DNA from: a bacterium
GTDB lineage: Bacteria > Zhuqueibacterota > Zhuqueibacteria > Residuimicrobiales > Krinioviventaceae
DNA: 34,764 nucleotides
Reading direction: 5' to 3'
Assembly: GCA_029561455.1 (NCBI GenBank)
Contig: JAKQIY010000032.1
Coordinates: 1-34,764, forward strand
The notes below the pieces were generated by a model, which saw only the letters and a list, made by a program, of their open reading frames with translations, made no database searches and had not been told where the DNA came from. The number at the start of each line of letters is the position of its first letter. Position 1 is the stretch's first letter. The position numbers and the translations under genes are program-made. Positions 1-34,764 of this stretch are shown piece by piece.

Positions 1-21
1 GGGTGAGCGTTAATCGTTTTG

Positions 22-150
22 TTCATTGCCACGTCATTTATGACGTGGATTACAAAAACTAAAAAATTGACTTTAGTCAAGTACTTCCTTAGGCTAAAGC
101 CCTGTTTTTGCTTTATTTGTCCCACGACCTGAAGGTCGTGGCAATGACAG
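22..150 (+). repeat. Modular noncoding repeat, block B, copy 1
   Basis: This block is a string of compact palindromes. A 9-bp stem with a 2-nt loop lies at 29-48 (CCACGTCAT arm), a 6-bp stem with 2-nt loop at 67-80 (TTGACT arm), an AGGCTAAAGCC unit lies near 91-101, and a second 9-bp stem at 122-141 (CCACGACCT arm). The same units in the same order, including the AT-rich connector and the text around GCTTTATTTGTC, occur as the reverse complement at about 4799-4935. Confidence 0.8.
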
Positions 151-389
151 GGTTTGACGGGAAAACCGGTCGTCGAGTAGTCCGGGGCTGTATCAAAAAC
201 AGTTATTGTAGTAATTTTTTTGGAAATGAGTACCAGGGAAAGTGTGGCACACCTTTCCGCAATCTCTTTAAAAACATGATATTAGTCCAATTCATAGACA
301 CTTGATTTTTAGCGGAAAAATGCCCCAGGTGTACTACACTTTCCCATTCTAAGCTTTTGATACATCCCCGGATGTATCGAGACGACATG

Positions 390-688
390 CCCCGGTCAGC
401 TCGCAATAAAGTGTAGCTCACCTCGCCGCAAATTAAGAACAAGCCGGGACAGGTTCGGAGTCATAGTCTTGTCTTTATAGCAGCCCTGTACCCCAGGTAG
501 ACCACACTGAATGCTGCCGGGCCGCAATCCCGACCTGCAGGTTAAACCCCGTCAGGGGTGAAATGTTTATAGTAAAATAAATAAAAAACTCGTAACCCCG
601 TTAGGGGTGGAACCGCGGGTATGATCATCAGTCATCTCGATATGTCCCGAAAGATGAAGCAGGGGGACTACCCGATTACCGAGCCGGC
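390..688 (+). repeat. Modular noncoding repeat, block A, copy 1
   Basis: About 300 bp align, with substitutions and small indels, to the reverse complement of about 5031-5345. Shared landmarks in order are AGGTTCGGAGT, CCCCAGGT, GCTGCCGG, TAAACCCCGT, ATGTTTATAGTAAAAT, TTAGGGGTGGAACC and TCATCTCGATA followed by CGTCCCGAAAG-like text. Several landmarks are self-complementary (for example ACCCC-GTTA-GGGGT), so the block can form a series of hairpins. Confidence 0.75.
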
Positions 689-722
689 AACTAACCAAGT
701 CTTTTCCCCCGGTTCACGTGTG

Positions 723-2072
723 CTATGTATTGTTTGACAGGTTCTTTTTTTTAAAAATTCCATAAAACGGCACACCCGCCAGAACGGTCACCAGGGCAAT
801 TCCGGATTCCAAAGGCCGCTGCAGGAATGCCAGGATCAGAATGATACTGCCGAACAGCAGGTAAATGACCGGCGCTAACGGGTAACCCGGTAGCCGCAGG
901 GTTTTATCGGTTTTTCGCACCCGGAATACACCGGCAACAGTTAAAAGCGGGAAAATGCCCAAAGAAAAACCCATATAAGTTAATATTTGTTCAAAAGTGC
1001 CGGAAAGCACCAAGATCATTGCCAGTAACGCCTGCAACAGGATAGCTGTGACCGGCACGCCTGACTTTTCATTGATCCGGCCGGCTGCTTTAAAAAACAA
1101 GCCGTCTTTTGCCATGGCATAATATACGCGGGGGCCAAGAATGATAAAAGCGCTCAGTGACGAAAGCAAGGCAATGGCAATAAAGAGTGAGAAAAAATGC
1201 TCCATCGCCGGGCCGAACAGTCTTCCCGCCGCCAGCCCGCCTATTGAAATAACGCTACGCATTTCCACAGGCGCAACGGCATATATATATAATACATTCA
1301 ATAGGCAATATAACAAGGTTACTGCCGCCGTTCCCAGCAGTAATGAACGCGGGATGTTTTTACCAGGATTTTTAATTTCTCCGCCGATATAGGTAGCAGC
1401 ATTCCAGCCGCTATAAGCGAACATGATCCACATCAACCCTAATCCCATTGCTTTCCAGCCATTAAAATCAAACCTGTACGGAGCCGCAGCTTGAAAATGC
1501 TGCCAATTGCCATGACCCAGGCTGAAACCGGCCAGCAGTAATAATACAATGAACGCTATTTTTAATCCGGTAATTGCATTTTGCACACGCGCCCCGGTTT
1601 TAAGCCCTTTGATATGAACAATTGTAAAAACGGCGATCAGCAGCAGCGAGGTGAGTTTTTTTACCAGGATCGGATCGGAAATTCCCGGCACGGCCAGCAA
1701 TTGCGGAAAACAGCGATAAAAATATTCACCAAAGCCGATAGCGGAAGCAGCTATCGGGGCGGAAAAACCGACTAGAAATGAAACCCAGCCGCTTAAAAAG
1801 CCAAACAGGGGATGATAAAGCCGGGAGAGAAAAAGATACTCACCCCCGGCATACGGCATAGCCATTCCCAGCGCGCCATAAGATAATGCGCCGCACCAGG
1901 CTATCAGTCCGCCGGCCAGCCATAACGCCAGCATCGCCCAGGGATTGATCAGATCCTGCATCAGCAGGCCGGAAATCGTGAATATTCCCGCGCCGATCAT
2001 ATTTGCTATAACAATATTGGTTGCAGATAAAAGGCCCAGAAAAGGATCCTGTGGGTTATGCCGGTCATTCAT
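723..2072 (-). CDS. APC-superfamily amino acid permease
   Basis: This is a 449-residue polytopic inner-membrane protein with about 12 hydrophobic segments, the usual size for APC-superfamily amino acid/polyamine/organocation transporters. The family-typical GAGIF motif sits in the first membrane segment (residues 27-31) and is followed by a second helix rich in Gly and Ala. The start ATG at 2072 has a GGGAGC ribosome-binding site. It begins 12 bp after the exported O-methyltransferase gene on the same strand, so the two are probably co-transcribed. Substrate cannot be read from sequence; LAT/YfnA-like amino acid transporters are the closest match by eye. The family call is secure, the substrate is not. 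Confidence 0.88.
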   Translation of the reverse strand: MNDRHNPQDPFLGLLSATNIVIANMIGAGIFTISGLLMQDLINPWAMLALWLAGGLIAWCGALSYGALGMAMPYAGGEYLFLSRLYHPLFGFLSGWVSFLVGFSAPIAASAIGFGEYFYRCFPQLLAVPGISDPILVKKLTSLLLIAVFTIVHIKGLKTGARVQNAITGLKIAFIVLLLLAGFSLGHGNWQHFQAAAPYRFDFNGWKAMGLGLMWIMFAYSGWNAATYIGGEIKNPGKNIPRSLLLGTAAVTLLYCLLNVLYIYAVAPVEMRSVISIGGLAAGRLFGPAMEHFFSLFIAIALLSSLSAFIILGPRVYYAMAKDGLFFKAAGRINEKSGVPVTAILLQALLAMILVLSGTFEQILTYMGFSLGIFPLLTVAGVFRVRKTDKTLRLPGYPLAPVIYLLFGSIILILAFLQRPLESGIALVTVLAGVPFYGIFKKKNLSNNT

Positions 2073-2084
2073 GATTGCTCCCGA

Positions 2085-2771
2085 TTATTTTTGTTCCGCG
2101 GTGTTCTTTTCTGTTTGCGGCGTGGCCCTTTTATAGCTTATTGCAATAGAGCTGCCTTCAGTATTAGCCATTTTTGTTTCCAGTTGCGGATGAGTGGACA
2201 CGAATTTCCAGTATTCCATAATATCCGTACTATGCGACCGGGGATTGACGTTATGCGCCGTATAACAGCCGCCAGCAACCAGTTTCGGCAGGATCGCTTT
2301 TGTATAATTCACATACCAGTCTTTATCCGCATCGTTGAACACAAAATCAAACGGGCCTCCAAGTTTTGGCACTATTTCGTGAGCATCGCCGAGGCGGGCG
2401 TCGATATACTGATCGAGTCCGGCCTCTTTAAAGTTCTGCACGGCCTGTTCATGGCGTTCACGGTCAATATCGATGGTGATCAGCTTACCGCCGGTTTTGC
2501 TCAATGCCCAGGCAATCCAGATACCCGAATGCCCGGTAGATGTGCCGATTTCCAGAGCGCGGGTATAGTTGTTTGTTATGATCAGATCGTATAAAATCTG
2601 CCCGTCCTGCTCCGGTATGTTCATATCATGCCATTGATTTTTATGCGCATCAAGAAAGGCTTTGACCTGAGCATCAGTACCGGTTATCGTTTTTTCCGCA
2701 GCGACAGCAATTGCTGCTAATGCAAAAACGGTTAAAATCATAAAATTGCGATACATGTATCGTTTTTTCAT
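2085..2771 (-). CDS. Exported O-methyltransferase-like protein
   Basis: The protein has 228 residues with a Rossmann SAM-methyltransferase core. Motif I is EIGTSTGHSG (residues 74-83), the acidic residues after the second strand are ITIDID (99-104), and NDADKDWY (146-153) carries the aspartates that in COMT/YrrM-type enzymes bind the divalent metal. The odd feature is its N-terminus: basic residues, then a hydrophobic run ending AAIAVAA (about residues 1-25), which looks like a cleavable Sec signal peptide. If it is exported, SAM supply is a puzzle, because SAM is cytoplasmic; membrane tethering facing the cytoplasm is an alternative. The start is well supported by AAGGAGGTTAAG just before the ATG. 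It is the first gene of a likely two-gene operon with the permease. Confidence 0.82.
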   Translation of the reverse strand: MKKRYMYRNFMILTVFALAAIAVAAEKTITGTDAQVKAFLDAHKNQWHDMNIPEQDGQILYDLIITNNYTRALEIGTSTGHSGIWIAWALSKTGGKLITIDIDRERHEQAVQNFKEAGLDQYIDARLGDAHEIVPKLGGPFDFVFNDADKDWYVNYTKAILPKLVAGGCYTAHNVNPRSHSTDIMEYWKFVSTHPQLETKMANTEGSSIAISYKRATPQTEKNTAEQK

Positions 2772-3021
2772 CTTAACCTCCTTAAATTAGTAAACAGCCC
2801 GGTCAGGCGTATTCTGCTGTATAAGAGGACGCACGAAAACTGTTCAGGTTCCCTTTTTTATGTGAAAAGGAGGTCCGATAAGGCCAATTTCTTGTAAAAT
2901 ATTGTATTATCACCGGCTTACTGCTTTATACTACATTAATTATTTTCCTGGTCGTCTTTTCATTTTTTATTGGACTTGTCCGCATAAAATTGTATATTTC
3001 CTTAAAATGGAGGAGTTGTCT

Positions 3022-3555
3022 ATGCGAAATCATATCGTTCTTACCCTGACCGGCCCGGACCGAATAGGTATTGTCGACCAGGTTACCCATATTATCCTCA
3101 ACCATGAAGGCAATGTCGAAGCCAGTAAAATGGCGCACCTGGGCGGTGAATTTGCCATGCTGATGCTGATAGCTGTTCCGGCAAGCACTTTTGATAAAAT
3201 GCAAGATCAACTGGCGACCCTGATGCAGCAGGGTTTTCAGATCACCCTGCGAAAAACCGAACGCGATGATGCGCAAAAGTACAACGGCTGGCTGCCTTAC
3301 CAGGTAAAAATACATGGCGCCGACCACGAAGGGATTATTCATCATATCACCCATAAACTGGCGCAACAAGGGATTAATATAGAGAGTCTGGATACGAACA
3401 TGATCCCCGCACCAATGAGCGGCACCCCCTTGTTCACCATGTCGGCAATCATTGTCGTTCCACCGCAGTTACCCACACGGCAATGGAAGACCATACTCGA
3501 CGGGCTGTGTAATGAATTGAATGTGAATAACGAAGTGATTCCCTATACCGGCTAA
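3022..3555 (+). CDS. Two-ACT-domain regulator, GcvR-like
   Basis: The protein has 177 residues and consists of two tandem ACT domains (about residues 4-75 and 91-172). Each opens with the ligand-pocket pattern seen in GcvR-type proteins: TGPDRIGIVDQVT in the first and GADHEGIIHHITH in the second. The C-terminal GLCNELNVNNEV resembles the end of E. coli GcvR, the glycine-cleavage repressor accessory protein. The start at 3022 is preferred over the upstream in-frame codon at 2902 because GGAGG lies 8 nt before this ATG and the extra 40 residues do not look like ACT sequence. In this family ACT domains bind amino acids and act by protein contact. No gcv genes or GcvA are in view, so the partner and effector (glycine or serine) are inferred. 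It transcribes toward the methyltransferase at 3779. Confidence 0.85.
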   Translation: MRNHIVLTLTGPDRIGIVDQVTHIILNHEGNVEASKMAHLGGEFAMLMLIAVPASTFDKMQDQLATLMQQGFQITLRKTERDDAQKYNGWLPYQVKIHGADHEGIIHHITHKLAQQGINIESLDTNMIPAPMSGTPLFTMSAIIVVPPQLPTRQWKTILDGLCNELNVNNEVIPYTG

Positions 3556-3638
3556 GGCCCACCGGCTATGGACGTTTTAAATTAAACCTGAATTTCTACA
3601 TTAAGATTAAAGAGATAGAAATTTTACTTAAAGTAAAC

Positions 3639-3734
3639 GATGGGCAGTGTCCCACTATACATTTTCAGATATTTTTGTAATGATTAATATAATATTATTC
3701 ATAAAGTTATCGTTGTAGTGGGACACTACCCATC
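3639..3734. repeat. 96-bp inverted-repeat element, MITE- or hairpin-like
   Basis: Two 21-nt arms at 3639-3659 and 3714-3734 are complementary except for two mismatches, and enclose an AT-rich 54-bp centre. Each arm contains its own small palindrome, TAGTG-TCC-CACTA or a near version. It lies between the convergent ends of the GcvR-like gene and the methyltransferase gene. It could be a miniature transposable element or simply a bidirectional transcription barrier. No clear target duplication is visible. Confidence 0.6.
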
Positions 3735-3778
3735 CTACAAGTTCAAGCTTCCCCGGTTATAGATGTTATTACATTGGA

Positions 3779-4558
3779 TCATTGCCGGTATTGCAACAGC
3801 CAGGTAACGCCCTGCATGTCATTTTCAAGAACGGCAAATTCTTCTTCCTGCGTTTGCAGATAGCTCTCAAACAAATGCCGTTGCTGCGGATATTTTGCAA
3901 TCAATTCCGCAACCCGGTTTTTGATTTGTGCATACATCACATCACTCAAATCACCCAGGGCCGTGTCATTGATATAATATTCATCAATGATCCGTACCGG
4001 ACAGCGGTCAATCTGCTGCAAAATTTCTCCGCGTTTACAATAGCCTTGTTTTTGTATTTGTGAATCTTCTTTTAAATAGCCGTCATCAATAAGCAGATAG
4101 CCGTTGTTTTTCAGACATGGAACAACGGAGTTGATAGTCGTTTCCAGATCGCCAAAAACCGGGCCGATCGACCCCAGCAGCGCCAGGTCAAAATTAACCA
4201 GAGTACAAACCAGTTCCCGCATATCGCCTGACTGAAAAGTACACAGCTCTTCCACTTTGTGCAGCCGGGCCTGATGTTGCGCTGCGGTAATAAAATCAGG
4301 CACGCCGTCGATGCCCAGCACCCGGCAGCCAAATTCTTGCGCCAGAGTGATGGAAACGGCCCCTTTACCGCAGCCCAGGTCCAGGATTTTGCCGGTGTGA
4401 TCGAGCGGTAACCGATGTTTTCTGATCAGTTTGATAATATCCTGCGGCAGCGAGCCCAGCTCCCACATATCCTGCAACAGGTAGGGAATAAATGGTAATA
4501 ATTCATCATTCCTGCCGTCCAGCGATTCGAGAATGCTTTTTTCAAGGCTAGATTCCAT
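3779..4558 (-). CDS. Class I SAM-dependent methyltransferase
   Basis: The protein has 259 residues with the SAM-binding glycine loop ILDLGCGKGAV (residues 58-68), an acidic end to strand 2 in GIDG, and a further acidic motif SGDMREL. The substrate is unknown. It is cytoplasmic, with no signal or membrane segment. I place the start at 4558 because AGGAG lies five bases before this ATG; an in-frame codon at 4654 adds 32 residues without a ribosome-binding site. The N-terminal segment MESSLEKSILESLDGRND recurs in decayed form at 5461-5587 on the same strand, so a second copy once stood upstream. It converges with the ACT regulator. The fold call is firm; the reaction is not assignable. Confidence 0.85.
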   Translation of the reverse strand: MESSLEKSILESLDGRNDELLPFIPYLLQDMWELGSLPQDIIKLIRKHRLPLDHTGKILDLGCGKGAVSITLAQEFGCRVLGIDGVPDFITAAQHQARLHKVEELCTFQSGDMRELVCTLVNFDLALLGSIGPVFGDLETTINSVVPCLKNNGYLLIDDGYLKEDSQIQKQGYCKRGEILQQIDRCPVRIIDEYYINDTALGDLSDVMYAQIKNRVAELIAKYPQQRHLFESYLQTQEEEFAVLENDMQGVTWLLQYRQ

Positions 4559-4798
4559 TGTAACTCCTGTTGATTCATATAAAATACCGGTTTTGTGATC
4601 AATAATGTAAGATGATACGTGCATTAACAGCAAGAGGTTCCTTTTTCGTATCACTCTGCCTATTGTTTAATAGAAAATGCCATGTCTATTCTTGTTAAGA
4701 CAAGGGGCAAAAGCCCCTTGGTCCAGGGTAAGAAACCCTGGCCTATTTCCCGTACCGGGGTATGAGTTCCGGTGTGATCAAAAGACCGGTTTTTCCAT

Positions 4799-4935
4799 CA
4801 AACCCCATGATTGCCACGACCTTCAGGTCGTGGGACAAATAAAGCAAAAACAGGGCTTTAGCCTAATTCAATGTTTGACTAAAGTCAATTAAATATAATA
4901 ATATTAACCACGTCATAAATGACGTGGCAATGAGT
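4799..4935 (-). repeat. Modular noncoding repeat, block B, copy 2 (inverted)
   Basis: This is the reverse complement of 22-150. It carries the perfect palindromes at 4814-4833 (CCACGACCT arm, 2-nt loop), 4875-4888 (TTGACT arm, 2-nt loop) and 4908-4927 (CCACGTCAT arm, 2-nt loop). Arms and the AGGGCTTTAGCCT unit are conserved while connectors have drifted, which suggests that the structure is what is preserved. Confidence 0.8.
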
Positions 4936-5030
4936 ATATTTGTTGCGTACTGGCCAGGAAATGTCGTCTCGATACGTCCGCCCCGCTTGGCGGGACGGAC
5001 TACTCGACGACCGATTTTTCTGAAATATAC

Positions 5031-5345
5031 TACGGTCATCGAGTAGTCCCGTTGCTTCACCTTTCGGGACGTATCGAGATGACCGATGACCGAAAAGCGC
5101 CCCTCCGGGTTCCACCCCTAAAGGGGTTACCACTTAATTTATTCATTTTACTATAAACATTTCACCCCTAACGGGGTTTAGCTTGTAAGCAGACCTGCGA
5201 ACCGGCAGCATTTCAGTGGAGTCCACCTGGGGCACAGGACTGCAATAAAGGCAGGACTAAAACTCCGAACCTATCCGGGCTTGTGCTGGATGTGCGGTGA
5301 GGTTGACTAGACTTTATAGCATTGAGTATCTGATCGTGCCGGGGT
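5031..5345 (-). repeat. Modular noncoding repeat, block A, copy 2 (inverted)
   Basis: This is the reverse complement of 390-688 with scattered substitutions and indels. The ATGTTTATAGTAAAAT core and the flanking ACCCC-GTTA-GGGGT hairpins are nearly identical. The end near 5031-5095 can pair: TCATCTCGATACGTCCCG opposes CGGGACTACTCGATGA with some mismatch. Confidence 0.75.
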
Positions 5346-5460
5346 TATACACCAATGTGTCAGCTTGCTGCGAGGAGGGTCATTGTAAGGAATCTAAATT
5401 TATAGCACAACTGCTTTTTGTCGGGTCGCTGAACAGCGCTCAACCGGGTGAAAATTAAAC

Positions 5461-5587
5461 GTGATAATATCCTGCAACAGCGGGCCCGGTCCCCGGGAAC
5501 CTGCAGCCGGCAGGGACAATTCGGTATAATTCAGTCATCCCTGCCGTCCAGTAAAGCCGGCATACTCTTTTACAGGCTTTTATCCAT
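5461..5587 (-). pseudogene. 5' remnant of a duplicated SAM methyltransferase
   Basis: Read on the minus strand from the ATG at 5587, the codons give M-D-K-S-L-stop-K-S-M-P-A-L-L-D-G-R-D-D-stop. This parallels MESSLEKSILESLDGRNDE, the N-terminus of the intact methyltransferase at 3779-4558. The similarity continues in shifted frame through the stretch encoding LLQD...LPQDII; the string GATAATATCCTGC is shared exactly with the intact gene. There are at least two nonsense codons (first at 5570-5572) and a frameshift. Below about 5460 the similarity fades, with only a weak possible continuation before repeat block A. It is a dead fragment of a tandem duplicate, about 42 codons long. Confidence 0.8.
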
Positions 5588-5642
5588 AGAGAGTATCTAT
5601 GACCGCTTTACTGCTGCATTTATTCATTCCGGTTCCGTACAG

Positions 5643-6722
5643 TTATTTTTTTACCTTATTTTTCAAAATTGACTTGACCATTTTACCAAACTGCTTGTCT
5701 TTTTGTCGTTTTTGTAAATAGGTCATTTCATTATAGGCGGCCTCTTTTTGCATTTTAAGATAATTCTGATAGCGATCTACGTCGATCGTGCCCTCTTTAA
5801 CCGCCGCCAGCACCGCGCAGCCGGCCTCTATGGTGTGTGTGCAATCATTGAACCGGCATTGCGAGGTCAGTGCGGTGATTTCAAAAAACGTGTCGTCCAG
5901 CCCCGCTTCGACGTCCATCATCCCGAGTTCCCGCATACCCGGCGTGTCGATGATCATGGCGCCGTTTTCCAGGATAATCAACTGGCGGCTGACTGTGGTA
6001 TGCCGGCCACGGCTGTCTTTATCCCGCACGGTGTTGGTGGCAAATTTTTCTTCATTTAAAAAATTATTCAGCAACGTGGTTTTACCTACCCCGGATGAGC
6101 CGAGCAGGCAATAGGTTTTGGCCGGCTGTAATAATTGTTTGACCCGTTCCGGGCCGTCTGCCGAATTGTTGCTGAATGCCAACACCTCGATACCGGGCTG
6201 GATTTTCAGGATTTCCGCAGTTTTTTCCGCTACTTCCTCGCTACTAACCAGGTCGCTTTTACTCAACAGGACCACCGGGCAAATGTGCGCTTCATTGACC
6301 ATGACCAGGTAACGTTCCAGCCGCCGTAAATTGTAATTTAAATCCAGGGACTGAATGATGAACGCAAAATCGATATTCGCGGCGATCAGTTGAAAATCTA
6401 CCTGTTTACCGGCAGTTTTTCTTTTTAACAACGAGCGCCGCGGCGCCAGATCGTGGATGACCGCAAAAGAATCGTTGTCGAATATCTGCGTATACACCCA
6501 ATCGCCCACGGTGGGATAATCGAGACTTGAATCTGCCTGGAACAGGAACTTGCCGGTTACCTCGGCAAAAATTTCCCTGCTGCCGTTATGGATAATATAA
6601 CTGTTTTTGTTTACGGCAATGACCCTGGCCAGTTGCCGGTCGTTTAACAGTGTTTCCTCGATCTGTTCTTGCCATTGGTTATCGAGGCCGATTTTTTCCA
6701 ATTCAGAAAATGTATGTTCCAT
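5643..6722 (-). CDS. rsgA: Ribosome small-subunit-dependent GTPase RsgA
   Basis: This 359-residue protein is a circularly permuted GTPase that acts in late maturation of the 30S ribosomal subunit. An N-terminal OB-fold (about 30-100) precedes the GTPase motifs in permuted order: G4 as SKSD (154-157, a variant of NKxD), then G1 GSSGVGKTT (208-216), then G3 DTPGMREL. The C-terminal zinc knuckle CRFNDCTHTIEAGC matches the family C-x5-C-x-H-x5-C pattern, and a lysine-rich tail ends the protein. The length is normal and all motifs are intact. The start at 6722 has only a weak purine-rich ribosome-binding site. A 219-bp gap separates it from the exported protein upstream, so it probably has its own promoter. 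Confidence 0.95.
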   Translation of the reverse strand: MEHTFSELEKIGLDNQWQEQIEETLLNDRQLARVIAVNKNSYIIHNGSREIFAEVTGKFLFQADSSLDYPTVGDWVYTQIFDNDSFAVIHDLAPRRSLLKRKTAGKQVDFQLIAANIDFAFIIQSLDLNYNLRRLERYLVMVNEAHICPVVLLSKSDLVSSEEVAEKTAEILKIQPGIEVLAFSNNSADGPERVKQLLQPAKTYCLLGSSGVGKTTLLNNFLNEEKFATNTVRDKDSRGRHTTVSRQLIILENGAMIIDTPGMRELGMMDVEAGLDDTFFEITALTSQCRFNDCTHTIEAGCAVLAAVKEGTIDVDRYQNYLKMQKEAAYNEMTYLQKRQKDKQFGKMVKSILKNKVKK

Positions 6723-6779
6723 TTTTTATCTCTTTCAATTAATGTCAGTAATAAACGATTACAAAAAATACAGGATTGC

Positions 6780-6800
6780 AATGTAATACAACATTACATT
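6780..6800. promoter_or_regulatory. Inverted repeat upstream of rsgA
   Basis: An 8-bp perfect inverted repeat (AATGTAAT and ATTACATT) with a 5-nt spacer lies about 58-78 bp upstream of the rsgA start. It could be an operator or a short hairpin. No partner regulator can be named, and an AT-rich palindrome of this size can arise by chance. Confidence 0.25.
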
Positions 6801-6941
6801 CTACCGGCGTGCCGATGTGACGACGCGCCATACCTGTTTCATTTTACCGGGATAATAAAGTATTTAATTTTATATCAACATATATAAAATCAAATTCTGC
6901 CTTGGTGGGATATTTTAACGCAACATGAAGAGGCGCTGAAC

Positions 6942-7451
6942 TTACTCTTTCAGGCTGACCGCAACACTGGTTGTGGTTTTTTCCAGGTTCAGCCGGGGCA
7001 GCATGGGATATGGATAATGCCAGGGTTCTTTCAACATAAACCCGCCGTGCAATTTACCGTCGACGATATTGAACGGAATGGTGAAATCGCGTTTTGTTTC
7101 CTGGTCAGCGGGGACAATCGGGCCGTCCAGGGTACCGTGAGTAACGATATAATCGGAACGCCAGTTGAGTTTTTTACACAGCCAGCCACGGTTTTTTGTT
7201 ACCACGCAATTGGTAAATACCGCATCGCCAACATGGCCGGTCACATTGCCATTCTCGTCAACAGTTATGACTATTTCCATATAATCTTCCGGGTAGGGGC
7301 TGGGGTATTCGCCTTTTTTAAATGGGGCAAAAATTTCCGCCGTGCCGCTCCACGTACCAATTACCACACTGTCCGGCTGCCATGCAGATACCGATAAAGG
7401 CAGGGCTGCCAGTAAAATGACACTCATCATTACGACAATTTTTATTTTCAT
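6942..7451 (-). CDS. Small exported protein of unknown function
   Basis: I do not recognise this 169-residue protein. It has a clear Sec signal peptide: MKIK, a hydrophobic core, and a predicted cut after SVSA (about residue 23). The mature part starts with a GTWSG motif and looks beta-rich, with a pair of cysteines (in TNCVV and GWLCKK) spaced for a possible disulfide, consistent with a periplasmic location. GTWSG at the start followed by repeated strand-like segments hints at a lipocalin-like or other small barrel, but this is only an impression. GGAGGG precedes the ATG at 7451. It follows the thioesterase gene by 52 bp on the same strand, so it may be the last member of that operon. Confidence 0.75.
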   Translation of the reverse strand: MKIKIVVMMSVILLAALPLSVSAWQPDSVVIGTWSGTAEIFAPFKKGEYPSPYPEDYMEIVITVDENGNVTGHVGDAVFTNCVVTKNRGWLCKKLNWRSDYIVTHGTLDGPIVPADQETKRDFTIPFNIVDGKLHGGFMLKEPWHYPYPMLPRLNLEKTTTSVAVSLKE

Positions 7452-7503
7452 ATCAACCCTCCTGATTGATTGAATGTTTTTTTATTTAACCTGATACATG
7501 CAA

Positions 7504-7905
7504 TCAGGTTCCCATTTTTTCCCGGAAAGGCGCCGGAACGCGGACTGGTTTGCCGGCGTCATTAACAAAGGCAAAGCTCATTTTTGCCTGTGCACATAAC
7601 CGTCCGGTGGTGAGATTATTCAAATCGTATTCTATGGTAAACCCGGTGCGCGTCCAGTTGACAAGTCTGCCGTTTATTTCAAGCAGATTATCTACCTGCG
7701 CCGGAGATTTGTAGTCTATTTCCGAGCGTGTTACATAGGGATAGGTATTCCATTTGTGAAAATCCGCAAATCCCAATCCACGCTGCCGCATATATTCACA
7801 GCGGGCATATTCTAGGTAATTAAGATACACGGCATTATTTACATGCCCGAATGAATCCATTTCGTAACTGCGGACAGTCAGCGTTATCGTCAAGGTTTCC
7901 GGCAT
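7504..7905 (-). CDS. 4HBT-family acyl-CoA thioesterase (YbgC/FadM-like)
   Basis: The protein has 133 residues, the full length for a single hot-dog domain. The signature YEMDSFGHVNNAVYLNYLE (starting at residue 14) contains the catalytic Asp17 and the following HVNN of the 4-hydroxybenzoyl-CoA thioesterase group. Such enzymes hydrolyse acyl-CoA thioesters in the cytoplasm, and chain length cannot be predicted. It starts 15 bp downstream of the SerB-SerA fusion gene, so it is probably translated from the same transcript, though no metabolic link to serine synthesis is evident. Confidence 0.88.
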   Translation of the reverse strand: MPETLTITLTVRSYEMDSFGHVNNAVYLNYLEYARCEYMRQRGLGFADFHKWNTYPYVTRSEIDYKSPAQVDNLLEINGRLVNWTRTGFTIEYDLNNLTTGRLCAQAKMSFAFVNDAGKPVRVPAPFREKMGT

Positions 7906-7920
7906 TTTTTGATTTCCGCT

Positions 7921-9855
7921 CTAGATAATCCTTCGCACTTGAATCGTTTCGGTAATATGCTTCATAATATTGTGAACCTGTCCGGAGACGTCCATATTTA
8001 CATCCACAATCAGGTAACCGATTTTATCGCGAGTCTGCAAGATCTGGCCTTCCACGTTGATATTGCGGCGCGCAAACACGCTGTTGATTTTTGCCAGCAC
8101 GCCGGGCACATTTTTGTGGATATGTAAAATACGATGCGTATTTTCGACGCGCGGCAGTTCTATTTCCGGGAAATTAACCGAACCGATCGTTGACCCGGTT
8201 TTGATAAAATTTGCCATTTTATCGCTGACATAATTGGCAATGTTTTCCTGGGCTTCCAGGGTGCTGCCGCCGATATGCGGCGTTAAAATAACGTTCGGTA
8301 AATGCTGTAACGGCGAGGTAAATTTTTCATCATTCCCGGCCGGTTCGTATGGAAATACATCTACCGCCGCGCCGGCAAGGTGGCCATATTCCAGCATTTT
8401 ATGCAAGGCGTCCAGGTCTACTACTTTGCCGCGGCTCAGGTTTAACAGGTAACTGTTGCGCTTCATCCGTACCATTTCTTTTTCGCCGATCATGTTACGG
8501 GTTTCCGGTGTATCCGGTACATGCAGGGTCACCACATCAGAGCGCTCCAACAGATCATACAGATCTTTGGCGCGGCGGGCATTGCCCAACGGCAGCTTGT
8601 CCACAATATCATGAAAAATGACCGACATGCCCAGGTTCTCCAGCATCACCGATACCTGGGTGCCGATATGACCATAACCGACGATGCCGACAGTCTTACC
8701 GCGAATTTCATTACATCCTTCGGCTTGTTTTAGCCACAAGCCGTTATGGGCGCCCTCGCTCTTTTCCGATATACGCCGCATCAGCATAATTGTTTCACCA
8801 ACGACCAATTCAGCTACGCTGCGGGTGTTGCTGTACGGCGCGTTAAATACCGGTATGCCGGCTTGCGAGGCCGCTTCCAGGTCGATCTGGTTGGTGCCGA
8901 TGCAAAACGCCCCCACAACCCACAGATCATGTAAATTTTCGATCACCCTGGCGGTAATCTTGGTTTTGGAACGAATCCCTAGTACATTTGCCCGGTTCGC
9001 TTTTTCGATGAGTTCCTGTTCACTCCAGGCATTTTTAAAATTTTGTACAACATATTGTTCCTCGGTTAATTTACGTATGGCTACCGGGTGCACATTTTCC
9101 AGTAAAACGACTTCAGGGATTACTTCTACAGAGGTTTTGGATTTGGTCGCCAGGGCATCCTGCGAATATTCGGCAGTCGAGCTTAGCAGCGGCAAAAGTT
9201 GGTCGAACTTGTCGACCGTAAAATCAGCCTGCAGGCGGATCTCTTCGCGATCTACCGTGCCGGAATAATAAACAAACATTTCCGCAATATTATTTTTTTT
9301 CACCGCCAGGTCGGAATAGCCGTCGCCGATGATGGCTGTGCCGTCCACCAGCCGCCCCTGACTTTTTAATAATTCCGCCACGTAAACCTTGCCCAAGCTC
9401 ATAAACAAGGGATTTTCTTCCAGCACGCCGAGAATTTTCCCGGTGTTATCCGTCTTGAGGGTATTGGTAAACACATTTTCACCGGCAATACCCAGTTTTT
9501 GTGTAACCGGCAAGACGATTTGCTCGATGCTAGTGCTGAAAACAATTATGTTTTTGCCGCGTTTTTGTAAATCCACAATGGTTTCGTGGATCATGGGATT
9601 GATGGTTTTGGTAATCTCGGCGGCGACTCTATTAATATCCTCCATAGTGATTTCCGCCAGGGCAAAACGGCCGCGCATGGCTTCGCTGAGGGGAATTTCA
9701 CCGTTGGTGGCTTTGATGGTATAGTCGAGCAGCCGCTGTTGTTTGACCTCGCGTTCACCGGCCGGAACGCGTTGCAGGGCGCTTTGCACCAGCAACTCGT
9801 TGCCCTCTGCATTGATAATAGTGCTGTCAAAATCGAAAATTATATTGTTAATCAT
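7921..9855 (-). CDS. Phosphoserine phosphatase / phosphoglycerate dehydrogenase fusion
   Basis: One 644-residue chain joins two serine-biosynthesis enzymes. Residues 1 to about 210 are a HAD phosphatase: DFDST (Asp8, Asp10), FSTS as motif II, and GDGYSDL as motif IV, like SerB. Residues from about 235 are a phosphoglycerate dehydrogenase close to E. coli SerA, with FCIGTNQIDL, the NAD loop GYGHIG, SRGKVVDLDAL and the catalytic LTPHIGGST. A C-terminal ACT domain (about 569-644, HIHKNVPGVLAKIN) probably gives serine feedback. The chain covers steps 1 and 3; the aminotransferase SerC is not in the window. Start at 9855 is chosen because AGAGGA precedes this ATG and the protein then opens directly into the HAD strand. 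It overlaps the exonuclease stop codon by 8 nt. Activity of the HAD half on phosphoserine is inferred from context. Confidence 0.93.
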   Translation of the reverse strand: MINNIIFDFDSTIINAEGNELLVQSALQRVPAGEREVKQQRLLDYTIKATNGEIPLSEAMRGRFALAEITMEDINRVAAEITKTINPMIHETIVDLQKRGKNIIVFSTSIEQIVLPVTQKLGIAGENVFTNTLKTDNTGKILGVLEENPLFMSLGKVYVAELLKSQGRLVDGTAIIGDGYSDLAVKKNNIAEMFVYYSGTVDREEIRLQADFTVDKFDQLLPLLSSTAEYSQDALATKSKTSVEVIPEVVLLENVHPVAIRKLTEEQYVVQNFKNAWSEQELIEKANRANVLGIRSKTKITARVIENLHDLWVVGAFCIGTNQIDLEAASQAGIPVFNAPYSNTRSVAELVVGETIMLMRRISEKSEGAHNGLWLKQAEGCNEIRGKTVGIVGYGHIGTQVSVMLENLGMSVIFHDIVDKLPLGNARRAKDLYDLLERSDVVTLHVPDTPETRNMIGEKEMVRMKRNSYLLNLSRGKVVDLDALHKMLEYGHLAGAAVDVFPYEPAGNDEKFTSPLQHLPNVILTPHIGGSTLEAQENIANYVSDKMANFIKTGSTIGSVNFPEIELPRVENTHRILHIHKNVPGVLAKINSVFARRNINVEGQILQTRDKIGYLIVDVNMDVSGQVHNIMKHITETIQVRRII

Positions 9856-10735
9856 TATCCTCTGCCTGTTCTGCGGATTTATTAGGAAATTGTCCGTTGA
9901 GAGCATTACGGATCATTTGTCGGGTTTCTTGTGCAAAATCACCGCTCTCCATCCATTTTAAATACTCGATGTCATTTTCAAATATATATTGTAACGTTTT
10001 GCCTTTATGTTTACCAAAACCGATCACCGCTTCGGCGTGCCGCCAGTAAAATTTGCGATCCGGTGTTACCCAGCGGTCATCTTTGATGGTGCAAAATGTG
10101 CCCAGCTTTTCCACGCTCTTGGGCAAATCCGAATATTTTTGCAACTGGGCAAAGAACACATCCAGGGTAACGCGCACATCGCCCATAGCATCGTGCGCTT
10201 CTTCGTGTTCTCCGTTGCAGTAAAAGCGGTACGCGGCGGACAGGGTGCGCGGTTCCATTTTATGGAAAATCGACTGCGCATCAACAATTTTTATTGTCGT
10301 CAGATCAAGCGGCGTACTATTGCGGCTCAACTCTGCCTGCAGGAACGGCACATCAAAGCGAACGATGTTAAAGCCGGACAAGTCGCAGTCCTGCAGGAAC
10401 GCGATGATTTTTGGCGCAAAGGAACCGAAAGCGGGTTTATCCTTTACCATGGCATCGGTGATATTATGCACCTGCGACGCCTCGCGCGGAATAGGAATGC
10501 CGGGATTTACCAGTTCCATCCATTCCTGGCGACTGGTATCCGGGTTTACTTTTAAAAACGCAAACTGTACAATGCGGTCAATATCCTGATCCAGACCGGT
10601 CGTTTCCAGGTCGAAAAAAACCAGCGGGCGTTTTAATACCAGTCCGCCGGGCAGCGCGGGGATGGGATCTGCCGGTTCATCAAAAAAGAACGATTCCTGA
10701 CCGTGATTATTTAATTTCTTTGGCATGGCTACCAT
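9848..10735 (-). CDS. DEDDh 3'-5' exonuclease, DnaQ-like, with ExoX-type C-terminus
   Basis: The protein has about 295 residues. The exonuclease domain has Exo I FFDLETTGLD (Asp42, Glu44), Exo II around SGFNIVRFDVPFL, and Exo III with HDAMGDV (catalytic His and Asp). The C-terminal segment IGFGKHKGKTLQYI...YLKWM resembles the short module found at the end of exodeoxyribonuclease X-like proteins. Its likely role is DNA repair or proofreading-type exonuclease activity rather than the core Pol III subunit. The start is uncertain among codons at 10744 (TTG), 10735 (ATG) and 10726 (ATG), none with a good ribosome-binding site. It is translationally coupled to the SerB-SerA gene, whose ATG overlaps its end. 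Confidence 0.88.
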   Translation of the reverse strand: MVAMPKKLNNHGQESFFFDEPADPIPALPGGLVLKRPLVFFDLETTGLDQDIDRIVQFAFLKVNPDTSRQEWMELVNPGIPIPREASQVHNITDAMVKDKPAFGSFAPKIIAFLQDCDLSGFNIVRFDVPFLQAELSRNSTPLDLTTIKIVDAQSIFHKMEPRTLSAAYRFYCNGEHEEAHDAMGDVRVTLDVFFAQLQKYSDLPKSVEKLGTFCTIKDDRWVTPDRKFYWRHAEAVIGFGKHKGKTLQYIFENDIEYLKWMESGDFAQETRQMIRNALNGQFPNKSAEQAEDND

Positions 10736-10959
10736 TTTAATCAAACAAATTTTAAAACTGTATTTTACACAATTGATTTCTAATCTGCAACAATTATTCG
10801 CATTTGGAATAATATAAAGTTGTGAAACAGGAAAATACTTGCTTACCAGAAATCTTTACTCTGTTTTTAACCGGATGATCTGAAAGAACTTTACATCTTA
10901 CTGAACCTCGTATATACATAGAATAACTTTTTACTTAATGGAACACAAATCTCCTTGAA
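10736..10959. other. AT-rich intergenic region between divergent genes
   Basis: This lies between the minus-strand exonuclease and the plus-strand higBA operon. It is AT-rich and presumably contains the promoter for the exonuclease operon. I see no gene, RNA or repeat in it. Confidence 0.5.
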
Positions 10960-10980
10960 ATTTTACCTTTAAGGTAAAAT
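10960..10980. promoter_or_regulatory. higBA operator, distal copy
   Basis: Perfect inverted repeat with arms ATTTTACC and GGTAAAAT and a 5-nt spacer (TTTAA). An identical pair of arms with a different 5-nt spacer occurs at 11008-11028. Two copies upstream of a toxin-antitoxin operon are typical of autorepression by an XRE antitoxin dimer. Confidence 0.75.
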
Positions 10981-10983
10981 TAC

Positions 10984-11012
10984 TTGACTTTAATAAAAAA
11001 AAATTATATTTT
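10984..11012 (+). promoter_or_regulatory. Candidate sigma-70 promoter for higBA
   Basis: The -35 TTGACT (10984-10989) and -10 TATTTT (11007-11012) are separated by 17 bp. An overlapping TATATT at 11005-11010 would leave 15 bp. The -10 overlaps the proximal operator, so repressor binding should block RNA polymerase. Confidence 0.6.
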
Positions 11013-11028
11013 ACCCAAGAGGTAAAAT
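11008..11028. promoter_or_regulatory. higBA operator, proximal copy
   Basis: Arms ATTTTACC and GGTAAAAT flank the 5-nt spacer CAAGA; the arms are identical to those of the distal copy. Centre-to-centre distance between the operators is 48 bp. It covers the -10 region and ends 12 bp before the GTG start of the toxin gene, just ahead of the GGAGG ribosome-binding site. Confidence 0.75.
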
Positions 11029-11040
11029 TTTGGAGGCCCG

Positions 11041-11343
11041 GTGCAAATTCGTTTCCGCTCTCGCAAATTGGAAAAGCAATATACGAATTCCAAACAAGCT
11101 GAAATTGTATATGGTGAAGCAGTGGCCCGTAAATACATCCAACGTATTCAAATCATGAAAAGAGTAAAAAACCTGGATGAATTATGCACCTTGCCTTCTT
11201 TACGCTGCCATCCGCTAAAGGGGAACCGCAAAGGTCAATGGGCAGTTAATTTAACGGCATCTATCAGGCTGATATTTACCCCGGAAGGAGATTTCCTGGA
11301 AATTGCCTGTATTGAGGAGGTAAGCAAACATTATGACGATTAA
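11041..11343 (+). CDS. higB: HigB/RelE-family toxin
   Basis: A 100-residue protein of the RelE/ParE superfamily, HigB-like 'killer protein' group. It opens with a strand and basic helix (RFRSRKLEKQY) and continues with LPSLRCHPLKGNRKGQWAVNL and IRLIFTPEG, the usual HigB pattern that ends in an IEEVSKHYDD tail. HigB toxins cleave mRNA on the ribosome. The start is GTG at 11041, supported by GGAGG five bases upstream. Toxin-first order and an 11-bp overlap with the antitoxin gene are standard for higBA. Two operator copies and a promoter lie immediately upstream. No disruption is visible, so the toxin appears intact. Confidence 0.92.
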   Translation: MQIRFRSRKLEKQYTNSKQAEIVYGEAVARKYIQRIQIMKRVKNLDELCTLPSLRCHPLKGNRKGQWAVNLTASIRLIFTPEGDFLEIACIEEVSKHYDD

Positions 11344-12418
11344 TACTAATTACCATTCCGATCTGGCTATCCCGCCGGGTGAATACCTGGAGGAAGTAAT
11401 TGCCGAATTGGGTTTGTCAAAGGAAGAACTGGCGCAGCGGATGAACCGCCCGGCTGCTAAGTTGAGTGCAATATATAAAGGCGACAAAGCAATAACTCCG
11501 GAAACCGCATTGCAATTGGAAAAAGTGACCGGTGTTCCGGCGCATGTATGGATTGGCCTGGAAACTGAATACCGCCTGATTCTGGCCAGAGAAAAAGAAA
11601 AAGAACACCACTGCAGGGAAAAAGAGTACATTACAAAATTCTGTTATAACGACCTGGTAAAATATGGATTTGTTGACAAAACCTCCAGGTGTGAAGACAA
11701 AATCACCCAATTGTATCAATTCTTTGGAGTTACATCACTAGAAACAATCCGCGATCTAAATCGTTATAAGGTTTGTTTCCGCGCTGCCAAAACCCAACGT
11801 TCACCGGAAGCTCTCGTCGCCTGGCTGCGAATGGGCGAACTGCGCGCCCGTGAAATCCATTGCCGGCCATTTGACGCAGGTCTATTAAAGGAAAAGTTGC
11901 CGCTCATTCGTAAAATGACAAGTCAACTGCCGGAGGAGTTTATACCAGTATTAAAGTCCACTCTGGTTGATGCCGGGGTTGCTTTTGTGGTCATTCCGCA
12001 TTTACCCAAAACCTATGCTCATGGCGCCACGTATTGGATTAACAAACAGAAAGCGGCGCTTTTATTATCATTACGAGGCAGTTGGGCGGATATTTTCTGG
12101 TTCAGTTTATTTCATGAACTTGGTCATATTCTGTTACACGACAGTCGTTATACATTTATCGAGGGGGAAGAAAATGAATTGCAGGAAGAACAATATGAGC
12201 GGGAAGCCGACACTTTTGCCGCCACTACATTAATTCCCCCTCAGAAATTGCAGCATTTTTTAAATAATGAGAAACCGACTAAACAATCAATTACAGACCT
12301 GGCAAAGACTATCGGCATACATCCAGGAATTATTGTTGGCCGTTTACAACATGAAAAAATAATTGAAAACACCTGGTTTAATGATCTCAGGAAAAGATAC
12401 AAGTGGGAAATTAATTAA
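11333..12418 (+). CDS. higA: HigA antitoxin fused to ImmA/IrrE-type metallopeptidase
   Basis: A 361-residue protein, over three times the length of a normal HigA. The first ~85 residues are an XRE helix-turn-helix of the HigA type: IPPGEYLEEVIAELGLSKEELAQRM, then AITPETALQLEKVTG. The C-terminal half is an ImmA/IrrE (COG2856) peptidase with the zinc motif HELGH (His261, Glu262, His265) and a downstream acidic ligand candidate in EREADTFAA. The N-terminus should repress the operon through the paired operators and neutralise HigB. The peptidase could cleave this or another repressor and trigger release. This architecture is known among antitoxins annotated as 'ImmA/IrrE family metallo-endopeptidase', but the role of the protease in toxin control is inferred. 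Confidence 0.9.
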   Translation: MTINTNYHSDLAIPPGEYLEEVIAELGLSKEELAQRMNRPAAKLSAIYKGDKAITPETALQLEKVTGVPAHVWIGLETEYRLILAREKEKEHHCREKEYITKFCYNDLVKYGFVDKTSRCEDKITQLYQFFGVTSLETIRDLNRYKVCFRAAKTQRSPEALVAWLRMGELRAREIHCRPFDAGLLKEKLPLIRKMTSQLPEEFIPVLKSTLVDAGVAFVVIPHLPKTYAHGATYWINKQKAALLLSLRGSWADIFWFSLFHELGHILLHDSRYTFIEGEENELQEEQYEREADTFAATTLIPPQKLQHFLNNEKPTKQSITDLAKTIGIHPGIIVGRLQHEKIIENTWFNDLRKRYKWEIN

Positions 12419-12482
12419 ACTAGCTGATTATATAAAAAAGTAACAAATTGCATAATTTTGTTCAATCTCAAGTGGAGTGCAA

Positions 12483-14075
12483 ATGAATCAAGAACTACAC
12501 AACCTGTCTGGGGGTAAAAAGACTTTCGGCCAGATCGTCGCCGAGGCATTCAAAGAACTGGGCGAAACCCTGGTGGCTTTTGTTAAAGCGCCGCGCGCTT
12601 TGTATGGTATTAATATCCCTTACATCATCGAGGGACTGGTTTACTTTGGTATTCTCACCGTACTGGGCAAATATTGCTCGGAAAACGTCAACCTGAGCGA
12701 TGTGCACTCCGGCTGGGTATACGGTGGCGTAACCGGCGGCATTACCTTTGCCATGTTGCTGCTCGGCGGCGTAACCGACAAGATCGGCGTGCGTGCGTCG
12801 TTGGCCCTGGCTTTTGCGGTTATGGCGCTGGGACGCGCTTTGGTATCGCTGTCCGGCTCCCTGAACCTGGCTGTCGGCATGGGTTCGCCAACCTTTTTCA
12901 TCATGCTCATCGGCTTGTTCCTGATGGTTTCCGCCTATGGTCTGTACCAACCGGCTGCTTATGCCGGGGTAAAACGCTACACCAATCCGCAGACCGCGGC
13001 CATGGGCTATGCCGTGCTCTATGCTCTGATGAACCTGGGCGCGTTTATTTTTGGGCCAATCTCTTCGTTCACCCGGCAAAAGTTCGAGACGGTTTTCCCG
13101 CCCAACGGCCTTTCCGCTGTGTTTTGGTTGATGACGCTTTTTACTGTTACCTCTTTGATAATAACCCTGATCATGATCACCCGCAAAGTGGATCGCGACG
13201 CTGTGGACCGGGTGGCCCGCGAAAGCAAAGCTATGAAAGTAGAGTCGGGCAAGGAAGAAAAACAACCGTCAGCCGCGCCGCAGCTCAAGATCAACAATAC
13301 CGCTTTTATGATCTATGCCGGACTGACCATTACCGCAGTGATTGCTTTTATAATGTCACTCTTGAATAAAGACAAGCTGTTCATCTCCCTCGCCGCGGTT
13401 TTTATGGGAGCTGCGATAATTGCCACGGGTTGGGAATACCTGCGACATCGACCCGATCACCCGTTCCGGGACAAGCGACTGGTGGCGTTTATTTTTATCC
13501 TTATCCCGGTGCAGACCCTGTTTGCGCATAACTGGCTGACGATTCCGTACTATCTTGACCGCATGTTCGCCGGGTCATGGGTAGGCAGGAATTTTGAAAT
13601 CCTCTCCAATCTCAATCCAATCCTTATCTTTGTTCTGACGCCCATCATTGCGGGACTCACGGCGCGAGCGAATGTATATAAAATGATGATCATCGGCACC
13701 TTTGTTATGGCCGCGCCGACATTTTTGCTGGCAGTCGGCCCGGTGGCGATTTTCTTTGTGCTTTACATCATCATCATGTCCATTGGCGAGGCCATGTGGC
13801 AGCCGCGCTTTTTGCAGTATATTGCTGAAATTGCCCCGGAAGGAAAAACCGGCGCATACATGGGCATCGGCCAGTTCCCCTGGTTTTTGACCAAGCTGCT
13901 CACCTCGCTTTATTCCGGCTGGTTCATTGCCAATTACGTCCCCAAGCCGGATTCCGGCATTGTGCCGCGCTCCGGGCAAATGTGGCTGATCTATTCTTTC
14001 ATCGCCATTATTTCACCCTTTGCGCTGCTGGCCATGAAAAAATGGATGTTGAAAGGTATGAAAACCAAGGCGTGA
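12483..14075 (+). CDS. MFS/POT-like transporter, probable amino-sugar or oligosaccharide importer
   Basis: A 530-residue polytopic membrane protein with about 12-14 hydrophobic segments and a cytoplasmic charged loop near residues 245-270 (RESKAMKVESGKEEKQ). Loop 2-3 carries GGVTDKIGVRASLAL, the major-facilitator G-x-x-x-D-(R/K)-x-G-(R/K) style motif. The overall layout resembles proton-dependent oligopeptide (POT) transporters, but the POT signatures are not clear. The start is ATG 12483, with GGAG five bases upstream; a GTG two codons earlier overlaps that site. It is followed by nagA- and nagB-like genes on the same strand, so uptake of N-acetylglucosamine or a related sugar is likely by context only. 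Confidence 0.8.
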   Translation: MNQELHNLSGGKKTFGQIVAEAFKELGETLVAFVKAPRALYGINIPYIIEGLVYFGILTVLGKYCSENVNLSDVHSGWVYGGVTGGITFAMLLLGGVTDKIGVRASLALAFAVMALGRALVSLSGSLNLAVGMGSPTFFIMLIGLFLMVSAYGLYQPAAYAGVKRYTNPQTAAMGYAVLYALMNLGAFIFGPISSFTRQKFETVFPPNGLSAVFWLMTLFTVTSLIITLIMITRKVDRDAVDRVARESKAMKVESGKEEKQPSAAPQLKINNTAFMIYAGLTITAVIAFIMSLLNKDKLFISLAAVFMGAAIIATGWEYLRHRPDHPFRDKRLVAFIFILIPVQTLFAHNWLTIPYYLDRMFAGSWVGRNFEILSNLNPILIFVLTPIIAGLTARANVYKMMIIGTFVMAAPTFLLAVGPVAIFFVLYIIIMSIGEAMWQPRFLQYIAEIAPEGKTGAYMGIGQFPWFLTKLLTSLYSGWFIANYVPKPDSGIVPRSGQMWLIYSFIAIISPFALLAMKKWMLKGMKTKA

Positions 14076-14088
14076 AAAATTTTTGTTG

Positions 14089-14117
14089 GGGCAAACCTGT
14101 GTGTTTGCCCTTTATAA
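14089..14117 (+). terminator. Hairpin terminator or attenuator after the transporter gene
   Basis: An 8-bp perfect stem GGGCAAAC/GTTTGCCC with a 6-nt loop is followed by TTTATAA. It sits 13 bp after the transporter stop codon and before nagA, so it would end or attenuate read-through into nagA-nagB. Confidence 0.55.
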
Positions 14118-14172
14118 GCTAATGATAATTATTCTAATTAAGTTATTTAATCAATATCATCTTTGAGCGCCC

Positions 14173-15339
14173 ATGACCACTCTTGAAGGCCTGCATTACC
14201 GCGATAACACGCCTGTCGCCATCGAGATTCACAACGACAAGATCGCGCGCATCATCCGCAAACCGTCACTGGCTGATCCCGCCAATGCCGGTTTATACAT
14301 TGCCCCCGGCCTGATCGACAACCAGGTAAACGGTTACGCGGGCGTATCTTTCGGCTTTGGCGGCACGAATGACCTGACATTGGACGGTATCCGCCGGGTG
14401 ACACAGGCGCTATGGCGGGATGGCGTAACTACCTTTTTACCAACGCTGACCAGCAATTCTCAGGATGTGTTGATTAAAAACCTCCGGCTGCTTGCTCAGG
14501 CAATGAACGATCCGGATTGCTCCGGCAGCATTGCCGGATTTCACCTCGAAGGGCCGTATATCTCCCCGCAGGAAGGCTATCGCGGCGCGCATCCCGCCAA
14601 ATGGGTACGCCCGCCGGACTGGGACGAATTTTGCCGCCTGAACGAGGCGGCCGGGAGTCATATCCGGCAAGTCTCGCTGGCCCCGGAACTACCCGGCGCG
14701 ATGGAGTTTATCCGCAACTGCCGCAAGAACGGTATTATCGTGGCGCTGGGGCATCACAACGCCCCGGCGGAGGTCATTGCGCAGGCCATCGACGAGGGCG
14801 CGGTCATTGCCACGCATCTCGGCAATGGTTGCGCCAACCGCATCGACCGGCATGATAATGTCTTTTGGCCGCAACTTGCCGACGACCGCCTGCTCATCAC
14901 CATTATTTGCGACGGCTTTCACCTGCGCCCCGAAGAAATCCGGGTGTTTTACAAAGTCAAGGGTAAGGAGCGCATTGTTCTCATTTCGGACGTTACCCAT
15001 TTTGCCGCACTGCCGCCGGGTATTTACCGCGGAGCGGATGGCGAGGAGATCGAACTGACAACCGCCGGCAAACTTCACTATCCCGCATGCCAGGTATTGT
15101 ATGGTTCAGCGGCGCCATTGCGCAAAGGCGTTGGACATATTATGCAGGTCACCGGCTGTTCCCTGGGCGATGCGATACAAATGGCGAGCGGCAACCCGGC
15201 GAAAATTTATGGTCTGCATGACCGCGGCGCACTTGAACCCGGTTGTCGCGCCGATATAATAATGTTTACCATCCAGGATCATCAATTGCACATTAAAAAG
15301 ACCCTTGTCGCGGGACAAGTTGTTTTTGAACAAAACTAA
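14173..15339 (+). CDS. nagA: N-acetylglucosamine-6-phosphate deacetylase-like (NagA clade variant)
   Basis: A 388-residue amidohydrolase-fold enzyme expected to deacetylate GlcNAc-6-phosphate in the cytoplasm. The NagA landmarks are in order: GLIDNQVNGYAGVSF, FHLEGPYISP (metal-binding Glu), ALGHHNAP (metal His), ATHLGNG (metal His) and ISDVTH (catalytic Asp), ending in the usual beta-sandwich return segment GALEPGCRADIIMF. The classical THLFNAM motif is replaced by THLGNGCANR, so this is a distinct branch and the exact sugar phosphate is open. The start ATG at 14173 has a weak GAGCG upstream. It is followed after 14 bp by the nagB-like gene, so the two form an operon, and the transporter precedes both. 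Confidence 0.85.
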   Translation: MTTLEGLHYRDNTPVAIEIHNDKIARIIRKPSLADPANAGLYIAPGLIDNQVNGYAGVSFGFGGTNDLTLDGIRRVTQALWRDGVTTFLPTLTSNSQDVLIKNLRLLAQAMNDPDCSGSIAGFHLEGPYISPQEGYRGAHPAKWVRPPDWDEFCRLNEAAGSHIRQVSLAPELPGAMEFIRNCRKNGIIVALGHHNAPAEVIAQAIDEGAVIATHLGNGCANRIDRHDNVFWPQLADDRLLITIICDGFHLRPEEIRVFYKVKGKERIVLISDVTHFAALPPGIYRGADGEEIELTTAGKLHYPACQVLYGSAAPLRKGVGHIMQVTGCSLGDAIQMASGNPAKIYGLHDRGALEPGCRADIIMFTIQDHQLHIKKTLVAGQVVFEQN

Positions 15340-15353
15340 AACAGAGAAAAACT

Positions 15354-16115
15354 ATGATAGCATTTCAGGTAGAAAAATTAGCCGTACAGATTCACCCGGA
15401 TGGCGCCGCTTTAGGCAAGGCGGCGGCCCGGTTCGCCGCCGGACGCTTGCAGTCCGCCCTGGAAAAACGCGGCAGCGCCAATCTTATCCTCGCCACCGGC
15501 GCATCGCAGTTTGCTTTTCTGGAAGAATTCCGCAAATTAGATATCGACTGGCAAAAGGTCACCGTCTTTCACCTTGATGAGTACCTGGGCTTATCGGACC
15601 AACACCCGGCCAGTTTTCGTCGTTATTTACGCGAGCGCATTCTGGAGCTGGTGAAACCCCGTCAAGTCTATTACCTGCAGGGCGACGCAGCCGATCCACA
15701 GGCGGAAACAGCCCGTTATGAGCAATTGCTCGCCGCTCATCCCGTCGATGTGGCCTGCATCGGCATCGGCGAAAACGGGCATATTGCCTTTAACGATCCG
15801 CCAGTAGCGGATTTCAACGATCCCCGCCTGGTGAAAATCGTCGATCTCGACCCGGCCTGCCGCCGCCAGCAGCTTGGCGAGGGCTGGTTCCCCACGCTGG
15901 ATGATGTGCCGAAACAGGCGCTGAGTTTGACGATTCCCGCCATTATGCGCTGCCAAACCATCAGCTGCGTGGTGCCGGATGAACGCAAGTCAGAGGCAGT
16001 GTACAACACCCTGTACGGCCCGGTGAGTACTGCCTGTCCCGCCTCCATCCTGCGCACTCACCCGGACGCGGTGTTGTTCCTGGACCGGTTTTCGGCGACA
16101 AGACTGGAATCCTGA
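15354..16115 (+). CDS. nagB: Glucosamine-6-phosphate deaminase-like (NagB family variant)
   Basis: A 253-residue protein of the NagB/6-phosphogluconolactonase fold that would convert glucosamine-6-phosphate to fructose-6-phosphate plus ammonia. FHLDEYLGL holds the general-base Asp75 (Asp72 of E. coli NagB). In GIGENGHIAFNDP the ring-opening His143 is kept, but the positions matching E. coli Asp141 and Glu148 are Asn141 and Asp148. This substitution pattern marks a diverged branch, so the substrate may differ from classical NagB. It lies 14 bp downstream of nagA and is probably translated from the same message. A weak AGAGA ribosome-binding site precedes the ATG. Confidence 0.85.
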   Translation: MIAFQVEKLAVQIHPDGAALGKAAARFAAGRLQSALEKRGSANLILATGASQFAFLEEFRKLDIDWQKVTVFHLDEYLGLSDQHPASFRRYLRERILELVKPRQVYYLQGDAADPQAETARYEQLLAAHPVDVACIGIGENGHIAFNDPPVADFNDPRLVKIVDLDPACRRQQLGEGWFPTLDDVPKQALSLTIPAIMRCQTISCVVPDERKSEAVYNTLYGPVSTACPASILRTHPDAVLFLDRFSATRLES

Positions 16116-16214
16116 TTGCCACTTTGCCCGGACTTTTTTTTAAAACTCCCGAACAAGTTCGTCTTAATTCTAGTAGTGGACAGCATGGACAAAGCGGACG
16201 ATGTTTTGTTCTCC

Positions 16215-16534
16215 TCCCATCCAAACTCCAGAGACTGTGTGAAAACGCCTGCAAAAGCCAGGTTGTCAGCGCTTGGAAGTAGCTCGGATTCTCCCGAATC
16301 CGGAGTACAGTCCCTTTATGGACTGTGGGTCGCCGCAGGCGGCCTCGAATTGTTTTATCGCTTTAATAAAAACATATAGTTACCTAAGACAAAGTTTATC
16401 TGTAATAATCGGTAAGCATTTCTTATTACAGATAATATTTGGACCTGCGGTCCGAAGCATCGCATAAAGGCGATGCACTCCACTTTTTACAGTATTATTT
16501 TCGTTTTCACACAGTCTCTCCAGTTTGGATGGGA
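16215..16534. mobile_element. MITE-like element with 33-bp terminal inverted repeats
   Basis: The 33-nt ends at 16215-16247 and 16502-16534 are reverse complements with two mismatches (they begin TCCCATCCAAACTC and end GAGACTGTGTGAAAACG on the left). The 320-bp interior has no gene but several small palindromes, such as CGCCGCAGGCGGC-like and GGACCTGCGGTCC text. No transposase and no convincing target duplication are visible, so mobilisation in trans is an inference. Confidence 0.65.
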
Positions 16535-16642
16535 AATTGTCCTTGAAACTCTGTTGCAAATGATTTGTAAACTTGTTCAGGAGCTGTATTAAAAGAGTTT
16601 AAATTAAATGCCTTATTCTGCTAATTTAAAAAAAACTCTCTT

Positions 16643-16732
16643 CCTTGTCATTCCGAGGAGCGAAGCGACGAGGAATCTTTTGTTGTTAAAACTAGAAAAA
16701 CAAGATTTCTCGCTCCGCTCGAAATGACAAGG
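16643..16732. repeat. Inverted repeat, 'GAGCGAAGCGAC' family
   Basis: Outer arms CCTTGTCATTCCGAG (from 16643) and the complementary end CGAAATGACAAGG (to 16732) enclose GAGCGAAGCGAC and CGCTCCGCTC cores. Similar short repeats are common in intergenic DNA of environmental bacteria. Only one instance is in this window. Confidence 0.6.
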
Positions 16733-16883
16733 CATGTTCTCCATGAATCAGGAAATCCAGGGCGAGTTGGAAATGTTATTGGAGCGCTATATTTTTATGC
16801 ATTGCATTAGAATTTGCAACTGGAATATTGAAACGCTAAAATACGTTTCATCTTGACAGGGAATTGAAAGCAAAGGAAAAACC

Positions 16884-17942
16884 ATGAATATAGCCATTAT
16901 CGGCGCCGGCGGCGCAGTGGGACGGCAAATCGCGCAGATGATCGTCTCCGAACGCATCATCGAGCGCGACCAACGCCTGCTGCTGGTCGGCAACGCTCAA
17001 GGTGAAAGCGCCAAAAGCCTGCCTGGTTTTGCGGTGGACTTGCGCGACGCTTATGCTGAAATTTGTCCGCAGATCGACACCGCTTTTACCCCGGAAGAGG
17101 TGCGCGGCGACCTGATCGTCATGGCCGCCGGGGATACCATTTCCGCGGGACGCGAGAACATTGCCATCGACCGCGATGCCCTGGCGAAAAAGAACCTACC
17201 GGTGTTTGAACGCTATGCCACTGCATTAGCGGGCAGGGGACAAGGGTCGGAAATTGTCATCTGCGTCTCTAATCCTAACGAACTGGCGGTAGCCTGTTTT
17301 ACCAAATACCTGGGACGGCAGCGGGTTATCGGCATGGGCTCGTTTCTCGATTCGTGGCGCTTTCGCAAGGAAATTGCCCGCGACCTGGGCATTCATCGTC
17401 AGAAAATCCATGGTTTTATGTGCGGCGAACACGGCGCCAATATGATCCCGCTGTGGAGCAGCGTGCATGTGTTCGGCTATTCGGAAAAGGAACTGCGCAT
17501 TGCCCTGGAGCGCATTCGCAAGGGCGTTACCACTCCCACGTTTTCAGAGGAATGCGGCAAGGTACGCCACAAACTAACAACCCTGCTGCGACAGAACAAC
17601 ATCAGCGGCGCGTATTCCTTTATCGCCGGCTACCCGCCGGACATTCGCACCGTGTTCACACCGTTGATCACGCAGTTGAGCGGCGCCAAAACCGTCATCG
17701 GCACTGCCAGAGCGACCTTGTCCCTGCTGCAAATGATCGCCCTCGGCAACGATGCGCTGGTAACGGGACAGATCAAAATCGAGGGCGAATTTCACGGCAT
17801 TCACAGTACCCTGGGCGTGCCATTCGTCATTGGCAACAAGGGCGTGGACCGCATTATCGAAATCCGCATAGCTGATGAAGAAAAGCAGCTATTGGCGCAG
17901 GCGGCGGAAAATGTTAACCAAAAGTTAAAGGCGTGGATGTAG
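16884..17942 (+). CDS. Lactate/malate dehydrogenase-family protein
   Basis: A 352-residue NAD-dependent 2-hydroxyacid dehydrogenase fold. It has the Rossmann loop GAGGAVG (residues 7-13), the catalytic Asp and substrate-binding Arg in SFLDSWRFR, and the catalytic His in CGEHG. The active-site loop reads AAGDTISAGREN where lactate dehydrogenases carry a Gln and malate dehydrogenases an Arg that select the substrate; neither is evident in its normal place, so the substrate is uncertain. The C-terminus TLGVPFVIGNKGVDRIIEI is typical. AAAGGAA precedes the ATG. It follows the nag genes but is separated by a repeat-filled 768-bp gap, so co-regulation is not assured. Confidence 0.85.
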   Translation: MNIAIIGAGGAVGRQIAQMIVSERIIERDQRLLLVGNAQGESAKSLPGFAVDLRDAYAEICPQIDTAFTPEEVRGDLIVMAAGDTISAGRENIAIDRDALAKKNLPVFERYATALAGRGQGSEIVICVSNPNELAVACFTKYLGRQRVIGMGSFLDSWRFRKEIARDLGIHRQKIHGFMCGEHGANMIPLWSSVHVFGYSEKELRIALERIRKGVTTPTFSEECGKVRHKLTTLLRQNNISGAYSFIAGYPPDIRTVFTPLITQLSGAKTVIGTARATLSLLQMIALGNDALVTGQIKIEGEFHGIHSTLGVPFVIGNKGVDRIIEIRIADEEKQLLAQAAENVNQKLKAWM

Positions 17943-17964
17943 GGGGGAAATTAAATAATACTAT

Positions 17965-18047
17965 TTCCGTGTTTATCTCCGTCCATCGAGCGCAGCGGGC
18001 GGTGAAAAGGAATTAACCGCAGATGAACGCCGATAAACGCAGATAAA
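17965..18047. repeat. Hairpin-forming intergenic repeat, copy 1
   Basis: It contains TTTATCTCCGTCCATCGAG, CGCAGCGGGCGGTGAAAAGG and AATTAACCGCAGATGAACGC, ending in GATAAACGCAGATAAA. The two outer segments are inverted copies of each other. It lies just upstream of the GxxExxY gene; related copies are at 18451-18521 and 18898-18963. Confidence 0.8.
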
Positions 18048-18063
18048 TATTAATGAGGCGAAT

Positions 18064-18441
18064 ATGACAGAAAATGAATACAATCAATTAACCGAAAGTA
18101 TTATTAACTGCGCCTATACAGTTTCCAACAAATTAGGCTGCGGTTTTCTGGAAAAAGTTTATGAAAATGCAATGGCTATTGAATTAAGAAAAAGATGTCT
18201 TGATGCCAAACAACAGCATCCAATCACTGTAAATTATGACGAACAATGTGTTGGCGAGTATTTTGCCGATCTGATTGTAAATAATGAAATAATTATTGAA
18301 TTGAAAACAGTGCGGAATATTGAAGACATTCATTTAGCGCAACTGGTAAATTATTTGAAAGCAACCAATAAAAAAGTAGGTTTAATTTTAAATTTCGCTA
18401 AACCAAAGGTAGAAATAAAGCGAATGGTTTACAATTTATAA
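18064..18441 (+). CDS. GxxExxY-family protein
   Basis: A 125-residue member of the GxxExxY family (PF13366, related to PD-(D/E)XK nucleases). The name motif is GFLEKVYENA at about residues 30-39. A nuclease-like core follows: a strand with YFADLIVNNEIIIELKT, in which the Asp and the E-x-K (ELK) match the PD-(D/E)XK active-site pattern, then a helix with HLAQLVNYLK. The function of the family is not established. GAGG precedes the ATG at 18064. The gene stands alone between two copies of the hairpin repeat, giving it the look of a cassette. Confidence 0.88.
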   Translation: MTENEYNQLTESIINCAYTVSNKLGCGFLEKVYENAMAIELRKRCLDAKQQHPITVNYDEQCVGEYFADLIVNNEIIIELKTVRNIEDIHLAQLVNYLKATNKKVGLILNFAKPKVEIKRMVYNL

Positions 18442-18450
18442 TTATTCCAT

Positions 18451-18521
18451 CCGCGTTTATCTGCGTGCATCGAGCGTAGCGGGCGGTGAAAAGGAATTAA
18501 CCGCAGATGGACGCAGATAAA
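18451..18521. repeat. Hairpin-forming intergenic repeat, copy 2
   Basis: About 71 bp. Left arm near TTTATCTGCGTGCATC and right arm GATGGACGCAGATAAA are complementary with one mismatch, enclosing CGAGCGTAGCGGGCGGTGAA. It lies between the GxxExxY gene and the orphan HigA gene. Confidence 0.8.
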
Positions 18522-18565
18522 AGCTTGAGGACTCAATATTACAAATTTTCATCAAGAGTTTAAAA

Positions 18566-18880
18566 ATGAAAACCAAAATCCCACCCATTCATCCCGGAGA
18601 AATTCTCAAAGAAGAGTTTCTCGATCCGATGGCGCTTTCGCAATATCGGCTGGCCAAAGATATTAATGTGCCGCCGCGCCGCATCAATGAAATCGTCCAC
18701 GGCAAACGCGCCATTACTGCCGATACGGCGCTGCGTCTGGGCCGGCTTTTCGGCATGTCCCCGCAATTCTGGATCAATTTGCAAACGCATTATGATTTGG
18801 AAATTGCAATGGATAAAATAGGCGAGCAGCTTGAACAGGATGTCAAGGTTTATAAAAATCCGCTTTTAAAGGCTTCCTGA
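18566..18880 (+). CDS. HigA-family antitoxin, orphan
   Basis: A 104-residue XRE-family protein of the HigA/'addiction module antidote' group. IHPGEILKEEFLDPMALSQYRLAKDINVPPRRINEIVHGKRAI spans the typical pre-helix and helix-turn-helix (about residues 8-50). A second helix pair follows in TADTALRLGRLFG, then MSPQFWINLQTHYDLEIA, the diagnostic HigA ending. No HigB-like toxin gene lies next to it: the repeat abuts on both sides and the neighbour upstream is GxxExxY. It may be a leftover antitoxin, a transcriptional regulator, or an antitoxin for an unrecognised partner. The ribosome-binding site is weak. Confidence 0.88.
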   Translation: MKTKIPPIHPGEILKEEFLDPMALSQYRLAKDINVPPRRINEIVHGKRAITADTALRLGRLFGMSPQFWINLQTHYDLEIAMDKIGEQLEQDVKVYKNPLLKAS

Positions 18881-18897
18881 CTAGCGCTAATAATCAT

Positions 18898-18963
18898 CTG
18901 CGTTTATCTGCGTCCATCGAGCGCAGCGGGCGGTAAAAAACAATTAAATGCAGATAAACGCAG
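18898..18963. repeat. Hairpin-forming intergenic repeat, copy 3
   Basis: Outer arms CTGCGTTTATCTGC and GCAGATAAACGCAG are perfect reverse complements, enclosing GTCCATCGAGCGCAGCGGGCGG and a short AT-rich segment. It closes the second cassette, directly downstream of the orphan HigA gene. Confidence 0.82.
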
Positions 18964-19079
18964 CTTTCAATAAACAACATTAATAAATAAAAAAGTAATT
19001 CTCAATTTTATAGGCAATTGCCCTTTTTTACACAACAAAACACTTGAATATTATATATTTTTTTATGATTTTACCTGTT

Positions 19080-19373
19080 ATGAAAAGTAGTGGACAAATA
19101 AAAAATCTATTAATCGAGAACAAAGCTCGGCTGCAAAAAAAATATGCTATCCGGCAACTGGGCCTGTTCGGTTCCTGGGTTCGCAATGAACAAACGGCGG
19201 AGAGCGACCTGGATTTATTGGTTACGTTTACTAAAAAACCATCCTTGTTTCAATTTATTGAATTGGAAAACGAGTTGTCAGCTTTATTGGGCGTCAAGGT
19301 AGACCTGGTAATGGAATCTGCGTTGAAACCCCGGATTGGTGAAAATATCCGAAAGGAAGTAGTCAATTTATGA
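19080..19373 (+). CDS. MntA-like nucleotidyltransferase antitoxin
   Basis: A 97-residue minimal nucleotidyltransferase (MNT) with the defining GSW-x10-D-x-D pattern (GSWVRNEQTAESDLDLL), plus a third acidic position in VDLVMES. In MNT/HepT pairs this protein adds AMP groups to the HepT toxin and silences it. In-frame upstream codons at 19044 (TTG) and 19065 (ATG) exist; 19080 gives the normal family length, but no site has a good ribosome-binding sequence. Its stop codon overlaps the ATG of the HepT reading frame (ATGA), the usual coupling. The toxin gene it would control is broken. Confidence 0.87.
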   Translation: MKSSGQIKNLLIENKARLQKKYAIRQLGLFGSWVRNEQTAESDLDLLVTFTKKPSLFQFIELENELSALLGVKVDLVMESALKPRIGENIRKEVVNL

Positions 19374-19714
19374 AAGACCGCGAATATATTGATTACCTTG
19401 AAGATATACTCGATTCAGTCTGTAAGATTGAAAGTTTTATTCAACATCTCGAGTTTTAAACATTTGCCGTGGATGAAAAAACTCTATATGCCGTAATCCG
19501 GGCATTTGAAATCATTGGCGAGGCAAGTAAAAAAATTCCTGATAATATCCGTCAAGCCTATCCAAACATACCATGGCTCATCATGGCCGGTATGCGTGAT
19601 AAACTCATTCATGACTATTTCGGGGTCGACATTGAAGTCGTATGGAAAACAGCGACAATTGATGTGAAAAATATTAAACCTGCAATACAAGAAATCATTA
19701 AAAATTATCAATAA
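19370..19714 (+). pseudogene. HepT-like toxin interrupted by an in-frame stop
   Basis: From ATG 19370 the frame encodes MKDREYIDYLEDILDSV...QHLEF, then TAA at 19457-19459, then continues in the same frame as TFAVDEKTLYAVIRAFEIIGEAS, IPWLIMAGMRDKLIHDYFGVD and a normal end at 19714. Both halves match HepT (DUF86) proteins, including the R-x4-H active-site motif of GMRDKLIHDY. One base change (for example from GAA or AAA to TAA) explains the break; there is no frameshift. A GTG at 19469 could restart a truncated 81-residue product that keeps the RNase motif but lacks the first helix. It is most likely an inactivated toxin beside an intact antitoxin. Confidence 0.82.
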
Positions 19715-19792
19715 ACGGAGCATTTTGCCGGCGTCAGGAACATGATCGCATAGCCGGATAATATGTTGGTAAACCGGCATCTCAGTATCCAA

Positions 19793-19818
19793 CCATTTTG
19801 TTGACGTCAACAAAATGG
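19793..19818. repeat. 26-bp perfect palindrome
   Basis: Half-site CCATTTTGTTGAC is followed without spacer by its exact reverse complement. It lies between the convergent ends of the HepT pseudogene and the FISUMP gene. A T-run adjoins it only on the side before the hairpin when read from the FISUMP gene, so it is not a textbook intrinsic terminator on either strand; a protein-binding or recombination site is possible. Confidence 0.7.
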
Positions 19819-19854
19819 AAAAAAATAAAGTGGGTCGTTTTAAAGAGTTCTTTT

Positions 19855-21126
19855 CTAATCTTTAACCAGGCGTATGGAAAAACCTAAACTCGGAGCGCTA
19901 CCGTTACGGAATATACTTGCCTTGGTAAAAGCCAGTAACCGGTACCAGCCGCCGCCACTTTCAGGCGATGATGACCACAAAACTGCGCTATTGCCTATAT
20001 TGCGAAATCCGCCGTCTTCCAATCGCCAACCGCCGGGTAATATGGTAAGCCCGCTTTCATTTGTTGCGCCGGTATTGGGTGGATTCCAATAATTAAAGCC
20101 GGTCTCCTTCATCAACCCACCTTCATCAGTGCCCCGCCATTCTGTATTATATAGTTCAGCCTGATCCATACCCAAAGTCATTTCCAGTTGCATCCATTCC
20201 TCATCTGTTGGCACATGCCAGCCTTCCGGGGCAAGACCATGGCTATCCATCACTGCGTACCAATTGTACAAGATACCATAATCTGCAATATTATTGTTAT
20301 TATTATCATAATAACACCAGGCTCCAGTATAATAATCATTCAGAGAACTCCATTCGTAATCGTTAGTCACATTAGGAATAGGAGTACCGTCCTGGTAATG
20401 GGTTACTTTAAGGTTCTCGGCCATCCACCATTGATTACCTATTCTGATAGTTTTGTAAATATTGCCGTCAAAATCGGTCATCGTCCCAGTATCATAAGGA
20501 AGTGTGACCTTTCGGGTCGTTTTATTTACAAGACCGCCGGTATCAATGACTTCCAAAGCAATTGTTATGATTCCTGATGAGAATGGGAACTGGCAAGTAG
20601 CATTTTTGATTACTGAATATTCGGTATCCCATACGCCATCATTCTCCCAATCCCAGCGCACATTTAAAGCAGAGGCCGGGTCTTCCTGATCGGAACATCC
20701 CGATGCATCAACTGTAAATATAGTTTCGGTGGTGCCGGACGCAGGTTCAACTGAAAATACAGCCTGGGGTGGATTATTATCATTCATATCGTCAGCCGTC
20801 ACCATTACCCTATAACCATCGCCGCTAACTCCGGGATTGTCGGCAAAAAAATCCCAAACGATATGTTTATTAATGCCGGGCGTTTCTATAATTCCTGTAT
20901 CGCCACTCAGACTGTAACATGGTAAATACCATGTAATCCCATGATCGTTTGATGCAGTGACAGAGATATAAAGAATATCACCATCGCTATCAAACACATC
21001 ATAATAAATATCAACCATCAGGCTACCATCAGTACGCTGTATTAAACGAACATTTTCAACAACAGGATCGGCTGCAAAAGCTGCTACCGCCACAAACAAG
21101 CATAATATCATTTTATTTATTTTCAT
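19855..21126 (-). CDS. Exported protein with PKD-like and FISUMP domains
   Basis: A 423-residue protein with a signal peptide (MKINKMILCLFVAVAAFAA). Residues ~20-105 form a strand-rich segment (IYYDVFDSDGD, HIVWDF). A PKD-like domain (~115-205) includes NNPPQAVFSVEPASGTT, VRWDWENDG and ALEVIDTGG. The C-terminal ~200 residues are a Fibrobacter-succinogenes-major-paralogous (FISUMP) domain with the hallmarks GNQWWMAENLKVTHYQDG, YDNNNNN, LYNWYAV, APEGWHVPTDEEW, LPGGWR and LWSSSPESG. Proteins of this type are surface-exposed or secreted; function is unknown beyond likely carbohydrate or cell-surface roles. Start 21126 is preferred because GAGG precedes it and the signal peptide begins there. It follows the FN3 protein by 47 bp on the same strand. 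Confidence 0.88.
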   Translation of the reverse strand: MKINKMILCLFVAVAAFAADPVVENVRLIQRTDGSLMVDIYYDVFDSDGDILYISVTASNDHGITWYLPCYSLSGDTGIIETPGINKHIVWDFFADNPGVSGDGYRVMVTADDMNDNNPPQAVFSVEPASGTTETIFTVDASGCSDQEDPASALNVRWDWENDGVWDTEYSVIKNATCQFPFSSGIITIALEVIDTGGLVNKTTRKVTLPYDTGTMTDFDGNIYKTIRIGNQWWMAENLKVTHYQDGTPIPNVTNDYEWSSLNDYYTGAWCYYDNNNNNIADYGILYNWYAVMDSHGLAPEGWHVPTDEEWMQLEMTLGMDQAELYNTEWRGTDEGGLMKETGFNYWNPPNTGATNESGLTILPGGWRLEDGGFRNIGNSAVLWSSSPESGGGWYRLLAFTKASIFRNGSAPSLGFSIRLVKD

Positions 21127-21173
21127 GACTGCCTCATTAACATAAATCAATTGATCCTTTATTTATTTTTCTG

Positions 21174-22163
21174 TTAACGTAAAAGCATCATTTTTTTTAC
21201 ATCATGGTGTTCACCGCTTTCAAAACGGTACAAATATAAACCACTTGTAACAACCAGCCCCTGGTTATCATAGCCGTTCCAGTTTGTATGGTATTTTCCG
21301 GCTTGGAATATTCCGGTTTCAAGCTCCCGGATTAATTGTCCAATACTATTATATATTTTGATTGTAACAAAAGCTGTTTCCGGCAACTGCCAGGCTATGG
21401 TTGTGCACAGGTTAAAAGGATTGGGATATGCAGGATAAAGTGCATATTGTGTAGGTACAGCATCACTTTCATCAATAAATGTTGCTCCGGTAGTAAACAT
21501 CCAAATTGAAGAATATGGGCCTGTTCCCGCGTCGCTTACAGCGGCGATTCTCCAGAAATACAGGGTATTGGCTTCTAACGAGGGTAGCTCGTACCATGTA
21601 CCTGTAACATCGCTTTTTTCAAAGACGATAGAGGAAAAATCAGGCAAAGTTGCAACCTGAATAATATATCTTTGCGCTGCTGTTACAGCATACCATCTTA
21701 GTTCTGTATTACGGATTACCCCGTTAGCGTTGTTGGCAGGAGCTGCCAGGAGTGGCGCTTCCGGAAGAATTGCGTTTGTAGTAAAACTCCATATAGATGA
21801 AAACGGCCCTGTACCGGCCACATTACTTGCTTTAATACGCCAATAATATATAGTACTTGACGCAAGTCCCGGGAAAGAAAAATAAGTATCGTCAATATCA
21901 TTGGCAGAGACTGTCGGATCGCCGAAATCAAAACCTGTTGATACCTGTAGATGATATGTTGTCGCATGATCAAGTTTATCCCAGCTAAAAACAACCGGGG
22001 TTGGAACACATGTCATTCCATTTGCGGGAGCGCTTTGAACAGGTGTGTTAGGAGGTAATGACGTCAAAAAAACCGATGGAGACATGCTATTTCCGCTACC
22101 TCCATATACATTCATGGTAAATAGTACAAGGAAAAGAGCCGGAATATTGAATCCATTTTTCAT
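21174..22163 (-). CDS. Secreted two-FN3 protein with FlgD/T9SS-like C-terminal domain
   Basis: A 329-residue exported protein with a signal peptide (residues ~1-22). Two fibronectin-III-like repeats follow, each ending YYWRI or YFWRI with GTGPFSSIWSFTT or GTGPYSSIWMFTT (about 45-130 and 137-228). The last ~85 residues form a FlgD-Ig/type IX secretion sorting-like domain: YPAYPNPFN, IAWQLPE, VTIKIYNSIGQLIREL, then GLYLYRFESG and a final KKMMLLR. Such C-termini usually direct outer-membrane transfer and attachment in FCB-group bacteria, but no secretion-system genes are in view. There is no catalytic domain, so an adhesive or structural role is likely. It is the first gene of a minus-strand pair with the FISUMP protein. 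Confidence 0.85.
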   Translation of the reverse strand: MKNGFNIPALFLVLFTMNVYGGSGNSMSPSVFLTSLPPNTPVQSAPANGMTCVPTPVVFSWDKLDHATTYHLQVSTGFDFGDPTVSANDIDDTYFSFPGLASSTIYYWRIKASNVAGTGPFSSIWSFTTNAILPEAPLLAAPANNANGVIRNTELRWYAVTAAQRYIIQVATLPDFSSIVFEKSDVTGTWYELPSLEANTLYFWRIAAVSDAGTGPYSSIWMFTTGATFIDESDAVPTQYALYPAYPNPFNLCTTIAWQLPETAFVTIKIYNSIGQLIRELETGIFQAGKYHTNWNGYDNQGLVVTSGLYLYRFESGEHHDVKKMMLLR

Positions 22164-22474
22164 AAATACCCCTTTATGGTTAAATGATTTTTGAATCCAA
22201 TGATTTTATTATAATGAATGCAACATTAAAAATGTAATCAGTTTAAATTTTAGTATTAAAATCAATATAAAGTGACTTATCTTACTCTATCCCGGTACAT
22301 TTTATTAATTTATTGACATCAACATATCAATATTAAAAGATTTTCTATAATAAACAAGTAGTAATTTGCAGGAACAGTTTTTAGTAAAAAATCAGGAAAA
22401 GAGTTTATATTGATAATATATTTTAGTACATTCCAGCAAAAAAGTAATCTTTTTTATTTTACCTGGAGTTCCCC
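22164..22474. other. AT-rich divergent intergenic region
   Basis: It separates the minus-strand FN3 gene and the plus-strand FAD oxidoreductase gene. TTGACA at 22313-22318 and TATAAT at 22346-22351 are both present, but 27 bp apart, too far for one sigma-70 promoter. I see no gene. Confidence 0.45.
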
Positions 22475-24157
22475 ATGCGCTCAATCCTCATCCTTTTTTT
22501 GATAACCATATTCTCTGTAACAATCTTCGCCGCCCAATCCCCAACCGACACCCTCACATGCGATGTGGTGGTCTATGGCGGCACTTCCAGCGGTATTATC
22601 GCCGCCATCCAGGCTAAACACATGGGTAAATCGGTTGTGATCATTGCCCAGGGCAGCCGCATTGGCGGTTTAACCACCGGCGGACTGGGACAAACAGACA
22701 TCGGCAACAAAGCCGCTATCGGTGGTTTGGCCAGGGATTTTTACCGGCGCATCAGGGTCTATTACGACGACGACGCCAACTGGAAATGGCAGCGCCGCCA
22801 GGAATACCGGGATAGCGGCCAAACCCGCACGGCCCAGGACGAAAGCTGCATGTGGACTTTTGAACCTTCCGCCGCCCTGCAGGTGTTTCAGGATATGATA
22901 ACCGAAAACGATATCCACATAATCTACAATCAACGCCTGAACCGGGAAACCGGCGTGGAAAAGCATAAAAAGCGGATAGTTTCTATAACTATGGAATCCG
23001 GTTTGATTCTTTATGGCAAAATGTTCATCGACGCAACATACGAAGGCGACCTGATGGCCGCCGCCGGGGTGTCCTATACTGTTGGCCGCGAGGCCAATTC
23101 GCAATACCATGAAACCCTCAACGGCGTTCAGGCGGAAGGCAACGGTATTTCACTTGAAGGGAAAAAACTGCAAAACTTTGCCTATCATGATTTTGTTGAA
23201 GGAGTTGATCCCTATATCATTCAAGGCGATCCACAAAGCGGCTTGCTGCCGTTCATCGATCCGCGCGGCCCCGGTAAAGCCGGCCAGGGGGACAAGCGCG
23301 TGCAGGCCTACTGCTTCCGTATGTGCCTCACCGATCACCCGGAAAATCGCATCCCGATTGTAAAACCTGCCGTATATAATGAACTGGATTATGAACTGTT
23401 ATTACGCAATTTTGAAGCCGGTGAAATGGAAACCCCCTGGATCAATTCTTCCATGCCCAACCGTAAAACCGATACCAATAACCGGCTTGGTTTTTCTATC
23501 GATTTCATTGGCCAAAACTATGACTATGCCGGGGCGAGTTATACGGAACGGGAGCAGATCGTCATCCGCCATCGTCTTTACCAGCAGGGATTGATGTGGA
23601 CGCTGGCCAACCATCCCCGCGTGCCGGAGAATGTGCGTAATGAGGTGTCGCGCTGGGGAACCTGCAAGGATGAATTCGTCGGCGCGGACGGCTGGCAGGA
23701 TCAGCTCTATATCCGCGAAGCCCGCCGCATGACCGGCGCATTGGTTATGACCCAGCATCACTGCGAGGGGGTGCAAGTGGTCGACGACGGCATCGGTCTG
23801 GCCGCTTATGGTATGGATTCGCATAATGTGCAGCGTTATGTGGATGAAAACGGTACTGTAAAAAACGAAGGCGATGTGGAGGTCGGGGTTCGTTCGCCAT
23901 ATCCCATCAGTTACCGGGCGATTATTCCTCAAGCCAAAGAATGTACCAACCTGCTGGTTCCCGTATGTCTTAGCGCCACCCACATTGCTTATGGGTCCAT
24001 TCGCATGGAGCCGGTTTTCATGGTGCTGGGTCAGTCCGCCGCCACCGCAGCGTGCCTGGCAATTGACGATAACGTAACCGTACAAAAACTGGATTATAAA
24101 AAATTAAGGCAAAAACTGTTGCTGGATAACCAGTATCTGGTATGGGAAAACAAGTAA
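22475..24157 (+). CDS. Exported FAD-dependent oxidoreductase
   Basis: A 560-residue protein with a signal peptide (about 1-20, ending IFAAQ). Immediately after it is a Rossmann FAD site, [29 protein letters not shown] (begins near residue 32), and a [12 protein letters not shown] segment typical of the FAD_oxidored family (PF12831), often annotated as 'xanthan lyase' or sugar-active FAD proteins in environmental bacteria. The C-terminal [26 protein letters not shown] is also family-typical. The reaction is unknown; an extracytoplasmic oxidation of a sugar or related compound is an inference. GGAG precedes the ATG at 22475. The gene is monocistronic as far as can be seen. Confidence 0.88.
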
Positions 24158-24592
24158 TTACCAGTGTTGTATCGTAATCGAAAAAAGTTGTTGACAAGTT
24201 ACGATTATCTGTTGTAAATTCCCAGGTTATAAGACCTGAATTCATTCCGGCATTTTGGAAAAATGATGAAAATATTCCTGCTCTGGATTCAGATTTTGAG
24301 CTGATTTAATAAAGTAGTGCCGGTAGAGTAAACGTTGAAATCTCTACAAAGCAATTTACGTTCGCATTTAGAGTAAAAGCATGTGAATATCCTGCGACAA
24401 GCACATGACTAATCCATCAACAAACCACAATGGCTTATATGTTGCTTTTGTACATTATAAGTTTTGATTATCAGGTTGTAATTAAACTATATACCTGTCC
24501 GCCTAAACTCATCTTGCTGATGCCCCAGGTATACTCTATACGCTGCCGCTGTTTGAGTTATTCCAGGTCATGTTAGTTAACTTGAGGAACGT
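24158..24592. other. Intergenic region upstream of the sensor kinase
   Basis: 435 bp with no clear gene. A TTGACA at 24191-24196 and a weak TGTAAA at 24213-24218 (16-bp spacer) form a possible promoter. A start-less open frame at roughly 24175-24307 would encode VVNSQVIRPEFIPAFWKND-like text ending in a TAA; it could be the tail of a lost gene but has no recognisable relative. Confidence 0.45.
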
Positions 24593-26995
24593 ATGGCCAA
24601 ACATACTATTACCTTTGTTGGTTTTATAAAGGGGGCTTTTTCCAAAATTAAACAACTGTTTTCTCCGCCGATTTTCCCGGATGATGAGGATAAAACCCGC
24701 ACCGCGCGGGTACTTTACGCGTTATTACTGAATATGTTGATAATACTTGTTTTGGCGCTTTTTGCGACGTTATTTGTTTTTGTAAAAAAAACCGGCTCCG
24801 GTATTCTTGTTTTAATGCTTTTCTGCCTGATACTGATTTGTTTTATTCTGGCCCGGCGCGGTCATATTAAACGTGCCGGCTTTATATATGTGAGTGGTAT
24901 ATGGCTTGTCCTGGCGCTTTTGATCATTTTTACCGGCAGTATTAATACTGTCAATAATGCCTTACTGATCGCGGCCATTGTAATAGCAAGTATACTATTA
25001 GGACGACGTTATGCGATTTTTTTCGCGATATTGAGCGCTCTTTTGTGCCTGGGTTTGGCGTTACTTGAAAATATCGGTTATCCCCTAATGCGCTATTTCG
25101 TACAGCCTCCCCTGGCCAGTTGGGTTGATTTGGTAATTGCCTTGCTTCTGACAATGACGCCGTTGTTCCTGACCCTCAAAGGCTCGGAACAATCATTAGC
25201 GCGGGCCAGGAAAAGTGAAAAGCGTTATGCGACATTATTCAATGAAGCGCCGATGATGTATCTGACGATCCGTAATGAGGGCGGAAGACTGGTTGTCTCG
25301 GATTGTAATGCTGCTTTTTACAATAAACTTGGATATACCCAGGAAGAGGTAGTAGGGCAGCCGTTATTCAGGTTTTATGCACCCGAGTCACAGGCGGCGC
25401 TGTTGCTGGGTGATGGCTTTAATCGAGCGATCCACGGCGATATTAATACGCCTATTGAGCGAGTTTTGGTTACAAAAGACGGACGTACTATCAATGCTCT
25501 GGTCCGGGCAACCCCCGATATAGATGAAACCGGGCAGGTCGTTGGCGTACTGGCAATGGGCCTGGATGTTACCGAGTATAAACGTATTGAAGCCGCTTTA
25601 CTCGACAGCGAATCCTGCTACCGGGCTTTTTTTGAGCAGGGACCGGACGGCGTGGTCATTTTAGAACCAGGAACCGGGAAGATCATAGAGTTTAACGATC
25701 AGGCTTGCCGGCAACTGGGGTATAGCAGGGAGGAATTTGCACTGCTGCTAGTTGCCGATATTGATGTGATGGAAACACCTGAACAAATAAAACAACATAT
25801 TCATAAAACTATGATCAATGGTCGGGAAGATTTTGAAACCCGGCATCGCACCAAACAGGAAGAGATCAGAAACGTCCATGTGACGGCGCAGGTCATTAAT
25901 ACCAGCCGGCGATCCATTTATCATTGCATCTGGCGGGACATCACCGAACGCAAGCAGGCTGTGGCAGCGTTAATGGAGAGCGAATTAAAATATCGTACCT
26001 TGTTCAAATCAATGGGGCAGGGATTCTATTTATCGCAGATACTCTATGACGAAAACGGGCTGCCTTGTGATTACAGGTATATTGATGTAAATACATCCTT
26101 TGAAAAGCTCATCGGTTTAAAAAGAGATGAAATAATCGGCAAAACCTATAATGAACTGGTGCCTCCCGACCCGGAGTCCGGCTGGCTGGATTGTTTTAAA
26201 CGAGTGGCGATTTCCGGTAACCCGGAAAATTTTACCTTTTCCTCACATATCTATAACAGATTTTTTGAAGTATATGCGTTTAAATCCGAACAAGATAAAT
26301 TTTCAGCTTTGGTAAAAGATATTACCGAAAGTAAACAGGCGGAAGAAAAGATCCGCACGGCGCTGGCTGAAAAGGAGACCTTGTTACGCGAGTTGTATCA
26401 CCGTACCAAGAATAATATGTCTGTCATTATTTCTTTACTTGCCCTCCAGGCTGATTTTGTTAACGATCCGCGCCTTTCGGAGGCTTTTAAAGATGCGCAA
26501 AACAGAATTCGTTCAATGGCGCTGGTCCATCAAAAACTTTATGAAACCAAGGATCTTTCCCGAATAAACCTGAAAGACTATTTTCAAGATCTCCTGAATC
26601 TGTTAATAAAAAGTTACAAGGTCTCGCCGGAAAAAGTAACGGTCGTTACTGAAATGGACAATGTCCATGTACTGATTGACACCGCCATTCCGTGCGGGTT
26701 GATTTTAAATGAATTGATATGTAATTCGCTCAAACATGCTTTTCCTGGCGGGCGGGAAGGAGAGATCAAAGTGCAACTGTGCAGAACTGAAAATGAACAA
26801 ATTTTGTTGGAAGTAGCCGATAACGGAATTGGAGCACCGGCAGATTTTGATTTCAGAAGCAAAGGGCGGCTGGGATTACAGAGTGTTTACTCCCTGGGAG
26901 AGACCCAGTTACGCGGCAAGATCGAATTTAAAATCAATCCGGGAGTGTCATTTAAGCTATTATTTGTCGATAATTTATACGCACCGAGGGTTTAG
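24593..26995 (+). CDS. Membrane sensor histidine kinase with three PAS domains (HisKA_2)
   Basis: An 800-residue sensor kinase. About six hydrophobic helices lie at residues ~38-195. Three PAS domains follow, starting near residues 208 (YATLFNEAPMMY), 338 (YRAFFEQGPDGV) and 462 (YRTLFKSMGQGF). The transmitter is HisKA_2/HWE-like: ELYHRTKNNMSVI with phospho-acceptor His603, then the ATPase N-box ELICNSLKHAF and G-box ADNGIGAP. The input signal is unknown. GAGG precedes the ATG. The regulator gene begins two bases after its stop codon, so the pair is co-translated. HisKA_2 kinases commonly work with single-domain or RNA-binding regulators, which fits. Confidence 0.92.
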   Translation: MAKHTITFVGFIKGAFSKIKQLFSPPIFPDDEDKTRTARVLYALLLNMLIILVLALFATLFVFVKKTGSGILVLMLFCLILICFILARRGHIKRAGFIYVSGIWLVLALLIIFTGSINTVNNALLIAAIVIASILLGRRYAIFFAILSALLCLGLALLENIGYPLMRYFVQPPLASWVDLVIALLLTMTPLFLTLKGSEQSLARARKSEKRYATLFNEAPMMYLTIRNEGGRLVVSDCNAAFYNKLGYTQEEVVGQPLFRFYAPESQAALLLGDGFNRAIHGDINTPIERVLVTKDGRTINALVRATPDIDETGQVVGVLAMGLDVTEYKRIEAALLDSESCYRAFFEQGPDGVVILEPGTGKIIEFNDQACRQLGYSREEFALLLVADIDVMETPEQIKQHIHKTMINGREDFETRHRTKQEEIRNVHVTAQVINTSRRSIYHCIWRDITERKQAVAALMESELKYRTLFKSMGQGFYLSQILYDENGLPCDYRYIDVNTSFEKLIGLKRDEIIGKTYNELVPPDPESGWLDCFKRVAISGNPENFTFSSHIYNRFFEVYAFKSEQDKFSALVKDITESKQAEEKIRTALAEKETLLRELYHRTKNNMSVIISLLALQADFVNDPRLSEAFKDAQNRIRSMALVHQKLYETKDLSRINLKDYFQDLLNLLIKSYKVSPEKVTVVTEMDNVHVLIDTAIPCGLILNELICNSLKHAFPGGREGEIKVQLCRTENEQILLEVADNGIGAPADFDFRSKGRLGLQSVYSLGETQLRGKIEFKINPGVSFKLLFVDNLYAPRV

Positions 26996-26997
26996 TA

Positions 26998-27378
26998 ATG
27001 AAAAAGATAAAAATCCTGATCGTCGAAGACGAAACCCTGATTGCCCTGTCATTAAAAAGCCAGTTGCTCAGAGCCGGGTACGAGGTGTGCACTCTGGCCT
27101 CAACCGCAAAACAAGCTATCGATATTGTATTGAAAGAGGCCCCCGATTTTGTATTGATTGATATTCGCCTGCCGGGCGATATGGACGGCATTGAAGCCGC
27201 CCGGCAGATAGGCGCTTGTTCAACCGCGCAAATCATCTTTGCGTCCGGTTACTCAGATCCGGCGCTGCAGCAGAGCGCGATGTCCGTTCATCCCGCCGCT
27301 TATCTGATCAAACCTGTGGATGTTGATGATATTGAAAGTGTTGTTCGTTCAATAAAGCTTAAAGAGGAGGCGGAGTAA
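26998..27378 (+). CDS. Single-domain response regulator
   Basis: A 126-residue CheY-like receiver with no output domain. The acidic pair is in VEDE (near residue 10), the phospho-acceptor is Asp55 (LIDIRLPGDMDG), the Ser/Thr position is in FASGYSD, and the conserved lysine is in LIKPVD. It lies two bases after the kinase gene. With no DNA-binding domain, it must act by protein contact or phosphorelay; the downstream partner is not in the window. Confidence 0.92.
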   Translation: MKKIKILIVEDETLIALSLKSQLLRAGYEVCTLASTAKQAIDIVLKEAPDFVLIDIRLPGDMDGIEAARQIGACSTAQIIFASGYSDPALQQSAMSVHPAAYLIKPVDVDDIESVVRSIKLKEEAE

Positions 27379-27666
27379 TTTGAAAAATTTTTCCGGGGTA
27401 AATATAAAAAGTTAGGATAATATTAATGATCATATAAAATACGATTAAAATATCGAATGAATCATTCAAAAGCATTTTGAATTTTATTTGATATTTATTA
27501 TATTTTGATACAACAGCACAGACCAGCTTAACCCCAATAGCCTCAGTTCTGAAAAACATTTTTAATCTCCCCTAAATTTTAAAAAATTTTTGTTCCTTGC
27601 ATAATATTGTTCATCTTTAATACCACCTGATGATTCAGGGGGATAACATTATTGGAGGAGAAAAAT
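27379..27666. other. AT-rich intergenic region, no feature seen
   Basis: 288 bp of AT-rich DNA between the response regulator and the C39-like gene. It contains a strong GGAGG ribosome-binding site for the next gene (just before 27667) but no other structure I can support. Confidence 0.5.
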
Positions 27667-29211
27667 ATGAAGAAAGGTATTGCCTGTGGGGTATTACTCG
27701 TTTTAATGGTATGTTCGTGCACTGTATTTGCCCAGGAAATGGAGACAATGACCGCACCGGTTCCACCGGTCATTGAACCACACGTGTTACCCGCGCCACC
27801 TGTTCTTACAGAATATCTTTGGGATTTAACTCATGGAGTGCACGATTATTATATACCATTACCCACTTCGAGATATAGTAAACTTTTAAAAACATTATAT
27901 AATTCTGATTTTGCTTATCGTAGCTGTGCCTATTTATTATCAGTAGCAGAAGTCTTATCAAGATATAAAATACTGGTTATTTGTATCGGCACGGCATGGT
28001 GCAGCCCTTATTTGGAGGAAGAAATAGTTTTAATAAAAGAGTATGTTCAAAATGGCGGGGGGTTGCTGATTTTAGCCGACAGCCTTAATGCTCCTAATGA
28101 AAATATAGCCGGCCTTGCCCAGGAGTTTGGAATTAATATTGCAGTATCCGGAATACCCCAGGCTAGTATCAGCACTTTTCCGGAAAACAATGAACTCTTT
28201 TCAGGATTGGAATCAATCAATCTTTTTGGAATTGGCGAACTCACTGTCGGCACAGGTGCAACCATTGTAGCAAGGGATATAGCCAACCGGGGATGTGTTG
28301 CAACTGCCGAATATGGCGCCGGCCGGGTCGTTGTTATCGGCGATATGAATCTTTTTGAAAATATACATCTTAATATTTTTGGCAACCAGCATTTTCTGGT
28401 AAATGTTTTTGAATGGTTATCAAAAACAAAGGGAAAGAGATTTATCAAAAATTTCAATGATTTCCCATCTTTTCCCTATAATTCAGCACAATACAGGAAT
28501 AACGGCGCTTTTGTCGGATGCGGGCCAACAACCGGTGCAATGATCTTTGCTTATTTTGATCATAGCTTTGGCAGCCGGTTGTTAACAAATCCCGGTACGG
28601 AGATTGATGAAGGCCTGAAAACCGCCTGGGCGTTGCATGGCATAAGATATATGAACACACAAAATGATGGATTTAACACTGCTTTTAATATTAAACCGGG
28701 ATTGGGAAATTATGCCAGAATACACGGGTACAAATTAAAAACAACCATTCATGTGTCGCCAACTTTTTCACCAACTGATACAACCCACGATTGGAACGAC
28801 TACGGCCCATACGGTAATGCCTGGACAAATGATGCTTTGTTTTGGGAAAAATTAGAAACGGATAAATGGCGGATAAATATTGATGAATTCTGTGATTTTC
28901 TGGCGCCCTGCTTTAGCCGCGGCATCCCCATTTTCCTGGCCATTGATACAAACGCAGATGGCAAGGGAAACCATTGGGTGCCTTTAGTAGGTTATAACAG
29001 AAGCACCGGCCAGTATGCCTATTATAATACCTGGGATACTGAACTGCGCTGGGCCGCTATTTACTCGTGTTCAGATCCTGAAGGACATAAACAGAATTCT
29101 ATTACTGCCGTGCGAACTGTGAAATATGAAGGGGCATTAATTAATTACAAATTTATATCAATCATTGGCGCAATGACTCTGGGCGTTGCCGGTTACTTTT
29201 TATTGCGCTGA
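27667..29211 (+). CDS. Secreted protein: GATase-like domain plus C39-like cysteine protease fold
   Basis: A 514-residue protein with a signal peptide (about 1-23, cut near FAQ). A proline-rich segment follows (PVPPVIEPHVLPAPP). Residues ~85-250 resemble the DUF4350/GATase1-like fold: YKILVICIGTAW, LIKEYVQNGGGLLILAD, and GRVVVIGDMNLF. Residues ~260-475 look like a papain-like C39 peptidase: GCGPTTGAM (Cys285), NHWVPLVGY (His436) and YYNTWD (Asn454 or Asp457), consistent with a catalytic triad. The chain ends in a short hydrophobic helix and one Arg (GAMTLGVAGYFLLR), like a C-terminal membrane anchor or sorting tail without a recognised motif. Start 27667 follows GGAGGAG; the in-frame TTG at 27652 overlaps that site. 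Substrate and role are unknown. Confidence 0.75.
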   Translation: MKKGIACGVLLVLMVCSCTVFAQEMETMTAPVPPVIEPHVLPAPPVLTEYLWDLTHGVHDYYIPLPTSRYSKLLKTLYNSDFAYRSCAYLLSVAEVLSRYKILVICIGTAWCSPYLEEEIVLIKEYVQNGGGLLILADSLNAPNENIAGLAQEFGINIAVSGIPQASISTFPENNELFSGLESINLFGIGELTVGTGATIVARDIANRGCVATAEYGAGRVVVIGDMNLFENIHLNIFGNQHFLVNVFEWLSKTKGKRFIKNFNDFPSFPYNSAQYRNNGAFVGCGPTTGAMIFAYFDHSFGSRLLTNPGTEIDEGLKTAWALHGIRYMNTQNDGFNTAFNIKPGLGNYARIHGYKLKTTIHVSPTFSPTDTTHDWNDYGPYGNAWTNDALFWEKLETDKWRINIDEFCDFLAPCFSRGIPIFLAIDTNADGKGNHWVPLVGYNRSTGQYAYYNTWDTELRWAAIYSCSDPEGHKQNSITAVRTVKYEGALINYKFISIIGAMTLGVAGYFLLR

Positions 29212-29225
29212 TTTGCCACTTTCAC

Positions 29226-29259
29226 GGCACAGCCCTTTCCCACAGGGGAGGGCTGTGCC
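29226..29259. terminator. Hairpin between convergent genes
   Basis: An 11-bp perfect stem, GGCACAGCCCT with AGGGCTGTGCC, has a 12-nt loop. It lies 14 bp after the C39-like gene and just before the end of the convergent M28 gene. The downstream T-tract is poor, so it may act in either direction or as a processing hairpin. Confidence 0.5.
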
Positions 29260-29267
29260 AGATGTTT

Positions 29268-30500
29268 CTATTTCAAATCCAGCGCTACATCCCGCAGCGC
29301 CAGGGCGATTTCCGCCAGTTTATTACAGTCCACCAGTTCCGGTAAATCTTTTTTGGTGTGGGTGATTTCTGCGCACAATTGTTTAAACTTTTCCGAGGTG
29401 AACGCCACTGCCGGGCGCTGGTTTTGTGCAAAGATCGAATGATCGCCCTGCGGCCAGCATTCCCCTTCAAACAAGCCGGGATAACGGCTGATGATAGTAC
29501 CCACCTGCGTTGCCATAGCCTCCGGGCATTCGTAAAAAGAAAAAGCGCTGCGTCCGTCGATATATCCTGCGCCGTCAATATTGAGCGCCAGCTTGATATC
29601 GCCGAGTTTATTACGGTTTTGCGCCAGGTATTGTAACTGTCCCGGTGTGGCGTAATAATCTTCACCGTTGAATGCTATGATTTCAATTTCTCGCTTGCCG
29701 GTATAGTCACGCAGCATACCGGCCAGGGCCATTAATACTGCGACTCCGGCGGCATTATCCAGCGCACCGGGGGTAAAGTTGTGCGTATCGATATGGGCGC
29801 AGAAAACCAGGCGGGCTTTGTTTTGCGCGCCTTTGCGGGCCAGTACATTACACCCGGTCGATTGTATACGCCGCGATTTATGGGTAAGGGTAATTTGCCT
29901 GTCGCAATATTGCTTTAACCGCTCGCCCTCTTCGGCTACCATATAGACCGATGGAATGTCAAAATCACCATCCATAAATAACGGGAACGGGTACATGGCC
30001 CCGGCGGTTTCGGGATTCCGGGTGGTTGCCGCAATGATCGCCAGCGGCTTTTTCTGCTCCAGCAAGGCGATGATCTTTTGATGATGATCGGGATTGTAAA
30101 AGGGGAAATTTTTAGGCATAAGCTGTTCCCGCGTCAGTTCGCTGTGCAGCAGGACGATTTTCCCGAACAGATCGGCATTTTCCAGTTCGGTAACGGTTCC
30201 CGCCTGAAGTAACTGTCCCGTAACCCGGCAGCCGGGGGAATAAGGACTCGCTTCAGCATGAAAACAGTCATTACCGGCGGTCAATGTAACCTCATCGCCT
30301 TCCCAATGCATACAAGTGAATTCGGATTGTACAACCGCAAAGCCGAATTTTTGGACTGTGGCGGTAAAGAAATCCGTTGCTGCCCGGTTACCGGGACTGC
30401 CCACCGGACGCCTGCCGATGGTTTCGCTCAGTTCTTTTACATAACCATGAATATCCGCCGCCAGGGCAGAATGGCTTTCGTGATTGATATGATTTTGCAT
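29268..30500 (-). CDS. M28-family zinc peptidase
   Basis: A 410-residue metalloaminopeptidase-like protein. M28 zinc ligands in order: His and Asp in FCAHIDTHNFTPGALDNAAG, the Glu/Asp pair of AFNGEDYY, Asp in LNIDGAGY, and the late His in PQGDHSIF. A protease-associated-like insert lies in the middle (about 100-200). There is no signal peptide, so a cytoplasmic role in peptide trimming is likely, though a longer version from 30545 would add 15 basic residues. Start 30500 is chosen because AGGAG lies seven bases upstream. It is convergent with the C39-like gene and preceded by the AraC gene on the same strand. Confidence 0.88.
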   Translation of the reverse strand: MQNHINHESHSALAADIHGYVKELSETIGRRPVGSPGNRAATDFFTATVQKFGFAVVQSEFTCMHWEGDEVTLTAGNDCFHAEASPYSPGCRVTGQLLQAGTVTELENADLFGKIVLLHSELTREQLMPKNFPFYNPDHHQKIIALLEQKKPLAIIAATTRNPETAGAMYPFPLFMDGDFDIPSVYMVAEEGERLKQYCDRQITLTHKSRRIQSTGCNVLARKGAQNKARLVFCAHIDTHNFTPGALDNAAGVAVLMALAGMLRDYTGKREIEIIAFNGEDYYATPGQLQYLAQNRNKLGDIKLALNIDGAGYIDGRSAFSFYECPEAMATQVGTIISRYPGLFEGECWPQGDHSIFAQNQRPAVAFTSEKFKQLCAEITHTKKDLPELVDCNKLAEIALALRDVALDLK

Positions 30501-30590
30501 TTCGCTTCTCCTGTTTTTCCTTTTTTTTCTGATTAACAGGAACAAGTTAGGTTATTTAATTATTACAGTATTGTAAAAATTGGACAAAAA

Positions 30591-31403
30591 TTATTTGTCG
30601 GCGGGACAGCCATAAATGGCTTTGAACTGCTCCGGGGTGGTCATGGTAAAATCTGTAAATTCTTTAATAAAATGGGACTGGTCAAAATAACCATAGCGGC
30701 AGGCCAGGTCCGCCCACATCACATCACTGTACCCCCGGTTAAGATGATTCAGCACCCGGTTAAACCGCAGTAAACGACTGTAAAATTTGGGGGTAACACC
30801 AATGTATTTGTGGAACTCGCGTTCCAACAGCTTGGGGTAAATACGAAATTTGTCATACACCGGCTGTAAATTTTCCATTCCCGGTGAATTGTGCATAAAG
30901 GACAGGGTGCTTTCCAGCAACCAGGAGCGAGAGCTTGAACGGTTTTCCAGCAACAATAACAATTCCGCTTCCAGAGCTTTAATCCTGGCGGGAGTTCCCG
31001 GTATCAGGGCGATTTTTTCTGTCAGTTCTTTCCAGAACCGGCATTGCAGCGCATCCAGATCGATGATGCGGGCGTCATTGATCTCTGCCGGCGGAATATC
31101 CATAAAATGATACAGCCCTTGCGGATAAAAGCGGATGGCGAGATAATCGACCGGTCCCCGGCTTTTCATAATATACGGCTCTTTACGCATGCCGCACAAA
31201 AAGCTGCTTTTGATGTCGAATTTGTGCTCTTCCCGCGTCGTCCAGACTGTGGCCGAATCAAAACTCAGCAACACTTCAAAACGGGTTTCCGGCGGCAAAA
31301 TTTCGCAGCGGCAGCCCTCACCCTTGTCGGAGGTCAACGTCCAGAAATACTCGATGTATTGCTGCAAGCGGGGATTTTCAGGAATGTATATAGATGATTG
31401 CAT
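30591..31403 (-). CDS. AraC-family transcriptional regulator
   Basis: A 270-residue regulator. The N-terminal ~160 residues (YIEYFWTL, IKSSFLCGMRKEPY, LAIRFYPQGLYHF) resemble the sensor domain that precedes AraC HTHs in the DUF6597-type group. The C-terminal domain has two helix-turn-helices: LEREFHKYIGVTPKFYSRLLRFNRVL and WADLACRYGYFDQSHFIKEFTDFTMTTPEQF, the standard AraC signature. The target is unknown; the 90-bp gap to the M28 gene on the same strand suggests that it may share a transcript with it. No ribosome-binding site is strong at 31403, but the start is at a natural N-terminus. Confidence 0.9.
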   Translation of the reverse strand: MQSSIYIPENPRLQQYIEYFWTLTSDKGEGCRCEILPPETRFEVLLSFDSATVWTTREEHKFDIKSSFLCGMRKEPYIMKSRGPVDYLAIRFYPQGLYHFMDIPPAEINDARIIDLDALQCRFWKELTEKIALIPGTPARIKALEAELLLLLENRSSSRSWLLESTLSFMHNSPGMENLQPVYDKFRIYPKLLEREFHKYIGVTPKFYSRLLRFNRVLNHLNRGYSDVMWADLACRYGYFDQSHFIKEFTDFTMTTPEQFKAIYGCPADK

Positions 31404-31517
31404 AAGATTTGCTATTCAGTGAGTTTTGAACAATAATAATTTTAAAAACAGGGGCTTACTTTAAGCAAAAATACCCACATCCGCAAGACATTTTTTATGA
31501 ATTGTTACAAAACCTTT

Positions 31518-32033
31518 CTAGTACAAATCCCGCCGCATGATGACCCGGTTTTTTTCAGGCAAACCCCGTATTATATCAGTTTGCAGCAGCATTGCCTGCA
31601 GCGGGGTGTACTCGTGCGGCGACAATACCCGGAACCCCTGTCGCTCATACCAGGGCCCGTTCCAGGGGATATGGCTTAACGTGGTTAAAGTTACTGCTTT
31701 ATAATGATGTGTACGCGCCCAGTCGCAAACGGTTTCAACCAACCTGGTTCCCAGACCGCGCCGGCCGTGTTCCGGCAGCACATCCAGTTCATCGAGGTGA
31801 ACAGTGTTGCCAACTGCGCAAGCCAGGGCAAAGCCCACCGGACTATCATTGTCATCCGCCGCTACCCATAACAGTCTCGCGGTCAGGCCTTCGGCAAAGG
31901 CGTCCGGCGGGGTAGTTATTGTGGACATGATCTTTTCCAGATCATATTCGGCAAAGCGCACCGCAGCGCGTTTTTCAATTTCAGAAAGACAGGCCAGATC
32001 CGATTCAATTGCATGACGAATTGCGTAGGGCAT
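31518..32033 (-). CDS. GNAT-family N-acetyltransferase
   Basis: A 171-residue acetyltransferase. Motif A is LDELDVLPEHGRRGLGTRLVETVCDWA, with the acetyl-CoA loop R-R-G-L-G-T (about residues 91-96). A downstream tyrosine-bearing segment is WYERQGFRVL, and the typical strand LWVAADD precedes motif A. The acceptor is unknown; small amines, antibiotics and protein N-termini are all possible. There is no clear ribosome-binding site. It is monocistronic on the minus strand, 114 bp upstream of the AraC gene. Confidence 0.87.
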   Translation of the reverse strand: MPYAIRHAIESDLACLSEIEKRAAVRFAEYDLEKIMSTITTPPDAFAEGLTARLLWVAADDNDSPVGFALACAVGNTVHLDELDVLPEHGRRGLGTRLVETVCDWARTHHYKAVTLTTLSHIPWNGPWYERQGFRVLSPHEYTPLQAMLLQTDIIRGLPEKNRVIMRRDLY

Positions 32034-32226
32034 AAATAGTCTTTAATAAAAGGTGTTCATTATGTTTTTATAAAGCTAACGAATTTTCTTTACTGAAACA
32101 ATATAATCCTCCAGCGATAGACAGGCAGACCTGGATTTTTTTTATAATTGAATTTTTGGCAATTTCTTGCCAAATTAGGCAGTTGGTATAAATCAACTAT
32201 CATTAAAAATTATACGATAATAACAC

Positions 32227-33501
32227 ATGACAATCACCGACACTCATTCTGCATACGAACGCGAGCCGCTCATCCGCCCGTTTGGCTTCAAGGGCGGTTA
32301 TATGAACGAATGCTGGCAGGTCGTTACCATGCTGGAAAATGAACGCGGACAACATGCTATCGGTCTGGCTACGCAAAACGTGCTGTGGTCCGATGCTGCT
32401 GTGTTTATCCGTTACGGCGAGCAGCAAGGCAATACCCTTATGGTAGCGCTGCTCAATTACGCACTCGGCCTGGTGCGGGGACAGGAATTCGCTTCGCCCA
32501 TGCAACTATTCGAGACCATCTGGCCGCAGGTGTATGAGTATGGCAAAATCCTAACGGGCTTGCCGGATTTGCAGGAAACCTTTGCCCTTAACGCCCTGGT
32601 AAGCCTGGATAACGCCGCCTGGCTGTTGTATGCCCAGGTAAATAATATTACGAATTTTGACGACCTGCTGCCGGAGCAATACCGTCCCGCGATGGCATAC
32701 AAGTATAACAGACTGGCGGCTATTCCCCTCATATCATATAACGCTACAATGGACGACCTCTGCGAACTTTTAAAGCAAGAATATTTCTTTTTCAAGATCA
32801 AACTCGGCAGTCCCGGTGCGCCCGAAGAAATGCTGGAATGGGACAAGCAGCGCATTACCCAAATCCATAAACTGCTGGGGGGACTGGAAACGCCATATAC
32901 CGCTAATGGCGCAATTCCCTATTATTTTGACGCCAATGGCCGTTACCCTGATAAAGAAACGTTTTTACGCTTACTCGATCATCTCGACCAGATCGGCGCG
33001 CTGGCACAGACCACCCTTATCGAAGAACCGTTCCCGCCGGACTATGACGCCGATGTTCACAATCTCGGTGTGCGTCTGGCCGCCGATGAAAGCGCCCACA
33101 CAGACCAACATACTTTGCAGCGTATCCACATGGGTTACAGCGCCATTGCCCTGAAGCCCATCGCCAAAACGCTGAGCATGACCCTGAAAATAGCCGCAGT
33201 TGCGCATAAATTCAACATTCCCTGTTTCTGCGCGGACTTGACGGTCAATCCCATTCTGGTGGAATGGAATAAGAATATCGCCGCGCGGCTGGGGCCGTTT
33301 CCCGGTCTGCACATCGGCCTGCTGGAAACGAACGGACATCAGAATTACCGCAACTGGGCGGCCATGCGCAGCTACCATCCCGCGCCCAACTCACCCTGGG
33401 CTATGGCTGCCAATGGCCTGTTCACCCTGGATGAATCGTTTTATATGGAAAGCGGGGGGATATTTCAATTACCGGGGCATTATAAAGAACTGGTGAATTA
33501 A
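32227..33501 (+). CDS. Enolase-superfamily enzyme (mandelate racemase/MLE-like)
   Basis: A 424-residue protein. The C-terminal barrel has the enolase-superfamily residues in order: the K-x-K lysines in FFKIKLG, the metal ligands Asp in YYFDANGRY, Glu in LIEEPFP and Asp in AADESAH, and a lysine in IALKPIAK. The N-terminal ~130 residues form the capping domain. Members abstract a proton next to a carboxylate; racemase, epimerase, dehydratase and cycloisomerase activities are all possible, and the sequence alone does not choose. No ribosome-binding site is obvious upstream of the ATG at 32227. An IS3 element begins about 15 bp after its stop codon, so it is not itself interrupted. Confidence 0.83.
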   Translation: MTITDTHSAYEREPLIRPFGFKGGYMNECWQVVTMLENERGQHAIGLATQNVLWSDAAVFIRYGEQQGNTLMVALLNYALGLVRGQEFASPMQLFETIWPQVYEYGKILTGLPDLQETFALNALVSLDNAAWLLYAQVNNITNFDDLLPEQYRPAMAYKYNRLAAIPLISYNATMDDLCELLKQEYFFFKIKLGSPGAPEEMLEWDKQRITQIHKLLGGLETPYTANGAIPYYFDANGRYPDKETFLRLLDHLDQIGALAQTTLIEEPFPPDYDADVHNLGVRLAADESAHTDQHTLQRIHMGYSAIALKPIAKTLSMTLKIAAVAHKFNIPCFCADLTVNPILVEWNKNIAARLGPFPGLHIGLLETNGHQNYRNWAAMRSYHPAPNSPWAMAANGLFTLDESFYMESGGIFQLPGHYKELVN

Positions 33502-33562
33502 CCTTTACCCATTATTGTGGACACACCGAAAAGTTCGTATATTATAACCAAGGAGGTGTGTC

Positions 33563-33865
33563 ATGAGCGAAACTAAAACAAGAAAATTTTATAGTAAAGA
33601 ATTTAAAGTAAGAACCGTTAAACTCGTTCTTGAAGGACAGCGGCCGTTAACAGCAGTGGCCCGTGATCTTGAGATTGATCCGACAAGTATTCGTAGTTGG
33701 AAAAGACAATATCTTAAAGACCAGGAAGATGCATTTCCTGGGAAAGGTTATTTAAAGCCAGCAGATCAGGAAGTCCGGGACCTGAAAAAAAGAATTGTCG
33801 ACCTTGAAGAGGAGAACGAAATCTTAAAAAAGGCAATGAGCATCTTCTCCAAACAATCGAAATGA
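33563..33865 (+). CDS. IS3-family transposase OrfA
   Basis: A 100-residue DNA-binding subunit with helix-turn-helix (YSKEFKVRTVKLVLEGQRPLTAVARDLEIDPTSIRSWKRQY) and a C-terminal leucine-zipper-like coiled coil (RDLKKRIVDLEEENEILKKAMS). A run of six A followed by GG at 33826-33833 is the classic IS3 -1 frameshift site; downstream of it the -1 frame stays open to orfB. The stop at 33863-33865 also overlaps the orfB ATG (ATGA), so independent orfB initiation is possible too. GGAGG precedes the ATG. Confidence 0.93.
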   Translation: MSETKTRKFYSKEFKVRTVKLVLEGQRPLTAVARDLEIDPTSIRSWKRQYLKDQEDAFPGKGYLKPADQEVRDLKKRIVDLEEENEILKKAMSIFSKQSK

Positions 33866-34728
33866 AATATGAATTCATATTTCTTCACCGCTCCAGATTT
33901 CGATTGCAGAAGATGTGCAAAGCCTTACATATATACCGGAGCGGATATTATTCCTGGCTAAAACGAGGCTCCAGTCAACGTGAACTTGATAACGAAAAAT
34001 TACTTAAAGAAATAAAACAGGTTCATGAGCAAAGTCGACAAATATATGGTAGTCCGCGGATAACCGCTGAGCTAAAATCAAAGAACATTATTTGCAGTAA
34101 AAATCGTGTTGCCCGTGTAATGCGGAAGAATAAAATACGGTCAAAAATTAAAAGAAAACATAAAGTTACAACGACTAATTCAAAACACAGGTTTTATGTG
34201 GCTGCAAATTTATTAGATCAAAACTTTCATGCTGAACGACCGAACCAGATTTGGCTTTCAGATATTACTTATCTTAAAGTGCTGAATAAGTGGATGTATC
34301 TGGTTGTGATTCTGGATTTGTTTTCCCGGCAAGTGATCAGCTGGGCACTCAGCCATGATTTGTCGTCAGACTTTGTCCTGGCAGCAATCAAAAAAGCGGT
34401 TAGACGGCGTAACCCGGAAAAGGGCTTGATTTTTCATTCAGATCGCGGAGTTCAGTATGCCAGTAATGATGTCGCACAATATTTAGAAGAACATGGTATT
34501 ATTCAAAGCATGAGCAGAAAAGGTGATTGTTATGATAATGCTGTTTCGGAATCATTTTTTAATACTTTTAAGTCTGAGTTTTATGTTTTTGAAAATTTTG
34601 TTTCCGTAAATGATGCTTATCTGAAAATCTTTGATTATATTGATATATTCTATAATCATAAACGGATTCATTCAAGTTTAAAATATATGTCACCTGTTAA
34701 CTTTGAAAAACAATTCTATCAACAATGA
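33862..34728 (+). CDS. IS3-family transposase OrfB (DDE integrase core)
   Basis: A 288-residue catalytic subunit of the retroviral-integrase (rve) type. An HTH_21-like N-terminal segment (REKLLKEIKQVHEQSRQIYGSPRITAELK region) is followed by the DDE core: Asp in WLSDITYL, Asp in FHSDRGVQYAS and Glu in DNAVSESFFNTFK. The C-terminus YNHKRIHSSLKYMSPVNFE is typical. Via -1 frameshifting at 33826-33833 it would be made as an OrfAB fusion. No disruption is visible. Confidence 0.94.
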   Translation: MKYEFIFLHRSRFRLQKMCKALHIYRSGYYSWLKRGSSQRELDNEKLLKEIKQVHEQSRQIYGSPRITAELKSKNIICSKNRVARVMRKNKIRSKIKRKHKVTTTNSKHRFYVAANLLDQNFHAERPNQIWLSDITYLKVLNKWMYLVVILDLFSRQVISWALSHDLSSDFVLAAIKKAVRRRNPEKGLIFHSDRGVQYASNDVAQYLEEHGIIQSMSRKGDCYDNAVSESFFNTFKSEFYVFENFVSVNDAYLKIFDYIDIFYNHKRIHSSLKYMSPVNFEKQFYQQ

Positions 34729-34764
34729 ACTTTTCTTCGTGTCCATAAATTCTGGTAAAGCTCA

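Follow-up and report, generated by a model that had tools for sequence, protein, structure and literature searches.

Locus and gene

The window analysed here, 34,764 nucleotides of DNA, is the entire contig C74 of a bacterial genome of 5.85 Mb that is 98.8% complete. The open reading frame at 27667-29211 on the forward strand is a genuine gene with homologues for both of its domains; it begins with an ATG at 27667, ends with a stop codon at 29209-29211 and encodes a protein of 514 amino acids (P0001), which is the single match in its own genome. A ribosome-binding site read from the sequence (GGAGGAG, 27654-27660, forward strand) lies 6 nt 5′ of the ATG. On the same strand, an intrinsic-terminator-like hairpin of 15 pairs (29226-29259; minimum free energy -31.2 kcal/mol, z -6.1), the tail of which is just moderately T-rich, begins 15 nt 3′ of the stop codon. 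As 288 nt separate the ATG from the end of the upstream gene, the P0001 gene is probably its own transcription unit. Promoter-like matches around it are not enriched, with six found against a mean of 6.9 in shuffled sequences.

Upstream of P0001 lie genes for a histidine kinase (PAS/HisKA_2) and a receiver-only response regulator of 126 amino acids, while downstream and on the other strand are an M28 peptidase and an AraC-type regulator. Of ten further window ORFs scanned, most encode ordinary metabolic or housekeeping functions. The contig end (33563-34728) also carries a transposase pair, matching HTH_Tnp_1 and rve, which we take to be of IS3 type. The neighbourhood had been put forward as a place to look for peptide substrates of the protein, and neither a substrate nor a partner gene was recognised beside P0001. 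Comparison of the window ORFs with 13 loci carrying relatives gave no shared partner gene among ORFs of at least 150 amino acids at E≤1e-8, a limit that leaves shorter genes such as the 126-residue response regulator outside the comparison, several of the loci being short contigs. Window proteins are linked to these loci solely through P0001 and through a sorting tail on the protein encoded at 21177-22163. The downstream M28 peptidase is present in one of six family genomes examined (E≤1e-20).

P0001 appears modular in structure, having a predicted N-terminal signal peptide, two domains and a C-terminal hydrophobic helix. Judged from a hydropathy scan and from the sequence by eye, the signal peptide spans residues 1-22 (27667-27732, forward strand) and is probably cut after VFA, with lipoprotein-type cleavage in front of Cys16 or Cys18 as the less likely alternative. 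The hydrophobic N-terminus thus bears out, at the level of sequence, the original prediction of an exported protein.

The GIFT domain

Residues 42-256 (27790-28434, forward strand) show similarity to the Pfam families ABC_transp_aux (GldG-like), IFT52_GIFT, DUF4350 and OST48_N, with every one of these matches below its curated cut-off (22.2 against 27.2 bits in the case of IFT52_GIFT). A profile (A2) was built from this domain and two relatives, L026 (43% identical) and L027 (31% identical), and all three members match IFT52_GIFT, ABC_transp_aux and OST48_N at E≤0.1. Against the PDB, A2 finds three IFT52 sequences with whole-sequence E-values of 9.1e-7 to 3.5e-6. In two of these sequences the similarity is made up of two stretches, the best single stretch having an E-value of 0.0038. 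The next match is a "putative cytoplasmic protein" (E 0.0049). P0001 on its own reaches IFT52 just at E 0.51 and 1.1. Since it is the A2 profile that retrieves IFT52 chains, GIFT (IFT52/GldG/OST48-like) is the best-supported name for the first domain of P0001. The earlier label, GATase1/DUF4350-like, therefore holds as a statement of distant fold family and gives way to GIFT as a specific name, which is better supported, the Pfam matches being below cut-off.

The V-x-N-G-G region and the G-x-G-R-[VI] segment of P0001 align with those of IFT52 chains, but P0001 differs from the GIFT domains of GldG, IFT52 and OST48/Wbp1 in being apparently exported and in its fusion to a C39-like domain. No invariant cysteine is found among the GIFT-domain columns of the three-sequence alignment A2, which makes a working amidotransferase unlikely and suggests that this domain is probably a binding module. 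GIFT domains have been proposed to bind sugar (PMC7226087).

Searches of other collections with this domain gave little. A plasmid search returned just DUF4350 matches in two Haladaptatus plasmids, and the viral collection gave weak matches to the GIFT profile in two contigs. On one IMG/VR contig (L049, 2491-4371) a 626-residue protein is encoded in which an HExxH motif (HEINH) comes after a GIFT-like stretch; this may be a further combination of GIFT domain and peptidase.

The C39-like domain

The second domain occupies residues 257-490 (28435-29136, forward strand) and is delineated by alignments A1, A7 and A9, by PF13529 (Peptidase_C39_2) and by hhalign. PF13529 is matched by 14 of 15 family members at E≤0.1. 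The domain of P0001 itself gives an E-value of 0.007 and 17.4 bits, below the cut-off of 24, which is passed by the two Planctomycetales members scanned, L016 (35.8 bits) and L017 (35.1 bits). Apart from this lower score, P0001 has features in common with Peptidase_C39_2, these being a Cys-x-Pro-Thr motif at the start, a histidine in a D/N-H-x-V/I-x(3)-G stretch and then an aspartate or asparagine.

When an 11-row family profile was run against the PDB, two sequences were returned at E≤10, each named C39-like (E 7.3e-4 and 0.0044). With a 15-row profile these matches weaken to 0.0094 and 0.052, and 4mi7 (E 0.28) and 5oec, named GtgE (E 0.53), also appear, both non-significant. Searched singly against the PDB, P0001 retrieves no cysteine-protease chain at E≤10, C39 or otherwise. 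A profile of the ten close members, shallow in depth (Neff 2.1), was aligned by hhalign with 15 of the 23 C39_2 matches, giving a probability of 96.3 and an E-value of 1.6e-9 over 36 columns around the histidine; a single control, the GIFT profile, gave a probability of 0.1. AlphaFold returned a mean pLDDT of 33.1 for the C39 domain with four relatives and of 32.9 for the full chain alone, values too low for a confident model of fold or triad geometry. At E≤1, P0001 has no Pfam match to the NlpC/P60, CHAP or transglutaminase families. At the level of sequence, the papain-type, C39-like domain of the original prediction is upheld, along with a conserved Cys-His-Asn/Asp set.

Predicted catalytic residues

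Catalytic positions were read from an alignment of 15 sequences from the same phylum, the Planctomycetales and a phage contig, from which L048 (the same ORF as L047) and G020:C41 were left out. The latter is a weak partial match (E 9.2e-6) and has no blastp match in its ORFs. Cys285, the predicted nucleophile (GCGPTT; 28519-28521, forward strand), and His436, the predicted general base (NHWV; 28972-28974, forward strand), are invariant in all 15, a degree of conservation greater than chance would give. Asn454, the predicted third residue (29026-29028, forward strand), is shared with three Planctomycetales sequences, the other 11 having aspartate. Position 457 varies between Asp, Ser, Asn and Tyr, and for this reason Asp457 is not taken as a triad partner. 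The triad first proposed, Cys285 and His436 with either Asn454 or Asp457, can therefore be narrowed to a predicted Cys285-His436-Asn454. No Gln or Asn column within residues 264-284 is common to all 15 sequences, Asn272 being kept in just the 10 close members, and so no oxyanion residue was identified.

The order Cys-His-Asp/Asn is shared with the bacteriocin-processing C39 peptidases (PCAT/LahT), among which LahT is described as a working peptidase with the triad Cys27-His101-Asp117 (PMC6363468). The spacing from the histidine to the third residue is 16 in LahT and 18 in P0001, while the distance from cysteine to histidine is some 77 residues longer in P0001. Unlike the PCAT/LahT proteins, P0001 is without an ABC transporter, and its domain is predicted to be exported where theirs is cytosolic. 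Neither the ATPase nor the multi-helix transporter part of a PCAT exporter was found in P0001, and its ABC_transp_aux match (E 4.1e-4, below cut-off) corresponds to the GldG-like GIFT region.

The C-terminal helix and the type IX context

P0001 ends with a hydrophobic helix at residues 496-513 (mean Kyte-Doolittle value 2.01) followed by Arg514 and the stop codon (helix and Arg514 at 29152-29208, forward strand), confirming by hydropathy scan and sequence the short terminal helix and arginine that had been predicted. No sorting-tail model matches P0001 in Pfam (E≤1) or NCBIfam (E≤0.1), and no BLAST match of the protein extends past residue 495. Seven of its nine close relatives carry a type IX secretion system (T9SS)-type tail; in the other two (L021 and L023) the contig stops before a tail would be reached. 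The tails of L019 and L025 score above cut-off for Por_Secre_tail and that of L020 for FlgD_ig, with L022 slightly under the FlgD_ig cut-off (26.0 against 27); those of both L051 genes, and of L024, which is cut inside the tail, were assigned by BLAST similarity only. Relatives that are not cut short run on past the C39 domain into further modules where P0001 has its membrane helix. As the relatives carry a type IX address and P0001 a helix, the protein may be described as a C39 module with a membrane anchor in place of the type IX tail. We infer that the tailed form is ancestral.

The tail was also considered as a chance addition to a T9SS protein that had been truncated; bearing on this are the run of 18 hydrophobic residues with its arginine and the terminator-like hairpin that follows. 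A PEP-CTERM-like sorting signal was rejected, since the exosortase family PF09721 has no match in this 98.8% complete genome. Nor does P0001 match a sortase family in Pfam (E≤1) or NCBIfam (E≤0.1), so that the suggestion of a sortase-like enzyme finds no support, and neither does that of a self-anchoring one, save through the C-terminal helix itself. The genome encodes an SprA translocon (897.5 bits) and at least 150 T9SS tails (with 150 of 303 candidates scored), a very large type IX secretome.

Relatives and domain shuffling

Close C39 relatives in the same phylum are 47-57% identical to P0001 over residues 257-490. Matches at E≤1e-5 occur in 10 of 82 genomes of the phylum, eight of which, including that of P0001, match strongly with 10 proteins, the matches in the other two being partial and weak. 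One other genome of the same genus was examined and has no C39-family match, and so the distribution looks patchy, some of the genomes being incomplete.

Secreted C39 proteins that end in a T9SS-type tail (for example those in G046, G040, G021 and G013, and in G049, where the contig is cut inside the tail) have the same Cys, His and Asp/Asn positions as P0001. They differ from it in their length, with open frames of 1,223-1,561 amino acids, in having no GIFT domain, and in the modules after the C39 domain, which by eye are FN3-like and CBM9-like and are followed by the tail instead of a membrane helix. Six relatives (L019, L020 and L022-L025) are alike over some 600 residues from the C39 domain onward (44-56% identity); four of them were scanned with Pfam and a CBM9 match was seen just in L025. 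At L051 (3514-12940, G077:C32) there are two tandem C39 proteins with open frames of 1,512 and 1,580 amino acids, one of these genes having its C39 domain in mid-protein.

The order GIFT then C39 is found in P0001 and in one more gene, G054:C265, which has an in-frame interruption and runs off the end of its contig. A GIFT domain with a T9SS-type tail and no C39 domain is present in L026 and L027. Together these architectures look like domain shuffling inside one secretome, and P0001 would be related by such shuffling to a C39 family whose other members leave the cell via the type IX system. This combination of modules was not found in the literature searched, which left out most subscription journals. 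P0001 looks like known modules newly arranged in an unusual combination, as opposed to a new mechanism.

More distant C39 relatives were identified at three Planctomycetales loci (L016-L018) by a genome-collection scan; their open frames are of at least 2,067-2,208 amino acids, with repetitive glycine-rich sequence and the C39-like domain at the C-terminus. A scan of the viral collection with the C39 profile gave two phage contigs encoding a distant C39 protein. These IMG/VR contigs (L047 and L048, 4773-5657) carry the same exported C39-like gene of 294 amino acids on the opposite strand. It sits between tape-measure and distal-tail genes, the phage families having been checked on L047 only, and is a possible phage cargo gene. 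Three single-domain viral scans matched some further stretches, none of which encodes a relative.

Predicted function and alternative explanations

The explanation that we favour, with confidence a little above even, is that P0001 is exported, stays tethered to the membrane and works as a C39-like thiol hydrolase, probably a peptidase, with its GIFT domain serving for binding. The chain would be exported by Sec and its N-terminus removed by signal peptidase, after which the C-terminal helix would stop in the inner membrane with a one-residue tail inside, leaving the enzyme domain to face the periplasm. There the GIFT domain may bind a ligand, which could be a glycan or a peptide, and Cys285, His436 and Asn454 would hydrolyse an amide bond, most likely that of a protein or peptide.

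Two other readings of the C39-like domain each have a low probability. It may be a pseudo-enzyme, serving with or without the GIFT domain as a membrane-tethered binding module that carries out no hydrolysis, an unlikely reading that would fit the lack of an identified oxyanion residue within residues 264-284 of the 15 sequences and the asparagine of P0001 at the third triad position, where its nine close relatives have aspartate. Non-catalytic C39-like domains are described as acting in substrate recruitment, examples being the HlyB CLD and others of type I secretion, but these are reported to be without the cysteine (PMC6363468), unlike the P0001 family, in which all 15 sequences, drawn from its own phylum, the Planctomycetales and a phage contig, keep both Cys and His. 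It is also possible, if rather improbable, that the domain is an active thiol enzyme other than a protease, such as a cell-wall peptide amidase, a transglutaminase-like or an acyl-transfer enzyme. Papain-like Cys-His domains serve amidase, transglutaminase-like and acyl-transfer reactions. The sugar binding proposed for GIFT domains (PMC7226087) would fit a glycan-linked substrate; however, the sole significant profile matches in the PDB are chains named C39-like, and the NlpC/P60, CHAP and transglutaminase families go unmatched in P0001 at E≤1.

It is barely tenable that P0001 joins a class I glutamine amidotransferase to a protease, or that it is a sortase-like anchoring enzyme. A weak GATase1_like match is made by the window domain (E 0.026) and by two of the three A2 members (best E 0.0084), but the columns conserved across A2 include no GIFT-domain cysteine, and P0001 has no sortase family match in Pfam or NCBIfam and its genome no match to the exosortase family PF09721.

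If the preferred reading of P0001 as a tethered thiol hydrolase is right, type IX-secreting bacteria would re-use one hydrolase module under different addresses, with a sorting tail for release or attachment in some proteins and retention at the inner membrane in others, and P0001 would define a subfamily with an activity open to cheap testing. A far more speculative and very improbable extension is that of a periplasmic checkpoint at the inner membrane, where the GIFT domain would recognise, and the C39 domain cut, T9SS cargo or other exported proteins before their exit. Were this true, P0001 would be a processing protease so far overlooked in bacteria with type IX secretion, and a C39 protease family normally leaving via the type IX system would have been re-addressed to the inner membrane.

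A sigma factor gene set in the same phylum

Six loci in four of 81 genomes of the phylum, namely L051 (13120-18458), L027 (223-6143) and L089-L092, encode the same kind of sigma-70 region 2 factor; the first two of these suggested the pattern, and some of the contigs are cut. The same sigma factor has no match in the genome of P0001 at E≤1e-15. Beside it there is a relative of a zf-HC2/TPR protein (a putative anti-sigma factor) in six of six cases, a TPR-CHAT caspase-like protease in four of six and a divergently transcribed T9SS-tail protein in four of six, these including one C39 and one GIFT protein. The sigma factor, anti-sigma factor and CHAT set is possibly a protease-controlled sigma switch for secreted cargo.
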